Shown here: piece after piece, positions 1-64,000 of the stretch
How positions within the stretch are numbered: position 1 is the stretch's first letter
How the letters are laid out: each line of letters starts with the position of its first letter
Source: Halieaceae bacterium
GTDB taxonomy: Bacteria; Pseudomonadota; Gammaproteobacteria; Pseudomonadales; Halieaceae
Assembly: GCA_902613175.1 (NCBI GenBank)
Contig: CACMGJ010000008.1
Location: 1 to 64,000 of the forward strand
Direction: 5' to 3'
Length of the DNA stretch: 64,000 nucleotides
The notes under the pieces: generated by a model
The model's database searches: none
Told to the model about the DNA's origin: nothing
What the model saw: the letters and a program-made list of their open reading frames with translations, nothing else
Program-made: the position numbers and the translations under genes

Positions 1-594
1 ATCTTCTGCGCCTGTGAAGCCCACATACGGTACATGGTAAGCAATAGCTAGTCCCTGAAACCCAGCATCCTTCATTTTTGCCACGTTTTCTCTCTCTTGC
101 GCCGCAACTTGTTCAAGCGTCACATCCTCATTGAGAGTGCATCTAGAGAATTGGGTTGGTCGTTTCGCATCACGCAGATCCGCCTCCATTGGAATACGGG
201 CAACTAGATTAAAAAACGTGGAGATGGTGTTGCGGCATGTGCCAGCGGCGCCTCCAGTGACTACTTCTGCGGCATTTTCGTAGTTTTTGGCAAACGAGCC
301 CCACTCGTCATACATGGCTTTGCCGTTAGGCCAGGTTCCCCAGGTAATGTAGTCGTATTCAGCATCACCCGCATGCATGGGAGTCATGATTGCTTGCGTG
401 TAGTGAGTGCCCTCTTTCTTTGAGAATTCACCATATGCTTTGCTTTGCGCTTTGACATCAGCCATGGTTTTGCCCTCATTTAGAGAGCAATAAAAAAACT
501 CAGATCGCATTTCTCCCATATCCTGAGCTATTGCAGTCATCGCCGCTATCGATATCAAGCCGCTAACCAACGAAGATAGACTACTTATTTTCAT
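1..594 (-). CDS. Secreted protein with repeated Cys-GKT domain (3' part outside window)
   Basis: The frame is open from an ATG at 594 to the window edge (198 codons seen), so the C-terminus is missing. The first 24 residues form a signal peptide (MKISSLSSLV...AMTAIAQ). The mature part starts with a domain bearing FYCSLNEGKT, then a YDYITWGTW segment and a second Cys (GTCRNT). A second copy begins near residue 148 with RCTLNEDVTLEQV. The same pattern, with WVCNYQDGKT and VDCHG, occurs in the single-domain gene at 5988-6401, so the two are paralogous. Spacing and length suggest a small alpha/beta-barrel (NIPSNAP/ABM-like) fold, but that is inference. The product is probably periplasmic or exported and its function is unknown. 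I do not know the family by name. Confidence 0.8.
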   Translation of the reverse strand, partial: MKISSLSSLVSGLISIAAMTAIAQDMGEMRSEFFYCSLNEGKTMADVKAQSKAYGEFSKKEGTHYTQAIMTPMHAGDAEYDYITWGTWPNGKAMYDEWGSFAKNYENAAEVVTGGAAGTCRNTISTFFNLVARIPMEADLRDAKRPTQFSRCTLNEDVTLEQVAAQERENVAKMKDAGFQGLAIAYHVPYVGFTGAED

Positions 595-1010
595 TTTTTT
601 CCCCTTTTTTTGTAGTTTGAAGGCCGCGATAAAGCAACAGCTAACGACACGTTACTGGACAAAAGTGACATTCAAGCTACAGACTTATTCTGTATTTGGC
701 GGGTAACTACTGCTATCGGATAGATACGATAGCCCCCCGGGGGGTGCTGGGTTAAGTGACTTTTAAGGAAACGGGCAGGGTATTGCTAGAGTTCGGGATG
801 ATAAACCGCACAAATCTTTGCAAATTAAAAATATCAATAAAATCAATGATTGATAAATTTATCGATTTCTCAATGCGCGTGCAGTGTAGGGCAAAGTGTT
901 GACCAATGTTACGTATAATCAAATATTTATAACGATCAACGGATTCCGTTTGCTCCGCCATTACTTCATTTTATTGGGTTTCGATGCGTTGTACCTGACC
1001 TACTAATCAA
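595..1010. other. Non-coding gap with repeat copy 1
   Basis: AT-rich stretch between two minus-strand genes. It holds the upstream region of the gene at 1-594 and copy 1 of the intergenic repeat (691-744). A 69-codon minus-strand frame at 752-961 is low-complexity, starts without a ribosome binding site and is not called. Nothing else is recognisable. Confidence 0.5.
691..744 (+). repeat. Intergenic repeat, copy 1
   Basis: Core of a family seen four times (also 2421-2473, 3189-3235, 4906-4956). The shared order is a TGTATTTGGC-like start, GGTAACTACTGC, a hairpin and then a C-run/G-run. In this copy the hairpin is perfect (GCTATCG at 712-718 pairs with CGATAGC at 727-733) and is followed by CCCCCCGGGGGG. 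Its orientation is the same as the other three copies. It is not a recognised riboswitch or attC site. Confidence 0.75.
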
Positions 1011-1475
1011 CTAAGAGCAGTTAAATAGTGAGTTTGTTACCACCCCGAGGGGGTACTTTAAGCCCACACTACAATCAAAAGTATCTATCAGGGCGTTGCA
1101 GTCCAAAGCAACCGCAAGGCTCTCTGCGTTATCTGGATTTTCATGCAAAGAGGAAATGACCACCTCTAGGATCTCTTTTCTCGATGCCTCACTCGGCATG
1201 CAGTACTCACCGCCATTCAGGCCGCCAGAGGCTTCCCAGTGTTGATGATCGAGGGCATCTGCCACGCCCACGATATAGCCAACACATCCACCAGACTCCC
1301 ACGCCTCACCGGCATCAGCGGTGTCCTCGCTGACTGAAGCGCACAGACCAGCGAGAAAGCTACCAGTTATGTATTCCGCTCTAGCTTCGAGACTAAACAC
1401 CCACGCCACCAGACCAATGCCCAACAAGACTTCAATACGCATGACGTTAAGGAGTGTTTTAGCGATATGGTTCAT
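1011..1475 (-). CDS. Rap1a/Tai-like (immunity-type) secreted protein
   Basis: 154 residues with an N-terminal signal or anchor segment (about residues 13-33, ending LEARA). The mature part shows the Rap1a/Tai order: an early Cys, GGCVGYIVGVADALD, then YCMPSEASRKEILEVVISSL, and a late Cys pair. In this family the Cys residues form disulfides, and characterised members (Serratia Rap1a, Agrobacterium Tai) are periplasmic immunity proteins against type VI amidase effectors. No effector or type VI gene is visible nearby, so immunity is only one possibility, because many genomes carry orphan members. The ATG at 1475 is preceded by a GAGAG stretch, which is better than the ATG at 1442. It lies 26 bp downstream of a small membrane-protein gene and may be co-transcribed with it. 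Confidence 0.65.
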   Translation of the reverse strand: MNHIAKTLLNVMRIEVLLGIGLVAWVFSLEARAEYITGSFLAGLCASVSEDTADAGEAWESGGCVGYIVGVADALDHQHWEASGGLNGGEYCMPSEASRKEILEVVISSLHENPDNAESLAVALDCNALIDTFDCSVGLKYPLGVVTNSLFNCS

Positions 1476-1500
1476 AGGTTATCTCTCATCGACACACCTC

Positions 1501-1722
1501 TCACTCTTCGTTTTTCTTCCACATCGGGTGCATTGCGAGACGGGTAGTGGCAAGCAAAAATAATAAAAGCGCGAGATTCCCCATCCACATCTCACCTGTT
1601 CGGTATTCACCGACATACAAACCTACTGTCACGAGAATAGAGAACCAGAACTCGTACTTGATGGTGAAATTCCAAACTGATTTCAAAATCTTTCTTCTAA
1701 TTAAAGGGGCTCTTTTCGTCAT
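1501..1722 (-). CDS. Small two-helix membrane protein
   Basis: 73 residues with a basic N-terminus (MTKRAPLIRRK) and two hydrophobic stretches (about residues 26-38 and 48-60), ending in a charged tail (MWKKNEE). No family is recognised. It lies 26 bp upstream of the Rap1a-like gene on the same strand, suggesting a two-gene unit. The ribosome binding site is weak. It could be a real small membrane protein or a chance frame; the alternating hydrophobic segments and charged termini favour a real gene. Confidence 0.5.
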   Translation of the reverse strand: MTKRAPLIRRKILKSVWNFTIKYEFWFSILVTVGLYVGEYRTGEMWMGNLALLLFLLATTRLAMHPMWKKNEE

Positions 1723-1931
1723 TGAAGCTCAAAGACCAGAAACTGGCAAATCTGAAGATATGTGTGCCCATGCAGGAGCTCACACCACCAATCATAAGCC
1801 CCTGATTTTATTTATTTTTTGTCGTCTTTTCTTCGCTGAAACGTAGGTTTTGTGCGGGTCTTGAGGATATCGCCGTTCTAGTTTTTTCTACTTATTTCTC
1901 CGGACTGACTGCGTAAAATCTGAAGCTAATG

Positions 1932-1945
1932 TGACACGGGTGTCA
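1932..1945. promoter_or_regulatory. Inverted repeat, possible operator
   Basis: TGACAC-GG-GTGTCA, two 6-bp arms with a 2-bp spacer, 72 bp upstream of the ATG at 2017. Size and position fit a dimeric regulator site. No matching regulator is encoded nearby. Confidence 0.35.
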
Positions 1946-2016
1946 TTAACTATGTTTTTGTTGATGAGAACTGCTATCGTGAACGTTCAATTTTAATCAA
2001 GCGGTAGGGTATAACG

Positions 2017-2211
2017 ATGATGCACTCAGAGCTTGGTTACCGATTACTGAAGGCGGAACGGGTTAGCCTGGAAAAGCACATTATTTGGTCATTATCCCGT
2101 TGGCGGATCTACGGCGATGGAGCTGACTACAAAAGAGGCATGGTCAGCTTAGATCAATTGGCGCTATTGAAGTCGCTTGACGCAATGCGTGAGGATCTTG
2201 CGCTTTCATGA
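2017..2211 (+). CDS. Small hypothetical protein
   Basis: 64 residues (MMHSELGYRLL...), soluble, with a basic helix-rich first half. An AGGG-containing stretch lies about 10 bases before the ATG, and an inverted repeat lies upstream. I do not recognise it and no motif is visible. It stands alone between non-coding stretches, with repeat copy 2 some 200 bp downstream. The amino-acid composition is balanced and the start context reasonable, so it is more likely real than not. Confidence 0.5.
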   Translation: MMHSELGYRLLKAERVSLEKHIIWSLSRWRIYGDGADYKRGMVSLDQLALLKSLDAMREDLALS

Positions 2212-2268
2212 TTCGCTATTTATTAGAGCTGGCAAATAACTTTGACTGTGAGGCAACTGCCGTGCCAC

Positions 2269-2373
2269 CTATTTGCTTTCGTCAGATTGTTTCGCCCGCT
2301 TCTTTCTTACCTTCATAAAGAAATAGACATTTGCTAAAAGTAACAAACCGAAAAGTATAAAAATTGACACCAT
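2269..2373 (-). CDS. Putative 34-residue single-pass membrane peptide
   Basis: An ATG at 2373 opens a 34-codon frame with a hydrophobic helix at residues 3-20 (ILFGLLLLANVYFF region) followed by a strongly basic tail (KVRKKRAK). This is the classic inside-positive layout of bacterial small membrane proteins. The ribosome binding site is poor, so translation is unproven. Confidence 0.35.
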   Translation of the reverse strand: MVSIFILFGLLLLANVYFFMKVRKKRAKQSDESK

Positions 2374-2420
2374 GCCCCGAGTGTACCGGAGAACCTTTGC
2401 GGATTTAAATTACCCTCTAA

Positions 2421-2473
2421 CGTATCTGCCAGGTAACTACTGCTTTCGGATCAGTGCGATGGCCCCCCCGGGG
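2421..2473 (+). repeat. Intergenic repeat, copy 2
   Basis: CGTATCTGCC-AGGTAACTACTGC-TTTCGGATCAGTGCGATGG followed by C7G4. The hairpin is retained with one U.G wobble and one mismatch relative to copy 1. It lies between a plus-strand gene and a convergent minus-strand gene. Confidence 0.75.
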
Positions 2474-2501
2474 AGGCGGAACCAAGGATATATAAAGATG
2501 C

Positions 2502-2936
2502 TTACTTCACGATATATGCATCATGAGTTAATTCTCCGGTAGCGGCATCGAAAACAATTTTATCTAGATTTTGTGTGCCATCATTGATTTTGAAGAAGAT
2601 GTGCATTGTGAAGCGCGTCCCGTCTCGATAGTAAGCTCCCGTGCCAGACCCTGATGCAAGTGTTCCATCCTGCAAAGCGCCTCGGCCTTCTCCAAGTACA
2701 GTACCTTGCATCCCATCGGCATCAGCGGTGAGCGTATAGGTGGTGTAAACCCGACCATACTTTCCCATGTTCCCCGTAGCAGTAATCACACCACCGCCTT
2801 TGGTAAGGTTGATGGATGTAATTGTCATAGGTGCGCTATCCTGACGTGGCTCAAATGACAGGTTCTGGGCATGGTCGTCGGCAAGTACGTGGCTCGTGCC
2901 AAAAATCAAAACTACTGCAATCAAAAACGCTTTCAT
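2502..2936 (-). CDS. Secreted hypothetical protein
   Basis: 144 residues from the ATG at 2936, which is preceded by GGAGAAG at good spacing. The longer in-frame start at 2987 lacks this. Signal peptide at residues 1-19 (MKAFLIAVVLIFGTSHVLA). The mature part is beta-rich and full of Gly and Thr (TKGGGVITATGNMGKYGRVYT, GTLASGSGTGAYYRDGT). This resembles small lipocalin- or jelly-roll-like secreted proteins, but no catalytic motif is visible and I do not recognise the family. Repeat copy 2 lies just downstream of its stop. Confidence 0.7.
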   Translation of the reverse strand: MKAFLIAVVLIFGTSHVLADDHAQNLSFEPRQDSAPMTITSINLTKGGGVITATGNMGKYGRVYTTYTLTADADGMQGTVLGEGRGALQDGTLASGSGTGAYYRDGTRFTMHIFFKINDGTQNLDKIVFDAATGELTHDAYIVK

Positions 2937-3106
2937 TGTGACTTCTCCAGTAAGACAAAGGGAATGTTGCCAGTTCAAGGCTACCACAACAAAAACCCGA
3001 AAAGTGCTTCGCCGCGCTTTACTAGATAAACGAGACAGCCCCTATCAGTGTGTTGAAACTCTTGTAAAAGCGTTACTGTGTAGTGAACGCGGATATTTAA
3101 GTTTGG

Positions 3107-3235
3107 GGAAGAAGTAGGCTTAAAGATCTACAGCAGGAAGAAAGGAACTAAGACGGGGAGACTCGTCTTTTTTTTCGTCACCCTCTAATGTATTTGGCAG
3201 GTAACTGCAGCCGACGGATAAATGCGATAGCCTGC
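3107..3235 (+). repeat. Intergenic repeat, copy 3 (long form)
   Basis: The core at 3189-3235 matches the other copies as far as GGTAACT, and its hairpin has diverged (GCAG...CTGC). About 80 bases to the left, starting GGAAGAAGTAGGCT, also align with the left side of copy 4 (4827-4956), so copies 3 and 4 share a unit of about 130 bp while copies 1 and 2 carry only the core. Confidence 0.7.
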
Positions 3236-3332
3236 AATTTACTACAACGTAAAAATTTATCGACAGAATCCGTGAGGCGGCCTGACCGTCTATACTTGTC
3301 AAATACAAGCGATTTGAACAAGAGTGTTGCGA

Positions 3333-4592
3333 ATGAAATTGTTTCTTGACAGGTATCTAACAGCGCTTTTTTTTTCGTTCAGTGCATTCCTCATAAACAT
3401 GCAGGTAACGTCTGCGCAGGTTGCTGAGCCAACGTTTTGCAATAATCAAAACACCGAGGGGTATCAAAGGATCGACGAGAATGGAGTGGGAAGAGAATAC
3501 ATCCTATACCCTCCGACCCTCGAATCGCCGGACACCCCGTCAGCGCTGGTAATTAATTTCCATGGCTATGGTGACTGTGCCAACACTTATGCCGAGGACA
3601 TAGGAAACTTTTACGGGCTGAATAATCTAGCTGATGACGAGGGCTTTTTAGTCGCCTATCCCCAAGCGATGATTCGAGAGAAAGGTGATCCTTACTGGGA
3701 GCCAGGCGACGTTGGACCGGATATAGCAATCAACGATGTTATGTTTGTTCGGCGCCTCGTTTCTGATGTTGCCAATAAGATACAAATGGATATTGAAAAA
3801 ACGTTTGCTGTTGGATTCTCAAATGGGGGAATGATGGCATACGACTTGGCGTGCACAGCGGCAGATGTTTTTGACTCTGTGGCGATCATGTCTGGAGTTA
3901 GGCTCGATGGTGCATGCGATGACTCGATATCGAAGTCGATCCTTCATTTTCATGGAAGCGACGACTCCGTAATCCCGCTTGATGGGAGTGGCGACTTTCC
4001 GTCTGTTTACAGCTCCATAGATTTTTGGGTCGAGCAAAATCAGATACCGGAGGGCTCACAAATTTCATCAGTATTAAATGGTGGTGACGTGACCTTGGAG
4101 CGTCATGTTGGAGGAAGAGAGGGCACGGAGGTCAACCTGTATGTGATCAACGCCGAATTCGATAAGCCGGCAGGTCACTCTTGGTTTTCTGCCGAGATCG
4201 AGGGTAGAACTCCGAATCAAATCATTTGGGAATTGTTCTCCGACTCAACAAGTTCATCCCCCTCTATGGAAGCGGTTCCAGTGGATCTCGACACAGTAAA
4301 TTTCCGCGAGGGTGATGGCGATAGTGTAGTGCTCGCTTTTGATTTGTTCGGTGATATCGACGGGCGACTTGATGGGATATCAATCATGGCGACAGGCGAA
4401 CTCGATGATGTAAGAGATATTGGGTTGGTGAAGGTGCACCTAGATGAAAATAACAATCTAGTTGCTGATTCGACAGAGTTTTTGGGCCAAAGCACCTACA
4501 CGGAAGACGATGGCGTTATTAATTTCGGTTTTGCGAATCCTGTATTCACTGAGGGCGAGACGGTCCGCATCCTAATAACCTACGAGCTCTAA
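3333..4592 (+). CDS. PHB-depolymerase/LpqC-family secreted esterase
   Basis: 419 residues from the ATG at 3333; a GTG nine bases earlier is possible. It has a signal peptide (about residues 1-28, ending TSAQ) and an alpha/beta-hydrolase fold like polyhydroxybutyrate depolymerases and feruloyl esterases. The oxyanion segment is NFHGYGDC, the nucleophile elbow GFSNGGMM, the acid in HFHGSDDSVIP and the catalytic His in AGHSWF. After the catalytic domain (about 300 residues) comes an extra beta-type C-terminal domain rich in Asp and Glu (NFREGDGDSVVLAFDL...), with no family recognised. The substrate cannot be read from sequence; an extracellular or periplasmic ester or polyester is likely. It is flanked by repeat copies 3 and 4. 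Confidence 0.8.
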   Translation: MKLFLDRYLTALFFSFSAFLINMQVTSAQVAEPTFCNNQNTEGYQRIDENGVGREYILYPPTLESPDTPSALVINFHGYGDCANTYAEDIGNFYGLNNLADDEGFLVAYPQAMIREKGDPYWEPGDVGPDIAINDVMFVRRLVSDVANKIQMDIEKTFAVGFSNGGMMAYDLACTAADVFDSVAIMSGVRLDGACDDSISKSILHFHGSDDSVIPLDGSGDFPSVYSSIDFWVEQNQIPEGSQISSVLNGGDVTLERHVGGREGTEVNLYVINAEFDKPAGHSWFSAEIEGRTPNQIIWELFSDSTSSSPSMEAVPVDLDTVNFREGDGDSVVLAFDLFGDIDGRLDGISIMATGELDDVRDIGLVKVHLDENNNLVADSTEFLGQSTYTEDDGVINFGFANPVFTEGETVRILITYEL

Positions 4593-5031
4593 GTAAGCCC
4601 GTCAGCCCAGTCAGTGTTATATCCAGTTTCTCGTGGCGGCAGTCGAATTATTATGACTTTTTAGCCATGTGCCGAAAGTGATGTTTGTGGCGCCTGTAAG
4701 TGTCACTCTTCGCGGGTCAATTTATAAACCAGCGAACTATGATTGTATGTCTAGGGCAATCGCGGTATTACGACTTAAACCCTTGTTAATCAGTTATGGT
4801 AGTTCCCGAGAGCATCTGAGTTCTGAGGAAGAAGTAGGCTGAGAGACCAAGAACAGGAGGAAATAAAGTGAGATGCGAAAGTCGTTTTTAATTATCACCG
4901 TCTCATGTATCTGGCAGGTAACTACTGCTATCGGATCAATACGATGGACCCCCCGGATTACAAGTAAAGCGGGTCTATAGCGGTCTCACTGATATCGCCG
5001 ACGTCCTGGCGGCCGATCGCCAGATAAGTTG
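4593..5031. other. Non-coding gap with repeat copy 4
   Basis: About 440 bases between the esterase gene and the candidate small RNA. It contains repeat copy 4 (4827-4956) and no convincing coding frame. Confidence 0.5.
4827..4956 (+). repeat. Intergenic repeat, copy 4 (long form)
   Basis: Left part from GGAAGAAGTAGGCT aligns with copy 3. The core 4906-4956 has GGTAACTACTGCTATCGG and ends GACCCCCCGG. The hairpin pairs GCTATCG with CGATGGA, one U.G wobble keeping the stem, which suggests the structure rather than the exact bases is conserved. Confidence 0.75.
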
Positions 5032-5055
5032 AAAAAAAACAGAGCGGATGCTCTG
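5032..5055 (-). terminator. Strong intrinsic terminator of the small RNA
   Basis: On the minus strand CAGAGC-ATCC-GCTCTG is followed by eight T. On the plus strand the same stem is followed by a weaker CTTTTATT, so it could act in both directions. Confidence 0.8.
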
Positions 5056-5246
5056 CTTTTATTCGAGTTCCTCAGGCGTCTGAAGTGGGACTTTTCTTCA
5101 GCTCCTCGGACGCTATCCCTCCGTCCTCGGTGGGCAACAAAGCGCTTTCTATGCCGGCCCTCTGTCACGCTTTCTACCTGAGTACTCTTCTGTCGGCTTC
5201 CCTCTCGCTCCCGTCTGCAGTTGGTCACTCGTCAGTCGCCGCCAGC
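5032..5246 (-). ncRNA. Candidate small RNA with multiple GGA motifs (Csr/Rsm-like)
   Basis: A sigma-70 promoter (TTGACA, 17-bp spacer, TTTACT at 5253-5281) and a strong terminator frame a transcript of about 215 nt. It is more GC-rich than its surroundings and has no credible reading frame. Seven GGA triplets are visible, several as ANGGA and some in predicted loops, for example the GGACG...CGTCC hairpin whose loop holds AGGGA. There is also a CTGAAG...CTTCAG hairpin. Many GGA motifs in short hairpins are the hallmark of the CsrB/RsmZ RNAs that sequester CsrA. The Csr assignment is inference. An unrelated sRNA is the alternative; 6S, tmRNA and RNase P signatures are absent. Confidence 0.55.
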
Positions 5247-5252
5247 ACCCCC

Positions 5253-5281
5253 AGTAAAGAACATCTCTAAAACACTGTCAA
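5253..5281 (-). promoter_or_regulatory. Sigma-70 promoter of the small RNA
   Basis: Minus strand: perfect -35 TTGACA (5276-5281), exactly 17 bases of spacer, -10 TTTACT (5253-5258), with a run of G at the expected start near 5246. An AT-rich stretch upstream may act as an UP element. Confidence 0.7.
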
Positions 5282-5290
5282 TACTTTTTT

Positions 5291-5304
5291 TGTAAATATT
5301 TACA
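5291..5304. promoter_or_regulatory. Perfect palindrome upstream of the small-RNA promoter
   Basis: TGTAAATATTTACA, a perfect 14-bp palindrome centred about 51 bases upstream of the predicted RNA start. Half-sites TGTAA/TTACA resemble those of the GacA/UvrY box (TGTAAG-N6-CTTACA) and of TyrR boxes, but the spacing is shorter. Likely an activator or repressor site. Confidence 0.45.
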
Positions 5305-5508
5305 TTTTTGGCTTGCTCACTCGAGATGCTAAATTTACGGGGGTGAATGTTTTTTCCCTAGCCTGCACAAATGGAATTTCTGTGGGGTAAATCCTGGTGT
5401 GGTGTAGAGAGATTTTAAAGTGTGATTGCTAAGATGAGTTCTCAGCTGGCATTAACTTAAATGCGTTAGTTACTGTACCTTTTGTTTAGTTGGTTCGTTG
5501 GAGCGTAT

Positions 5509-5775
5509 ATGAAGCGATTACTTTCAGGGGTTCTGGCTTGGTGGGCTTTCCTACATTTGGTTTGGATGGCATCGACCTTTTTGCTTTTTGGCGTGCTCGT
5601 CATATCCGACGACAATCCTTTGCAAGCTATGTTTGAGTGGCTTTACGATGCCTACGCTTTTGGTGTGTTTCAAATGCGGGGCTGGGTAATCCTCGGTTTC
5701 GCCCCCGGCTGCTGGTTGCTTAACTACGTACTCACTGGAACCTTCCGATTTTTACCCTGGAAGCCCGCCACTTGA
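5509..5775 (+). CDS. Small membrane protein
   Basis: 88 residues from the ATG at 5509, which has GGAG five bases upstream; a TTG further upstream is less likely. Two strongly hydrophobic segments (residues about 8-35 and 58-75) rich in Trp and Phe flank a short acidic loop (SDDNPLQ). The C-terminus is basic (RFLPWKPAT). No family is recognised. It stands alone, 200 bp before the next gene. Confidence 0.6.
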   Translation: MKRLLSGVLAWWAFLHLVWMASTFLLFGVLVISDDNPLQAMFEWLYDAYAFGVFQMRGWVILGFAPGCWLLNYVLTGTFRFLPWKPAT

Positions 5776-5987
5776 CTATCATGTAAAGGGTTTCATTCGA
5801 GGGGCGTGGAGGCAAACAACTCCCCGAAAAGTGAGCCTTGGGCACTAGGCTCAGAGCTTCACATAATCTAGTAGGAATTTTTTTGTTTGCTTTTGATCTG
5901 CGTGGCTTATGTTTGTCTGTGGAGCAGGACTTACTGCATGGCGCGGTAGGGGGCCCAGCCCGATAACCTAATTAAAGGAGCCGCACA

Positions 5988-6401
5988 GTGAAAAAGATTA
6001 GAGATACTGTTTTGGCTTTGACGATTCTAGTAGTGGCACCCCTCGCTAAAGCAGATCAACATGAGCCACCAAGTTCCTCCACCGTAGAACTTTGGGTATG
6101 CAATTACCAGGATGGTAAAACGATTGACGATCTTCGTGATTGGTATAAAGACGTCAACATACTTTCCGATCAAATGAAGAATGGAAAATTTCGATCCTGG
6201 TTATGGACACCATTTTTTGTAAGCGACCTTACGGCCGCTGACGTTGTTGTGGCTACTGCGTTTCCAAGCCTCGAATCGATGGGACAGTCAATGATGGAAT
6301 TTTTTGGTGGAAAAGAGACTGGGGCACTGTTCGCTAGATATCAGACTATCGTCGATTGCCACGGTCGTGAGCTTTGGACCTTAGAAAAAATGCGGAAATG
6401 A
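5988..6401 (+). CDS. Secreted protein, paralogue of the gene at 1-594
   Basis: 137 residues starting at a GTG with AAGGAG eight bases upstream. Signal peptide about residues 1-22 (ends APLAKA). The mature domain opens with WVCNYQDGKTIDDLRDWY and closes with TIVDCHGRELW. Both Cys positions and the GKT-D pattern match the two-domain protein at the left edge of the window. The middle segment (VVVATAFPSLESM) aligns with that protein's YDYITWGTW part. One domain only. It is probably periplasmic, perhaps with a disulfide between the two Cys. Function unknown. Confidence 0.75.
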   Translation: MKKIRDTVLALTILVVAPLAKADQHEPPSSSTVELWVCNYQDGKTIDDLRDWYKDVNILSDQMKNGKFRSWLWTPFFVSDLTAADVVVATAFPSLESMGQSMMEFFGGKETGALFARYQTIVDCHGRELWTLEKMRK

Positions 6402-6423
6402 TGCAGATAGGTAAGACGTCTAT

Positions 6424-6444
6424 AGCCCCCGTATGGGGCTTTCT
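6424..6444 (+). terminator. Probable terminator
   Basis: AGCCCC...GGGGCT hairpin followed by TTCTG, 20 bases after the preceding stop. The short T-run makes it weak. Confidence 0.5.
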
Positions 6445-6688
6445 GTAGACAGAATGTGATCGGAGCCTGACAGCTATCATTTGCGAGAGGGGGACTATCC
6501 TCACTTGGGGGTAGAGAAGTAGCCATAAACAACTTTTTTGCTGCTTACTATAGATTGGCATACGAAACCTTTTAAACAGAATCGCTATTCGAACCCTTGC
6601 CTCTTCGTGATTGAGCGTCCTGGTTCAATTGTTGTATTTAGTTCTACGAATTATGCTTGGGCTACCTCGGTGGATAGCAGGTGGCGAC

Positions 6689-7108
6689 ATGAGAGTACTA
6701 ATACTGGCTACATCTCTTTTCATACAAAGCTGGGGCGTTTTGGCTTATGAGCCGGAGTCTCTATCGGATAGAAGTAACGCTGAAAATGTTACTGTTTTCG
6801 GAGTCTCGTCACCAAGCGGAGGGAGTACATATTCGCGAATTCAAGACGAAATAATGATCTCGCCAACTCAACGTCAGTGGTCTGATTTCAGGAAAGGCTG
6901 TCAGCCACGAGAGTTGAAAGGAATATTAGCTCGTGGCACTGGCCGGGAATTTATTGCGACGGAATGGCTCAGGAAAAACATGCTGCGGTGCTCTAAAACG
7001 GATCTAATATACATAGCAAATAACGTCCAAGATTGGAGCGATTTTGCAATGTATGATGCTATTCACTTGGCCCGCCACTACGCCCAACAAATTAAGGTGC
7101 CAGAATAA
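6689..7108 (+). CDS. Secreted hypothetical protein
   Basis: 139 residues from the ATG at 6689, with an AGGTGG ribosome binding site. Earlier in-frame starts add a Leu-rich stretch without a better site. Signal peptide about residues 1-19 (ends WGVLA). The mature region has two Cys (KGCQPRELKG and LRCSKTD), a Ser/Gly-rich start and an all-helical C-terminal half ending ARHYAQQIKVPE. I do not recognise a family; the two Cys could form a disulfide in the periplasm. Confidence 0.6.
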   Translation: MRVLILATSLFIQSWGVLAYEPESLSDRSNAENVTVFGVSSPSGGSTYSRIQDEIMISPTQRQWSDFRKGCQPRELKGILARGTGREFIATEWLRKNMLRCSKTDLIYIANNVQDWSDFAMYDAIHLARHYAQQIKVPE

Positions 7109-7161
7109 GTTAGTTGGCGCCGCAGGCTACCCTCAACGAGTGAAGTTAGGAGTTGTCTTTT

Positions 7162-7272
7162 TCAGGTCTGCTTGCTTTCTTTCTGGCTTGCGAAAAAACG
7201 CTGGCTAGTGATAAGAAGCCACAAAATTATGAGGACGGTAGATCCTTCAAATAGGCCGAAAAATAGAGTGAC
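7162..7272 (-). other. In-frame transmembrane frame after the cNMP-protein stop
   Basis: Directly after the TAA of the cyclic-nucleotide-binding gene the same frame stays open for 36 codons and encodes a hydrophobic helix (STVLIILWLLITS) and a basic tail (KESKQT). It has no ATG, GTG or upstream TTG start. It could be a decayed C-terminal membrane anchor or chance. Confidence 0.3.
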
Positions 7273-8076
7273 TTAACTTACTCTACCTGATGTTTGATGA
7301 CCGTCACCCAACGCCCTTTTTATCAGGCCCTTTACGACTCCTTTGAGACCAGGACTCAACTGCGAAAATGCTTGATATGCGGCATCACCATCGATTGATA
7401 GGGCGTTGGCCGAACCATGGAGCTCAAAGGCGTCGTTTGAAGGGACATCAGCAATAGCCTCGGCCAAGCCCAAGATGCCGCCGCGTCGCAGTATGACGGT
7501 AGACCCACTCTTCCTTATTGCTACCTCTCCATCGGTGATCACTATGCCCCTACCAGTTTTTAGGATGTCACTCAGGGTTCCGTTATCTGATACATAAACT
7601 GAGTTCAATGCTCTGTTACCCTCTAGGGCCTGAAGTGCAAGTGCTCCCGGAGAATTTGGCTCAAGATTAAACTCGGCCTGACTTATAGAGTTTTCGATCA
7701 TCTCTGTTACAAAATTCTTTTGGAGTAGCTGCAAAGTGAGCGCATCAAAAGCGCTCTTGAGCCTGGGAGAGGCGCTGTCAATCTCACTGGCCAACATATT
7801 TGCTGGTATTTCAAGGCACTTGGAGTCCTGTATTGCCTTCGCAGTTGCCATGCGATGCTTAGTCCCAACCACTGCCTGCTCCCCGAAAGATGTCCCCTTG
7901 GACAAGCTTGCAATCAACGTCGATCCGTCTGAGACGTAGATACCCATTTCACCTTCAAGAATGACGAATACTGAGCTCGCTCGGTCTCCCTGTTCAAACA
8001 AAGTAGCCCCAGCGGGAATAGTTAATTCATTTAGTTTTGGGTTGTTGGCGGATGGTGCTGAGGTAATGCTTGACAC
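7273..8076 (-). CDS. Cyclic-nucleotide-binding protein without DNA-binding domain
   Basis: 267 residues starting at GTG 8076, with AAGGA seven bases upstream. Residues 12-115 form a cNMP-binding (CAP_ED) domain whose phosphate-binding cassette is intact in its key residues: SFGEQ (G65, E66 for ribose) and HRMATA (R75 for the cyclic phosphate). Residues about 160-245 look like a second, degenerate copy (TGRGIVITDGEVAIRKSG...RRGGILGLAE). There is no helix-turn-helix, so it is not a Crp-type regulator. It more likely passes a cAMP signal by protein contact. It is transcribed away from the Sia-like operon, with a shared 380-bp upstream region. The predicted cyclase at 12179-13210 would supply its ligand. 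That link is inference from proximity. Confidence 0.8.
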   Translation of the reverse strand: MSSITSAPSANNPKLNELTIPAGATLFEQGDRASSVFVILEGEMGIYVSDGSTLIASLSKGTSFGEQAVVGTKHRMATAKAIQDSKCLEIPANMLASEIDSASPRLKSAFDALTLQLLQKNFVTEMIENSISQAEFNLEPNSPGALALQALEGNRALNSVYVSDNGTLSDILKTGRGIVITDGEVAIRKSGSTVILRRGGILGLAEAIADVPSNDAFELHGSANALSIDGDAAYQAFSQLSPGLKGVVKGLIKRALGDGHQTSGRVS

Positions 8077-8458
8077 AAGAAATCCTTTTTGTGGGTTCGG
8101 CAGACATCAAAATGTAGGCTCCTACGTTACTTGCAAGAGAGCTCCAAGGAGTAAAGCACGACACGACATTGATGCAAGCTTTTTTGTCTCGAAATAAAGA
8201 GCAGTATTTATTTACAGCGACACGGCCTACTCATGAGTCTCGACTAGTGAAAACTGCTAGATTAAAGGTTTTGCCGCTTACCGCTTTATTTCACTAAAGT
8301 AACATCAAGCGCATGGGTGAATAGCGTTAATAGATCAATTATGGTGCCCGCGGCCCTTGACTTTATTTACTAGGTTGTCATTGTGTGGCGCGAGCATCAT
8401 AAAAATGTAAAGAACAATCGATAGCTTCAAGCAAACAGCTGCTTAGGGGTCAGCTTTT
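8077..8458. other. Divergent intergenic region
   Basis: About 380 bases shared by the cNMP-binding gene (minus) and the TonB-domain/Sia operon (plus). No coding frame. I found no clear TGTGA-N6-TCACA site on inspection. Confidence 0.5.
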
Positions 8459-8842
8459 ATGAAAAGAAAACTTGTGAATTCAGTTCTCGGTATGGCGGTG
8501 GCGATGACGGTGCTAGTGGCACCATCCTCATGGGCGCAACAGTACGTGACCGGTACGTCTCCTTCAGGCGCGGAAGTGAAGGTCTCAATAAAACGTACGC
8601 CTGCTCTGGAATATCCACGCAGAGCAATGCGCCTGGGCGTTGAGGGGTTTGTAAAGGTTGGGTTTGATATCTCAGAGAACGGCAGGCCTTGGAATATCGT
8701 GGTTGAGGATAGTCAGCCCAAGCGTATGTTTGACAAGTCGGCTACCAAATTGGTCAAAGGCATTCGATTTGAGGTTCCAGAAGAAAATGGTGAGGTGGTG
8801 GGATTGACCGGAGTGTCAATGACGATAAGTTTCGCACTGTGA
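8459..8842 (+). CDS. Periplasmic TonB C-terminal-domain protein
   Basis: 127 residues with a signal peptide (ends PSSWA-QQ). Residues about 45-127 match the TonB C-terminal fold: PALEYPRRAMRLGVEGFVKVGFDISENGRPWNIVVEDSQP, with the conserved YP...A...G.V.V.F.I...G. There is no N-terminal membrane helix or Pro-rich spacer, so it is a stand-alone periplasmic domain rather than an energy-transducing TonB. Fifty-three bases separate it from the siaA-like gene, so it is likely the first gene of that operon. It may sense the envelope or contact the sensor domain of the phosphatase (inference). Confidence 0.75.
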   Translation: MKRKLVNSVLGMAVAMTVLVAPSSWAQQYVTGTSPSGAEVKVSIKRTPALEYPRRAMRLGVEGFVKVGFDISENGRPWNIVVEDSQPKRMFDKSATKLVKGIRFEVPEENGEVVGLTGVSMTISFAL

Positions 8843-8895
8843 TGTATCTCGAGATAGTCAAATATGCAAAAGAAATCCTCTAAGGAGACGAGCCG

Positions 8896-11166
8896 GTGAC
8901 GATTAAGGCACGCTTACTCTTAATATTAGTTGGCGGTATTCTGCTGCTTTTCGGCGCCAGTTTTTACTCCGACCAACAATTAAGTGAGGCAAATGCTAGC
9001 TACAACGCAGAGGCATCTATAACTTCATACACTTCGGCGTGGTTCGGAAGTCTTGATGGCGGTTATGTAAACAACCTTGAAGTCTACGATCCCACTGACG
9101 GCTCTTTCTCAAATATCGATTTCTGGGACTTTGAAAAAGACCCTTACACGGATGGAGACACGAACCCACTTCACGCTGCATTTAGGGACGGGAATGAGCA
9201 GTCGGTAAGTGATTTTTTGGATGAAGTGTTCCTGGATGCAATCGACAACGAGGCGATAACGTTCGTGACCGCTTATGCAGCCAATGGGCAGCGTTACTAC
9301 TGCAACTCGAGCTTGTATTTGGTCGGTGCAGATCCGTGCTCAGAGGATGCGAGTCCGGATTATTTAGATGATTTTGACGGTTTGTTTTCCGCTGTAGGAC
9401 GAGGCTCAACGCGAAGGATTTCCCTGATAACAGATACGACGGGGGAGCTTCCAGTGTCTGTCAATGACACGATGGCTTTTGGCCTTGAAATGCCAGCAGA
9501 AGACGCATCTGGGGAGTCACAAACCGTTGGTATGATTATCTTAGGAATCAACATCGTCGACGGTCTCGAAATGTTTGCAGAGAATTTTGAGATTGAGACA
9601 GCGATCGCGATACAAGACGATGTGATCACGGTTTATGACTATTACGAAGAAGAATTGCCTGAGGGTTTGAGTGGATTAATCGAATCTGATCTCAGTGCCT
9701 CTCGGGCCGAGGGATATACCTACAGCACCATTGTGCCCGAGTTGAAGCATAGAGCTACCTCAATACCCTTTAGTCGTGAGACCAGGGCAAGCGAGGTTCG
9801 GCTTCTGATATTTGATGATCAGACGGAACTGATCGAGGCCCTTGAACAGTCCAGTTTTCAAAATCAGCTTTCATTTGCTCTGGTTGGTGGGGCAATCCTG
9901 TTGGTGGTTTTTTCCATAACGACAGTCTCGTTCAATCGAATCAATAGCTCGATCTTAGCGCTGGAAAAAATTGAAAGGGGAGAGCTAGAGAAAACCGACG
10001 ACAACGACTACACATTATTCACGTCTGACAATGACGAAGTGAGTAGGCTGCAGCGGTCGATAGAAGAGTACCGAGAGCATCGAATTGAGGCTGAGTCTCA
10101 AAGAAAAGAGCGTTCGCGACGCCGGGATGAGCGAGATAGCATTATGTTTGAGAAGATGTCTGTGCTGTCGCAGCAGCTTGAAGGTAATGCGCGAGATATG
10201 CTCGTCCAAGAAATAATGGAAATGAGAGATAAGCTGTCATCTGGCAACGACGAGGATAAAGAACAGGCATCGATTGAAATGATGTCGCGAGCGTTCTCAA
10301 AAATGTCTGAGGAAGTTTCTACATTGATCGACGCCAGAACTCAGGAGCTGGTGGTGGCGCGTGATGAGATAAGTAGCTCGATCCGCTACGCAGCTAAGCT
10401 TCAGAAAACCCTCCTACCAAAGTCATATCCGGGTGATATCGAAATAGAGGTCGAGTGGAGACCCCGTGACTTGGTTGGTGGCGATATTTATTTCATCAAA
10501 GATTTTCCTGATAGAGTCTACATTGCTGTTGTTGATTGCACTGGTCATGGTGTGCCGGGTGCTTTTCTTTCAATCATAGCTCGCAGTCACTTGGATAAAG
10601 CTATTCGCGAGGACGGGGATCAAACAGCAGGAGAGTATCTATCTGAAGTAAATGCGCTTCTCCGTGCGACGCTGAGCAGGGCCGATCAGAGCAACACAAA
10701 TGAAGAAGGCTTCGATGGAGGAGTTTGTATTTACAGACGAGAATCCAGAACCCTTGAGTTTGCAGGAGCAAAAGCATCTTTGTTTAACGTTGATGGTCAA
10801 GACGCCAGTGAGGTTGGAGGTGACAGGAAGTCAGTGGGTTCGAGTAGAATTCCAGACGGATTCCAATACTCTACGCATTACGTGAACAGCCCGAGCGGTG
10901 CTTTTGTAATGCTCACAGATGGGATTACGGATGTGATGAGTCCCGAAGAAAGGCCTGTGGCCTTCGGGAGACGTAGGGTTCTTCGCATACTCCGAGATTC
11001 AAAGAATGCAACGCCGAGTAATATTGTAAAAGAAATCATTTCTAGTGTTGATTTGTATCGAGGCAACGCGCCCTTGCGGGATGATTTAACTTTACTCGCC
11101 TTCTCTCTGGAGGACCCCACCCCAGCGACTGAAAACTTAGCGATTAGTGGAGAATCGAAAGGATGA
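8896..11166 (+). CDS. siaA: SiaA-like membrane sensor with SpoIIE/PP2C phosphatase domain
   Basis: 756 residues from GTG 8896, with AAGGAG upstream. One helix lies at residues 6-24, a large periplasmic sensor region at about 25-320 (containing two Cys), and a second helix at about 325-347. A HAMP-like and coiled-coil linker rich in Arg and Glu follows, then a SpoIIE/PP2C serine/threonine phosphatase at about 500-745. The metal-binding Asp residues are present: VGGD (533), VDCTGHGVPGA (547), LTDGITD (675) and RDDLTL (729-730). In Pseudomonas, SiaA dephosphorylates SiaC in response to an outside signal. The stop overlaps the SiaC-like start by 4 bp, so the two are coupled. The ligand is unknown. 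Confidence 0.85.
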   Translation: MTIKARLLLILVGGILLLFGASFYSDQQLSEANASYNAEASITSYTSAWFGSLDGGYVNNLEVYDPTDGSFSNIDFWDFEKDPYTDGDTNPLHAAFRDGNEQSVSDFLDEVFLDAIDNEAITFVTAYAANGQRYYCNSSLYLVGADPCSEDASPDYLDDFDGLFSAVGRGSTRRISLITDTTGELPVSVNDTMAFGLEMPAEDASGESQTVGMIILGINIVDGLEMFAENFEIETAIAIQDDVITVYDYYEEELPEGLSGLIESDLSASRAEGYTYSTIVPELKHRATSIPFSRETRASEVRLLIFDDQTELIEALEQSSFQNQLSFALVGGAILLVVFSITTVSFNRINSSILALEKIERGELEKTDDNDYTLFTSDNDEVSRLQRSIEEYREHRIEAESQRKERSRRRDERDSIMFEKMSVLSQQLEGNARDMLVQEIMEMRDKLSSGNDEDKEQASIEMMSRAFSKMSEEVSTLIDARTQELVVARDEISSSIRYAAKLQKTLLPKSYPGDIEIEVEWRPRDLVGGDIYFIKDFPDRVYIAVVDCTGHGVPGAFLSIIARSHLDKAIREDGDQTAGEYLSEVNALLRATLSRADQSNTNEEGFDGGVCIYRRESRTLEFAGAKASLFNVDGQDASEVGGDRKSVGSSRIPDGFQYSTHYVNSPSGAFVMLTDGITDVMSPEERPVAFGRRRVLRILRDSKNATPSNIVKEIISSVDLYRGNAPLRDDLTLLAFSLEDPTPATENLAISGESKG

Positions 11167-11537
11167 GGTTTGAAAAAACGCAACGCACCCCCCTAGTGGA
11201 AATGAGCAACTCTCACTGCCTTATTGTTGGAGAGTGCTATCCAGAAAATATTTCCGAGTGGTCGCAACCCGTATTTGCGGCGCTCGAGGATTGTGTTGGA
11301 ACACAAGACTCATTTGATGTTGATATCGAGCTTTACTACTTCAACAGCTCGTCCGCAAAGTTCCTTTTTGATTTCTTTGAATTCCTTGATGACAAAGCAG
11401 ATGAGGGGGTCAGTATCGTGATTAATTGGCGCTACAGGGCAGAGGACGACACGATGCAAGAGGCTGGCGAGGATTTTGAGGAAGACATTGAAAACTGCAC
11501 CTATAACCTTGTGGAGGCGGAGTCTGCAGACGCATAA
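11163..11537 (+). CDS. siaC: SiaC-like partner-switch phosphoprotein
   Basis: 124 residues of the SiaC (DUF1987) family. It has the typical order TPLVEMS...LIVGECYPENISEW, then YYFNSSSAKFLFDFFEFL and an acidic C-terminus. NSSSAK (61-66) is the segment that in SiaC homologues is phosphorylated by SiaB and dephosphorylated by SiaA; here the acceptor would be a Ser rather than the Thr of P. aeruginosa SiaC. In P. aeruginosa, unphosphorylated SiaC binds and activates the diguanylate cyclase SiaD. No GGDEF gene is present here, and the nearest nucleotide cyclase is the class III enzyme convergent with the operon. A target switch is therefore a reasonable but untested idea. Confidence 0.85.
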   Translation: MRFEKTQRTPLVEMSNSHCLIVGECYPENISEWSQPVFAALEDCVGTQDSFDVDIELYYFNSSSAKFLFDFFEFLDDKADEGVSIVINWRYRAEDDTMQEAGEDFEEDIENCTYNLVEAESADA

Positions 11538-11602
11538 ACCAGGAAACTAACTGATCCTGATTCAACACAAAATTCCTCGGACGAGAGGAAAAGGTAATAA
11601 AC

Positions 11603-12136
11603 ATGACAAATCTTGACACTGTGGGCCTTCATGACTTCATGCAACGGCGAAAGACGCTATTTTGCTATTCAGGGCCACTCACTGAAGAATTGCTCACCAC
11701 CATATCGAACCCGGTCAGGCATCAGCTCACAGAGAACGAAACTCCTGAAGCCATCGCTAACCGGGTGTTTGGAGTTTTTATTGAACAAGCCCAGAATATA
11801 ATTAGGTATTCGTCGCAAAAAACTAAGGCGGCGGGTGATAGTGTTGGCACTATCGCCATAAGTTACATAGACGAGACTTTCTTGATTGAAGCTGTTAACC
11901 AAATTGACTCAACACAGAAAAGTGCGCTAGAGAAAACATTGCTCGAACTGAGTCTGAAAGATCAGAAAGACTTGCGTAAATTGTACCGACAAAGACTTAA
12001 GGATGGTCCCCCTGAGGATTCTCAAGGTGCGGGTCTTGGGTTCATCGAAATGGCTCGAAGAGTTAAGCGGTTTGAATTTGACTTTAACGATTCGAACTCT
12101 AATCCTATGTTTGTCTACAGAGGATGGGTTGAGTGA
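11603..12136 (+). CDS. siaB: SiaB-like protein kinase (anti-sigma-kinase-like)
   Basis: 177 residues of the SiaB family (DUF6272), related to GHKL/HATPase anti-sigma kinases. It has GPLTEELLTTI near the start, a helix FGVFIEQAQNIIRYS that carries the N-box-type Glu and Asn, and GAGLGFIEMARR as the G-box-like element. In Sia systems this protein phosphorylates SiaC and opposes SiaA. It starts 65 bp after siaC, giving the order A-C-B rather than the A-B-C of Pseudomonas. Its stop is 42 bp from the stop of the convergent cyclase gene. Confidence 0.8.
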   Translation: MTNLDTVGLHDFMQRRKTLFCYSGPLTEELLTTISNPVRHQLTENETPEAIANRVFGVFIEQAQNIIRYSSQKTKAAGDSVGTIAISYIDETFLIEAVNQIDSTQKSALEKTLLELSLKDQKDLRKLYRQRLKDGPPEDSQGAGLGFIEMARRVKRFEFDFNDSNSNPMFVYRGWVE

Positions 12137-12178
12137 GGCGAGTCGCGAAGCCCATAAATTCGTTTGTCATTTTATAAA

Positions 12179-13210
12179 TCACAACAAGCGGCCCGAGCTT
12201 GGTGGCGAGCTTTTTGTGAGTTCGTCGAGTAGAAATTCGGCGCTTCGTTTTGTAGCTTCCATTTGCTCATCTGTCATCGACTCCAAATTCATTGTGAAGG
12301 ATCGGTCTCCGAGCGTTAGGTTGACCGACCTTGACTCAATGACACGAATCACTCGCCGAGCTCTATATTCACCGATGCCTTTCAAATGTATGGGGGGTAG
12401 TTCGTCTGCTTCAATGTCCTCCTTTACTAAGTTATAGGTATCTTCAGAAATTAATATCGAACCATTTTCAGCAGCAGACTCTAGGCGAGATGCTCTATTT
12501 ACCGCCGCTCCAATTGCGGTGTAGTCAAGTCGTGATTCACATCCGAAGTTACCTACGGTTGCAAAACCCGTGTCTATTCCTATGCGCATTTGCAATTGAT
12601 CCTTGAGGCCATACTTTATCCACTGATCAGAGAGGTTATCCAACTCATGAATCATTTCTAAAGCCATTCGTACACATTTGGAGGCGTCTTCTTTTATGCC
12701 ATCAGACTCTGGATCACCAAAGAACAGCATAATTCCATCTCCAATGTATTTGTCGATGGTTGCTCCATATTTGAGAGCGATGTTAGTCATGGTCTCGAGA
12801 TATAAGTTCAGTAGATCTGTAACGTCCTCTGACTCCATATTTTCGACAAAATCAGTGAAGCCGCAAAGATCAGAAAAAAAGACAGTGAGCTTTTTACGTT
12901 TGCTTACGCGAGCGGCTGTTTCTTGGGAACCCGAAAAGATTGAATTGTAGAGCTGTGGAGAGAGAAACTTTGATAGCTGTGCCGACATCCCTTCTAGTTG
13001 AGCGTTGGTCTCTTGGGCTTCTTCCTTGAGTTCATTTAGGCGTCGCTCGTTTTTATCACTGAGTTTGATTATCTTACGAGTCGTGCGAAGTAATTTCCCA
13101 TAGTTGGATACGAGTTCGGAGTAGTCAGTCGCTGACGGTGAACCAGTTGAACTTAATTCCTTGGACTGCTCTAAAATCTTGGTTTCCTGGATAAAGATAT
13201 CATTTGACAT
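12179..13210 (-). CDS. Class III adenylate cyclase (soluble, coiled-coil N-terminus)
   Basis: 343 residues. Residues 30-95 form a coiled coil ending in a signalling-helix motif (KFLSPQLYNSIFSG). The catalytic domain (105-285) has every residue needed: metal Asp D114 (FFSDLCGFTD) and D158 (KYIGDG), substrate Lys K154, Thr T231 at the second specificity site (LDYTAIG), and transition-state N238 and R242 (VNRASR). The Lys plus Thr pair is that of class IIIb adenylate cyclases, not guanylate cyclases. No membrane segment. It sits convergent with the Sia-like operon and downstream of the HD gene on the same strand (133-bp gap). It is likely the cAMP source for the island. Control by SiaC would be new and is inference. 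Confidence 0.88.
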   Translation of the reverse strand: MSNDIFIQETKILEQSKELSSTGSPSATDYSELVSNYGKLLRTTRKIIKLSDKNERRLNELKEEAQETNAQLEGMSAQLSKFLSPQLYNSIFSGSQETAARVSKRKKLTVFFSDLCGFTDFVENMESEDVTDLLNLYLETMTNIALKYGATIDKYIGDGIMLFFGDPESDGIKEDASKCVRMALEMIHELDNLSDQWIKYGLKDQLQMRIGIDTGFATVGNFGCESRLDYTAIGAAVNRASRLESAAENGSILISEDTYNLVKEDIEADELPPIHLKGIGEYRARRVIRVIESRSVNLTLGDRSFTMNLESMTDEQMEATKRSAEFLLDELTKSSPPSSGRLL

Positions 13211-13343
13211 TAATAGGATTCTCCGTCCTTAACTTATGGCCGTCGCTATGGGCTAGATAATGTGTTTTTTTCTATGTATATCGCTTGCTTAGCTTTAAAA
13301 ACTTTATAGATATCCGAGGGTTACTCGCCGGATCTCCGAGTAG

Positions 13344-13988
13344 TCATTGATTTAGCCTTAATTTTAAGTCGGCTATGTTTTGTTGCTTTTGTTGCTCATA
13401 CAATTGGCACCCAACATCACTTTGCCAAGAGTGACGATGCATTAACCCAAGCGATATTGGTAGGAAATCGTAGAAGGGTATCCCGGCCTCGCTGGCAACG
13501 GCTTCAGTCTGCTCCCAAAAGCACTGCCTGCCTAAATTTGACAGATCAGCATCCAAAAGATAAGGCGACAGTTCTGTGTTACTTATTTGTGCGCAATCAT
13601 CCATCAACAGCGTGGTATCGAGAATCATATGTTTCACAATCTTAATTTCACGCTTGGTGTACCCACCTGTAGTGGACATCGCTTTCGCAGCAAGCTCAGC
13701 ACCGATTGGCTCATTGAGCGCTTTCTGATGTAGGAATCCAGCATCATGATAAATGGCGGCAATGATGAGCAGCTCTCTCTCCCTTTCTGAAAGTTGTGCC
13801 AAGTCGGCTAGACAAAGTACTTGCTCTAACACGTCTAATGTGTGCTCAACGTTATGATAGTCGAGCGAGGAATGAAGTTCCTCTTTGAGAGTATCGAGAA
13901 TACTTGTCATAGATTCAGGCAGCGCCTGAAGCTCGAGTCGTAACCTATCTCCACAACCTTCAATAACCTGTTTCAATTTAATGTCCAT
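13344..13988 (-). CDS. HD-domain phosphohydrolase with PDE-like YHNxxH motif
   Basis: 214 residues, soluble. Metal ligands of the HD superfamily are visible: YHNVEHTLDV (H45, H49), AIYHDAG (H81, D82), VKHMILD (H120) and LLDADLSNLG (D146 and D148). The YHNxxH-T-x-DV string closely resembles the signature of class I 3',5'-cyclic-nucleotide phosphodiesterases, although the protein is shorter than that family's catalytic domain and lacks the second HD-x-x-H string. Lying upstream of an adenylate cyclase on the same strand, it may hydrolyse the cyclase product. Another nucleotide or metabolite phosphohydrolase role is equally open from sequence. Confidence 0.75.
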   Translation of the reverse strand: MDIKLKQVIEGCGDRLRLELQALPESMTSILDTLKEELHSSLDYHNVEHTLDVLEQVLCLADLAQLSERERELLIIAAIYHDAGFLHQKALNEPIGAELAAKAMSTTGGYTKREIKIVKHMILDTTLLMDDCAQISNTELSPYLLDADLSNLGRQCFWEQTEAVASEAGIPFYDFLPISLGLMHRHSWQSDVGCQLYEQQKQQNIADLKLRLNQ

Positions 13989-14111
13989 TAAACGCTACGC
14001 TACTGATCCACATAATAATAGCCAGCCGAGTTGATGTAAGCCAAAAGCTTTTACTTTCGGGTGCCAGGCCGATTGGCTTTTATTTCTTTACCTTGTCGGA
14101 GGCCTCAGCAC

Positions 14112-14663
14112 CTATTGGTCGCCTGTGGGTAAAAGGGCCTGTAGTGAGCGTCTCAATTTAGGATGGTCTGGACTAATGTTGGCTTTAAACCGTCTATGGA
14201 TGTCACCATCCGCCCCTACCAGATACTTATTAAAATTCCAGGTGGGATAACCCCTTGCCTCCCCTAGAGCCCGAAATACTTGGTTGGCGTTCTCACCTCG
14301 TACAGATGTAGTGGCCATTACGGGGAAAGTTACTTTGTATTTGTCGTAACAAACTGTAGCCGCATCACCCTCGTCATCCTCCTCCTGGAAAAAATCATCA
14401 CTAGAGAAACCTATGACAGCCAACTCGTCTTCTTTATATCTCTGATGAAGCCTTTCCAGTTCAGTAAACTGATGTGCATATCCACAGTTGCTGGCTGTAT
14501 TTACAATTAGGAGTGTCTTACCTGAATAAGCTTCACAGAAATTAATTTGGTCCCTACTACCCAGCTTTCTCATTTCAACATCGAGAAACTCTGGGCATGC
14601 AAATGTCCTCATAGGAAAAATGACAAAATAAATTAACAGTCCGGCAACAGTATATCTCTTCAT
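14112..14663 (-). CDS. Glutathione-peroxidase-like exported protein
   Basis: 183 residues with an N-terminal hydrophobic signal segment (residues 5-22). Thioredoxin-fold GPx features: VNTASNCGYAHQFTELERL with the peroxidatic Cys at 60, FPVMATTSV, and PTWNFNKYLV with the conserved Trp 142 and Asn. The usual GFPCNQF loop is replaced by GFSSDDFFQEEDDE, so the catalytic Gln of the Cys-Gln-Trp-Asn set and the resolving-Cys position look altered. It probably acts in the envelope as a peroxidase or thiol protein. It may be co-directional with, but is not clearly coupled to, the cytochrome gene 220 bp away. Confidence 0.8.
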   Translation of the reverse strand: MKRYTVAGLLIYFVIFPMRTFACPEFLDVEMRKLGSRDQINFCEAYSGKTLLIVNTASNCGYAHQFTELERLHQRYKEDELAVIGFSSDDFFQEEDDEGDAATVCYDKYKVTFPVMATTSVRGENANQVFRALGEARGYPTWNFNKYLVGADGDIHRRFKANISPDHPKLRRSLQALLPTGDQ

Positions 14664-14886
14664 AGCGGCGCTCCAGGGCTAGATCAAAGGGGTGTTAGGT
14701 GACGTCCAAACGAGACGTAATAGTGAAAAGCACATGAATACCCCCACGTCAGTGTAGACTAATGAACAAGAGTTCATCTTTCAAATCATTGAATCTAGAA
14801 ATGGTCTATCAATAGCAATTAATGGCTTGGCACGTTTCATGGGCAGGCCACTTTCCCCTAATGTCTGACAATCTTTCTAGGACAAA

Positions 14887-15348
14887 TTAGTCCTCTCTGA
14901 ATTGCTGGTGGCACGATTTACACGACCGCGCCATTTCTTTAAACGCCCAACTGACAGTGCGGGGATCTTGCCTTGCCGCATCGTCGATGAGAGCTTGCGC
15001 GGCGTTATCAAAGGATTGAATCGCACCTACAAAGTCATCCCATTGAAGCCAGATCTCATCCTTTGCCTCAGACGGAGGCTGATTGCTGCTTTTTGGGAAG
15101 AAGCTTTCCATTTCACGTGCCCATGAAAGAAGGAACTTGGCTTCAGCCACGACCATCGCAGTGTCACCCTGCGAAAGAGCCTTCTTAATTCGTTTGGTTG
15201 CCTTTTCGCTGGCCTTAAACTTATCCATCCGCTCCTTGACAATACCTGTCGCACCTTTGTGAGCGAGCGCGGCGGGGGGTGATGAAAGGCTTAAAGTGAG
15301 GGTTACAAATAGACCATGGGCGATTGCTTTTAGTTTGAGTTTGGACAT
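14887..15348 (-). CDS. Cytochrome c'/c556-type protein
   Basis: 153 residues with a signal peptide (ends PPAALA-HK). The rest is predicted as a four-helix bundle. The single haem site is at the very C-terminus: SCKSCHQQFRED, i.e. CxxCH close to the end, as in cytochrome c' and c556. It would be periplasmic, with roles in electron transfer or gas (NO) binding in the family. The isolated position gives no extra clue. Confidence 0.85.
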   Translation of the reverse strand: MSKLKLKAIAHGLFVTLTLSLSSPPAALAHKGATGIVKERMDKFKASEKATKRIKKALSQGDTAMVVAEAKFLLSWAREMESFFPKSSNQPPSEAKDEIWLQWDDFVGAIQSFDNAAQALIDDAARQDPRTVSWAFKEMARSCKSCHQQFRED

Positions 15349-15423
15349 GTCTGCACCTCTTTCAAATCAGTTCGAAGCTTTCATCGGGTCACCGCCCAAT
15401 CATTCTAATTGACTGATAATGGG

Positions 15424-16413
15424 CTACTTTACGTCGCTATTATCATCGGTTTTGCTTTCATCTGCGATTTTTCCGAGCAACTCGTCATAGACCTTGTTAA
15501 CGAAAGTCACCTCGTGAAGTCGGACCGCTTCTATATAGCCGGCTGGATCGTAAAAGGCTCGAGGATCGTATGTCTGACCTGGCGCGTGCTTCCCGTGAAA
15601 TCCGTAGGTGCTTTTATGTGATGACACCCAGATATCGGGGCTGAGCTCTCGCTGCGACTCAAACGTCTTCTTGAAGTCTGTTGCTATGCCGTGATAGGTG
15701 GGTTTAATAGCAACGTTTACCCCGTCGTTGATATAGGCCATGTTCACCACTAACACATCGTAGCTGTCGCCCGATTCGGTAATAGTCATTGCATAGGAGG
15801 CGCTTCCCTCGGTGTGCCCCGGGTGCTCCAGGACTCCCAAGCGAATATCTCCCAACTCGATGACGTCACCATCAGCAATCACACCATCCACCGACACGGG
15901 ACGGAAGGACTCGATGCCGCCAATCAGCGGGTCACTCAAACCACCATCCTCTAAAAACGATTTATCAGCCTCCGTGGCAAGCAGGCGAGCACCCGTTTGC
16001 TCCTTGATCAGCGCAAGGTCCGCTGTGTGGTCAAAATGCGCCTGAGTGGTCAACAAGATTTTGATATCGGCCATGCGCAAGCCAAGGCTTTTCAGGTTGT
16101 TCTCGATCATTGCAGCAGAGCCTTCAAGTCCTGTATTGATGAGAATGTGACCGGCGTCGGATGTAATCAGGAACGAGCTGAGATCATAGCCACCCACGTC
16201 GTAAAGGTTCCCGATAATTTGCGTGGCTGGGTAGTTCTGACTCCACGCGGGCGGCATGGTCATATTGAAGGCATCTTCAAATGCCGCCGTGTAATCCCTT
16301 TCAGTACCGATTGCCGTGGTTGCGCACAAAACCAGACTCACAGCGGTAATAGGTGGAAGGGCGAGCGTGCGCTGCCAATGACTTATTGGTTGTCCCTCTC
16401 GCTGTCTAATCAT
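15424..16413 (-). CDS. Subclass B3-like metallo-beta-lactamase-fold hydrolase (Gln-type site)
   Basis: 329 residues from the ATG at 16413, which has AAGGAG upstream; the longer start at 16437 has none. Signal peptide about residues 1-36. The MBL fold resembles subclass B3: LLTTQAHFDHTADL (residues 121-133), PGHTEGSASY and SSHKSTYGFHGK. The usual HxHxDH is QxHxDH here (Q124, codon CAG at 16042-16044), as known in the GOB-type B3 enzymes. Other ligands (H126, D128, H129, the His in PGHTEG and the late His) are kept. A C-terminal tail of about 60 residues is longer than in most B3 enzymes. It could be a beta-lactamase, lactonase or other periplasmic hydrolase. Confidence 0.8.
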   Translation of the reverse strand: MIRQREGQPISHWQRTLALPPITAVSLVLCATTAIGTERDYTAAFEDAFNMTMPPAWSQNYPATQIIGNLYDVGGYDLSSFLITSDAGHILINTGLEGSAAMIENNLKSLGLRMADIKILLTTQAHFDHTADLALIKEQTGARLLATEADKSFLEDGGLSDPLIGGIESFRPVSVDGVIADGDVIELGDIRLGVLEHPGHTEGSASYAMTITESGDSYDVLVVNMAYINDGVNVAIKPTYHGIATDFKKTFESQRELSPDIWVSSHKSTYGFHGKHAPGQTYDPRAFYDPAGYIEAVRLHEVTFVNKVYDELLGKIADESKTDDNSDVK

Positions 16414-16491
16414 AATACGCTCCTTCTTTCGGGGCATCTTGACCTCATCATAGGCACAGGCTCAGCGCCCCGTCGACTCTCAAAATACTGT

Positions 16492-16839
16492 CTACAACAG
16501 CGTCAATGTGTTTTCAGGTGGTCTTCCGATGACTGCCTGTGTGGCAGAAATGATGACGGGCCTCTCTATGAGAATGGGGTGGCTTGCCATTGCACTGACT
16601 AGCTCATCTTCAGACGTGTCGGATGACAGATTGAGTTCTTTGAACGTCGCCTCGCCGCGTCGCATTAGGTCGATCGCTGATACGCCCAGCAAGCTCAATA
16701 CATGTCTGATTTCGCTCTCGGTTGGCGGTGTCTCTAAATATTTAACCTGCGTGGGCTCAACCTCACGCTCTTCGAGTAATGCCAAGGCTGTTCGAGACTT
16801 TGAACAGCGCGGATTGTGCCAAATTGTGATTGTTGTCAT
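16492..16839 (-). CDS. arsC: Arsenate reductase (glutaredoxin-coupled)
   Basis: 115 residues of the ArsC family. It starts ITIWHNPRCSKSRTALALL with the catalytic Cys 12 in the HNPRCSKS motif, and has the Arg residues of the arsenate site (MRRGEATFKEL; HPILIERPVI) and the closing IGRPPE. It reduces arsenate to arsenite using glutathione and glutaredoxin in the cytoplasm. No arsB, arsR or acr3 lies nearby, so it is an orphan copy. Its stop is 78 bp from the start of the B3-like gene on the same strand. Confidence 0.9.
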   Translation of the reverse strand: MTTITIWHNPRCSKSRTALALLEEREVEPTQVKYLETPPTESEIRHVLSLLGVSAIDLMRRGEATFKELNLSSDTSEDELVSAMASHPILIERPVIISATQAVIGRPPENTLTLL

Positions 16840-17028
16840 GTGCTGTCCTTAGTGGCGCGAGAATCGGGATAGATGTCGTGTATAAAACAAGTACGAAATT
16901 CGACGAAAAGGTTGCGAGCTTTGCCGCAGAAAATCAACGCATTCCTTACCCCAGAGCGCGTTGCTCCCGTTGGGTGTTTTTGGGTACTGTGACAACACAA
17001 TAATGTGAACAAATCAGAGGGACGTATC

Positions 17029-17418
17029 GTGGCAGTTGTTATCGATAACGAATTTAAAGCCTCAGCGGAAGCGCTTTGGGAAATCTTAGGCACGCCAGAT
17101 CGTATCGACTGGGTGCCGGGCGTTACAAGCTGTACCTTTGATGGCGAGGTTCGCTCGCTCGATTTGCCGGGCGCAGGCGCGATCAAGGAGCGCATACTGA
17201 ACCACGATGACGACGCTCGCATCTTGGAATATTCCTGCTTCGAGAGTCCTGGCGCGTTGGAGTCGCACCGGGCAAAAATGGAAATCACGGCCACCGATGC
17301 TGGCTGTCGTTTGCATTGGCAGGCTCACGTGAAGCCTGACGTCATAGAGCCCTTTATTAAGGGCAGCATGGAGGGCTGCATTGCCCGCCTTGAGGAAATG
17401 CTGCAGTCATCTACCTGA
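17029..17418 (+). CDS. SRPBCC (START-like) family protein
   Basis: 129 residues from GTG 17029, where AGAGGGA sits seven bases upstream; a GTG at 17005 is in frame but lacks a site. It has the typical polyketide-cyclase/START-like order: a strand with VIDNEFKASAEALWEILGTPDRIDWVPGV, a central TFDGEVRSLDLPGAGAIKERIL, and a C-terminal helix EPFIKGSMEGCIARLEEML. The family binds hydrophobic ligands or acts in aromatic metabolism; no specific substrate can be read. It is 70 bp upstream of the crotonase gene and likely co-transcribed. Confidence 0.8.
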   Translation: MAVVIDNEFKASAEALWEILGTPDRIDWVPGVTSCTFDGEVRSLDLPGAGAIKERILNHDDDARILEYSCFESPGALESHRAKMEITATDAGCRLHWQAHVKPDVIEPFIKGSMEGCIARLEEMLQSST

Positions 17419-17487
17419 TTAAATTTAAGATCGATCGGCAGCGCGGCTTTAAGGCGATTTCGTCTGAACACTCAGGAGATAACAACG

Positions 17488-18336
17488 ATGACTTTCGAAA
17501 CGATTCTTTACGATGTCGATGACGGCATCCTGACCATTACGCTCAACCGTCCTGACCGCTTGAATGCATTCAATAACGAAATGCGCGACGAGGTTCTCAC
17601 GGCGCTCGACATGGCCGACGCGGATGATGACGTCAAAGCCATTATTTTTACGGGCTCGGGTCGTGCGTTCTGTGCGGGCGCTGATCTCGCTGGGGGTGGC
17701 GACACGTTTAATTACAAGCCCAAAAAACCGGGTATTCCGCGAGATGGTGGTGGCATGCTGACCTTACGTATTTTTGAGTGCCTAAAGCCCGTTATCTCTG
17801 CGTGTAATGGCCCGGCGGTTGGAATCGGCGCCACGATGCAATGTGCTATGGATATCCGCCTTGCCTCCGAAAACGCTAAGTATGGTTTCGTATTTTCCAA
17901 GCGAGGCATCGTCCCAGAAGCAGCTTCAAGCTGGTTCTTGCCTCGCGTTGTGGGTATAAGCACTGCGTTAGAGTGGACCTTTTCAGGCCGCGTATTCAAG
18001 GCCGATGAGGCACTCGAGCGTGGGTTTGTAACAACGGTTTATCCTGCGGATGAACTTCTCCCCGCGGCTCGTGCACTTGCCAAAGAGTTCTGCAACGAAA
18101 CCTCAGCGGTCTCGGTCGCTATGGCACGTCAAATGATGTGGAAGATGCTGGGTGCGGATCATCCGATGGAAGCCCACCAAATCGACTCGCGAGGTGTCTA
18201 CTTCACCGGTAAGTCAGCTGACGCGCAGGAGGGGGTTAAGTCATTCCTCGAAAAGCGGCCGGCCAACTATCCGGGCCAGGTAAGCAGTGACATGCCCGAG
18301 TTTTTCCCTTGGTGGGAAGAGCGCGAGTTCAAGTAG
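17488..18336 (+). CDS. Enoyl-CoA hydratase/isomerase (crotonase) family
   Basis: 282 residues with the crotonase fold: LNRPDRLNAFNNEMRDEV at the start, the oxyanion-hole motif GSGRAFCAGADLAG, ACNGPAVGIGATM, and SKRGIVPEAASSWFLPR, which carries one Glu of the active site. In classical hydratases two Glu are needed. Here the first corresponds to the glycine-rich PAVGIGATM region and is absent, so an isomerase-like or other crotonase reaction is possible. AGGAGATAACA precedes the ATG. Probably in fatty-acid or branched acyl-CoA breakdown with the preceding SRPBCC gene. Confidence 0.85.
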   Translation: MTFETILYDVDDGILTITLNRPDRLNAFNNEMRDEVLTALDMADADDDVKAIIFTGSGRAFCAGADLAGGGDTFNYKPKKPGIPRDGGGMLTLRIFECLKPVISACNGPAVGIGATMQCAMDIRLASENAKYGFVFSKRGIVPEAASSWFLPRVVGISTALEWTFSGRVFKADEALERGFVTTVYPADELLPAARALAKEFCNETSAVSVAMARQMMWKMLGADHPMEAHQIDSRGVYFTGKSADAQEGVKSFLEKRPANYPGQVSSDMPEFFPWWEEREFK

Positions 18337-18371
18337 CTCGAGACCTCGCACCGGCTAGGCCAGCAACTCTT

Positions 18372-19337
18372 TCAGGCTGTCGCTATTTCTTTGAACTGAT
18401 AGATGGTGCGCTGCCGGTAGGTAGCGCCGGGCTCGAGCGCGATGTTTGGGAAATTGGGCTGGTTGGGCGCATTGGAAAAGCCTTGGGCTTCAAGACAAAT
18501 ACCCGATCTGGGTGCAAAGGGCGTATTCAAGCCATCGCCTGTATATACCTGGAGCGCCGGTTGTGTCGTTAGGACGTCGAGCTGAAGCTGTGTCGCGCGG
18601 AGCCTAAGACTCGCTGCGTGGCGAAGTTTTCCGCCTTCGGGTAACACAAAATTATGATCAAGCGCGTTGTCACCCAGTGCCTTCCAGTCAGAGTAATCGA
18701 GCGTGGAGCCTTTGAGCGGTGCAATCTCGCCCGTGGGGATGAGTCGGTCATTCACGGGCGTGTAGTGCCTTGCATTCAGTGTCAGCTCGTGCTCGTAAAG
18801 AGGGCCGCCGAGGTTGAAATAGGCGTGGTTCGCCAGATTCATGACGGTCGTACGATCTGTCGACGCGGCGAAGTCAAACTGAAGACTCAGGTCCTCCAAG
18901 AGTTCGTAACGGACCGTAATCAGTCGGTCTCCCGGGAAACCGTCTGTAAGGTGGGGTAGTGCTAGTGAGAACACGACCGCGATGTCAGCACGAGTAGGTG
19001 ACGCCTGAAAAGTTTGTTGATGAAGCCCATTGATTCCGCCATGCAGTACATTCGATCGGGCAGGCTCGTTAATCTCCAATGCGTGCGTGCCATTAGGTAG
19101 GTGGAAACAGCCATCTTTTAGTCTGTTCGCAACCGGACCCACGGTGGCGCCAAGGTAATAGGGGTCTGAATCAAACTCGGTGGCTGAGGGATAACTCAGT
19201 ACGACATCTGATTGTGAGTGGACACCAAAGCCATTCAGTGAGATGCCCGCAATCGTTGCGCCTTTATTGAGCAGATGGACACCAATCTGTCGTTTTTCGT
19301 CTGCGGTCTTGCGGAAAATGGTGTGGCTGTCGTTCAT
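18372..19337 (-). CDS. galM: Aldose 1-epimerase
   Basis: 321 residues of the galactose mutarotase family. It has YLGATVGPVANRLKDGCF near the N-terminus (substrate Asn-Arg), NLANHAYFNLGG with the catalytic His, DHNFVLPEGG, and a late GICLEAQGFSNAPNQPNFP with the catalytic Glu. It interconverts the alpha and beta anomers of hexoses. It is convergent with the crotonase gene and divergent from argE, so it is a single-gene unit. Confidence 0.88.
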   Translation of the reverse strand: MNDSHTIFRKTADEKRQIGVHLLNKGATIAGISLNGFGVHSQSDVVLSYPSATEFDSDPYYLGATVGPVANRLKDGCFHLPNGTHALEINEPARSNVLHGGINGLHQQTFQASPTRADIAVVFSLALPHLTDGFPGDRLITVRYELLEDLSLQFDFAASTDRTTVMNLANHAYFNLGGPLYEHELTLNARHYTPVNDRLIPTGEIAPLKGSTLDYSDWKALGDNALDHNFVLPEGGKLRHAASLRLRATQLQLDVLTTQPALQVYTGDGLNTPFAPRSGICLEAQGFSNAPNQPNFPNIALEPGATYRQRTIYQFKEIATA

Positions 19338-19449
19338 AACTCAGCATAACCGATACTCGTCGAGGTCCTGCGTGATGACGATCAGGACGTTTACCGATAC
19401 TCTTACCAGCGTTAATTAATATAAGCGTGCAGTAAACGAAGAGAACAGG

Positions 19450-20622
19450 ATGCCAACGAGCGAGCAAACCATTGTCAAACGTATCACAGAATTGGTGGCG
19501 GCAGACTCTGTCAGCTCCCCTGATCCGTCGTGGGACAGCAGCAATCGCAGAGTGATAAATCACCTCTCTGACTATGCAGAGCGCGATGGCTGGGCCGTCG
19601 ACATACGTGAGCTAGAGTCGGCAGCGGATGGAAAAGCGAACCTCATTGCGACCTTAGGCAACACAGATAACCTAGGAGCCGAGCCAGCCGGTTTGGTTCT
19701 CTCAGGTCATACGGACACAGTACCTTTTGATGCCGGCGGTTGGGCGTCTGATCCCCTGAAGCTCACCGAGCGAGATGGCAAGCTCTACGGTCTGGGCAGC
19801 ACGGACATGAAAGGCTTTTTTGCTGTGGCGCTGGAGGCCGCATCAGTATTTGATCCCCCTAAATTTAAAGCACCGTTGTACTTACTTGCGACTGCTGATG
19901 AAGAGAGCACGATGCGAGGTGCTCGTTCACTCACAAAAGCGCAGTTACCATTGGCGAGAGCCGCCATTGTTGGCGAGCCTACCGATCTTCGCCCCAAGCG
20001 TATGCACAAGGGCATCATGATGCAAGGCGTGACTTTGCGCGGCCAAAGCGGTCACTCGTCAGACCCTGAGTTAGGAAACAATGTTATCGAGGCCTTGCCA
20101 ACGCTGTTGGCTGTAATGTCTCAGTATCGTGATGAATTGGCTAAGACGTTTCGCTGTGAACTGATGGCTGTTCCTGTACCGACAATCAATTTTGGTTGCG
20201 TCCACGGTGGTGACAGTCCGAATAGAATCTGTGGTGAGCTGGATTTCAGTTTTGATGTGCGAATGCTGCCGGGTCTCGAGTATGCCGATGTAGAGCGTGA
20301 CTTGAATGCGAGGCTCGTCGAGATCGCGGCGCTCCATGATATCGATATTGAGATGCGCCGCTTGGTTGAGCCTGTGCCCGCCTTTGAGCAGGCTGAAGGC
20401 AGTGAGTTGGTGGTTGCCTGCGAGCATGCGTCGGGCCAAACAGCGGATGCCGTCAACTTTGCGACCGAAGCGCCATTCTTAAAGTCGCTTGGACTGGAAA
20501 CCATTGTCATGGGTCCTGGCTCGATAGACGTGGCTCATCAACCCAATGAATACATGCCGCTCGATCAGATTCAGCCGACCATCGACACGCTGCGGTCGTT
20601 GATTCAGCGATACTGCATGTAG
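19450..20622 (+). CDS. argE: Acetylornithine deacetylase
   Basis: 390 residues, an M20 metallopeptidase. Metal-site motifs in order: LSGHTDTVPFD (His, Asp), GLGSTDMKGFFA (bridging Asp), TADEESTMRGA (catalytic Glu and ligand), VGEPTDLRP, and a late GPGSIDVAHQPNEY (His). Length and these motifs fit ArgE, which removes acetate from N-acetylornithine in arginine synthesis. A related DapE-like or other M20 activity is less likely. ATG with a short GAACAGG upstream. Confidence 0.88.
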   Translation: MPTSEQTIVKRITELVAADSVSSPDPSWDSSNRRVINHLSDYAERDGWAVDIRELESAADGKANLIATLGNTDNLGAEPAGLVLSGHTDTVPFDAGGWASDPLKLTERDGKLYGLGSTDMKGFFAVALEAASVFDPPKFKAPLYLLATADEESTMRGARSLTKAQLPLARAAIVGEPTDLRPKRMHKGIMMQGVTLRGQSGHSSDPELGNNVIEALPTLLAVMSQYRDELAKTFRCELMAVPVPTINFGCVHGGDSPNRICGELDFSFDVRMLPGLEYADVERDLNARLVEIAALHDIDIEMRRLVEPVPAFEQAEGSELVVACEHASGQTADAVNFATEAPFLKSLGLETIVMGPGSIDVAHQPNEYMPLDQIQPTIDTLRSLIQRYCM

Positions 20623-20650
20623 GTTTCAGCATGGGGTGTAGGGCGTGTAA

Positions 20651-20676
20651 TTGTGGCCTGTGATTGTGGCCTGTGA
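20651..20676 (+). repeat. Two-copy 13-bp tandem repeat
   Basis: TTGTGGCCTGTGA occurs twice without a gap in the 138-bp space between argE and the quinone oxidoreductase gene. Probably a slippage product. Confidence 0.7.
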
Positions 20677-20760
20677 TTGATAGCGCGTTTTGTGCGCAGG
20701 GTTCGTTTGAAAAAAAGCCAGGTGCTGAGTGCGGCGACGAGGATAGGTTGGAGTAAGTCG

Positions 20761-21735
20761 ATGGATACCATGAAAGCGGTTCGAGTGGAGGTCTGTGGGG
20801 CGGCAGAACAGATGTCGGTCAAGGAGGTACCGTTGCCTAAGCCAGGTGCGGGCGAGGTGCGGGTTAAGCTTACAGCCTGCGGTATCAACCTCATCGATAC
20901 CTACCACCGATCGGGTCTTTACCCCCTGGCGTTGCCAACGGGATTGGGATGCGAGGGGGCAGGTCTGGTTGGTGCTCTTGGAGAGGGCGTTGATGACCTG
21001 ACAGAGGGTGACCGCGTCGGCTTCGCTATGGGACTGGGTGCCTATGCGGAAGCGATTGTTTTGCCTCGAGGAGCCTTGGTGAAAATTCCTGCGGGCGTCA
21101 GCGACGAAGAGGCAGCTGCCGTGCTGCTCAAAGCAATGACGGTTGATTACCTGTTCAATGACACGTTCCCGCTACAGGGTGGTGAGACCGTACTCTTCCA
21201 TGCGGCTGCGGGTGGGGTTGGCCTCATTGCCTGTCAGTGGGCGAAGCACAAGGGGGTTAAGCTAATAGGTACGGCAAGCACACAAGCAAAGTGTGAGCTG
21301 GCCGTGAGACATGGTGCTGAATCCTGTTTGCTCACCGATGATCCCGATTTATCTGAGAAGCTGCGTGCGCAATCTCCCGGTGGATTCCCGGTTGTTTATG
21401 ACAGCGTGGGTCGCTCGACCTATCGGCTCAGTCTTGGCGTGCTCGCTCCCCTCGGTACATTTGTCAGTTATGGTAACGCGTCGGGCCCCATTGATGCTGT
21501 TGTTCCAGGAGAGCTGGCGCTGTCAGGTTCGCTGTATTTCACTCGTCCAACCCTAGCCACACATATGGCGCGACCGGGCTGGATGCAGGCATCAGCTGAT
21601 CGCATTTTCAACCTTATCGAGAGGGGGCATCTGTCTGTGGATGTTAACCAGCGCTATGCCCTAAGTGATGTTGTTAGCGCCCACCAGGACCTTGAAGGAC
21701 GCCGTACAACGGGTAGCTCGGTACTCATTCCCTGA
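20761..21735 (+). CDS. qor: NADPH:quinone oxidoreductase (zinc-free MDR family)
   Basis: 324 residues from ATG 20761, although ATG 20770 (MKAVRVE) is also possible. Medium-chain dehydrogenase/reductase of the Qor type: GINLIDTYHRSGLYP and GLGCEGAG, without the zinc-binding Cys/His set. The NADP-binding motif is AAAGGVGLIACQWAK, followed by LIGTASTQAKCELA. It reduces quinones by one electron or acts on enones, in the cytoplasm. It follows argE in the same direction with a 138-bp gap, so a separate promoter is likely. Confidence 0.87.
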   Translation: MDTMKAVRVEVCGAAEQMSVKEVPLPKPGAGEVRVKLTACGINLIDTYHRSGLYPLALPTGLGCEGAGLVGALGEGVDDLTEGDRVGFAMGLGAYAEAIVLPRGALVKIPAGVSDEEAAAVLLKAMTVDYLFNDTFPLQGGETVLFHAAAGGVGLIACQWAKHKGVKLIGTASTQAKCELAVRHGAESCLLTDDPDLSEKLRAQSPGGFPVVYDSVGRSTYRLSLGVLAPLGTFVSYGNASGPIDAVVPGELALSGSLYFTRPTLATHMARPGWMQASADRIFNLIERGHLSVDVNQRYALSDVVSAHQDLEGRRTTGSSVLIP

Positions 21736-21838
21736 TGCTTTTCGCTAAGGCTTCTGGGTTCGACTTCGACCTTACAGGCTCAACACCGTTGAGGCCCGGT
21801 CGGATACGCGATAAAACAGTCGGGTAAACACAACAATA

Positions 21839-22870
21839 ATGACTGAGGAGAGCCAGCTTATGCGGGCCAGTTACAAGGCGATGAGTCCTTTTATGACGCG
21901 CGAGGAAGCGGCAACCATGCTTCGCATTGCCGAGGAGCGGCGCGTGTTTCGTACCTATGCGGAGGAAGCGCTAAATGATGGTATTGGCGAGTCATTACCA
22001 CAGCGCTTCGATGCCGCGTTCAACTACATTCAACAAGGCATTGACGGGCACGGTAATAGCGATGACGTCAGCACGGCAGCGCAGCGGACGAACTATTTTC
22101 GAGAGACTTACGCCTACGGTAACGACATTAAGGCAGCTGGCGTAGAGGCTTTCTTTAACCACCCGGACTTGTTGGCGGTTGCCGGCGAGGTGACAGGTCG
22201 TTCGCTGGTTGTTCCCGCTATTGTCTATGCCAATATTTTAACGCCCGGCCAGGAACTCGCGATTCATACAGACGTTCCGGAGTTTCGAGGTGCCGACCGA
22301 AAGCGAATGCCTCAATGGCTTCTGGTTACCATGCTTCACTCGGGGCTGTTTGATGACTACCGAATTCCCATCGCCACTTGCGTATCATGGTTCGGTGCCA
22401 ATCCGGGAGGCGCCTTTGCGTATTACCCAGAAGGCCCGCATGGCCGCCGTGAGTCCATGCCAGCAAGTCATAACACCGCAATTCTCATTGACACTGACAA
22501 AGTGTTTCATGGGGTCGAACGCGTCACACCCAAGTCGTTTTTCCCGGAAATCGACAAAGGAGCAACACTGACCTTTGAGGGTAGTGCCGGTTGGTCACTG
22601 GCTAAGCCTAATCAAGAAGTGGTGGCACGCTACCAGTGGGAGGATTTGCGGTACTCGATTTCGTGGAAAGCCTACTGCTTCGCTGATGAAGCGGAAAAAG
22701 CAAAATGGGCGAACAAAACCGATGACCTAACCTTGGATTTTATTTTGGACACCTTGGAGTCTGAGTTGAGGTCACGGGGCGTGCTACAGGGTGAGCGGCC
22801 CGATCCTACGGCGTTTGCACAAGCACTGGTCAACGAGTTTATTCGCTTTCCCGCAGCTGAGGTTGCGTAG
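21839..22870 (+). CDS. 2OG-Fe(II)-oxygenase-like protein
   Basis: 343 residues, cytoplasmic. A possible iron facial triad is visible: AIHTDVPEFRG (H143, D145) and DKVFHGVERV (H224), with a core of beta strands between (VSWFGANPGGAFAYYPEGPHG). This is the HxD...H layout of double-stranded beta-helix oxygenases. The N-terminal helical part (FMTREEAATML...) resembles prolyl-hydroxylase-like entry segments. I do not recognise a characterised relative, so the substrate is unknown. It follows qor by about 100 bp and ends 9 bp from the convergent flavoprotein gene. Confidence 0.6.
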   Translation: MTEESQLMRASYKAMSPFMTREEAATMLRIAEERRVFRTYAEEALNDGIGESLPQRFDAAFNYIQQGIDGHGNSDDVSTAAQRTNYFRETYAYGNDIKAAGVEAFFNHPDLLAVAGEVTGRSLVVPAIVYANILTPGQELAIHTDVPEFRGADRKRMPQWLLVTMLHSGLFDDYRIPIATCVSWFGANPGGAFAYYPEGPHGRRESMPASHNTAILIDTDKVFHGVERVTPKSFFPEIDKGATLTFEGSAGWSLAKPNQEVVARYQWEDLRYSISWKAYCFADEAEKAKWANKTDDLTLDFILDTLESELRSRGVLQGERPDPTAFAQALVNEFIRFPAAEVA

Positions 22871-22878
22871 AACCATTT

Positions 22879-24015
22879 TCAACGTTCAAGGCGCTTAACA
22901 CCGCGATAAATCACTCGTTGGACGACCGTTGGCAGTAGTACCTTATCCACCAGCCAGCGGGACAGCCGTGTTGTTTTACCAGAGTCCTGATGCAAAGTGA
23001 GTCCAGTGTCCTGCGGTCCAACAATTGACCCCCACCGGTTCGCGGGAGGGGTGTATCGCTTGTTAGCGGCTCTACCGGCGGCTCTCCGTTTGAGGTTGTG
23101 AACCAAAACCCCATAGGCCCAGTTTCGGGCCGATGATCGAGCAGGATCAGTCGATGCGACATCGCCAATCGCAAACACGTTGTCGCGCCCCCCGACTTCT
23201 AGCGTGCTGCGTGTTTTTACAAACCCTTCATCATCCAGTAACTCGTTCGGTAAGAAGTCCGTATGGGGCTTCCGGTCTCCCGTGGACCATATGATGGTAT
23301 CGGCGATGGCTGACTGACCTGACTCGAAATGAATGGTCCCTGCACGGGGCGCCGGCGTGGGTGTAATCGCCCGATGTCCGGTGAAAAGCCGCACCCCGAC
23401 ATTGATCAACTCCTGATGGTAATACTGCCGAGCGCTGGCGTGGTAACCAGGGAGGGGGAGATCGGCTGAGATGAAAAGCGATACCGTCTTGTCGGGGTAT
23501 GCCCGCTGAATATTTAAGGCTGAGCTAACGCCACAGGGTCCACCGCCAACGATGGCAATGCTACGCGCTTCACTGATGGCGCGCGCGTCGGACTGTAACT
23601 GCGCGTCAATGTCGGCTTCGGAGCGCAAGCTGTCATCGCGCCAGAAACCATTGGAGGTACCTGAGGCGATGATCAGGAAGTCATAGGGAATGCGCGTTTC
23701 AAGCTTTCTCTGATCGAGTACGGTAACGGTCTGGTTGTCGAGATCAACAGAGGTCGCTTTCGCATGACGGATCTCGACACTCGATAGGGCTTTGAAGCGA
23801 TGAAGCGGTGTGTTGTAGAAACGCTGCCACCAGTTTAAGTCAGCTAGCCGCTTACCTAGCTCTTGCCCACTGACGAGGTTGGGTTTTGTGCTGATACCAG
23901 TCACCTGGAAGTCGCGGCTGAGACGGGAGGCGACCAATACACCGGTGTCACCCATGCCAATAATCACGACTCTCTTGGTTTTAGCTGGACCTCCTGACAT
24001 TGGGTGCCCCCTCAA
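22879..24015 (-). CDS. NDH-2/AIF-like FAD-NAD(P) oxidoreductase
   Basis: 378 residues with two dinucleotide folds. The FAD site is VVIIGMGDTGVLVASRLS near the N-terminus, the NAD(P) site is IAIVGGGPCGVSSALNIQ mid-protein, and the late FAD-contact motif is NVFAIGDVAST. The layout is that of type II NADH dehydrogenases and AIF-like proteins. The C-terminal basic, hydrophobic tail (SRWLVDKVLLPTVVQRVIYRGVKRL) suggests peripheral membrane attachment. It probably moves electrons from NAD(P)H to quinones or a small acceptor. It is divergent from the GNAT gene. Confidence 0.82.
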   Translation of the reverse strand: MRGHPMSGGPAKTKRVVIIGMGDTGVLVASRLSRDFQVTGISTKPNLVSGQELGKRLADLNWWQRFYNTPLHRFKALSSVEIRHAKATSVDLDNQTVTVLDQRKLETRIPYDFLIIASGTSNGFWRDDSLRSEADIDAQLQSDARAISEARSIAIVGGGPCGVSSALNIQRAYPDKTVSLFISADLPLPGYHASARQYYHQELINVGVRLFTGHRAITPTPAPRAGTIHFESGQSAIADTIIWSTGDRKPHTDFLPNELLDDEGFVKTRSTLEVGGRDNVFAIGDVASTDPARSSARNWAYGVLVHNLKRRAAGRAANKRYTPPANRWGSIVGPQDTGLTLHQDSGKTTRLSRWLVDKVLLPTVVQRVIYRGVKRLER

Positions 24016-24113
24016 AGCACTGGGAAAACGACTGTTTTAAACAGGAGTTCGTTTGACACCTCCCGGTATACGCTCGACAGTGTCCTGAGTTTAACTGAGC
24101 GTCGGAGGTTCAA

Positions 24114-24563
24114 ATGAGCATACGGCAAGCAACGGTTGGCGATTTAGACGCCATTTCCCCTTTGTTTGATGCATACCGAGTGTTTTACGAAGAGCGCAGC
24201 GATTTGGACGCTGCGCAGGCCTTTCTCGAAGAAAATCTGTTGCAAGAACGAAGCTCGGTTTTCCTCTTTGAGGAAAATGGATATGTCGTTGGATTTACTC
24301 AGCTGTATCCCGCTGTATGTTCCGTCGCGATGAAACCGTTCTATGTCCTCTACGATTTATACGTCGTGCCAGAGGCTCGAGCGCACGGCATTGGAACCGC
24401 GTTATTGCGCCATGCGCATACGTGGGCGAGAGCCAAGGGCGCGTTTCGTGTGGATTTGGAAACAGCACATAGCAACACGACGGCACAATCCATTTACGAG
24501 GCAGTGGGTTACGAGCTCGATACCGAATTTAGAAAGTACAGCTTCGACCTTGCCTCTGAATGA
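24114..24563 (+). CDS. GNAT-family N-acetyltransferase
   Basis: 149 residues with the complete GNAT fold. The start SIRQATVGDLDAISPLFDAYR is typical. Motif A is LYVVPEARAHGIGTALLRHA, carrying the R-x-x-G-x-G/A acetyl-CoA loop (here EARAHGIGTAL). Motif B follows as LETAHSNTTAQSIYEAVGYE. The substrate (small molecule amine or protein) is not predictable. ATG with a GGAGG-like stretch (TCGGAGGTTCAA) upstream. Separate unit from the amidohydrolase gene. Confidence 0.85.
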   Translation: MSIRQATVGDLDAISPLFDAYRVFYEERSDLDAAQAFLEENLLQERSSVFLFEENGYVVGFTQLYPAVCSVAMKPFYVLYDLYVVPEARAHGIGTALLRHAHTWARAKGAFRVDLETAHSNTTAQSIYEAVGYELDTEFRKYSFDLASE

Positions 24564-24645
24564 GCAACGGTATTACTTTCGTCGTTAAAACAAAAAACAA
24601 CAGGCAAGGCTTCACTTGCCACTTATCGCTTTCGTTGAGGTCATC

Positions 24646-26289
24646 ATGAAAACCCGCCGTTCCAAAACACCCCTAAGCGCGCTATCTCGCATTTCTCTGT
24701 CATGCTTACTCAGCGTTTCGTTGCCAGCCTTACAGGCGGTTGCTCAGCCTGGCGAAGAGGGTCCATCTGCGTTCAAAGCCATGGGTGTTGTCATACCACC
24801 ACCAGCCCCCGATCGGAGCGCGACTGAGGGCGAGGGGCCGTTTGACCGGCTGGTCATTGACAATGTCACGTTGGTAAACGGGTTAGGCGCACCGCCTCGA
24901 GGCCCAGTTTCTATTGTGGTGACGGGAAACACCATCGATCAAATTTCGAGTTACCCACCCAAGCCTGAGATTGGTGAACGCAGACTCGACGCTGAGGGAA
25001 TGACGGCACTGCCCGGATTTATCGATGCACATGTCCACATCGCAAACCCCTATGAGGGTTTAGTTGGACCCGTTACCCCACCCGAGTATGTCTTCAAGCT
25101 CTGGTTGGGGCATGGCATTACCACCGTTCGCGACACCGGATCTGTCATGGGGCTTGAATGGACCGTGGGACATTCGGAGCGCGCCTTGCGAAATGAGATA
25201 ACGGCTCCCGATATTATCCCGTATGCGATTTTTCCGGGAGCGGCTGCGGATCGATTGGAGATTAGTTCCGATGAAGGTGCCAGAGCCTGGGTTCGAGCAG
25301 TGAAGAAACGCGGTGCCAAAGGCGTGAAGCTGCGGGGTGGGACGAAGGAAGCCCTTACAGCTGTCTATGATGAGGCACAAAAGCTTGGCATGGGCACGGC
25401 CAGCCATCACGATCAAAACGGTGTGTACCACATGAACGTGCTCGATAGCGCGCGACTGGGGCTCGACAGTATGGAGCATTGGTATGGCTTGCCGGAGGCT
25501 ATGTTTACCGACCGCACCATTCAGGATTATCCGGCGGACTACAATTATTCGGATGAGCAGTGGCGCTTTGGTGAGGCAGGTAATCTCTGGGCGCAGTCGG
25601 CGCACCGGGGCAGCGAGACATGGCAGGCAACCATTGATGAATTACTGGACCTCAACTTCACCTTAGTCCCCACCTTTACCATCTACGAAGCGAACCGAGA
25701 CGTTATGCGGGAACGCAACGCAGAATGGCACGATGACTACACCTTGCCTGCCTTGATGCGCTTTTTTGAGCCCGACCCGCGTTTACATGGTTCGTATCAT
25801 TTTGATTGGACCACCGGTATGGAGGTCGCCTGGCGCGATAACTTTAGGCGCTGGATGAGTTTTGTGAATGATTTCAAAAATGCCGGCGGTCGTGTTGCCG
25901 CGGGCTCAGACTCGGGGTTCATCTATAAGCTCTTTGGCTTTGGGTATATCCGAGAGTTGGAGATGCTTCAGGAAGCCGGCTTCCACCCATTTGAGGTCGT
26001 TCAAGCTGCGACACGCAACGGTGCCGAGCTTCTGGGCATGGAAGATGAAATTGGCTCAATATCACCGGGTATGCGTGCCGATATCGTGCTTGTGGAGGGT
26101 AACCCTGTTTCGAATTTCAAACTGCTTTACGGGACCGGGCATATGAAACTGAATCGCGATTCGGGCGTTATCGAGCGAGTAGGCGGCGTGTCCTATACGG
26201 TGAAAGATGGTGTGGTTTACGACGCGAAGGCTCTGTTGTCGGATGTAAGAGACATGGTGACTGCGGCGCGAGTGCCCGAAGCGCCGTAA
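24646..26289 (+). CDS. Exported amidohydrolase
   Basis: 547 residues from ATG 24646. Signal peptide about 1-35 (ends LQAVAQP). Amidohydrolase-superfamily TIM barrel: GFIDAHVHIANP (metal HxH), KGVKLRGGTKEA (probable bridging Lys), GTASHHDQNG and DSMEHWYG (His ligands), and RVAAGSDSGF (catalytic Asp). The C-terminal small beta domain (GSISPGMRADIVLVEGNPV) completes the family layout. Relatives include imidazolonepropionase-like and Xaa-Pro dipeptidase enzymes. The periplasmic location favours a peptide or xenobiotic substrate. It is convergent with an MFS gene. Confidence 0.83.
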   Translation: MKTRRSKTPLSALSRISLSCLLSVSLPALQAVAQPGEEGPSAFKAMGVVIPPPAPDRSATEGEGPFDRLVIDNVTLVNGLGAPPRGPVSIVVTGNTIDQISSYPPKPEIGERRLDAEGMTALPGFIDAHVHIANPYEGLVGPVTPPEYVFKLWLGHGITTVRDTGSVMGLEWTVGHSERALRNEITAPDIIPYAIFPGAAADRLEISSDEGARAWVRAVKKRGAKGVKLRGGTKEALTAVYDEAQKLGMGTASHHDQNGVYHMNVLDSARLGLDSMEHWYGLPEAMFTDRTIQDYPADYNYSDEQWRFGEAGNLWAQSAHRGSETWQATIDELLDLNFTLVPTFTIYEANRDVMRERNAEWHDDYTLPALMRFFEPDPRLHGSYHFDWTTGMEVAWRDNFRRWMSFVNDFKNAGGRVAAGSDSGFIYKLFGFGYIRELEMLQEAGFHPFEVVQAATRNGAELLGMEDEIGSISPGMRADIVLVEGNPVSNFKLLYGTGHMKLNRDSGVIERVGGVSYTVKDGVVYDAKALLSDVRDMVTAARVPEAP

Positions 26290-26355
26290 GAACCAACTGC
26301 CCGAGTCGTCGTTACATAAGGCGTGTCCGAGACGACTACGCCGAGCTAGCACGAC

Positions 26356-27762
26356 CTATCGCTTGGCGAAGGTTTTTTCTTCACCTTGTAGACCTAGCTT
26401 CTCATCGAGAAGGGCAACTTTCTCAGCGATGCGCTCTTTCAGGCTATCTCCCATGCGTCTGCGCAAAATCGAAGCAGCGACAGCACCCAGTACACCGAGT
26501 GTGGCCAGCGTGGCAAAGAGGTAACGATAGCCCTCTTGACCGGGGAAGGTGTCAGAAATGACGCCGAAAAAGAGGTAACCAAAAGAGGAGGGTGCGTATA
26601 CAACGAATGAGGCGACCGCAATCACAGAGCCTGAAAAACGCGGTGGTAGCGCCATTTCTCCATAAGGTGCGAAATACAGAGCACGCATGAAGAAAATCAT
26701 AAAAAAGAGTGGTACGAGCAATGCCATTGCAATCCAAACAAAGGCCTGCGAGTTCGGAAGTAGAGCGAGCGCTACCCCCAACACCGCTACGACCATGAGG
26801 CCTGCTCGCATACCACCCACCGCACCCCCGAATACGCGATTAGTCACAAAGCTAGCCACGAAGGCCGAACCGATCCGTCCCGCGGACGTTGAGAAAAGAG
26901 CGAATATCGATGCTGCAATCGCGGGTAAAGTGAAGCTCTCGTTGAGATAGGTCACGTAGAAGGGAAGGCTGGTGTAGGCAAAATAAACAAAGAAACCGAC
27001 GAGGCCTGTCAGCCAAATTTCTGGCATTGATAGTGTCAACTTCATTCCCTCGCGAACCTCTTGCATCATCGTGCCGGATGAGTCGCTGGATTTTAAAAGA
27101 GGCTTGTCGGGTAGGGTAAACCAGCTTGCAATGCCCAGTGCCACCATGACTCCGCCGTTAATCATGAAAGCCACCTCCAAACCGAGGACGCTATATCCAA
27201 GGAGGGCGTAAAGACCCAAGGTGATGGCATTTTGAAGAAACTCGATCAGGCCTCGTCCACCCTCGAGGAAACCGAAGACCTTCGATTGCTGATCGTCGGA
27301 CGTCGATTTTCTGACTGAAGACAAAATGGCAGGCCAAAATGCGCCTTCGCAACAGATGGCCAACACCAGTAGTAGTCCCAGTAGCACATTAAAGTCCGAG
27401 GTTTTTCCCAAGAAGAAGGTGGTAATCCCGCCAATAATCATGGGGATTGCAATCAGCTTTTGCGGCGCAAATCGGTCTTGAGCCCATGAAAGGGCGACAT
27501 ACATGAAGTTACTCGCCAGTCCGTAAATCGATAGTAATAAACCAAACTGCGTTTTCGAGACGTCCCACAATTCCAGGATCTGCGGGAGTAACACACCCTT
27601 CATCGCCAACAACGCAAACATGAATTGCGAGCACAGTGTGATTAGCACGAAGTTAAGAAATATTCGGCGCGATGCGAAAACTGGTTGGTTGGGCAAATGG
27701 GAAGCGGGGTTCATGGCAACATCTGAATGAGGGCTAGGTTCAGCACTATAACAGTCGTTCAA
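26356..27762 (-). CDS. MFS transporter
   Basis: 468 residues (452 if the ATG at 27714 is used). About twelve membrane helices can be traced. It has MFS features such as LSWAQDRFAPQKLIAIPM after helix 2 and a large central loop (KPLLKSSDSSGTMMQEVREGMKL). The family resembles organophosphate- or glycerol-phosphate-like and oxalate-like antiporters, but no substrate can be assigned. A long basic and acidic C-terminal tail (RIAEKVALLDEKLG) is cytoplasmic. It is divergent from the interrupted MFS gene at 27906. Confidence 0.83.
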   Translation of the reverse strand: MNDCYSAEPSPHSDVAMNPASHLPNQPVFASRRIFLNFVLITLCSQFMFALLAMKGVLLPQILELWDVSKTQFGLLLSIYGLASNFMYVALSWAQDRFAPQKLIAIPMIIGGITTFFLGKTSDFNVLLGLLLVLAICCEGAFWPAILSSVRKSTSDDQQSKVFGFLEGGRGLIEFLQNAITLGLYALLGYSVLGLEVAFMINGGVMVALGIASWFTLPDKPLLKSSDSSGTMMQEVREGMKLTLSMPEIWLTGLVGFFVYFAYTSLPFYVTYLNESFTLPAIAASIFALFSTSAGRIGSAFVASFVTNRVFGGAVGGMRAGLMVVAVLGVALALLPNSQAFVWIAMALLVPLFFMIFFMRALYFAPYGEMALPPRFSGSVIAVASFVVYAPSSFGYLFFGVISDTFPGQEGYRYLFATLATLGVLGAVAASILRRRMGDSLKERIAEKVALLDEKLGLQGEEKTFAKR

Positions 27763-27905
27763 AGCACCGTGAGTATCTTTTTAGACGGTCGGTTTGGACT
27801 ATTTGGCCCGCTGGATTTTCGGGATAGTCTGGCACGACGTTGGTGTCTTCTTACTGGCGTTAGGTCTGTCATTAAAAGAATGATGATTAAAAAGGTCGCG
27901 AAACT

Positions 27906-29221
27906 GTGAACGATTCAACACAGAGCGTCACAAGCTCTGCACCCCACCACGTATATTCGAATCGCTATCGTTATTACGTCCTTGCGCTACTGACGCTGGG
28001 CTACGTGTTTAATTTTCTCGATCGGCAGGTGATGACGATCCTGATAGAGCCGATCAAAGCCGAGTTTGGCGCGACCGACACGCAGATGGGCTTTTTATCA
28101 GGTCTGGCGTTCGGGCTGTTCTATGCCACCTTAGGTATTCCGGTTGCCCGATTGGCTGATCGATGGTCGAGACGCAATGTACTCACCATCTCCATGACCA
28201 CCTGGAGTGCGGTCACCGCCTTATGCGCAACGGCTACGGGGTTTTGGCATCTGCTACTTTTGCGGATTGGTGTTGGGGTAGGGGAGGCTGGTGGAACGCC
28301 ACCCTCGCAATCGTTACTCGCTGACTACTTCCCGCCTGAAAAGCGCGCATTCGCCCAGGGCATTCTGGCAACCGCCCCTAAAATTGGCATCCTGGTCGGT
28401 CTATTTGGGGGGCTTTGATTGCTGAGGCCTATGGCTGGCGAACGGTCTTTTTGGTGTTCGGTATTCCGGGTGTCTTGTTAGCGGTCCTTATTCAACTAAC
28501 CGTTAAAGAGCCACCCAAGCTCACGGCACTTTCGGACGTGGTCGATCAGGGCCTGTTCAGTGCGTTGCGGCACATTGTCAGACTTCCATCCTTCATCCAC
28601 ATCATGTTGGGCGTCGGTTTCACTGGCATTGTCGGATATGGTCTGGGTGTCTGGTCCCCCAGCTTTTTGGTCCGAGTACATGGAATGAGTTTGGTTGATG
28701 CCGGTTTGTATCTGGGGCTTATTGGTGTATTCGGAGGTGGGTTGGGGACTATCTCAAGTGGCCTAATGGTCGATGCCCTTGCGCGTAGCGATCGCCGCTG
28801 GCAGCTGTGGGTACCCGCCATCGGGATTTTCCTTGCCCTACCTACCCAGCTTGCATTTTTGCTGTGGCCTGTAGAGCACCGTTTACTTATTGGCTCAGTC
28901 GATCTGCCCTTTGCACTCGTGTTCATGGGCTTGTCGGCTGTCTTTGCCAGTTTTTGGATAGCACCCAGTTATGCGGCGGTTCAGAATTTGGTGCCCCAGC
29001 ATTGGCGAACTCAAGCCTCTGCACTCATGTTATTAGCCATTAACCTGCTGGGGATGGGCCTTGGGCCACTGCTTGTCGGTGTGCTCAGCGGTGGATTTTC
29101 TGCGTACGGTGATGATTCTGTTCGTTATGCATTAGCGATTGGTGTGAGCTTGAGTGTAGTGGGGGGTATTGCCTATCTGGGTGGCAGCGCCAGGTACGCA
29201 AAAGCGATAGGCGAAACCTGA
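27906..29221 (+). pseudogene. MFS transporter (spinster-like) split by a frameshift
   Basis: The first frame runs from GTG 27906 to a TGA at 28416-28418 and covers helices 1 to about 5 (FNFLDRQVMTILIEPIKAEF, ARLADRWSRRNVLT, GVGEAGGTPPSQSLLADYFPPEKR). The second frame, 28415-29221, continues seamlessly with IAEAYGWRTVFLVFGIPG to the end of helix 12. Adding one base to the six-G run at 28407-28412 would restore FGGALIAEAYGWR, the usual family sequence. It is either an inactivated gene, a sequencing indel in the G run, or (less likely) programmed slippage. The substrate class is open; relatives carry lipids, sphingosine or organic acids. Confidence 0.85.
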
Positions 29222-29373
29222 GCAGCGACTGAGAGATAAGCCCGTGTTAGGCGCGTATTGGCATGGCCTTTTTGTGGCATTGGTGTCTTGAGAGCTGGCT
29301 TCTGTTTCGCGCGGGCATTACGGTAAATAGAGCGATCGCACGAGTGGGATGTAAACGTTCCAAGGGGACAACC

Positions 29374-29517
29374 ATGAGATTTTTTGATTGGCATCAAAGA
29401 CAGACGGAGCGGTGGCTGGATCGTCTTGGAATGACGTCTTACGCGGCGCTTTGGTTTGCTTACCTCAAAGGCGTGGTGACAACACTATTCGTGCTCTGGG
29501 TGCTTGGTTATTTCTAG
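29374..29517 (+). CDS. Small membrane protein
   Basis: 47 residues with AAGGGGACAACC directly before the ATG, an excellent ribosome binding site. An amphipathic basic N-terminus (MRFFDWHQRQTERWLDRLG) is followed by one hydrophobic helix (residues 27-46, GVVTTLFVLWVLGYF). It is a typical single-pass small protein, not recognised. It lies 150 bp downstream of the MFS gene. Confidence 0.65.
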   Translation: MRFFDWHQRQTERWLDRLGMTSYAALWFAYLKGVVTTLFVLWVLGYF

Positions 29518-29552
29518 CACGGCAGTTTGGATGGCACGCGGGGGATAGAAGA

Positions 29553-29575
29553 GCGCCCGGACGGTGCCCGGGCGC
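29553..29575. terminator. GC-rich hairpin between convergent genes
   Basis: GCGCCCGG...CCGGGCGC stem with a 7-base loop (29561-29567), between the stops of two convergent genes. No T-run follows on either strand, so it may be a pause site or a Rho-assisted end rather than a classic terminator. Confidence 0.4.
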
Positions 29576-29584
29576 GCAGTGATG

Positions 29585-29917
29585 TTACTCGCCAGAGGCC
29601 ATAACCGAGTCTTTAACAGCTAGCAGGAAGTTCGCTACCACCATTCCAGCAATCATTACCGCAATATTATCGATAATGCTGTTCAATGGCGCACCGATCG
29701 CAGGTATAGCGTCGAGTTGGTTGGCCACCGTGGGCATGGCAACGGCCGCGATGGTGTAGGCCATTCGGCCTGCCATCTCAGCAGTTGGGCTCATGAAACC
29801 GCTGACTAATCCCAAAACGACGAGGATCAGGGCGGAGTAAGCAGCGAGCTGGCCGACAAATACGGCGGCAATCGCAACCACTACACCAACGGCTGTTAAG
29901 ATTTGGTTAACGTTCAT
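29585..29917 (-). CDS. Small three-helix membrane protein
   Basis: 110 residues from ATG 29917, preceded by an AAGGATAAG stretch; the upstream start at 29968 is less likely. Three hydrophobic segments: residues 6-24 (VGVVVAIAAVFVGQL), 28-43 (LILVVLGLVSGF) and about 75-95 (IAVMIAGMVVANFLL), with short polar turns. No family is recognised. The Ala/Val-rich, low-charge composition resembles small oligomeric membrane proteins. It appears to be a single-gene unit. Confidence 0.65.
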   Translation of the reverse strand: MNVNQILTAVGVVVAIAAVFVGQLAAYSALILVVLGLVSGFMSPTAEMAGRMAYTIAAVAMPTVANQLDAIPAIGAPLNSIIDNIAVMIAGMVVANFLLAVKDSVMASGE

Positions 29918-30120
29918 AGTCTTATCCTTACTGTTACTAAGTATGTCACTGTACTCACCCTGCCCCATATCCGATTGTGTTGTTGTTATCGGAAGCTACA
30001 AGGAAAACAGTTCGCCCACAGTAACAATAGAACCGACTAAATTGACACTTTTGGCGCTATAAAAGTCCGCTTTAACGCAATTTTTACCTTTTATCGTCTC
30101 CGTGACTTCCACGTTCCACC

Positions 30121-30336
30121 CTACTGGTAGTCGCTGCCCGACACTGTCTTCAATGCATTGAGACAGGCCTCGCATCTAAAACGCCAATCAGGGAGGGCCT
30201 TACTTTTACTTCGGTACAAACTAGCAAAGTTTGCCTTGCAGTCTGCGCACTGCTTTTCTCTGGGTAATCTCCTCGATATAGCTGTTTCTCGACTATTCAG
30301 ATTGACTACGTTGGGTCGTTCTGTCGCCCATTTCAC
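30121..30336 (-). CDS. Possible small zinc-ribbon protein
   Basis: A 71-codon frame can start at GTG 30336, and the open frame continues upstream to 30510 into the lipA start region. The C-terminal half has two Cys pairs, QCADCKA and RCEACLN, 22 residues apart, a four-Cys zinc-ribbon pattern, in a basic context (RRLPREK, YRSKSK). No ribosome binding site is obvious and the start is uncertain. It is divergent from lipA. It could be a small metal-binding protein; confidence is moderate. Confidence 0.4.
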   Translation of the reverse strand: MKWATERPNVVNLNSRETAISRRLPREKQCADCKANFASLYRSKSKALPDWRFRCEACLNALKTVSGSDYQ

Positions 30337-30426
30337 ACAGTCTTGAGGCTGTTGATGGTGTAAACTCTCTATGACTACGCTGTAGTCGTGGATACGTATC
30401 GATTGAGTCACGAGAAACGCCAACAG

Positions 30427-31428
30427 ATGAACGACAAAGCAAAAGCCGATCTCATTCCGACTGTTACGGTTGCCAGCGGTGAAAAGTTCGTGACTCCCAC
30501 GGGGGTGCACGCGATTAAAGACGGCATTAAAACGGCGAAAGAATTCTCACCACGGCTCAAGAAACCGGACTTTTTGCGAATGCGTGTTCGGCACTCGCCA
30601 AAATATGAATCGGTCAAAGACATCGTAAAACAGCATCGGCTTGCGACTGTGTGTGAAGAGGCAAAGTGTCCCAATATCAGTGAGTGTTGGTCGGCGGGTA
30701 CGGCGACCATCATGCTCATGGGCGACGTCTGCACTCGTGCCTGTCGTTTTTGTTCTGTGAACACAGGAAATCCGCGCGGTTGGTTGGATCTCGAAGAGCC
30801 CTTGAATACCGCAAAGGCGGTTCAACTGATGGGTCTAGCCTACGTCGTTCTGACGTCAGTGAATCGCGACGATCTCGCCGACGGCGGCGCTGGGCATTAT
30901 GCCGATACGGTCCGCGAGGTTAAGAAGCTGAACCCTCACACGGGTGTAGAAGCTCTGACCCCCGATTTTTTGGGTCTGGAATCCGCCATTGATGTTCTCC
31001 TCGAGTCAGGCCTCGATGTGTTTGCGCAAAATGTTGAGACAGTAGAGCGTCTCACGCACCCGGTTCGCGACCCGCGAGCCGGTTACGAGCAAACCATCAA
31101 TCTACTCAGGTATGCGGCTAAACATTCGGATGTCATCACAAAGACATCACTCATGCTGGGTCTTGGAGAGACGGATCATGAGTTGCTTACCTGTATGGAT
31201 GACCTGCGTGAGGCTGATGTTGACGTGTTAACCCTAGGTCAGTACTTGCAACCCACCTCGAATCATTTGCCTGTCGAGCGCTTCGTCACGCCAGAGGAGT
31301 TCGAGCGCTACCGTGAATGGGGCCTCGAGAAGGGCTTTAAAGAAGTCGTATCGGGTGTGTTTGTGCGATCGAGTTATCGCGCAGAACGCGTTCTCGAGTT
31401 TAATAACGTTGGTTTGCAGGAAACCTAA
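30427..31428 (+). CDS. lipA: Lipoyl synthase
   Basis: 333 residues from ATG 30427; a GTG 39 bases earlier is possible. Radical-SAM enzyme that inserts two sulfurs into the octanoyl chain of lipoyl-dependent enzymes. Both iron-sulfur sites are present: the auxiliary cluster C76, C81, C87 ([14 protein letters not shown]) and the SAM cluster C102, C106, C109 (CTRACRFC). The C-terminal RSSYRAE Ser ligand is also kept. lipB is not in the window. Confidence 0.95.
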
Positions 31429-31605
31429 GGGGCTGGCGTGAGTAAACGCATACTGTGCATCACTTCAGTCTCTGGCAGGCCTCGAGTGATCGATCTCAAA
31501 GAATCGGATCGATGCTTTTGGCGTATCATGAGGTAGCGCACTCAATGCGCCGTTCGTTGGTGCATGTTGAGTCTTAATTAAGCCAGCTGAGAGAGACACA
31601 GAACA

Positions 31606-32490
31606 GTGACCGAATTCAAACGCGTGGGGTTATTGGGTCGTCGTGAGCACCCCGGGGTAGCACACGTCGTAGCCGAATTATTAGACCTGCTTGATAGTCG
31701 TGGCATTGATGTGGTCCTAGAGGATCGTCTTGCGACCTTGGCTCACTTTGAAACTCGAGCCATGCAGCCTCGCGATGCGATTGGTGCAAATGTTGACTTG
31801 GCGGTTGTAATTGGTGGTGACGGTAGTTTGTTGAGTGCCGCAAGGACACTGGTTAGACACGACTGCCCGGTTATTGGCATTAATCGCGGAAGGCTTGGGT
31901 TTTTAACGGATGTCAGTCCGGACGACGAGCTGGTTGCTCACGTGACAAGTGTGTTGGATGGTAATTACTCGACTGACAAGCGCTTTCTGCTGGATGTGGC
32001 GGTTTACAGTGATGGCGCGCAGACCGGACAGGCCGAGGCGCTCAACGACGTGGTAGTCAACTCTGGCACCTCAGCACAGATGATTGAATTTCAGCTACAG
32101 GTCGATGACGAGTTCGTGTACCGAATGAACGCTGACGGCTTGATTATCGCCACACCGACAGGCTCGACCGCTTATTCCATGTCCGCAGGCGGCCCTATTA
32201 TGAATCCAAAGCTTGACGCCATTGCGCTGGTGCCGATGTTCCCTCATTCGCTTACCAGTCGGCCGATGGTGGTTCACGGCGAGAGCGAAATACGGATTGA
32301 TACCCTTGAGCGAAATAAGAACAACCCGTTGGTGACCTGTGATGGTCAGGTATCGCTCACGTTGAAGCCCGGTGACTCTGTGGTGGTGCGCAAAAAGTCC
32401 AGGGCACTGCGTCTACTTCACCCACCGGGGTACAGTTTTTACGCAAGTTGTCGAGATAAACTCAGATGGTCTGATGCACTCACGTCTTGA
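31606..32490 (+). CDS. nadK: NAD kinase
   Basis: 294 residues starting at GTG 31606, the usual length. It phosphorylates NAD to NADP in the cytoplasm. Key motifs: VVIGGDGSLLSAART (ATP and NAD contact, with the catalytic Asp), GINRGRLGFLTDV, LNDVVVN, and IIATPTGSTAYSMSAGGPIMNP. A GAGAGAG stretch lies upstream. The stop overlaps the likely rhomboid start by 17 bases. Confidence 0.95.
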   Translation: MTEFKRVGLLGRREHPGVAHVVAELLDLLDSRGIDVVLEDRLATLAHFETRAMQPRDAIGANVDLAVVIGGDGSLLSAARTLVRHDCPVIGINRGRLGFLTDVSPDDELVAHVTSVLDGNYSTDKRFLLDVAVYSDGAQTGQAEALNDVVVNSGTSAQMIEFQLQVDDEFVYRMNADGLIIATPTGSTAYSMSAGGPIMNPKLDAIALVPMFPHSLTSRPMVVHGESEIRIDTLERNKNNPLVTCDGQVSLTLKPGDSVVVRKKSRALRLLHPPGYSFYASCRDKLRWSDALTS

Positions 32491-33106
32491 CATAACAACG
32501 CAGTGGCGTCTGGCACCCGTAACCATCTCGATTCTCGCCATTTCCACATTGGTTTTCGCCGTGATGAACCTCTTTGGCGATGCCATCATCTTGGATTGGT
32601 TGGCGTTTAATAAAGTCGAGTTCAATGGCCGTCGTTTTGAGCTGGTGAGTCCGGGCAATGAGTACTGGCGATACGTGACCCCAGCACTCATCCACTTTGG
32701 CCTGCTTCATATCCTATTCAATGGTCTGTGGATTTGGGAGTTCGGAAGTCGCCTAGAGCTGAGACTGGGCTCGATTTTCACGCTCAACTTATTTCTTGCC
32801 GGGTCCATTGGTGGCAACTTGCTTCAAAGTTGGTGGAGCGGTCCATCGATTTTTGGTGGTCTGTCGGGCGTCGTCTACGCCTATATGGGCTGTCTTTGGG
32901 TCATGTGGCGACTGCGACCGGGGTTGGTGCCGATTGATTTGCCTGCGGTTTTTACGTTTATGTGGATTTGGTTGTTCATCGGCTTCACCGGAATTCTAAA
33001 AATACTAGGGTTGGGATCGATCGCCAATGGCGCGCATCTCGGCGGGTTGTTGGTGGGCATAGTGACGGGCGTCATTATTACCCGAGTGTTCCCAAGGGGA
33101 GGTTGA
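32474..33106 (+). CDS. Rhomboid-family intramembrane serine protease
   Basis: 210 residues from ATG 32474, giving a start that overlaps nadK. Six membrane helices can be traced. The catalytic dyad is present: Ser131 in GGLSGVVYAYMG (GxSG) and His188 in NGAHLGGLLVG. The conserved HxxxN loop motif is HILFN (H79). It cleaves membrane-protein substrates within the bilayer; the physiological target is unknown. Likely co-transcribed with nadK and the YeaC-like gene. Confidence 0.88.
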   Translation: MHSRLDITTQWRLAPVTISILAISTLVFAVMNLFGDAIILDWLAFNKVEFNGRRFELVSPGNEYWRYVTPALIHFGLLHILFNGLWIWEFGSRLELRLGSIFTLNLFLAGSIGGNLLQSWWSGPSIFGGLSGVVYAYMGCLWVMWRLRPGLVPIDLPAVFTFMWIWLFIGFTGILKILGLGSIANGAHLGGLLVGIVTGVIITRVFPRGG

Positions 33107-33110
33107 TACG

Positions 33111-33362
33111 TTGTCCAAGAATTATGAAGAAGCGATAAAGGCTATGCCGGTCGACCTCTACCAGCGAATGGTTGATGCTCTGTCCGTGGGAAAGTGGCCA
33201 GATGGCAGGGAGCTGACCGCGGCGCAGCGCGAGCAAACGATGGATGCTGTCATCTTGTGGGGTAAATTACACCTGCCCGAAGATCAGCGTATTGGATTTA
33301 TTGACAAGGGTTCGAAAGCGGGTAGTAGCTGTGACGACCCCGTACCCTTGAAGTGGCAGTGA
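33111..33362 (+). CDS. YeaC-like protein (DUF1315)
   Basis: 83 residues starting at TTG 33111. AGGGGAGG lies nine bases upstream, so a TTG start is favoured over the internal ATG. It shows the family pattern YQRMVDALSVGKWPDGREL...QREQTMDAVILWG and the closing CDDPVPLKW. Cytoplasmic; function is not established for the family. Four bases separate it from the rhomboid stop. Confidence 0.85.
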   Translation: MSKNYEEAIKAMPVDLYQRMVDALSVGKWPDGRELTAAQREQTMDAVILWGKLHLPEDQRIGFIDKGSKAGSSCDDPVPLKWQ

Positions 33363-33378
33363 GGAGTTGTAAATCTGC

Positions 33379-34203
33379 ATGACAATGAGTGGAAACCTAC
33401 GAAAAATGGTCACGGAGCTCTCGAGTGACGTGAAGTACCACCTTCCCATTGGTGATGAAAGAGTTCACTTGAACCCCTTGATAGGCAGCCATCTGACGCT
33501 GTCTTTTACCGGCGTGATTAAATGTATTGAATGCGACCGTAAGTCGAATAAGAGCTTTAGTCAGGGATACTGTTTTCCCTGCTTCAGGCGTCTCGCTGCC
33601 TGCGATAGCTGCATTGTGAGTCCGGAGAAGTGTCACTACGATGCGGGCACCTGTCGTGAGCCCGACTGGGCACAGTCTCACTGCTTCGTTGACCACATTG
33701 TCTACCTGGCTAATACGTCAGGTGTGAAGGTGGGTATTACGCGTCATTCTCAGGTGCCGACGCGCTGGATGGACCAAGGTGCGACACAAGCACAACCCAT
33801 AGCACGCGTTCAGCATCGTCAGCTGTCAGGCTTGCTGGAAACCGCACTTGCAAAGCATGTGAAGGATAAAACCGCCTGGCAAATCATGCTGAAAGGGAAT
33901 GGTGAAGCCGTCTCGCTTGAGGAGAAACGCCAGGAGCTCATGAGTCTCTGTGAGGGTGATATTCAGGCGCTGCAGGACCGTTTTGGTCTGCAGGCACTGC
34001 AACTACTCGAGAATGAGCCGACGGTCAGTATCAACTATCCAGTGGTCGAATTTCCCACTAAAGTCAGCGCGCATAATTTTGATAAGAATCCGCTGGTTGA
34101 GGGCAAATTGATGGGCATTAAAGGACAGTATTTATTGCTCGATACGGGCGTGTTGAATATCCGTAAATTTGGTGGTTACCATATTGAACTGGAGAAAAGG
34201 TGA
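33379..34203 (+). CDS. DUF2797 zinc-binding protein
   Basis: 274 residues with a Cys-rich first half: CIECDRKSNKSFSQGYCFPCFRRLAACDSCIV and CHYDAGTC, several CxxC pairs able to bind zinc. These are followed by the family motif VKVGITRHSQVPTRWMDQGATQAQPIA (a GIY-YIG-like core, VYLA...VKVGIT, is visible). The family is conserved in gammaproteobacteria but uncharacterised. The stop overlaps the pepN start (TGATGATG), so the two are translationally coupled. Confidence 0.85.
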   Translation: MTMSGNLRKMVTELSSDVKYHLPIGDERVHLNPLIGSHLTLSFTGVIKCIECDRKSNKSFSQGYCFPCFRRLAACDSCIVSPEKCHYDAGTCREPDWAQSHCFVDHIVYLANTSGVKVGITRHSQVPTRWMDQGATQAQPIARVQHRQLSGLLETALAKHVKDKTAWQIMLKGNGEAVSLEEKRQELMSLCEGDIQALQDRFGLQALQLLENEPTVSINYPVVEFPTKVSAHNFDKNPLVEGKLMGIKGQYLLLDTGVLNIRKFGGYHIELEKR

Positions 34204-36809
34204 TGATGCGAGAGGGCGCACCGAAAACCATTTATCGGAAGGACTATACAGAGCCTGATTTCCTAATAAGTCATGTGGAACTTGCCTTCGAGATTGCAGA
34301 GGGCAATACCCGAGTCACGAGCTCACTTCGCATCCAACGCAAGGGTTCACACGAGAGGGCTTTAGTCCTCGATGGCGAGGGTCTTGGATTGATTGGTGTT
34401 TCAGTTGATGGCGGTAAGCTCGACGAGGACGCCTTCAAATATGTCGGCGGGAAACTCACGATTGATGCCGTGCCCGATGAATTTGAATTTGGTGCTGTGG
34501 TTAATATCCAGCCAGAAACCAATACCTCACTCGAGGGGCTCTACCGCTCCCGCACCATATATTGCACCCAGTGCGAGGCAGAGGGCTATCGAAAGATCAC
34601 TTTCGGTCTTGATCGCCCGGACGTGTTATCAACCTACACCGTGACCCTGTCGGCGAATAATGATAGCTGTCCAGTCCTTCTGAGTAACGGTAACGAGGTA
34701 TCTCGACGAGACTTGGCTGATGGACGCCACCAGGTCGTTTGGCACGACCCTCATCCCAAGCCAAGTTATCTATTTGCCATTGTTGCCGGCGATCTTGAGT
34801 TCGTCTCTGACACCTTCACCACGCAATCAGGGAAAGTGGTAGACCTGCGCATTTGGGTTGAGGCCAAGGACACTGGCTACTGCGATCATGCAATGGATTC
34901 GCTGAAAGCATCCATGCGTTGGGATGAAGAGCGCTACGGACTTGAGTACGACCTAGACCTCTTCAATATTGTTGCCGTGGATGACTTCAACATGGGGGCG
35001 ATGGAGAACAAGAGTCTGAATATCTTCAATACCTCCTGTGTATTGGCGCACCCTGATATCACCACTGACCTTGGTTATCAGCGCGTTGAGTCGGTGGTCG
35101 CTCACGAGTATTTTCACAATTATTCCGGGAATCGCGTGACCTGCCGCGACTGGTTTCAGCTCAGTCTCAAGGAAGGCTTCACGGTATTCAGGGATGCAGA
35201 GTTCTCCGCTGACATGAATTCGCGAGGTGTGAAGCGCATTGAAGATGTCTCGTTCCTGCGAACACATCAGTTTGCCGAGGATTCGGGCCCTATGGCGCAT
35301 CCGGTCCGGCCCGATTCGTTTATCGAAATTTCCAACTTCTACACGATGACCGTGTACGAGAAGGGCGCCGAAGTTGTCAGGATGCTCAACACCTTATTGG
35401 GTGATGATGCGTTTTACGCGGGCGCCAAACTCTATTTCGATCGATTCGACGGCATGGCGGTGACCTGTGATGACTTTGTCGATGCCATGCAGGAAGCCTC
35501 GGGTAAGGACCTCAGTCAGTTCCGGCGGTGGTATGAGCAGGCTGGCACACCGGTGGTTTCGATTGAGAAAGCATTTGATGAGACCTCCGGCAGACTCGAT
35601 CTAACCTTCACACAGGTAAACCCACCGACGCCGGGTCAAGATGACAAGCCGCCACTGCATATTCCGTTGACGTTGGCGTTGATGGAGAGTGGTCAGCATG
35701 CGGACATGGGAAATGGCGCATCGTCTCGCGTGATGGAGTTAAAAGAGTCGACACAGACGTTCTCGTTTGAGGGTTTCAGTAGCGAACCCGTTATCTCAGC
35801 GTTGCGGGGATTTTCTGCGCCTGTTCGACTCCAAATGGAGCAATCCCAAGACGATTTAATTGCCTTGATGGGTGCTGATAACGATCCGTTTATAAAATGG
35901 GATGCGTCTCAGCGCTTGGCATATGCCGCAATCGACAGAGGCGCTCAAGCATTAGAGAGCGACTACGTAGACGCATTGAAGCAGGTACTGTCCAGCGATA
36001 TAGAAGATGCGATGAAGGCGCAGCTGCTCAGCCTGCCGACAGAGGCCTCGTTGGCCGATAGGGCTGCGCAAACAGGCCTCGTCAACGTGCATGAAATCCA
36101 CGACGCCAAAATCAATATGGCTGCTGCCGTAGGACACGCGTTATCGAACGAGCTGGAAGTTATTGTAATGTCGAGTCTGGCTGTGACTGACGCCTACCAA
36201 CCAAGTGCTCAGCAAATTGGGCGACGTTCACTGTTACATACTGCATTGTCCTTGTTGGTCGAAAGCGATCCCGAGTGGTTGTTAACGACGAGAAACATGT
36301 ACTACGCGGCGACCAACTTGTCTGATCGCCTGTGCGCTGCGCGTTTGGTCGTTCATCAAGGCGACGATGTGCATCGAGCCGAAGTGCTGGAGCACTTCTT
36401 CAATCGATGGCAGTCCGAGAACCTCGTCGTCAATCAGTGGTTTGTGATGCAGGCGACACGCCCCTCGGCTGATTGTGTTTCGGATGTGACGGCGCTGACA
36501 CATCATGCGGCGTTTGACTGGCGTAATCCGAATAAGGTGCGCTCCCTCATCAGCGCTTTCGCTGGTGCAAATCCCACTGCGTTCCATACGTTGGATGGCG
36601 GAGGTTACCGGCTCCTAGGGGATGCTGTGCGTCGTCTTCAGTCGGATAACCCGCAAATTGCGGCGCGCATGCTTGCGCCTATGACACGCTGGCGTCGATA
36701 CGATCACGGGCAGGCTGTTATGCGTGGCGAACTGGAGTCTATTGCGGCTATAGATGGGCTGTCGCAGGATGTTTACGAGGTGGTTAACCGATCACTAAGC
36801 GGCAGTTAA
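34203..36809 (+). CDS. pepN: Aminopeptidase N
   Basis: 868 residues, the usual length for gammaproteobacterial PepN (M1 family). It removes N-terminal residues from peptides in the cytoplasm. Motifs: substrate loop GAMENKSLNIF, zinc site VVAHEYFHNYSGNR followed by LKEGFTVFRDAEFS (HExxH-x18-E), and the proton-donor Tyr in NFYTMTVYEKGAEV. The C-terminal helical domain is complete. The start is ATG 34203 or 34206, overlapping the DUF2797 stop. Confidence 0.95.
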   Translation: MMREGAPKTIYRKDYTEPDFLISHVELAFEIAEGNTRVTSSLRIQRKGSHERALVLDGEGLGLIGVSVDGGKLDEDAFKYVGGKLTIDAVPDEFEFGAVVNIQPETNTSLEGLYRSRTIYCTQCEAEGYRKITFGLDRPDVLSTYTVTLSANNDSCPVLLSNGNEVSRRDLADGRHQVVWHDPHPKPSYLFAIVAGDLEFVSDTFTTQSGKVVDLRIWVEAKDTGYCDHAMDSLKASMRWDEERYGLEYDLDLFNIVAVDDFNMGAMENKSLNIFNTSCVLAHPDITTDLGYQRVESVVAHEYFHNYSGNRVTCRDWFQLSLKEGFTVFRDAEFSADMNSRGVKRIEDVSFLRTHQFAEDSGPMAHPVRPDSFIEISNFYTMTVYEKGAEVVRMLNTLLGDDAFYAGAKLYFDRFDGMAVTCDDFVDAMQEASGKDLSQFRRWYEQAGTPVVSIEKAFDETSGRLDLTFTQVNPPTPGQDDKPPLHIPLTLALMESGQHADMGNGASSRVMELKESTQTFSFEGFSSEPVISALRGFSAPVRLQMEQSQDDLIALMGADNDPFIKWDASQRLAYAAIDRGAQALESDYVDALKQVLSSDIEDAMKAQLLSLPTEASLADRAAQTGLVNVHEIHDAKINMAAAVGHALSNELEVIVMSSLAVTDAYQPSAQQIGRRSLLHTALSLLVESDPEWLLTTRNMYYAATNLSDRLCAARLVVHQGDDVHRAEVLEHFFNRWQSENLVVNQWFVMQATRPSADCVSDVTALTHHAAFDWRNPNKVRSLISAFAGANPTAFHTLDGGGYRLLGDAVRRLQSDNPQIAARMLAPMTRWRRYDHGQAVMRGELESIAAIDGLSQDVYEVVNRSLSGS

Positions 36810-36884
36810 AGCGTTTCGGGTAAATCCTATGTCTAGCTCAGCGCGAAGCTGTTCTCGGCGAGTCCGAAATCAGTTCAGATCGTT

Positions 36885-38531
36885 TCACGCGGTTGGATAG
36901 AGTGATCGGTAATCGGTCTGTTCGGTAGCCCCTCGCTTGGGTTCGTCTCGGACCGCTCGATAGAGCGCCGCACCGCGAGTCCAGGCTTCATCCGTCTGAC
37001 TGTAGATGGATGTTTCCAGGGTGCTGACCTCGCCTGCTAACGACGAGCGACAGACCCCTTTGAGTTGATCCAGAGTTCTCACAGGCTGCTGGTAGTGGAG
37101 CGTTGCCCAGCGCAATAAAAGCTGTCGCGTTGCTGGAGCGTCATTCTGGCTCGTGCTCGCTTTCATGGCTGTCAGAAGGGATCGCAAGGTTTCCTCAGTA
37201 TTGTCGACCAAGACATCACTGACTGCTCGATTGCGCGAGCGCCACAGCATGTAGGCAAATACCAATGCCAAAAGCCACCCGAGACCGGCCACCGCATTGA
37301 GCCAAATCGGTGCCGCTGTCGTTTGTGGCTCTGCTGAGTCAGTGATGGGTTGAACCGGACTTTGTACGACCGGGCTGCCCACCGAAACAGTTGTCGAGGG
37401 CAGTACCGCAAACTGTAGGGAGTCGGTCTCAGTATTCCACCACGGGACCCTCACCTCGGGTAAAGTCCATGAGCCACTGCCGCTCGCTACCAGAGCCTCA
37501 CTGCGCGTTCGTTGACCCAGAAAGCCCTGCGTACGTTCGATCTGGTCACTGGATTCCTGGTCTGGATAAACCCGAATCCCGGTTATCTTTCTGCTATCCG
37601 ACATGCTTGTAATCGACGGTAATTGGCTGCTCAGCAACCCCTCCGCGGCCAGTGTCAGCGTGCGGGTAGTGGAATCGCCAATTTCCATTGACTCGGGCGG
37701 CGTTGACCATGACTGTCCAAGCTCAAGTGAGGTGGCTGGAAGCCAGACGTCGCCAGGAAAATCCTCAGGGACCGGCTTCACATTAATGGTAAGGGCGTCC
37801 TCGGAAAGCCTAAATCGTTTGCCCAGGCGTGCACCCAAAAGCGATCGACCCGGCAATACCTCGCGCGCCGTGAGCGACAATGAAGGTATCTCGAGAATCC
37901 CTCGCTGCTGCGGGTAGATGGCGTATCGGAGTTGGGTCACACGCCACAAACGGCCATTGATTTGGCGTTGGAAATTCCGGCGAGTTAGTTCTTCGACAAT
38001 AGCGCCCGTGAGTTCGAGCTGAGTGACCTCGGCACCATCAAGATTGATCGCCTGCTCAATCGTGACGGTGAGAATCATCTGCTCCTGAATGTAGACATTG
38101 CGCTTGTCGATCTCGATAGAGAACCGAACCGAATCATCGCCGCCAGCACTGACGGTTTGCGGGTTCACTGTAATCGCAATGGGCGTTGTTCGATTTCCGC
38201 CCGTGCTGAGCGAGGGGATGGAGAGAATGCCGTCGCGTAGAGGCAGGAGGTCCAAGGAGAGGGTGCGCGTGGTCGAGCGCGCCCCGTTGATGAACGAGGT
38301 ATTGGTTGAGCTACTGCTGCTGAGGATTTCCCAGTCAAATTGAAGCGCGGCGAGATCGAGTTGGTCGAGTCGCTCGCTGGCGTCACCGATAATGGTTAGC
38401 CGGAGTGATTCCCCCATGCCAATGGTCTCGCGATCAACATCAGAGCGTATTTCCGCCAACGTGACGGTGGAAAAGACCATCAAGCTCAGCCATGTTAAGA
38501 CTCGCATAAGGCTACCAGCGAACGTCTTCAT
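36885..38531 (-). CDS. batD: BatD-like membrane protein
   Basis: 548 residues from ATG 38531 (GGAGAAG upstream), which overlaps the end of the preceding gene. Signal peptide about 1-25 (ends VTLA-EIRSDVDRETIGMGESLRL, the typical BatD start). Several beta-sandwich repeats follow, with SIEIDKRNVYIQEQMILTVTIEQ, then one membrane helix (WLNAVAGLGWLLALVFAYMLWR) and a cytoplasmic helical tail. Last gene of the Bat operon. It is thought to be an envelope component of the aerotolerance complex in Bacteroides, and its role here is inferred. Confidence 0.85.
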   Translation of the reverse strand: MKTFAGSLMRVLTWLSLMVFSTVTLAEIRSDVDRETIGMGESLRLTIIGDASERLDQLDLAALQFDWEILSSSSSTNTSFINGARSTTRTLSLDLLPLRDGILSIPSLSTGGNRTTPIAITVNPQTVSAGGDDSVRFSIEIDKRNVYIQEQMILTVTIEQAINLDGAEVTQLELTGAIVEELTRRNFQRQINGRLWRVTQLRYAIYPQQRGILEIPSLSLTAREVLPGRSLLGARLGKRFRLSEDALTINVKPVPEDFPGDVWLPATSLELGQSWSTPPESMEIGDSTTRTLTLAAEGLLSSQLPSITSMSDSRKITGIRVYPDQESSDQIERTQGFLGQRTRSEALVASGSGSWTLPEVRVPWWNTETDSLQFAVLPSTTVSVGSPVVQSPVQPITDSAEPQTTAAPIWLNAVAGLGWLLALVFAYMLWRSRNRAVSDVLVDNTEETLRSLLTAMKASTSQNDAPATRQLLLRWATLHYQQPVRTLDQLKGVCRSSLAGEVSTLETSIYSQTDEAWTRGAALYRAVRDEPKRGATEQTDYRSLYPTA

Positions 38532-40272
38532 CGGGTTCTTCTCCGTTTCGTAGGCGTTGAATCGTTTGATATCTGAATTTGCGGCGCAGAAGGCCACCCG
38601 GATCGTCTGGAACACGCCGCAACCATTGTTCGAGGGCCTGTTGCTCCTCGAGTGCCTCGTTGAAGCGTGCCAACTGTTCCTCTGTTGCTTGCTCTAACTC
38701 AGACGGGTTCATGTCCTCGCTCATCTCACCATCAGCGGCTGGTTGGGATTCCTGGTCGCTGGGCTGTTGGTCTGAAGGATCCGAGCTTCCTTCCTGGGAT
38801 TCACTGCTACTGTCCTGCTCCTGTTGAGACGAATCGCTTTCAGAGTCCTGTGATTCACCTTCTTGATCTGATTGGTCGCTGTCGCTGTCCTGATCGTTAC
38901 CCTGCTGTTCCTGCTGTTGCTGTTCCAGTAAAGACTTCACCAGCTCTCGGTTGTCGATGGCGTCTTGCTGGTCAGGTTCTACCTCAAGGGACTTGCTATA
39001 ACTATCGATGGCGCCCTGAAAATCACCCGAGAGCGCGAGCGCGTTGCCGCGGTTGTAGAGGGCATCGGCTGAATCAAGCTTACCGAACTCTGCCGATGAT
39101 GAGCGGAAATCACCCGCTTCGTAGTGGGCTGTGCCTAGCCAGTCGGGTGCTTCAAAGAGTGTTGCGGCACGCGCCGCATCGCCTTCGAGGAGTGCCTTTG
39201 CTCCCTTCTGGTCAGGTGTGGACCAGAAGTTTTCCAGTGTGTTGGCGTGACTGGGCGCGGCATCGGTCATCAGGACCGTGACTAGGAGAGCGCTGAGTGC
39301 ACCGCGTCGGAACAAGGGAAGCATGAGCAGCGCGGCTGCGATGGCGAGCCAGTAGCCGAGATCGATCCACGTATCGGTTTTGCGTTCCAGCGAATCATCA
39401 CTGGTAATGCTTGATTGAGCTCCCGACAGTAGCGATTGAATATCACTGTTATCAACCGATACATCGGTGCGCTTGGCCCCCAGTGCTGTAGCAATTCGTT
39501 GAATGTCCTGTCGATCTACGGCCGGTATGACGATTTGGTCGTTGTCGTCCCTCAGAAAACCGCCATCGGGCAGCGGAATCGGGGCGCCGGTGTCGGTTCC
39601 CATGACCAAAATACCCAAATCGGCCCCTACTGAGCCCAATAAACCCTCGACACGGGAAGTATCGAATTTGGGTAAACCGTCGGTAATCAGGAGCAGACTG
39701 CCATTGGTCAGACCTGAGGTTTCCAATAATCCTAAGGCGAGTGCTATGGCCTCAGTGGCATTAGAGCCTTGTAACGGCATGATGTCGGGTGCAAGGGCAC
39801 TCAGTAGGTTCTCAATGGTGCGGGTATCGTCGGTCAGTGGTGTGACCACGTGTGCATCGCCGGCAAACACCACCATGCCCGTGACGCCCTCAGTACGTGC
39901 ATCCAAAATATCCATCACTTTCTGTCGCGCTCGACGGATGCGACTTGGCTGCGTATCGGTCGCCCACATTGATCGACTGAGATCCAGCACAATGACCAGC
40001 GCATCCGACTTCTCAAATACGGGTAGTTCTGCCCGTTCCAGCGAGGGGCCCGAGGCGCCGATTAACAGGAGGGGGAGGGTCAGCCACCACAATTGCCGCA
40101 GGCGACTACTACCGCCACCTTCGCTCGTAATGAGGTGTGGTAGCAAGTTAGGGTCGATCGCTTTTGCCCAGTCACCCCCCTGGACTTGCTTGCGCCACGC
40201 AAGCAGTAACAGTGGAATGATCACTGGTAGCAGCCACAATAGTTCGGGGCGAATGAAATGCAGATCCATCAT
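38512..40272 (-). CDS. BatB/BatC fusion: VWA plus TPR protein
   Basis: 586 residues from ATG 40272, which overlaps the batA stop by four bases. Two N-terminal helices flank the first segment, then a VWA domain (about 90-285) with an intact MIDAS DLSRS (VIVLDLSRSMWATD) and a conserved Thr (TPLTDDTRT). After a helix (ALLMLPLFRRGALSALLV) come TPR-like repeats (ADALYNRGNALALSGDFQGAIDSYSKSLEVEP). A long Gln/Ser/Asp/Glu low-complexity stretch follows, then a charged end. It combines the roles separate in BatB and BatC of Bacteroides. The VWA probably binds partner proteins with magnesium. Confidence 0.88.
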   Translation of the reverse strand: MMDLHFIRPELLWLLPVIIPLLLLAWRKQVQGGDWAKAIDPNLLPHLITSEGGGSSRLRQLWWLTLPLLLIGASGPSLERAELPVFEKSDALVIVLDLSRSMWATDTQPSRIRRARQKVMDILDARTEGVTGMVVFAGDAHVVTPLTDDTRTIENLLSALAPDIMPLQGSNATEAIALALGLLETSGLTNGSLLLITDGLPKFDTSRVEGLLGSVGADLGILVMGTDTGAPIPLPDGGFLRDDNDQIVIPAVDRQDIQRIATALGAKRTDVSVDNSDIQSLLSGAQSSITSDDSLERKTDTWIDLGYWLAIAAALLMLPLFRRGALSALLVTVLMTDAAPSHANTLENFWSTPDQKGAKALLEGDAARAATLFEAPDWLGTAHYEAGDFRSSSAEFGKLDSADALYNRGNALALSGDFQGAIDSYSKSLEVEPDQQDAIDNRELVKSLLEQQQQEQQGNDQDSDSDQSDQEGESQDSESDSSQQEQDSSSESQEGSSDPSDQQPSDQESQPAADGEMSEDMNPSELEQATEEQLARFNEALEEQQALEQWLRRVPDDPGGLLRRKFRYQTIQRLRNGEEPDEDVRW

Positions 40273-41261
40273 GCATTCACCGCCTGACGAGATCTGGATA
40301 AGCCCGGAATGAGTCCACCCGTGAGCAGTACAAGGCTGCCAATGACGAGAGCACCCAGCATGGCCCAATACCCCAGAGACCGACGAGGCCTGAACGTGCT
40401 GGCGTCCTGTTCAACGGGCTCCAGCTGATCAATGATGCCGTAAATGGCCTGTAGCTCCCGTGGATCGCGAGCACGGAAGTACTCGCCGCCCGTCGCCTTA
40501 GCGATGGCGCGGAGTAAAGCTTCATCGACTTCACCACCGCGGGCGCTGGCGGTTCCTAAGTTACGGCTAATGCCGATGGTGTACACCTTGACGTTTTGTT
40601 GCGCTGCCAGCGCCGCAGCCTCCATGGGATCGACGCTACTTGCAGTGTCCTGACCGTCGGTCAGTAGAATCAGCACGCGTGAGGCGGCGGGTCGATCCCG
40701 AAGTCGCTTGATGGCAAGACCCAGAGAATCACCGATAGCCGTGTCTTCACCCGCAAAGCCCAGCTGAGCCTCGCGGATAAACTGTGTCACGGTTGTAGTA
40801 TCAAAGGTGAGCGGTGCCTGAACGTAGGCTTTGGAGCCAAACAGGATGAGTCCTACGCGATCACCCACGCGGCGCTCGGTGAAGTCCGACGCTATTGCTT
40901 TAACCGCCTCAACACGAGAAATCGTGCGGTTGCCTACCTGCATGTCACGTATTTGCATGCTGCCCGATAAATCGAGACTGAGCATCAAATCCCGACCTGT
41001 GTTGGGTAGTTCGATGGGCTCACCTACCCACTGCGGGCGTGCAATGGCCACTACGACCAGCACCCAGGCGAAAAACAGGCCTAACACACGTACGAAGCTC
41101 ACGCTTGAGGCAAGCCGTCCCTGACTTTCGAGCCGCTGCCAGCGCGCACTAAAGGGCGCTCGAATGGCGGCGCCTAGTGACTCGGAGGCCGGTGGTAACA
41201 GGCGCACCAATAGGGGCACCGCAATCAGCGCGAAGGCCCAGGGCCATAGAAAATCAAGCAC
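40269..41261 (-). CDS. batA: BatA-like VWA membrane protein
   Basis: 330 residues: helix at the N-terminus (FLWPWAFALIAVPLLVRLLP), second helix near 60-80, VWA domain with MIDAS DLSGS (LMLSLDLSGSMQIRD) and DGQDTASS, and a C-terminal helix (YWAMLGALVIGSLVLLTGG). It is a peripheral or membrane-anchored partner of the MoxR ATPase in this operon. It overlaps its neighbours at both ends (8 bp and 4 bp), showing tight coupling. Confidence 0.9.
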   Translation of the reverse strand: MLDFLWPWAFALIAVPLLVRLLPPASESLGAAIRAPFSARWQRLESQGRLASSVSFVRVLGLFFAWVLVVVAIARPQWVGEPIELPNTGRDLMLSLDLSGSMQIRDMQVGNRTISRVEAVKAIASDFTERRVGDRVGLILFGSKAYVQAPLTFDTTTVTQFIREAQLGFAGEDTAIGDSLGLAIKRLRDRPAASRVLILLTDGQDTASSVDPMEAAALAAQQNVKVYTIGISRNLGTASARGGEVDEALLRAIAKATGGEYFRARDPRELQAIYGIIDQLEPVEQDASTFRPRRSLGYWAMLGALVIGSLVLLTGGLIPGLSRSRQAVNA

Positions 41262-41709
41262 GTGGCACCTCGTGATGTTTCACCCAGAGCGCGGCATCGC
41301 GCCAATCCAGCGCACTGAGCGATTCAGGGTTGGGTGCATGCGCCCGCGATAGGACATCTAAGGCGTCACTGCTCAGCTTGGAGCAGGAGTCGCGAAGGAA
41401 ATTCGGCCAGGATTCGTCGGATAAGCTCGCTACCGATGTCGCTTCGTACGCGTTAAGCGCAGTGGCCTTCAGTGCGCCGCTTAGGGCGTGCACATCGGAG
41501 TTCGCCTCCTGCAGTTCAGACAGCCACTTTAGCGCTTCGCGCCGGTAGGTGTTTCGCTGATAGCGCTTTAGCCACTGAAAGCACAGGAAGCCCAAGGCGA
41601 TAACTAGGAGACCCATCACCACCCACCAAACCGGCGCGAGCGGCCAGAACCCAATGGGGTCTGGTGTTCGCAAAGGGGCCAGTTGCTGTATGAGGTCTTC
41701 GGGATTCAT
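41254..41709 (-). CDS. DUF4381 membrane protein of the Bat operon
   Basis: 151 residues: PFIW-like start (PIGFWPLAPVWWVVMGLLVIALGFLCFQWL, one membrane helix), then a helical cytoplasmic domain with LRDSC and a C-terminal WRDAALWVKHH. It is the DUF4381 component that regularly lies between DUF58 and BatA genes. It overlaps the DUF58 gene by four bases. Function unknown; probably an adaptor of the MoxR/VWA complex. Confidence 0.85.
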   Translation of the reverse strand: MNPEDLIQQLAPLRTPDPIGFWPLAPVWWVVMGLLVIALGFLCFQWLKRYQRNTYRREALKWLSELQEANSDVHALSGALKATALNAYEATSVASLSDESWPNFLRDSCSKLSSDALDVLSRAHAPNPESLSALDWRDAALWVKHHEVPRA

Positions 41710-42635
41710 CGCTTGGGGAAAACCTGCTGCAACATTTCGTTGGGGTTCTCGTCGGTATCGACGGTAACCAGCGGTACTTGGTAGCGGCGGAGGTAGTCGA
41801 TCACGTCTTGTTGGGAGCGCTCAAAATCTACCTGGTATCGCTGACGGATCGCCTGTTGCGAGGTATCCATTTTAATCTGGCGACTCCCATCCGAAATCGC
41901 GTAGCGTCCAGCCGGTGGCAGGGTTGCATCGAGGGGGTCAGTTACCTTGAAGCCTACGACCTGGCAGTGCCCCACAATATCGCGCAATGTTTTTTCAACA
42001 TTTGGCTCGGACAGGAAACCGCTGAAATCACTGATTAGCATCAGTCGGGCGCCGGGTCGCGACAGATTTTTTAACTGATTCAGAGCGGTAGACCACGAGA
42101 TGGCGGGATTCTGGTGGTTAGCCGCAGCATCGGGGGAGGGCGCAGACTCCATTAGGCGGAGCAGTCGCAGGACCGAACGCTTTGAGCGCTGCGGTTTAAT
42201 TTCGAAAATGCCGGCATCGGTCATGGCAATGCCACCGACGCGCTCACCCGCCTCCAAGCCGGCCCAAGCAAGCACGGATGCTAAGTGCGACGCGAGAACG
42301 GATTTAAAACAGTTCTTTGAGCCAAACCACATGGGGGATCTGAGATCGACCATCAACACGATGGGTTGCTCACGATCTTCCTGAAACAGTTTGGTGTGAG
42401 GGTCGCCAGATCGGGCAGTCACTCGCCAATCGATGGTTCGAATATCGTCCCCGGGTGCGTATAGCCGTACTTCCTCAAAATCGACGCCTCTGCCTCGCTG
42501 GCGAATACGCCTGCGGCCGGCGAGGAGTGCCAGTGCCTTCGACTGAGCGTTTATATTAATCATCCGGGCCACATGGCGCCCCTCGATTAACCGCTCAGCC
42601 AATACTTGGTGGCCTTTTGGCAGAAAGTCCGTCAT
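41706..42635 (-). CDS. DUF58 (VWA-like) protein
   Basis: 309 residues of the DUF58 family: GRRRIRQRGRGVDFEEVRLYAPGDDIRTIDWRVTARSGDPHTKLF is the family hallmark. A degenerate VWA fold follows with VLMVDLRSPMWFG and LMLISDFSGFL. Cytoplasmic. It always accompanies MoxR ATPases and is thought to be part of a chaperone-like complex. Nine bases downstream of the moxR stop. Confidence 0.9.
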   Translation of the reverse strand: MTDFLPKGHQVLAERLIEGRHVARMININAQSKALALLAGRRRIRQRGRGVDFEEVRLYAPGDDIRTIDWRVTARSGDPHTKLFQEDREQPIVLMVDLRSPMWFGSKNCFKSVLASHLASVLAWAGLEAGERVGGIAMTDAGIFEIKPQRSKRSVLRLLRLMESAPSPDAAANHQNPAISWSTALNQLKNLSRPGARLMLISDFSGFLSEPNVEKTLRDIVGHCQVVGFKVTDPLDATLPPAGRYAISDGSRQIKMDTSQQAIRQRYQVDFERSQQDVIDYLRRYQVPLVTVDTDENPNEMLQQVFPKR

Positions 42636-42644
42636 CCGGCAGTT

Positions 42645-43601
42645 TTAGGCGACAGGAACGAGGTCGAGCAACTTATCAATGACGTCATCAGTCGTTACAC
42701 CGGCTATTTCACCGTCATAGCTGACAACGAGTCGATGACGTAACACGTCGTATGCCATGGCTTTCACATCGTCAGGGCTGACAAAGTCTTTGCCAAGCAA
42801 CCATGCATGCGCCCTCGCACAGCGATCAAGACCAATTGTTGCTCGCGGTGATGCACCGTACTCAATCCAGCTAGCCAGCTCCTCGCTGTAAGCCGCGGGC
42901 TGGCGTGTCGCCATAATCAGTTGAACGATGTACTCCTCGACCGCATCGGACATGTGAAGCTTAAGCACCTCTTCACGCGCGGCGAAAATGACAGCCTCGG
43001 AAACTTCGGGTTGGTCCAATTGCTCTCCGATGGAGGCTTCGCGCCTAGCCAATTTGAGAATGTCGCGCTCTGCTGCCGAGTCAGGGTAATCCACCTTCAC
43101 GTGCATCAGGAAACGATCGAGCTGTGCCTCGGGAAGAGGGTAGGTGCCTTCTTGCTCGATGGGGTTTTGCGTGGCCATCACCAGGAACAGCGCCGGGAGC
43201 GGATAGGTTGTCCCACCTACACTGACCTGACGCTCTGCCATGGCTTCCAGCAACGCCGACTGAACTTTCGCAGGTGCGCGGTTGATTTCATCGGCCAGAA
43301 TCAGATTGTGAAAAATAGGACCTGCCTGAAATTCGAATGTGCCTAATTGAGGTCGGAAAACATCAGTACCGGTGATATCGCCGGGCAGCAGATCAGGGGT
43401 GAACTGAACTCTGTGAAAATCACCCTCAACCCCTTCAGCCGTCATTTTGATGGCGCGCGTTTTAGCGAGACCCGGGGCACCCTCAACCAGGAGATGACCA
43501 TCGGCAAGAATGGCAACGAGGAGTTTTTTAACGAGATCAGCCTGGCCAATAATTTGCTGACTCAGCCAGGTTTCAAGACCGGCGATTGCAGTTTGGTTCA
43601 T
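42645..43601 (-). CDS. moxR: MoxR-family AAA+ ATPase
   Basis: 318 residues, AAA+ domain with Walker A VEGAPGLAKTRA (GxxGxxKT), Walker B ILADEINRAP, sensor-1 MATQNPIEQEGTYPLPEAQLDRF and a C-terminal helical lid (YGASPRATIGLDRCARAHA, with the sensor-2 Arg). First gene of the six-gene operon moxR-DUF58-DUF4381-batA-batBC-batD. It probably remodels or matures envelope or metal-binding proteins using the VWA proteins as partners (family knowledge). Confidence 0.93.
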   Translation of the reverse strand: MNQTAIAGLETWLSQQIIGQADLVKKLLVAILADGHLLVEGAPGLAKTRAIKMTAEGVEGDFHRVQFTPDLLPGDITGTDVFRPQLGTFEFQAGPIFHNLILADEINRAPAKVQSALLEAMAERQVSVGGTTYPLPALFLVMATQNPIEQEGTYPLPEAQLDRFLMHVKVDYPDSAAERDILKLARREASIGEQLDQPEVSEAVIFAAREEVLKLHMSDAVEEYIVQLIMATRQPAAYSEELASWIEYGASPRATIGLDRCARAHAWLLGKDFVSPDDVKAMAYDVLRHRLVVSYDGEIAGVTTDDVIDKLLDLVPVA

Positions 43602-43796
43602 GAATCAATTACCTACAGCGATGTCACCCAATGACATGGGGTTTTGTTGAGACAAACTCAAGCGTTCTAAGTTTCAATCAACAGCGAATTTCAAAGATTA
43701 TCGGTTAAATTCGTTGGTCACGTCGACAAAGATCAGTTTGAGTTTTTTTTAGCGTCTGCGATGGCCCGTGCAAACGCCTCGCGGCGCAACATCACG

Positions 43797-45593
43797 TTAG
43801 CTATTCGCCGCCGAACCATGAGGTTGAGTAGGCAACACCTTTTCGTACCACGATGCCTGGTTAATAGGTCGGTGCTGCCACTCTTCGCCGAGGTAGCGTC
43901 TCTTTTTCTTGGGAAGTAACCGGGTCAGATCAGCAATGACAAAGGCATCCACACAATCGCCAAATGCGGGATCCACGTTAAAGGCAGAGAACGACACTCC
44001 ATCTATACTGGTGGCTTGCGAGTAATGCTTAAAGAGTAGGGGAATGGTTAGGTCCTGAGCCTTAAGCATAGCTTGCAGTGTCGTGAGATCGGTTTGAGAG
44101 TCTTCGCCAGGCATTTCATTCGTCAGCTGCATTTCTAATGAATCGGAAACACAAAAAGGTGTCCTTGGTGAGACATCCACAGGTAGTTGGTTCACATGTG
44201 TTTTGTAGAAATGGGCAATGCGTGCAATGGCCTCGTTTCCGTAGCGAGATGAGATAGAGGCAGAACCAAAGAGATACCGAATGTGGGGGTGTGCCCGCAC
44301 ATAAGCTCCAATACCGTACCAGAGGTAGTCCAGTGCATATCGGTTTTGATATTGGGGCTGAACGAAGCTTCGACCCAACTCAAGCCCATGCTGAAAGTAT
44401 GAACACATCGTTGGGGCAAAATGAAAAAGGGTATGTGTGTACAGGCCATCTAAGCCCGCCTGTTCAATGAGCTTTCCCGCATCCCCAAGACGATAGGCTC
44501 CGACAATCTCTCGGTCCTCGTAGCTCCAGATGAATAGGTGATGATAGTGGGCATCGAATTCATCGGTGTCGCGCTCGTATCCCGACCCCTCGCCGATCGG
44601 ACGGAAAGTGGCTTCTCGCAGACGCCCAATCTCCCGGACGATCGTGGGCGACTGCGTTTTTGTAGTCAAAAACAGTGCCTTGCCGTCCAGGGTCGTTCCA
44701 AGCGACTGACACCGCTTCAGATCTTCTTCCAGGCTTTCGCGTGATTCCGGATCAGCAATGGGGTGAGGATGTGACGAGGGCAGGTCGCAGGATTCGGATA
44801 ATGAATAAACCTGCGTTTTTATGTCGCCTGCAACGACCTGAGCCGGCTTTTGCTTCTCAGCCAAGGCGGGGTAAGAAATGGGGCTTCCGATATGCGCAGA
44901 AATACGGGCATTACGGTGCTTAAACATTTCCCGAATGAGCCACGCCGTCGAGAGTGGTTTTATTAAGAAACTAAGGCCATAAAAAAAACGAGAGTTCCTG
45001 CCTCGAACCAAGACCGGTACGATGGGTGCCCGGTAGCGGAGGGCGAGTCGTACAAAGCTACTGTTCCATTGCCCATCTTGAATGCCTGAAAAATGCCATC
45101 GGGAGACCTCGCCGGCGGGAAACATAATTAGGGCGCCGCCGCTAGCAAGGTGAGATTGTATGGCGCGCAACTGCTGTCGTGACGTCTGGTTGCTCATGTT
45201 ATTGACGGGCAGGGCACAGGGTTGAAGCCGTTCTATGTGCATCAGCAGTTCATTAACCACAATTTTGGCATCAGGTCGGATCGAAAGAACGGCATCTAGC
45301 AGGCCGATGCCATCGAGTGAGCCCAAAGGGTGATTGGCGACAATGATGACCTGACCCTGCTGTGGAATGTGTGACAGCTCGGCTTGGTTGATCTCAAGTT
45401 TAAAATTAAAAAATGTCAGCACGGCCGCCGGAAATGGCAGCTCCTCTGTCACTGGGTGCGTCCGCTCGAACTGCTCAAAGATTTTTTGGCCAAATACGAA
45501 ACCTAAAAGTGACCCTAGCAGGCGCGCAGAGGTTGGCCATTTCGAGGTAAATGCGGGTTGGTAATGTTTCAAGATGCGTTGAAAGTCCAACAT
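43797..45593 (-). CDS. olsF: Bifunctional ornithine-lipid synthase (OlsF-like)
   Basis: 598 residues with two acyltransferase halves. N-terminal PlsC-like O-acyltransferase: IVANHPLGSLDG (His88, Asp94) and FPAGEVSRW. C-terminal GNAT-type N-acyltransferase of the OlsB/hemolysin-like family (about 320-510): VREIGRLREATFRPIGEGSG, ELGRSFVQPQYQNRYALDYLWYGIG. In Serratia OlsF both steps of ornithine lipid synthesis are made by one such protein. It lies 59 bp downstream of the phosphate permease gene on the same strand. That fits a role in replacing phospholipids when phosphate is short. A different acylated amino lipid is possible. Confidence 0.72.
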   Translation of the reverse strand: MLDFQRILKHYQPAFTSKWPTSARLLGSLLGFVFGQKIFEQFERTHPVTEELPFPAAVLTFFNFKLEINQAELSHIPQQGQVIIVANHPLGSLDGIGLLDAVLSIRPDAKIVVNELLMHIERLQPCALPVNNMSNQTSRQQLRAIQSHLASGGALIMFPAGEVSRWHFSGIQDGQWNSSFVRLALRYRAPIVPVLVRGRNSRFFYGLSFLIKPLSTAWLIREMFKHRNARISAHIGSPISYPALAEKQKPAQVVAGDIKTQVYSLSESCDLPSSHPHPIADPESRESLEEDLKRCQSLGTTLDGKALFLTTKTQSPTIVREIGRLREATFRPIGEGSGYERDTDEFDAHYHHLFIWSYEDREIVGAYRLGDAGKLIEQAGLDGLYTHTLFHFAPTMCSYFQHGLELGRSFVQPQYQNRYALDYLWYGIGAYVRAHPHIRYLFGSASISSRYGNEAIARIAHFYKTHVNQLPVDVSPRTPFCVSDSLEMQLTNEMPGEDSQTDLTTLQAMLKAQDLTIPLLFKHYSQATSIDGVSFSAFNVDPAFGDCVDAFVIADLTRLLPKKKRRYLGEEWQHRPINQASWYEKVLPTQPHGSAANS

Positions 45594-45652
45594 AAAAACC
45601 TACCCGAAGCATTGGCTTAATAGGCGCCCGTAATACTGGGGCCCTCGATGAA

Positions 45653-46930
45653 TCAAGCTCCAAACATAAATGATAATAGGTAGAAGAAGACAATCGCCAA
45701 GCCTGCACCGGCGGGCAATGTGACTAACCAGGATGCAAAAATCTTTCCTATTGTTGGCAGAGACACTGCCTCAACCCCTCTCGCCAAACCGACACCCAGT
45801 ACAGCACCAACCAAGGTGTGAGTCGTTGATATGGGCAAACCCGTGGCTGAGGCCAGTACAACGGTAGATGCGGCGGCGAGCTCTGCGGCGAATCCTCGAC
45901 TCGGTGTCAGTTCCGTAATCTTTTGCCCGATGGTCTGAATGACACGCCAACCATAGGTGGCCAGTCCGATGACGATGCCAATAGCACCAATACCCAGTAC
46001 CCACCACGGCATAATCGCTTCCGCGCCAATTACGCCACCCGATTGGACCGTACTCACTACTGCCGCAACCGGACCTACTGCGTTGGCAACGTCATTGGAG
46101 CCGTGGGCAAAGGCCATACCACAGGCTGTGAAGATCATGAGAATGCCGAATACCCGTTCAATATTCGCATCGCTGTTGAGATCACCCGAAGGCGTTATTT
46201 TGCCCAGAATCAGGGCACCGAGTGCCGCGACAATGAGGCCGATGACCGCCGAGATCACCATGGCGTCAGCAAATGCTGAGCCCATTCCTAGCGTGAGATC
46301 AAGGCCAATATGTTTTAGGCCCTTCAGCAGGGTTACCATACTGATCATAAACCCTACCATCCACATGTAGACGGGCACGTAGCGGCGCGCACGCTCGAAG
46401 GTGTTGTCGTGATCAAAGATTAATTTTTTGACCGAGATGAACAGTAAAAAAGCCAGCGTGCCTGCCAGCACGGGCGAGACCACCCAGCTTCCAGCGATCT
46501 CACCGACCTTACCCCAGTCAACGGCATCGATCGAGATGCCGACGGCTGCGAAGCCCACGATACCACCGACAATTGAGTGCGTTGTTGATACCGGCCAGCC
46601 CCCGATACTCGCAATTAACAGCCATGTCGCTGCCGCTAGTAGTGCTGAAAGCATGCCGAATACGAGAAGTTCGGGCGAGTCCGATAGCACCGCAGGGTCA
46701 ATGATGCCTTTGCGTACAGTTGCTGTGACTTCACCCCCGGCTAGATACGCGCCTGCAAACTCGAAGATAGCTGCGATGATGATTGCCTGCTTGAGCGTGA
46801 GCGCTCTGGCGCCAACGGAAGTACCCATCGCATTGGCCACGTCGTTTGCTCCGATGCCCCAGGCCATGAATAAACCAAAGACACAGGCAAGCGCTAAAAA
46901 TACAAAGCCGTTTAACGCGATAATTTCCAT
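45653..46930 (-). CDS. pit: PiT-family phosphate permease
   Basis: 425 residues, about ten to twelve membrane helices. The two signature repeats are present: WGIGANDVANAMGTSVGARALT near the start and AHGSNDVANAVGPVA in the second half, plus two GxPxSTTH motifs (WPVSTTHSIVGG and LPISTTHTLVG). It moves inorganic phosphate with metal as H+ or Na+ symport in the inner membrane. The upstream 70 bases hold one good half of a Pho-box-like site (CTGTCAC on the minus strand, 47002-47008). The second half is poor. Confidence 0.93.
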   Translation of the reverse strand: MEIIALNGFVFLALACVFGLFMAWGIGANDVANAMGTSVGARALTLKQAIIIAAIFEFAGAYLAGGEVTATVRKGIIDPAVLSDSPELLVFGMLSALLAAATWLLIASIGGWPVSTTHSIVGGIVGFAAVGISIDAVDWGKVGEIAGSWVVSPVLAGTLAFLLFISVKKLIFDHDNTFERARRYVPVYMWMVGFMISMVTLLKGLKHIGLDLTLGMGSAFADAMVISAVIGLIVAALGALILGKITPSGDLNSDANIERVFGILMIFTACGMAFAHGSNDVANAVGPVAAVVSTVQSGGVIGAEAIMPWWVLGIGAIGIVIGLATYGWRVIQTIGQKITELTPSRGFAAELAAASTVVLASATGLPISTTHTLVGAVLGVGLARGVEAVSLPTIGKIFASWLVTLPAGAGLAIVFFYLLSFMFGA

Positions 46931-46992
46931 TCTAGCCGCTCCTGGTTGCGATAGAATATTTCTAGTTAATGTCGGATTTTTGACCGAAAGAT

Positions 46993-47259
46993 TTAAGACG
47001 TGTGACAGACTTTAAAAGGTAGCATCGTCTTGGATAAGGAGTTCGCTGTCTTGTCTATCACGGTGCTTGCGGCGCCAGTCTTTGTTGGTTCCCCGGCCAT
47101 GTCAACTCCGGCATCCAATAAAAACGCCACGCCCAATCCTTGCAGCAACTGGGCGCCGACTGGGAACCGCAGCTCAGTGCCGTACTCGCTCCGCTGCGTG
47201 CTGGAAGCACCGGCAAAACTCAACTCCCCAGGGGTTGGGTCGATTCGTAGTTCGAACCG
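46993..47259 (-). other. Open frame continuing after the LpxH-like stop
   Basis: Directly after the TAG of the phosphoesterase gene (47260-47262) the same frame stays open for 88 codons. It has a protein-like composition (RFELRIDPTPGELSFAG, then YGTELRFPVGAQLLQGLG) and ends at 46993. A TTG within it at 47223 could start a 76-residue protein. It may be a degraded C-terminal domain, a separate small gene, or stop-codon read-through (TAG followed by C). No family is recognised. The 330-bp gap to pit otherwise holds only the probable pit promoter. Confidence 0.3.
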
Positions 47260-48075
47260 CTACCTAGAGAACTCATCCGTTGCGTCGACGAAGATCATCT
47301 CTTTCACAGAAGTCGGGTGGGAAACCCCTCTGAACAAGCGGATTTGACCATCTTCGAGCTCGATCAATGCTGAGCAATTCTCGACCCAGTCACCATCATT
47401 CAAATATCGAACGCCATCAACTTCACGGATGGTGGGGTAGTGAAGGTGTCCGCAGATGATGCCGTCAAAACCTTTGTCCCTTGCCATGGTAATGGCCGCG
47501 CGTTGGTAGGCATCTATCGCTTCCTCAGCCTTAGCTGAATTTCGTTTGATCCATGTTGCTAAAGACCAGTAGGGCAATCCCAAGCGCTCGCGGAGCTGAT
47601 CCGTTTTTGTGTTGCTCCACATCATAACGTCGTAGGCAATATCCCCGATAATGCGGTTTACTCTGGAGAAGCGGACGGCGTAGTCCAACTCATCGCCATG
47701 CGTGACTAACATTCTTTTTCCGTCGAAGGTCTCGTGCACGAAGGTACGGTGCACAGCGATTTTTCCAAGATTGTTCTTAACCATACTTCGAAAGGCAAAA
47801 TCATGATTGCCAGGGATATAGATAACACTCGAGCGTTTTCTGCGCGCCAGCTTCATAAAGCGGCTGATGACTCTGTTGTGAGCTGTTGGCCAGTGCATCC
47901 TTCGCCTCATAGCTAAGAGGTCGACAATATCGCCCACAAGGTAAAGCTGCTCAAATTCGATTCGATCAAGAAATTCCAGTAGTTGTTTTGCCTTGCAGTA
48001 CTTACTGCCGAGGTGTATGTCCGAGATCCAAATGGTGCGGCATTTCAAAACGTCATTCGGCTTGATCTCTAACAT
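47260..48075 (-). CDS. LpxH-like metallophosphoesterase (COG2908)
   Basis: 271 residues. Calcineurin-type metal site: ISDIHLGSKYC (Asp, His), LVGDIVDLLA (Asp), IPGNHDFAF (Asn, His), LVTHGDELD (His) and CGHLHYPTIREV (two His). Relatives are UDP-2,3-diacylglucosamine hydrolases in lipid A synthesis, although this branch, with a longer C-terminus and no nearby lpx genes, may act on another pyrophosphate or diphosphate. Cytoplasmic, perhaps membrane-associated. See the in-frame continuation downstream. Confidence 0.8.
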   Translation of the reverse strand: MLEIKPNDVLKCRTIWISDIHLGSKYCKAKQLLEFLDRIEFEQLYLVGDIVDLLAMRRRMHWPTAHNRVISRFMKLARRKRSSVIYIPGNHDFAFRSMVKNNLGKIAVHRTFVHETFDGKRMLVTHGDELDYAVRFSRVNRIIGDIAYDVMMWSNTKTDQLRERLGLPYWSLATWIKRNSAKAEEAIDAYQRAAITMARDKGFDGIICGHLHYPTIREVDGVRYLNDGDWVENCSALIELEDGQIRLFRGVSHPTSVKEMIFVDATDEFSR

Positions 48076-48551
48076 CTATCAATCTCCTGCATAGAGCGCT
48101 CTTGACTCACTCTTCACCCTGGAAACTCAAAATCGTTCGTCGCTTAAGAACAGCGCTAACCTATCTCTCAGCATTAAAGAGGGTAAGTGTTAAAGAATTA
48201 TGTAGCTGGAAAAGGGATAGGGGCGGCCGAATGAGCTTCATTCGCATGCGACTATTCATCCGCATGCGACTAAGTAGTGCCTTGTCATCCGCATGCGACT
48301 AAGTAGTGCCTTGAAATTCTGCTCACCAAAAAACCTAGTGGATTAAAAGTTTTTTTATTTTTTTTTAATAGTGTGGTTTTTGGGGTGGTTAATGAAAACA
48401 AAGACTTATCGACGCTAGCTAACGCCAGTTTTTACTTGCCTGCCCATTGTCATCATTTTGCAACTTTTCGGCAAGCCGTCTGTAACCTTAGATTTTTAAT
48501 GTGCCGGCATGACGAGTTCGCGTACTGCGAGGGTTTGGTGATGAGGCTGCA
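48076..48551. other. Long upstream region of the TonB-receptor gene
   Basis: About 475 bases with no coding frame. It contains the CGCATGCG repeats (48238-48313), an inverted pair CCAAAAAACC/GGTTTTTGG (48326-48335 and 48375-48383) around a very T-rich stretch (48349-48366), and then the leader of the receptor gene. The density of structure suggests regulation, or an RNA, in front of the receptor operon. Confidence 0.55.
48238..48313 (+). repeat. Three direct repeats around CGCATGCG
   Basis: Two almost identical 29-base units (TCATCCGCATGCGACTAAG then TAGTGCCTTG; 48256-48284 and 48285-48313) follow a shorter copy (TCATTCGCATGCGACTA, 48238-48254). Each holds the 8-bp palindrome CGCATGCG. They lie 240-310 bp upstream of the receptor start. 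Confidence 0.85.
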
Positions 48552-51500
48552 ATGAAATTAGTTCCAAGCGCGTTGTTTCGAGTGTTACTTCCAGGGTTTG
48601 TATTATTTAGCTCGGCGGTGAACGCTGCAGACGAGCTTGTCGTTTACGTGTTTTCGAACGGGACCCCCGTTGCAGGTGCAGAAATTACGGTCGATGGAGA
48701 CGTTGTTGGTCGCACTCGGTCAGACGGTTCAATCGCGGCTGACCTTTCATCAGGCGGGCATGCAGTTTCTGCTGAGGATCAGTCTGGAGTTACCGGCATA
48801 GTTCGGTTTGGCTCAAACTCAGGGCAGCTGGCGGACGTCATTTTCGATCTCGGGAGTGGAGATGCCCTCGTCGAGGTGCACAGTGTCACAGAGGCTGCAG
48901 TCGATCGCCGCGACGCGAAGCAAGGCACGCTCGCAGTACGTGTCATCCGGGACGGGCAGCCACAGGCGGGCACAATCGTAAACGTATCGGGAGAGGGCGT
49001 TGCGGCTACTGATGCGAATGGCATTATTCAAAAGACGGTTCCCCGCGGGTTATACACTATCTCCGCGGAAGGCGTGGCACGAAGCGAAAGAGCAGTAGCG
49101 GGCACAACACGAGCGGTCACCCTGGTACTTGAGAGCCAGCAGACCGGCATGGAGGCACCGTCGCCTCAACTGGAAGAAGTCTTTGTAACCGGCACATTCG
49201 ACCCGTCGGGTTTCCAGATTAGCGAGCGCGACACGACGGGCGTTGTTGACACCATCGGTGTTGAGTTGCTGTCTCGATATTCCGATTCAGATGTGGCCTC
49301 GTCGGTAGTGCGTGTGCCCGGAATATCGGTGCAGGATAATAAGTACATATTCATCAGAGGTTTGGGTGGACGTTATGTGGCGGCCACACTTAACAATTCA
49401 ACGATGCCTTCGACGAATCCGTCGAAGCGCACGGTCCCGCTGGACTTATTCCCCTCGAGCTTTGTAAGTCAGCTAGACATCAAGAAAACGTTTTTGCCGT
49501 TTATGCCGGGAGAGTCTACCGGTGGCAACCTGGTCATTAATACGAAAACATTTCCCGACGAACCTGTGCGAAATATTTCGTTCGGGACAGGCTTTGTCAA
49601 TGGCATTACGTCGACTCAAGTCGCGACAGATCCTTTGAGTGGTGAGTTCGACGCTATTGGTTGGGATGATGGCACCCGAGAGAGAGATGTGGGCGTATTT
49701 GCGATTTCCCAGGCTCTCGGCTTGGGGACGGTCACTGATTCAAACGGTAACAGTTACGAAATCAGTGGGCTGGTTGAGGGTGAGCTACGACGTGCTGGAG
49801 CGGTGCTCATAAAGGATGGTTTCGATATAGATACGGCTAGAGCCCAGCCAAACGCTAGCTTTGGCCTTGAGTATGGTGACTTGTTTTATGTTGGAGATGC
49901 CGAGCTTGGTTTTTATGCGGCTGCGAATTATTCCAACGAGTGGAGTCAGCGCGAGAACGGGCGTCGTTACAGCTACACCCCAACCGGCGAGCGGCAGGAT
50001 GATCTGCGTTACGAGCAAGCATCTAACAACGTCATCGCGAGTGGGCTGCTATCCGTTGGTCTGAATATCGGAGATAGCACATTTGAGTGGAATACCCTGC
50101 TGTCTAGAGACACGAGCTCGCAGGTAGAGCGATCGGCTGGACAGGGCGGTGATGAATTCGAAGCCTTATATCTCCAAACGATCCAGTGGACAGAACGTAC
50201 CTTCGCATCGACGCAGCTTGCCGGGTCTCACTTCCTCAATGACGACGGCAGTATTTTTGGTGAGTGGCAGATTACGGCGAGTAGTGCATACCGATACGCG
50301 CCCGACAGGCGTGATTTTGTGATGGCGTCGTCTCGTGATGCCGTGAACCCGACCGACATCGACGCTTTACGAAGCGAGTTTGATTTCGGTACGACGAACG
50401 ACCAGCAGAGCGTCGAGTTGCGCAACTTCTTTATTGAGCCTGGTGCCATCATCCGCCGCTACGACGACCTTCTTGATACCAATGTCGATGTGTCATTTGA
50501 CGTGACAGTGGATGCGCTCGATGACGGCTACCATTTTTCCAACTTCCGCTTCGGGGCCTCAGGAATTGTTCGTGATCGGGACTCTGATAGCGAAAGTTAT
50601 GGTTTCAATATTAATCAGGCCCGATCTGAACTGCTATTCACAGATAATCTGCTCGTTTCCGACGTGATCTACGTCTGCGGAGATGGGCCGGGGACACTGT
50701 CATGTCAGGCTTCGGTTGATACTGACGGCAGCACGGTGCCCCCTTCCGGCGGCATTACGAACAGCCGCAACACCGGCTTTGTTTTTCAGGACAAAACGCT
50801 CGCGTCGGATAGTTACGAGGCCGAACTAACCTACAATAGCGCTTATCTCATGTATGACCATGCGTTTGGATCGACCTGGCAGGTCGTTGCCGGTGGTCGT
50901 TACGAGGAGTACGAGCAGATTACTGATACGTTCTCTCTCTCTGGTGCGCAGCTTCCTGTGCAGTCAATCATCGAGAAAGACAGTTTCCTGCCTAGTCTGA
51001 GCATAAATTGGTTTTTCTCGGACAATCAGCAACTGAGGTTTGCTGCATCACAGACAGTTGCAAGACCGGACTTTAAAGAAGCGGCGAATGCGACGTTTTA
51101 TGACAATGAGTTCAACTTCCGGGTCTTGGGTAATCCATTCCTTGAAGTGTCGACCATTACGAACGCCGATGTGCGCTGGGAGTGGTATGGCGATAACGAT
51201 CAGGACAACCTTTCTCTGGCGCTTTTCTACAAGGACATGGAAAAGCCGATTGAGCGTGTTGTGCAGCTTGCGTCCGGTACGGCAGGCAACTCCCGAACCT
51301 TCCGGAATGCAGATAGTGGTGAGCTAGCCGGGATTGAGCTTGAGGGGAAGAAAGAGTTTGTACTTGATGAGGGTTTTTCAAAGACGATATTTGTCAGCTT
51401 CAACGTGGCTGCTATTGAGTCCGAAGTAGCTCTGTCTTCAGGCAGGGTAAGAGAACTTCAGGGACAACCAGAGTACACCGCAAACCTCATACTAGGGTAT

Positions 51501-51776
51501 GACGACATCGTCTCTGGTCAGCAGCTGACACTACTTCTTAACCAGAGCGGTAAATCCATCGCCGATGTGGGCCTGTTCGGGGCACCAGACATCATTTTTG
51601 AGCCAAGGTTGGAGGCGAATCTCGTCTACAAGATAGACCTCTCAGAGGATCTATCCGTTAAGGCTAAGCTGGACAATTTTTTGAATGCTGAGGTTGAGTA
51701 CACGCAGGGCGGTCAGCCTTATCAGCTTTACGACAAGGGCACTAAGTTTTCAGTTTCTGTGGACTGGGATCTGTAA
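48552..51776 (+). CDS. TonB-dependent receptor with carboxypeptidase-like N-terminal domains
   Basis: 1074 residues. Signal peptide 1-25 (ends AVNA-ADE). Two carboxypeptidase-regulatory-like beta domains lie at about 26-105 and 115-195 (GTPVAGAEITVDGDVVGRTRSDGSI; RDGQPQAGTIVNVSGEGVAATDANG). A TonB box (EEVFVTG, about 208), a plug domain (VPGISVQDNKYIFIRGLGGRYVAATLNN) and a 22-stranded barrel ending in an aromatic-rich C-terminus (FSVSVDWDL) complete it. It imports a bulky substrate across the outer membrane using TonB. The plug motif STNPSKRTVPLDLFPS is characteristic of the large marine subfamily. It is paired with the lipoprotein gene just downstream. Substrate unknown. Confidence 0.93.
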   Translation: MKLVPSALFRVLLPGFVLFSSAVNAADELVVYVFSNGTPVAGAEITVDGDVVGRTRSDGSIAADLSSGGHAVSAEDQSGVTGIVRFGSNSGQLADVIFDLGSGDALVEVHSVTEAAVDRRDAKQGTLAVRVIRDGQPQAGTIVNVSGEGVAATDANGIIQKTVPRGLYTISAEGVARSERAVAGTTRAVTLVLESQQTGMEAPSPQLEEVFVTGTFDPSGFQISERDTTGVVDTIGVELLSRYSDSDVASSVVRVPGISVQDNKYIFIRGLGGRYVAATLNNSTMPSTNPSKRTVPLDLFPSSFVSQLDIKKTFLPFMPGESTGGNLVINTKTFPDEPVRNISFGTGFVNGITSTQVATDPLSGEFDAIGWDDGTRERDVGVFAISQALGLGTVTDSNGNSYEISGLVEGELRRAGAVLIKDGFDIDTARAQPNASFGLEYGDLFYVGDAELGFYAAANYSNEWSQRENGRRYSYTPTGERQDDLRYEQASNNVIASGLLSVGLNIGDSTFEWNTLLSRDTSSQVERSAGQGGDEFEALYLQTIQWTERTFASTQLAGSHFLNDDGSIFGEWQITASSAYRYAPDRRDFVMASSRDAVNPTDIDALRSEFDFGTTNDQQSVELRNFFIEPGAIIRRYDDLLDTNVDVSFDVTVDALDDGYHFSNFRFGASGIVRDRDSDSESYGFNINQARSELLFTDNLLVSDVIYVCGDGPGTLSCQASVDTDGSTVPPSGGITNSRNTGFVFQDKTLASDSYEAELTYNSAYLMYDHAFGSTWQVVAGGRYEEYEQITDTFSLSGAQLPVQSIIEKDSFLPSLSINWFFSDNQQLRFAASQTVARPDFKEAANATFYDNEFNFRVLGNPFLEVSTITNADVRWEWYGDNDQDNLSLALFYKDMEKPIERVVQLASGTAGNSRTFRNADSGELAGIELEGKKEFVLDEGFSKTIFVSFNVAAIESEVALSSGRVRELQGQPEYTANLILGYDDIVSGQQLTLLLNQSGKSIADVGLFGAPDIIFEPRLEANLVYKIDLSEDLSVKAKLDNFLNAEVEYTQGGQPYQLYDKGTKFSVSVDWDL

Positions 51777-51788
51777 TGAGCAAAAACC

Positions 51789-51808
51789 AAGTCCTAAGGG
51801 ACTTTTTT
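51789..51808 (+). terminator. Small terminator-like hairpin inside the receptor-lipoprotein operon
   Basis: AAGTCC-TAAG-GGACTT followed by TTTT, 12 bases after the receptor stop and 20 before the lipoprotein ATG. It may lower, rather than block, transcription of the lipoprotein or protect the upstream mRNA. Confidence 0.55.
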
Positions 51809-51828
51809 CCAAAAGGGAGAACATCTCA

Positions 51829-54633
51829 ATGAACAAGCAGCTAGTAATGGCACTCTTAGCTTCAGGGGCCATGGTAGGCCTCAGCGGGTGTAGTGATGGT
51901 GATGAGGCGACAATCATTATTGACGCGCCCACAACTGACAACAGTCAGAATAATAGTGGTAACACCACGAACAACCCCCAGCCCGCCCCAGAGCCCGAGC
52001 CTGAGCCCGAACCTGAGCCAGACGCGGAGTGTCCTACGGGGACCAGTGAGAACTCAGACGGTCTGTGTGTGCTTCCAAGCACTGTGTCGGCGGATCTCAC
52101 GCTTGATGCGAGTTTTGATTATCTAATGGAAGGCCGCGTAACCGTTGGTAACGGTAACGGCAACATTCTGGCAGACGGAACGCTTGAGGGTGGCGATGCA
52201 GTGCAAAATGTAACGCTCACGATTCCTGCGGGCACAAACATTTACGGCAAAACTGGCACATTCGCCAACCTGCTCATTACCCGCGGTTCCAAGATCATGG
52301 CGATGGGTACGGCGGAAGACCCGATCATTATGTCTTCTGACGACGCCGGTTACGAGGGCGCTGGTGAGTGGGGCGGCTTAATCATCCACGGTTACGGCCT
52401 GCACAACACTTGCACTGGTGCTGACGTTTGTAACGTTGATGCAGAGGGCGAGTCAGGTAAGGCAGGCGGATTTGTTCGCGACGATAACAGCGGAACCCTG
52501 CAGTACGTAGTGGTTGCTGAAGGCGGATACGAATTCGCCCCCGATAACGAGATCAACGGTATCTCGCTCGTTGGTGTTGGATCGGGTACGACTATGGAGT
52601 ACATCCAGGTCGAGGGTAACTCCGATGATGGTATTGAGTTCTACGGCGGTGACGTAAACCTCAAGTACGGTGTATTTACTAACAACCTCGACGACTCCGT
52701 TGACTGGGACGAAGGTTATCAAGGTAACCTCCAGCACATCATCGTCAAGCAATCCAACGCAGGCGGTGGTGAAGCCTTCGAAATGGATACGCAGGGCGCT
52801 GCTGAGCCCTTGTCAAAGCCAACCGTTGCTAACCTAACGATTGTGGCTAGCAAGAGAGCGGATGACGCGTCTTATGTCATGCGCTTCAAGGCAGGATCGG
52901 GCGGTTTCTTTCACAACGTGGCGGTTACGACGGCTGATGATAGTTTGACGACGTTCGATACCTGCGCAGAAATTGCAGGTGGTGACTCCCAAGGAATCGT
53001 TGGTTCAGCGCTAGTGTTCAATAACTGGCTGTATGATTGCGCTAACGCGGCGGGCGACAATGGAAGTCTGGCAAGTTTTGCTGGTCTGAGTGGTACGGCG
53101 GGCAATCCTGATCTCGACAACAACTTCGCAGCGCAAGCCGCCGCAGCGGTTACTGCTGAGGCGCTAGATTGGACCGCTATAAATGCAGCCTATCCGGAGT
53201 CAGTTGCCGACGTGGATTACCTCGACTCCACACGTTACATCGGCGCGGTTAATCCTCTGTCGTCAAGCCTCCCTTGGTGGGCTGGTTGGACCATCGAGGG
53301 TTCGTTGGGCACCGCTCCTTCAGCACCCGAAGCGACTTGCCCAGCAGGTGCTCCGGCTAATGCCGATGGTCTGTGTGTACTGCCATCAACGATTGGTGCC
53401 AACATGACCTTGAACGGTGGTGTCGATTACCTGATGGAAGGCCGGGTAACCGTAGGTAACGGTAACGGTAACATCCGTGCTGACGGAAAGCTAGAAAGTG
53501 GATCTGACGTTCAGAACGTTACCCTCACCATTGAGCCTGGTGTGAAGGTGTATGGAAAGTCAGGAACCTTCGCGAATCTGTTGATCACTCGTGGTTCGAA
53601 GATCATGGCCGAGGGCACAGCAACGGCGCCAATTATCTTCTCATCTGACGACGAAGGTTACGATGGTGCAGGTGAGTGGGGTGGTTTGATCATCCACGGT
53701 TATGGCTTGCACAACACTTGTACTGGTGCTGACGTCTGTAACGTCGATTCCGAGGGTGAATCAGGTCGCGCAGGTGGCTTCGTACGCGACGACAACAGTG
53801 GCGTCCTCCGCTATGTCGTGGTCGCCGAGGGCGGCTATGAGTTCGCTCCCGACAATGAGATCAACGGTATCTCGCTGGTGGGCGTCGGTTCAGGAACGAC
53901 CATGGAGTACATTCAAGTAGAAGGTAACTCTGACGATGGAATCGAGTTCTATGGCGGTGATGTTAACGTCAAGTACGGTGTCTTCACCAACAACCTAGAC
54001 GATTCTGTTGATTGGGATGAAGGCTACCAAGGGAACCTGCAGTACATCATTGTGAAGCAGTCTAACGCCGGTGGTGGTGAAGCCTTTGAAATGGATACGC
54101 AAGGTGCTGCTGAGCCACTTTCGAAGCCTACCGTCGCTAACCTGACGATTGTGGCTAGCAAGAGAGCGGATGACGCGTCTTATGTCATGCGCTTTAAGGC
54201 AGGCTCTGCCGGCTTCTTCCACAACGTTGTGGTTGCGATTGCAGACGATAGTGCGACGACGTTCACACACTGTGCAGAAATTGCAGGCGGTGATTCACAA
54301 GGTGAAGTCGGCAATGCCTTGTACTTCAACAACTGGGTCTACGATTGCGCGAACGCGAGCGACGCACAGGGTCTTCTGGTTCAGGATGGCTTTGATGCCT
54401 CGGCGGGTACGATTAACGCAGTCGCTGCCGAGGGTAGTTTGGGCCAATTCTACGAGTCTCTCTCAGCAGAAGCGTCTGGCCTCGATCCACTAGACTGGAC
54501 AGCGATCAATGGATCACTCCCAGAGTCAGTGGCTGACGACACTTATCTTGACTCCACAGACTTCGCTGGTGCGGTAGATCCTGACCAGAGCAACTTGTGG
54601 TGGGCAGGATGGACTGTTCCAGGCTCGCTCTGA
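51829..54633 (+). CDS. Outer-membrane lipoprotein with two duplicated beta-helix-like domains
   Basis: 934 residues from ATG 51829 (AAAGGGAG upstream). Lipobox LSGC at about residue 23. An Asn/Pro/Glu linker (EPEPEPEP) follows, then two near-identical domains, about 68-490 and 504-930. Each opens CPxG..(D)GLCVLPST and contains YLMEGRVTVGNGNGNI, GEWGGLIIHGYGLHNTC, GISLVGVGSGTTMEYIQVEG, YGGDV(N)xKYGVFTNNLDDSVDW and WWAGWT. The repeat pattern suggests parallel beta-helices. It probably works with the receptor upstream in capturing a substrate at the cell surface. The family is common in marine proteobacteria but I cannot name its function. Confidence 0.82.
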   Translation: MNKQLVMALLASGAMVGLSGCSDGDEATIIIDAPTTDNSQNNSGNTTNNPQPAPEPEPEPEPEPDAECPTGTSENSDGLCVLPSTVSADLTLDASFDYLMEGRVTVGNGNGNILADGTLEGGDAVQNVTLTIPAGTNIYGKTGTFANLLITRGSKIMAMGTAEDPIIMSSDDAGYEGAGEWGGLIIHGYGLHNTCTGADVCNVDAEGESGKAGGFVRDDNSGTLQYVVVAEGGYEFAPDNEINGISLVGVGSGTTMEYIQVEGNSDDGIEFYGGDVNLKYGVFTNNLDDSVDWDEGYQGNLQHIIVKQSNAGGGEAFEMDTQGAAEPLSKPTVANLTIVASKRADDASYVMRFKAGSGGFFHNVAVTTADDSLTTFDTCAEIAGGDSQGIVGSALVFNNWLYDCANAAGDNGSLASFAGLSGTAGNPDLDNNFAAQAAAAVTAEALDWTAINAAYPESVADVDYLDSTRYIGAVNPLSSSLPWWAGWTIEGSLGTAPSAPEATCPAGAPANADGLCVLPSTIGANMTLNGGVDYLMEGRVTVGNGNGNIRADGKLESGSDVQNVTLTIEPGVKVYGKSGTFANLLITRGSKIMAEGTATAPIIFSSDDEGYDGAGEWGGLIIHGYGLHNTCTGADVCNVDSEGESGRAGGFVRDDNSGVLRYVVVAEGGYEFAPDNEINGISLVGVGSGTTMEYIQVEGNSDDGIEFYGGDVNVKYGVFTNNLDDSVDWDEGYQGNLQYIIVKQSNAGGGEAFEMDTQGAAEPLSKPTVANLTIVASKRADDASYVMRFKAGSAGFFHNVVVAIADDSATTFTHCAEIAGGDSQGEVGNALYFNNWVYDCANASDAQGLLVQDGFDASAGTINAVAAEGSLGQFYESLSAEASGLDPLDWTAINGSLPESVADDTYLDSTDFAGAVDPDQSNLWWAGWTVPGSL

Positions 54634-54657
54634 TCCGCGAGATAAGTTGAACCTACT

Positions 54658-54683
54658 AAAGCGACCTTCGGGTCGCTTTTTTT
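54658..54683 (+). terminator. Strong intrinsic terminator
   Basis: AAAGCGACC-TTCG-GGTCGCTTT with a UUCG tetraloop and seven T, 25 bases after the lipoprotein stop. Confidence 0.93.
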
Positions 54684-54940
54684 ATGTATTTTGTTTATCT
54701 CCAATCAGGTTTTATTGCGCGGTTTGGGGGTGATGTTTTTCTGTGCCTAAACAAGCCAAATTTTTATATGGTTACTAAGTGATTGTCTTTCTTATTTTTA
54801 AAAATTATGTTGACTGTTGATATTACACTTTTATTTCATTTTATTTTCATTTAAGTTACAAAAACTACCTAGTGTAGTTGCGGAAAAATCCGCTAAACGC
54901 TGTGAAGCGATAGCACGCCGTGAGGCGTAAGGAGATAACG

Positions 54941-55291
54941 ATGAAAGCTAAGAAGCTAATATTAGGCCTCTGCATGTTAGGGGGTATCTATACCTCAGCG
55001 GCAACAGCCGAGGTAATTCAGGATTGCGTGTTGACTGGCGAAGTGGTCAGTGTCAGGCAAGTGGAAGACACAATTCGCGTTAAATTCTACGATTTGGAAC
55101 ACGGTGAACTCGCTAATTGCACGATGAAGCGTCGAGCGAAGCGCGGCCGCGTAGCGGCGGACATGACTACGTCCGGTCTTGAGATCCCGCGTGGTTCAAC
55201 GGTGACATACGCCTTTCAACAGACACGTTCTCAGTCCAGGTGGCAGCTGTTAGAAGTTCAGCGGCCTGTCCTGCTGAGTTCAAAACTCTGA
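54941..55291 (+). CDS. Small secreted hypothetical protein
   Basis: 116 residues from ATG 54941 with AAGGAGATAACG directly upstream; the in-frame GTG at 54920 is unlikely. Signal peptide about 1-22 (ends AATA-EVIQ). The mature part has two Cys (IQDCVLTGEVV and ANCTMKRRAKRGR), probably a disulfide, and a basic stretch followed by beta strands ending VQRPVLLSSKL. Family not recognised. Long AT-rich spacer (about 255 bp) separates it from the terminator of the receptor operon. Confidence 0.65.
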   Translation: MKAKKLILGLCMLGGIYTSAATAEVIQDCVLTGEVVSVRQVEDTIRVKFYDLEHGELANCTMKRRAKRGRVAADMTTSGLEIPRGSTVTYAFQQTRSQSRWQLLEVQRPVLLSSKL

Positions 55292-55619
55292 TCTAAGCAC
55301 CACACCAAAATCACAGCAAGTGGTCCGGGTTCTATGAGCCTGGGTCGCTTTTGTGCGCCTAACTCCCAGTGCAGAAGCACCCGCACCTTGGGGAACGGTG
55401 TTGGGCTTCACGTATGAATAAAAGCCCAAAGCGAGCGAAAAGCCCATTGTTTGGCCAGACACCGCGGATTTCATATTTGCCGAGGCAGCTCCTGCTAAGG
55501 CTCACTCGTGGCGGTAATTAATAGCGACCTTTTTTTGTTCAGCTTTTCACCCACCAAGATGTAAATTGGTGATCCACCTTTTCTCAGGGTTCGTAACCAT
55601 CACAACCTAATTGGTTTCC

Positions 55620-55644
55620 AAGCCATCTTCCCCCAGATGGTTTT
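55620..55644 (+). terminator. Intrinsic terminator (first of two)
   Basis: CCATCT-TCCCCC-AGATGG, extended by A/T pairs, followed by TTTT. Confidence 0.6.
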
Positions 55645-55650
55645 ATGATT

Positions 55651-55679
55651 CCCCGGTCGTTTCGCCCGGGGTTTTTTTT
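55651..55679 (+). terminator. Intrinsic terminator (second of two)
   Basis: CCCCGG...CCGGGG followed by eight T, only 22 bases before the DUF3833 start. Confidence 0.75.
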
Positions 55680-55701
55680 GCCTGCTGTCAGGAGCGCCGT
55701 T

Positions 55702-56253
55702 ATGCGACACGTCATTGCTGTCCTCTTTATGCTCGGACTGACTGCCTGTTCCAGGGTTTCAGTCGATGATTACCGTGATCGCCAGCCTACGTTTTCACCG
55801 GAGCATTTCTTTGCCGGTGCGCTAACGGCCCACGGCGTCGTTAAAGATTACAAAGGCTATGCCAGTCGGTCCTTTGTTGCCGATATCACCGCTTGCTGGC
55901 AAAACGGCGTTGGGACGTTGGATGAGCGTTTCGTTTTTGATGATGGTGAAAAACAAACGCGCATTTGGACATTGAGTCAAACAGAAGGGGGTCGTTATGA
56001 GGCCACGGCGGGTGATGTTAACGGTGTAGGACAGGCGTCTGTATCCGGCAACACGATGTTCCTCGATTACGTTTTAACCATCCAATTGTCGGATGGGAGC
56101 ATTGACGTCGCGGTAGATGACCGTATGTATCTCGTGAGTGAGAATGTATTGATCAACGAATCAACGTTGAAGAAGTTCGGACTGCCTGTTGGCGGGATCC
56201 TACTGACCATCATTCGTTACCCTCAGAAGCCGGTTGTATGTCCAGCCGAGTAA
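55702..56253 (+). CDS. DUF3833 lipoprotein
   Basis: 183 residues from ATG 55702, with GGAGCG upstream. Signal and lipobox LTAC (LGLTACSRVSVDDYRDRQP). Family features: FSPEHFFAGALTAHGVVKDY, DERFVFDDGEKQTRIWTLSQ and a late DRMYLVSENVLINESTLKKFG. Probably an envelope protein; the family function is unknown. It overlaps the DUF3429 gene by 16 bases. Confidence 0.88.
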   Translation: MRHVIAVLFMLGLTACSRVSVDDYRDRQPTFSPEHFFAGALTAHGVVKDYKGYASRSFVADITACWQNGVGTLDERFVFDDGEKQTRIWTLSQTEGGRYEATAGDVNGVGQASVSGNTMFLDYVLTIQLSDGSIDVAVDDRMYLVSENVLINESTLKKFGLPVGGILLTIIRYPQKPVVCPAE

Positions 56254-56672
56254 CAACTCAACTTCTGGGTTATTCGGGGTTGCTGCCATTCTTCGGCTTT
56301 TGCATTGGCTTTAGCGTAATGGAGGATTGGCCGAGATCGCTCTCCATTCAGGGCTTCATTATTTACTCATTGGCTATTTTTGCCTTCCTGGCGGGGGCAC
56401 TGTGGGGGCAGGAACAGCGTGTAGAGAGTGCGTCCTCGGTAAGCACACTTCTGGTAAGCAATGGCTTGGTACTATTCGGTGTCGCGTCCATCCTCACTGC
56501 TCAGGCCATGATGGCGTCTGTATTTGTGATGCTCGGTTATATTGCGCTGCTCTGGTACGAGGTAAGGATCTCTCAGTTGGAGGTTTGGTACCGCCGCATG
56601 CGAGTTCGATTGACCACAGGCGTGGTCATTGCGCATCTCTTGTTTATCGCGCTTCACATTACCGGCGCATAA
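56238..56672 (+). CDS. DUF3429 membrane protein
   Basis: 144 residues, about four membrane helices (LLPFFGFCIGFS, FIIYSLAIFAFLAGALWG, LVLFGVASILTA and VVIAHLLFIALHI). Family signature YSLAIFAFLAGALWG with a conserved Trp. Inner-membrane protein of unknown role. Coupled to the DUF3833 gene by a 16-base overlap. Confidence 0.85.
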   Translation: MSSRVTTQLLGYSGLLPFFGFCIGFSVMEDWPRSLSIQGFIIYSLAIFAFLAGALWGQEQRVESASSVSTLLVSNGLVLFGVASILTAQAMMASVFVMLGYIALLWYEVRISQLEVWYRRMRVRLTTGVVIAHLLFIALHITGA

Positions 56673-56742
56673 GCGTTATTTATCGCATTTGCGATGTCCT
56701 ATGCACTGCGTACTGACGCTCAGTATGCGACTATTGCCTGCC

Positions 56743-57471
56743 ATGGGTACGACCTCTAATCACGCTTCAGTCCTAGCTATCGATACGGCAACCAATTTGT
56801 GTTCTGTCGCGCTCGTTAACGATACCGATATCAAGGAGATTCAACGCGATCTGCCTCGCGCGCACAACCAACATATTTTGACGATGATCGATGAACTCTT
56901 GGAAGGGCAATCGCTGTCAGACGCGGTGTCCGTCATTGCCTGTGGCGTGGGTCCGGGCTCGTTTACGGGACTACGCGTTGCTGTTGGCGTTGCTCAGGGA
57001 CTGGGCTGGTCGCTCGATCTGCCTATTTACCCCTTTTGCTCACTAGAAGCGCAGGCGAGAGCGACCGCGCATGGCGCAGGCGATCTCGTCCTCAGTGCCA
57101 TTGATGCACAGATTGGGCAGGTTTACTGGGCCTGGTTTGGATCTGATGGGACGATGCTTCGTCCACTGACGGAGCCCGCGGTATCGAGGGTGGCTGACCT
57201 GACTGGGCCATCGGGTGAGGCTTTTGACTCAATGGAAGCCACCAGTGTGGTTATTGCTGGCGACGGTGCTGGGCTCATTGCGACGGAGTATAGCGATAGG
57301 GCTTTTGCTCGAGTGGACCCAGAGGCTCGCCCAAGGCCATCGCTCGCCGCACTTCATCTCCTTGATGTGCCCAATGACTCATTGTTAACCCAGGCCCATC
57401 TACTGGAGCCACGTTACGTGCAGCAAGACATTGGCTGGAAGAAGTTATCGGAGCAGGGGAAACGTCACTAA
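56743..57471 (+). CDS. tsaB: tRNA threonylcarbamoyladenosine protein TsaB
   Basis: 242 residues from ATG 56743; ATG 56725 is possible. ASKHA-fold partner of TsaD in making t6A37 in tRNA. Motifs: VLAIDTATNLCSVALV, GVGPGSFTGLRVAVGVAQGL and LPRAHNQHIL. The C-terminal part ends LLEPRYVQQDIGWKK. First gene of a tight tsaB-uppP-apeB chain. Confidence 0.92.
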   Translation: MGTTSNHASVLAIDTATNLCSVALVNDTDIKEIQRDLPRAHNQHILTMIDELLEGQSLSDAVSVIACGVGPGSFTGLRVAVGVAQGLGWSLDLPIYPFCSLEAQARATAHGAGDLVLSAIDAQIGQVYWAWFGSDGTMLRPLTEPAVSRVADLTGPSGEAFDSMEATSVVIAGDGAGLIATEYSDRAFARVDPEARPRPSLAALHLLDVPNDSLLTQAHLLEPRYVQQDIGWKKLSEQGKRH

Positions 57472-58274
57472 TGGATGGTCTTCAGACACTCTTTCTTGCG
57501 TTGATCCAGGGGCTAACAGAGTTTCTGCCGGTCTCAAGCTCAGCGCACCTTATTTTACCCTCGCAGCTCTTGGGCTGGCCAGATCAAGGCTTGGCATTTG
57601 ATGTGGCGGTTCACGCCGGCACCTTAGTGGCTGTCATGGTGTATTACCGAGAGTCGTTAACCTCGCTACTGATATGCCTTTTGGGCTCCGGGGATAACGT
57701 CAGCTTGCGGCGTCGAGAAGTCTCAGCGCTGCTGATTGCCACCTTGCCTGCGGTAGGCATTGGCATCGCTTTCTCGGATGTCATCGATCAGTACTTGAGA
57801 GGAATCGGTGTCATAGCGACCACCACCTTACTCTTCGGTGTGCTACTGGGTGTCTCCTACTCGTATCGTGCCGCAGGAGCCGATGAGCAGCCTATTAGCC
57901 GGCTCGATCATGCGCTAGTCATTGGTCTGGCACAGGCGCTTGCATTAATTCCTGGCACGTCACGTTCTGGTGTGACGATTACAGCGTCCTTGTTTCTGGG
58001 CTACAACCTCGCGACAGCGGCACGGTTTTCGTTTCTGATGTCGATTCCTGTTATTGCGGGCGCGCTCCTGCTGATGTTGGTCAAAGAGTTTGAGCTTTTC
58101 TTCAGCTCGGCCAATTTGACCCTAACGTTGATTGCCATGTTGGTAGCTGCTGTCAGTGCCTACGCAACCATAGCGTTCTTCGTTGGACTGGTTACTCGCG
58201 TTGGGATGATGCCGTTTGTGATATACCGTGTTCTCTTGGCTTTGATCCTGTTTTCTATCTTGGTGTTTGTATGA
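57471..58274 (+). CDS. uppP: Undecaprenyl-diphosphatase
   Basis: 267 residues, about eight helices. Catalytic motifs: GLTEFLPVSSSAHLIL (Glu, Ser) and ALIPGTSRSGVTI (Arg, Ser). It recycles the lipid carrier for peptidoglycan synthesis in the inner membrane and gives bacitracin tolerance in the family. ATG shares a base with the tsaB stop. Confidence 0.94.
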   Translation: MDGLQTLFLALIQGLTEFLPVSSSAHLILPSQLLGWPDQGLAFDVAVHAGTLVAVMVYYRESLTSLLICLLGSGDNVSLRRREVSALLIATLPAVGIGIAFSDVIDQYLRGIGVIATTTLLFGVLLGVSYSYRAAGADEQPISRLDHALVIGLAQALALIPGTSRSGVTITASLFLGYNLATAARFSFLMSIPVIAGALLLMLVKEFELFFSSANLTLTLIAMLVAAVSAYATIAFFVGLVTRVGMMPFVIYRVLLALILFSILVFV

Positions 58275-59560
58275 CAAAAGACAGTGTAACTACTGATTTA
58301 TTGAGTTTCTTGACGGATGCGACCACGCCTTTCCATGCGGTGGGTGTCATGGCAGAGCGACTGCTCGCCGCCGGTTTCGCGCCTTGGAGTGATGCAAGGC
58401 GAGAGCCGATAGTGGCGGGCGGTAAGTACTTCACGGTTCGCAATGACTCCAGTTTTATTGGGTTCACAGCAGGCAGAGATCTATCCCAGGGACTGCGGCT
58501 CGTGGGTGCCCATACCGACAGTCCCAATCTATCGGTTCGCCCGAATCCGTCCGTGAATCGCTTTGGCTGCAACCTCCTCGCCGTCGACGTCTACGGAGGC
58601 GCATTACTTAACCCCTGGTTCGACCGTGATCTCTCGATGGCGGGAAAAGTGTCTTTTGAGACGGGCACGGGAGAGCTGGTCTCTCGACTGATCGATTTCA
58701 AGGCACCAGTTGCGGTCATTCCATCGCTGGCGATCCATCTGGACCACGATGCCAACAAAGGCCGCACAGTCAATCCGCAGACCGATATGTTACCGCTTGT
58801 GTCGCTGAGCTCAGGTGATGGTGACTTCGATATTCATGCCATGCTGACAGCGCAGATTGCCGCAGAATACCCTGACCTCGATATCAAAAAGATTCTTGAC
58901 TGGGAGCTGTCGCTTTACGACACGCAGGCACCAGGATTCGTTGGCTTAAACAATGACTTCATCGCATCCGCGCGTCTCGATAATTTGCTGAGTTGTTTTG
59001 GTGGTTTGCAGGCCATCATTAACAGTGCCGACAGAGGTGAGTGGAACCTCTTTGTGGCCAATGATCATGAGGAAGTCGGCAGTGCTTCAGCCGTTGGTGC
59101 GCAGGGCCCCATGCTGAACGATGTATTGCGAGCCATCGCCCCAGATCCCATTGATGATCGTGCGCTACGCCAAGCGAGTTGGATGCTGTCCGTCGACAAC
59201 GCACATGGTATTCACCCCAATTACCCCACGAAACACGACGAGCTTCATGCACCGTTACTCGGCAGTGGTCCGGTTATCAAGATCAACCGAAACCAGCGTT
59301 ATGCGACGTCGGGTGAGGGCGCGGCTCGAGTGCGGTTACTGGCGGAGCGAGCGGGTGTTTCCGTTCAGTCTTTCGTCGTACGAGCAGATATGGGTTGTGG
59401 AAGCACGATTGGTCCCATTACAGCGACCGAAACAGGTATTCCCACAACCGATATTGGCGTTCCTACGCTCGGCATGCACTCTATTCGTGAGCTCGCAGCC
59501 GCTGACGACCCAGCAAAGCTGGTGGATCTGCTGTCCGCCTTTTACAATCGCGTGGCTTGA
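58271..59560 (+). CDS. apeB: M18 aspartyl aminopeptidase
   Basis: 429 residues with the M18 metal motifs: [15 protein letters not shown] (His, Asp), [15 protein letters not shown] (Asp), [12 protein letters not shown] (Glu, catalytic) and a late [11 protein letters not shown] (His). Cytoplasmic dodecameric peptidase preferring acidic N-terminal residues. Overlaps uppP by four bases. Confidence 0.92.
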
Positions 59561-59577
59561 TTTCGGGGGAGAGCGTT

Positions 59578-60594
59578 ATGGCACGACATCGTGTCCTCAC
59601 AGGTATAACAACGACGGGAACGCCGCATCTCGGTAATTACGTGGGTGCGATTCGACCGGCCATTGAGTCGTCAAAGCGGGATGACGTCGATGCTTACCTG
59701 TTTCTCGCTGACTACCATGCTTTAATCAAATCTCAAGACCCTAATCTTGTGGCTCAGTCGAGCCGCGAAATTGCTGCTACCTGGCTTGCCTTGGGTCTCG
59801 ACCCCAATCAGACGCACTTTTATCGCCAGTCAGACATACCTGAGATAACAGAGCTGTCCTGGATTCTGACGTGTAACGCAGCCAAGGGCTTGATGAACCG
59901 GGCTCATGCCTACAAAGCGGCGGTACAGAGGAATGAAGAAGCAGGAGAAGATCCTGACTATGCCTTAACGATGGGGCTCTTTACCTATCCGATCCTGATG
60001 GCCGCCGATATTCTTATATTTAGCGCGCACGACGTACCGGTTGGGCGTGATCAAATTCAACATGTCGAGATGGCCCGAGACATCGCTGCGCGCTTCAATC
60101 ACCACTACGGTGAGACTTTTGTGTTACCCAAAGCTGTGGTTGATGACGATGTAGCGGTGCTGCAGGGACTTGATGGCCGCAAGATGAGCAAGAGCTACGG
60201 CAACACCATTCCCTTGTTCGGCACGCCGAAGCAGTTGCAAAAGGCGATCAACAAAATTAAGACGAACTTACTGGAGCCTGGTGAACCCAAAGACCCTGAT
60301 ACGTCTGCGGTGTTTCAAATCTGGTGCGGCTTTGCGGATGAAGCTGAGCGCCAGGAGATGCGAACTGCCTTCGAGGCGGGTCTCGCGTGGGGTGAGGCGA
60401 AAAAGCGCCTGTTCGAGCGGGTCAATGATGAGATTGCGCCCGCGCGCGATGAATACGATCGGCTCATGGCGAGCCCGGGCGAAGTGGAAATCATCCTTCG
60501 CGAGGGTGCAGAGCGCGTTCGTCCCGAGAGCATGGCTCTACTCGATAAAGTGCGAAGTGTTGTTGGCTTGAGACCATTCACAGTAGTCGGTTAG
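59578..60594 (+). CDS. trpS: Tryptophanyl-tRNA synthetase
   Basis: 338 residues from ATG 59578 (GGGGGAGAGCGTT upstream). Class I synthetase: the HIGH-like motif is [11 protein letters not shown] and the KMSKS motif is [12 protein letters not shown]. The lid and tryptophan-contact region [23 protein letters not shown] is present. Follows apeB by 17 bases and is likely co-transcribed. Confidence 0.95.
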
Positions 60595-60730
60595 CTAGTC
60601 AGAGGGGCTATGGAACCTCACTCAGGCGCCATTAATTAGTTGTAATCATTATCAATATGCGGCTTGCAGGGCATTTGCTTGGGTAAATTAGTGTTCGCTC
60701 AAACCCTTTAGGCTCAAGCGAGCCTGTGCG

Positions 60731-61444
60731 CTAGCTACAAGAATGGAAGGGTGGTTCTTGGTGTGTGTAAGCTAACTGCATCGCGTCGAGCATCGTCCAA
60801 AGTACGTCAAGTTTGAATTGAAGGATACTCAGTGCGTGTTCTTGTTGCTCCCGGGTCTTAAAGTACTCCAACGTAATATTGAGACCATGTTGTACATCGC
60901 GACGAGCTTCCGAGAGCCGCTTACGAAAATATTGGTAACCCGCAGCTTCAATCCATGGGTAATGGGTTGGCCAAGAGTCCAGCCGGGACTGATGAATCTT
61001 GGGGGCAAACAGTTCAGTAAGAGACGAGCAAGCTGCCTCTTGCCACGTAGCGCGTCGAGCGAAGTTCAAATAGGCCTCGCAGGCAAACCGTACGCCCGGC
61101 AGTACTTGTTCATGCGATATAATTTGAGCGCGTGAGATACCTACCGCTTCCCCCAACCTCAGCCAAGCTTCAATTCCTCCATCTTCCCCATCTACGCCAT
61201 CATGGTCAAGGATACGCTGTACCCATTCCCGGCGTACATCGCGATCCGTGCAGTTCGACATGATGGCCGCGTCTTTGTTGGGGATCGTTACCTGATAATA
61301 AAACCGATTCGCTACCCAACCTTGAATTTGCTCGCGACTACAGTTGCCTCTATTCATCGCCACGTGAAACGGGTGGTGTATGTGATAGTACTTTCCCTTA
61401 TCACGCAGCTTCTGCTCAAAATCTTTTTTAGTCCAGGCGCTCAT
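60731..61444 (-). CDS. pqqC: Pyrroloquinoline-quinone synthase
   Basis: 237 residues, the usual length. It performs the final eight-electron oxidation and ring closure to PQQ. Motifs: [33 protein letters not shown] (active-site His residues) and [27 protein letters not shown]. Last gene of the minus-strand pqq cluster, nine bases after pqqE. Convergent with trpS. Confidence 0.95.
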
Positions 61445-61453
61445 GATTACTCT

Positions 61454-62623
61454 CTACGATTGATCCTGATTGAATTGTTCCGCATTTTTCATATTGCGAA
61501 ACAAAAGTGGAACTGGCTCATTAGAATCGAGTTCCCCGCTCGCTCGATCAGTTATTTTGGTTACCCTGTCGTGAAATGGAGAGAGACTGCATACGGGATC
61601 AGCATTTGCGGCGTCGCCTGTGAGCATCAGTGCTTGGCAGCGACACCCTCCTAGATCGATCATCCTTTCAGGACAGCTGGCGCAGGGTTCGACCATCCAA
61701 TTTGTCCCGCGGTATTTGTTAAAAAGATCAGAGTATCGCCATATGTCACTCAACTTATGCTGCTTTACGTTGGGGAAGTCCAGACCAGGAATCACTTTTG
61801 CGGCGTGACAGGGCAGTACGTCTCCTTCGGGTGTGAGGGTTATGAATGTGGTTGCCCACCCATTGCTGCACTTTTTTGGACGATCGTCGTAGTAATCTGG
61901 CGCCACAAAAAATACGTCCATGTTGCCCTTATGACGGCTACGGAAGTCATTGGTAACCCTCTCGGCGTCCTCCACCTGCTTCCTGCTGGGTAATAAACCT
62001 TGCTGATTGTGTTTTGCCCATCCGTAGTATTGTGTGTTCGCCAACTCAACGAACTCTGCTCCGAGCAATTCAGCAGTCTCGAGAAATTCGCCGACTTGGT
62101 GTATGTTCTGGCGGTGCAATACAAAATTTAGGCCAAGAGGTATTTCTTGGCGGATCACTTCACTCGTCATTTCCATCTTGTGACGAAAACTGTCGGTGCC
62201 TCCAAATTTCTTGTTGGACTCCTGATTACTGCCCTGGAAAGATATTTGAATGTGATTCAGGCCAGCTGCCTTAAATGCGGCGATCTTCGCAGCATCCAAG
62301 CCAATAGCCGATGTGATTAGGTTGGTGTAGAAACCAAGACTTGTAGCCTCCTGAATTAACACTGCTAAATCAGGTCGAACCAAAGGCTCTCCCCCGGAAA
62401 ATCCGAGTTGAACTGCTCCCAGCTCACGCGCCTGACTAAGAACATCGATCCACTGTTCAGTGGTCAATTCTTGTTTTCTATTTGCAGATATTTGAAGAGG
62501 ATTGGAACAGTACGGACACTGCACCGGACACGCGTAGGTCAGCTCGGCGAGCAACCACATTGGGATGAAGTTGTGGTTGTTCTCATCCCTAAGCTGGGGT
62601 GATCCACTCTTGTTCTCGGGCAT
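61454..62623 (-). CDS. pqqE: PqqA peptide cyclase (radical SAM)
   Basis: 389 residues. The radical-SAM site is C32-x3-C36-x2-C39 (ACPVQCPYC), and the SPASM domain is Cys-rich (CSNGWATTFITLTPEGDVLPCHAAKVIPG; CASCPERMIDLGGCRCQ). It links Glu and Tyr in the PqqA peptide, using PqqD as carrier. It overlaps the end of pqqD by 35 bases; the start could be slightly later, but no better ATG precedes the SAM motif except one too close to it. Confidence 0.95.
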   Translation of the reverse strand: MPENKSGSPQLRDENNHNFIPMWLLAELTYACPVQCPYCSNPLQISANRKQELTTEQWIDVLSQARELGAVQLGFSGGEPLVRPDLAVLIQEATSLGFYTNLITSAIGLDAAKIAAFKAAGLNHIQISFQGSNQESNKKFGGTDSFRHKMEMTSEVIRQEIPLGLNFVLHRQNIHQVGEFLETAELLGAEFVELANTQYYGWAKHNQQGLLPSRKQVEDAERVTNDFRSRHKGNMDVFFVAPDYYDDRPKKCSNGWATTFITLTPEGDVLPCHAAKVIPGLDFPNVKQHKLSDIWRYSDLFNKYRGTNWMVEPCASCPERMIDLGGCRCQALMLTGDAANADPVCSLSPFHDRVTKITDRASGELDSNEPVPLLFRNMKNAEQFNQDQS

Positions 62624-62870
62624 CGCTTAAAAATTCCCTTACATCGTCCTCTAAACCCACAACTCCAGGAAACATTTTTTCCAGTGCCGACAGTAGAGTT
62701 GCGAGTGTCGTGGGTTGTTGGCACAGCCGCAAAATTTCGGCCGCGCTATCGCTAAGTTTAACCAAGCCCTCGGGAAAGAGCAGTACATGACACTGCTGTG
62801 CCGCCTCCCACTGAAATCGGTACTGGGGGTTAATGGCAAACGAGTCGATGTCTAAATTTAAGCTGCTCAT
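62589..62870 (-). CDS. pqqD: PQQ peptide chaperone PqqD
   Basis: 93 residues, the usual small size. Winged-helix RiPP-recognition fold: INPQYRFQWEAAQQCHVLLFPEGLVKLSDSAAEILRLC, then VVGLEDDVREFLSDAREQEWI. It binds PqqA and delivers it to PqqE. Follows pqqB by 45 bases. Confidence 0.92.
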   Translation of the reverse strand: MSSLNLDIDSFAINPQYRFQWEAAQQCHVLLFPEGLVKLSDSAAEILRLCQQPTTLATLLSALEKMFPGVVGLEDDVREFLSDAREQEWITPA

Positions 62871-62915
62871 AGTGAGGTCATCGATATTATTTGAATTCGG
62901 ACAAAGAAAATCGCT

Positions 62916-63830
62916 TTAGAGTTGCAATTCCATACCGTCAAATGATACTTCAACGCCCTCTTCAAGCACTTGTCTTCGTTGTTCGGAGTCCTCGTTCAAG
63001 ATAGGGTTTGTATTATTGATATGGATGAGTATCTTGCGAGGCTTAACCATTGGTCTCAAAACATCTAGCATGCCGCCGGCTCCCGATTGAGGCAGATGTC
63101 CCATGTCAGCAGCCTTTTTTTCTCCAAGGCCCACGATTCGCATTTCATCCTCTTCCCAGAAGGTGCCATCGACCAATAGGCAATCCACTTCACTCATTAA
63201 CAGACGCGTTTCGTCAGTGATGTCGCCTAACCCAGGCGCGTAGAATAAGGTTCTACCGCTAATTTCATCAGTGATTTTTACACCGATGTTATCGCCAATG
63301 TGGGCGTTGTTCCTATGGGGGGAGTAGGGTGGCGCTTTTCCTGTTACGGGAATTGCCGTGAAAGAGAGATTCTCAATACCGGCTATCCTGAAGCTATTGC
63401 CATCCAGCGGTATTGCATGACGATTAATTCCCCCATTCCAATGGGTGAGTATTTTGAAAAGTGGAAATCCCGAACTCAGGTCCTCGTAAACCATGTCAGT
63501 ACAGTACACTTCGTGCGGGCAGCCCTCGCGAAGCATCAACAAACCAGTGGTGTGATCGATTTGACTGTCCATGAAAATAATGGCCTTTATGGCTGTATCG
63601 CGAGTGGCTCGAGCGGGCTGTAATTCTGGGAACGCCGCCAATTGTGCCAGCAGATCAGGGGATGTGTTGAACAAGACCCAATCTACAGCATTCGAGCTGA
63701 CCGCTATTGAAGATTGCGTGCGAGCCGTTGCTTTAATGCGGCCCATGCGAAAACCATGACAATTTGGACAATTGCAATTCCACTGGGGAAACCCCCCACC
63801 AGCGGCGGAGCCTAGAATTCTGATATGCAT
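62916..63830 (-). CDS. pqqB: PqqB oxygenase/hydroxylase
   Basis: 304 residues of the PqqB metallo-beta-lactamase-fold family. The start [23 protein letters not shown] carries the CxCxxC structural zinc site. [12 protein letters not shown] and [13 protein letters not shown] follow. It hydroxylates the cross-linked Tyr of PqqA using iron. First pqq gene visible. It has no clear ribosome binding site, and its upstream 50 bases end at a terminator. Confidence 0.94.
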
Positions 63831-63877
63831 AGTTAACTGAACATCAATTGATTATGTGCGGCTGGTGCAGGCAGTGC

Positions 63878-63905
63878 AAAAAAAAACGCCAGACGTGGTC
63901 TGGCG
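63878..63905 (-). terminator. Strong terminator upstream of pqqB
   Basis: CGCCAGAC/GTCTGGCG stem, three-base loop, then nine T on the minus strand. It ends a transcript entering from outside the window. Frames between here and 64000 do not show a PqqA-like E-x3-Y peptide. Confidence 0.88.
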
Positions 63906-64000
63906 CTATTTTGCTTTGGGTCCAAGGCTCCGCAAGACGACACGCGGGCGACTGACGAAACTGATCGATCAGCTATCCGTTATTAAATCAGACAGCCTTG

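Follow-up and report, generated by a model that had tools for sequence, protein, structure and literature searches.

We analysed a window of 64,000 nt (positions 1 to 64,000 of contig CACMGJ010000008.1), which comes from a Halieaceae-like MAG that is 58.6% complete. As an earlier note on this DNA had described, siaA-, siaC- and siaB-like genes face a class III cyclase gene, and the ORF and domain scan of the window places the two units in convergent orientation, with a cNMP-binding protein on one flank and an HD-domain protein on the other. The features, in window coordinates, are as follows.

7273..8076, minus strand: cNMP-binding protein, 267 aa (PF00027, 70 bits), with E66 and R75 present
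8459..8842, plus strand: small TonB_C-domain protein, 127 aa, with a hydrophobic N-terminus (TonB_C, 59.6 bits)
8896..11166, plus strand: siaA-like sensor phosphatase, 756 aa, with a C-terminal SpoIIE domain (NCBIfam SiaA profile, 174.4 bits)
11163..11537, plus strand: siaC-like gene for a partner-switch phosphoprotein, 124 aa (PF09345, DUF1987, 100.6 bits, cut-off 24.5)
11346..11348, plus strand: codon of SiaC Ser62, the equivalent of P. aeruginosa SiaC Thr68
11603..12136, plus strand: siaB-like kinase, 177 aa, with E61 present (NCBIfam SiaB_fam_kinase NF038262, 144.8 bits)
12179..13210, minus strand: class III adenylate cyclase, 343 aa, with an N-terminal predicted docking helix (PF00211, 97.5 bits)
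13019..13102, minus strand: predicted SiaC-docking motif YGKLLRTTRKIIKLSDKNERRLNELKEE, cyclase residues 37-64 (PSSM of the SiaD proximal repeat)
13344..13988, minus strand: HD-domain protein, 214 aa, its gene upstream of the cyclase gene in the same orientation (PF01966, 23.2 bits, cut-off 22)

The siaA-like and siaC-like genes overlap by 4 bases. Two hydrophobic stretches of the SiaA-like protein (about residues 1-27 and 323-349) are probable membrane helices, and its SpoIIE domain holds the motifs GGD, DCTGHG, TDG and DD; the score lies under the SiaA equivalog cut-off of 700 bits, and the NCBIfam match spans the phosphatase half only. The siaB-like protein exceeds the NF038262 subfamily cut-off of 85 bits, which places it among the SiaB-family kinases, and misses the SiaB equivalog cut-off (84.1 vs 225). 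Likewise, the siaC-like protein has the SiaC domain and matches the PDB structure of SiaC (6kko, E 1.9e-9) but falls below the SiaC equivalog cut-off (65.1 vs 150). The cyclase combines a PF00211 domain with the catalytic residues of the class III adenylate cyclases, its closest PDB match being CyaB (3r5g, E 2.9e-57). D114, K154, D158, T231, N238 and R242, which we take to be the metal, adenine and transition-state residues of this class, are all present, and they recur in 54 of 54 aligned cyclases save for one X at K154 (the truncated L083 was excluded from this alignment). The product is probably cAMP, in place of cyclic di-GMP.

In a tree of SiaC proteins, those linked to cyclases form one clade of 59 rows (support 100/99), 57 of which lie near a class III cyclase, the remaining two being on contigs that end inside siaB. 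Removal of three duplicate contigs and the window left 55 loci, mostly from MAGs or single cells, and siaC-siaB together with the cyclase was found in 53 of them, the other two being the contigs that end inside siaB. In L049 (Halieaceae bacterium MED-G27), which is the nearest relative, the genes from cNMP to GPx stand in an identical order, with the cNMP gene split into two ORFs. This identity of order and the recurrence of siaC-siaB-cyclase indicate that the arrangement is more than chance, and the search for this gene order in relatives, which had been set beforehand as a test, thus found it conserved. Among the 53 loci, 47 are convergent and six co-directional, and the proximity of siaC to the cyclase is preserved despite changed orientation and a changed position of siaA. 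The phosphatase motif D-x-(T/S)GHG occurs in the best SiaA-like ORF at each of the 55 loci. Moreover, at 32 of 55 loci a TonB_C gene immediately precedes siaA, so that the proposal of a TonB-domain protein as part of the sensor unit is supported, and this protein is probably a periplasmic partner of the SiaA sensor.

SiaC and the stalk-cyclase were found in the same 17 of 140 family genomes, and the whole stalk was matched in only five of 293 order genomes (G000, G039, G159, G200 and G222), all with a SiaC of this clade. A stalk-only search of the phylum, in which SiaC was not used although the seed cyclases had been taken from SiaC loci, added five genomes out of 398, and each of them has siaB-siaC-cyclase on a single strand. 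Two genomes speak against this pattern: G179 has a clade SiaC at a contig end and no stalk-cyclase match, and in G875 a second SiaC lies on a contig without a reported stalk. The class survey gave nine other genomes with SiaC, and partner genes were examined at one locus, L119. There, a stalk of similar type stands ahead of a protein that matches Hpt and HATPase weakly, and at L114 the gene directly after siaC encodes such a stalk followed by a hybrid histidine kinase; both count in favour of docking.

The cyclase stalk was scored with a PSSM of the proximal SiaC-binding repeat of SiaD. The window cyclase reached 21.6 against a null of mean 1.1, sd 3.6 and maximum 15.3 (n=333), and five other class III cyclases of its own genome scored 2.1-10.0. 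With the null and these cyclases as controls, the enzyme carries the docking motif expected of a SiaC-controlled output enzyme, and binding is predicted. Of 54 cyclases, 52 share the register of the motif, with scores at that register from 6.5 to 23.0, so that the weaker cyclases fall inside the null range. Profile comparisons were less sharp: hhalign gave E 6.7e-4 with a probability of only 27%, and an HMM of the SiaD repeat reached the stalk of 20 labelled cyclases at E<10, the best single-cyclase value of 0.024 being weak. That class III cyclases in general might carry the motif was ruled out by these own-genome scores and by the stalk-profile survey, in which 87 other order genomes matched the later part of the profile only, their best matches starting at position 17 or later (a secondary match in G005 covers 9-55). 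Two docking sites as in SiaD were not supported, since the cyclases match the proximal repeat only, with no comparable match to the distal repeat (14 of 54). At the position of SiaD Ser82, 14 of 54 cyclases have Asn, and at that of Gln86, 49 have Glu and five Ala.

The SiaC side of the predicted interface is conserved in part. The phospho-site position is Ser in 59 of 59 rows of the cyclase-linked clade and Thr in all 15 SiaCs of the order that are linked to SiaD; the excerpted texts of PMC8457831 and PMC7647112 give Thr68 as the phosphorylated residue of P. aeruginosa SiaC. Contact residues Y31, Y65, N67, S69 and D114 are retained, and group-specific differences lie at SiaC positions 71, 75, 103 and 107 and at stalk positions 85, 86 and 88.

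An alternative GGDEF partner for this SiaC, which the earlier note had named as evidence against its proposal, was also sought. A scan of nine ORFs in this neighbourhood showed no GGDEF domain and thus no SiaD, the GGDEF diguanylate cyclase with a SiaC-binding stalk, and the SiaD-stalk profile detected no SiaD in 22 genomes with a clade SiaC, many of them incomplete, the window's own included. In 21 relatives this profile gave no match better than E 0.003, compared with 1.6e-30 to 3.9e-33 in four SiaD genomes; genome-wide, its top hit in 8 of the 22 genomes was the stalk of the cyclase, and in the window's own genome, at its present completeness, it gave no match at E<=1, the cyclase included.

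Hence, given a SiaD-like docking helix and genes kept together in many relatives, the Sia switch, which in Pseudomonas is known for its part in controlling biofilms, appears to run the cyclase in this marine bacterium. The suggestion that SiaC acts on an adenylate cyclase is well supported by linkage, docking motif, identical occurrence in the family and the failure to find SiaD, and we consider it very likely from these comparisons that SiaC docks on and controls the class III cyclase. Fusions of a SiaA-like sensor with a class III cyclase also count in favour: two 720-aa ORFs inside switch loci (L067 and L068), SiaA-like by phmmer, are sensor-cyclase fusions with a TonB_C gene alongside, and elsewhere in the window's own genome such a sensor (29.7% identity to the SiaA sensor, E 1e-55) is fused directly to a class III cyclase beside a TonB_C gene. 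In the proposed mechanism, the TonB_C protein and the SiaA sensor would detect a signal from the envelope, and this signal would switch on the SiaA phosphatase; SiaB would phosphorylate SiaC Ser62 and SiaA would take the phosphate off. Unphosphorylated SiaC would then dock on the helix near the N-terminus of the cyclase (approximately residues 37-64) and, by analogy with SiaC on SiaD in Pseudomonas, may stabilise the active cyclase dimer and raise cAMP.

Could siaABC and the cyclase instead have been inherited as a block, with SiaC acting on some other, unlinked target? The convergent genes, which are the majority, share no transcript, and many loci come from related families, both of which would suit such an origin. 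We nevertheless regard it as very unlikely, because proximity survives the changes of orientation and of siaA position, the linked cyclase carries the docking motif while the five other cyclases of its genome score low, and no SiaD was found in the 22 genomes. A second alternative accepts the contact between SiaC and cyclase and reverses its sign relative to SiaD, so that SiaC would inhibit the cyclase or bind it when phosphorylated. Nothing in the sequence fixes the sign, and interface residues vary between clades; however, the phospho-site stays Ser/Thr, its neighbours, which pack against the stalk in SiaC-SiaD according to the excerpted PMC8457831, are conserved, and a dimer-stabilising helix would be expected to activate a dimeric cyclase. 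Thus the opposite sign seems unlikely, and activation, which these features suggest, is the sign to which we lean with reasonable confidence.

The earlier note went further and proposed a self-contained circuit, in which the HD protein degrades the cAMP made by the SiaC-driven cyclase and the cNMP-binding protein reads it. The residues on which it drew are there: YHNVEH occupies residues 44-49 of the HD protein, and the PF00027 domain of the cNMP protein has its phosphate-binding Glu and Arg. Cyclase, HD and cNMP genes are all present in the window, L049 and L065, but homologues of the window-type HD and cNMP proteins occur in only 6 and 2 of the 55 loci, respectively. In the stretches fetched from other lineages, a cNMP_binding protein of another kind is present at 16 of 55 loci and an MBL-fold hydrolase at 12 of 55, so that receptor and hydrolase may recur as non-orthologous parts; against this, 33 of 55 loci, some on short contigs, have none of the four. 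The data did not support an unambiguous assignment of the HD protein to the class I phosphodiesterases: PF01966 is barely above its cut-off, PDEase_I (PF00233) is below (20 bits vs 24.8, over 45 of 238 positions), Asn46 of the YHN is not conserved in five of seven HD proteins, and in the PDB the HD profile matches BH1327 best (E 0.0077), with phosphodiesterases following at E 0.011 or worse. The weak PDE4-family matches of this profile speak for the circuit. It is therefore possible from their domains that the HD protein is a hydrolase and the cNMP protein a cAMP receptor, and plausible that they are lineage-specific parts outside the conserved core, whereas the full circuit is a tentative proposal that we hold to be somewhat doubtful.

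We know of no earlier partner switch that controls cAMP. The literature searched, outside which lie most subscription papers and all preprints, held no paper on SiaC targeting an adenylate cyclase; in the excerpts of PMC4976288 and PMC9237108, adenylate cyclase is mentioned only in references or in a two-hybrid method. No SiaC relative was found in viral contigs. Beyond this locus, it is likely that SiaC (DUF1987) is a general adaptor with a portable docking helix on diguanylate cyclases, class III adenylate cyclases and histidine kinases, and that it controls cAMP in several marine lineages; such a helix would allow one phospho-switch to be connected to different outputs. If so, protein Ser/Thr partner switching would govern cAMP synthesis in marine bacteria, an envelope signal would be tied to cAMP by a route absent from the literature searched, DUF1987 targets would be predictable from a short motif in the neighbouring enzyme, and the transfer of a phospho-switch between second messengers would be open to study.

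Among known systems, CyaB-type class III adenylate cyclases (PDB 3r5g) share the catalytic domain, and the other matches of the order survey, presumed CyaB-like by size, align with no more than the later, pre-catalytic part of that stalk profile. According to excerpts of PMC8457831, a STAS-domain phosphoprotein controls a diguanylate cyclase in HsbA-HsbD of P. aeruginosa and BgrV-BgrR of Sinorhizobium; these pairs resemble the present system in that a phosphoprotein controls a second-messenger cyclase, and differ in using STAS proteins and diguanylate cyclases, compared with DUF1987 here. SiaABCD of P. aeruginosa likewise combines a sensor PP2C phosphatase and a kinase with a DUF1987 phosphoprotein, and its output cyclase has a helical stalk that binds SiaC, as is predicted for the cyclase here. 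The output in SiaABCD is a GGDEF enzyme with two docking motifs and the phospho-site is Thr, whereas here the output is a class III cyclase with one recognisable motif, the phospho-site is Ser, the gene order is A-C-B with the cyclase convergent, and the proteins score under the NCBIfam SiaA, SiaB and SiaC equivalog cut-offs.

The window lies on contig C8 in a metagenome-assembled genome of 1.9 Mb and 58.6% completeness, and its Sia genes and their neighbours (7162..13988) are arranged as follows.

Plus strand, in this order: TonB_C protein, SiaA-like phosphatase, SiaC, SiaB
12179-13210, minus strand: class III cyclase, facing the sia genes; upstream of it, HD protein and glutathione peroxidase
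Minus strand, other flank of the locus: cNMP-binding protein

The earlier note had proposed that this switch acts on a cAMP-forming cyclase, and every residue cited there was found when the sequences of the window proteins were checked. Conserved residues and similarity to CyaB suggest that the product of the cyclase would be cAMP, and we take residue type to place the enzyme in the adenylate-cyclase class. Glu61 is present in window SiaB, and PMC7647112 predicts a catalytic role for this position in the P. aeruginosa protein. The closest named locus, L049 of Halieaceae bacterium MED-G27 (OM60/NOR5 clade), has the same gene order as the window from the cNMP gene to the glutathione-peroxidase gene; the cNMP gene of L049 (L049:4124-4867) is split into one ORF of 91 aa and another of 138 aa. 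This shared order points to a Halieaceae bacterium as the probable source of the window.

SiaC was present in 22 of 293 genomes of the order, own genome included, and 20 stretches were fetched, excluding the own genome and G179, in which SiaC is located at a contig end. Fifteen of them carried siaABC with a GGEEF protein and four carried siaABC with a window-like cyclase, while neither kind of gene was detected near SiaA-SiaB-SiaC in L030 (genome G090), whose SiaC lies on a very long branch. The class survey found SiaC in 10/369 genomes, again with the own genome counted, and partner genes were looked at in one locus, L119. Five cyclase-linked SiaCs were used to scan one collection (84,980 species, one genome each), which yielded 70 loci; these seeds were picked for their cyclase neighbour, and the clade itself was defined by sequence. 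In the tree of 88 SiaCs (fragments of L115 and L117 omitted, as was L116, which has no SiaC ORF), 59 formed a cyclase-linked clade with support 100/99. A cyclase lies at most about 5 kb away for 57 of these, window included, and the contigs of the other two (L053 and L087) stop inside siaB. Leaving out the window and three double-counted contigs (L046, L047, L048), the clade comprises 55 loci, of which 53 have the cyclase; it is convergent and no more than 218 bases from siaB in 47, and co-directional in six, including L083 and L096 at 2.3 kb. All 55 have a SiaA-like gene bearing the phosphatase motif, immediately upstream of siaC in 32 and located elsewhere in 23. Record names include Halieaceae, Porticoccaceae/SAR92, K189A, OM182 and SAR324, and the labels SAR116 (L071), Opitutia (L058), Betaproteobacteria (L051) and Puniceicoccaceae (L090) may be binning errors; the loci of L058 and L051 are Halieaceae-like, making such errors probable there. 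Three tandem SiaA-like phosphatase genes precede SiaB-SiaC in L104 and L106, and phmmer detected neither a SiaD-like gene nor one for a class III cyclase.

A crystal structure (PMC8457831) shows SiaC bound to two repeats of the SiaD stalk, with SiaC Thr68 touching SiaD Ser82 and Gln86. A PSSM was built from the proximal repeat of 15 SiaDs, and its best ungapped position fell in the same register of the N-terminal stalk, predicted as the docking motif (residues 37-64 in the window cyclase), in 52 of 54 cyclases. A score of 21.6 was obtained for the window cyclase (all 54: median 17.2, range 6.5-23.0), against 2.1-10.0 for the five other cyclases of the own genome and a mean of 1.1 (sd 3.6, maximum 15.3) for 333 other ORFs of similar length; column-shuffled matrices reached the register in a mean of 0.10 of 9 sampled cyclases (maximum 5). 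The distal repeat did not match the cyclase stalk (14/54), and hhalign gave E 6.7e-4 and a probability of 27%. In genome-wide searches with a SiaD-stalk profile, no SiaD was found in 22 genomes having a cyclase-clade SiaC (best E 0.003); for four SiaD genomes the E values lay between 1.6e-30 and 3.9e-33. The top match overlapped the cyclase stalk by coordinates in eight of the 22 (E 0.003-0.15), and five, own genome included, had nothing at E<=1. Stalk motifs resembling those of the cyclase and SiaD were also seen at the N-termini of two other siaC-adjacent proteins: a hybrid histidine kinase encoded directly 3' of siaC in L114, whose N-terminus aligns with window-cyclase residues 23-76, and the product of the gene after siaC in L119 (E 4.6e-4), a truncated ORF with Hpt and HATPase matches under the Pfam cut-offs.

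Co-occurrence of the stalk with cyclase-clade SiaC was examined at three levels. In the family survey (n=140), each was found in 17 genomes, and these were identical. The stalk profile matched 92 of the 293 order genomes, at full or near-full length solely in G000, G039, G159, G200 and G222, all with cyclase-clade SiaC; the other 87 matched the later part of the profile alone, which is probably the helix preceding the catalytic domain of CyaB-like cyclases. G179 was the sole order genome with cyclase-clade SiaC but no stalk match. Among 398 phylum genomes, own included, there were ten stalk matches at E<=1e-10. Five genomes besides the own had a near-complete match, each with siaB, siaC and cyclase in that order on one strand, and the SiaCs of these five genomes formed a second clade (support 99/92). 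Three genomes with partial matches had no SiaC. In G835 (44.8 bits, positions 2-62) there are two SiaCs, both on contigs other than that of the match, and G875 had a second SiaC elsewhere.

At the interface, SiaC Tyr31, Tyr65, Asn67, Ser69 and Asp114 are conserved across all three SiaC groups compared. Cyclase-clade SiaCs replace Ile71 with Ala, Met75 with Phe/Tyr, Arg103 with Thr/Ser/Ala and Leu107 with Ala, and relative to SiaD the cyclase stalk has mostly Asn/Ser for Tyr85, mostly Glu for Gln86 and mostly Arg for Met88; these may be compensating changes. The phospho-site is Ser in 59/59 cyclase-clade SiaCs, and because seven GGDEF-linked SiaCs from other phyla also have Ser, it is not cyclase-specific.

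A local cAMP receptor and hydrolase are plausible, outside the core of the system. The window-type cNMP protein occurs in 2 of 55 loci and the window-type HD protein in 6, a different cNMP_binding protein (c4) in 16 and an MBL-fold hydrolase (c5) in 12, the Pfam assignments of c4 and c5 being based on three members each; none of these four types was seen in 33 loci. A search of the own genome found just one other cNMP_binding protein. An HDOD protein (Pfam-checked in L070 and L074) lies between the MBL-fold hydrolase and TonB_C genes in cyclase loci L070, L074 and L112.

The sensor half of window SiaA resembles (29.7% identity over residues 39-490, E 1e-55) the sensor region of another own-genome protein, a class III cyclase of 697 aa whose gene adjoins genes for a TonB_C protein and a TonB-dependent receptor.

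L217:2059-7678 (own-genome contig C25), minus strand: consecutive genes for a TonB-dependent receptor, a TonB_C protein and the 697-aa sensor-cyclase
L067:2226-4834 and L068:2170-4791: TonB_C gene and a 720-aa fusion of a SiaA-like sensor region with a class III cyclase domain

In L067 and L068 the fusion lies within the switch locus, with the TonB_C gene immediately upstream of it. Because SiaA-like sensor-cyclases occur in the own genome and in these two loci, one kind of sensing unit is found both fused to a cyclase and wired to the switch. A TonB_C gene is immediately upstream of siaA in 32 of 55 loci, and in seven others the upstream sequence is too short to judge.

The window cyclase is very likely the target of the window SiaC, which would dock on it and control it, and the direction of this control would be as in SiaD, the diguanylate cyclase of Pseudomonas SiaABCD, from which it is taken by analogy.
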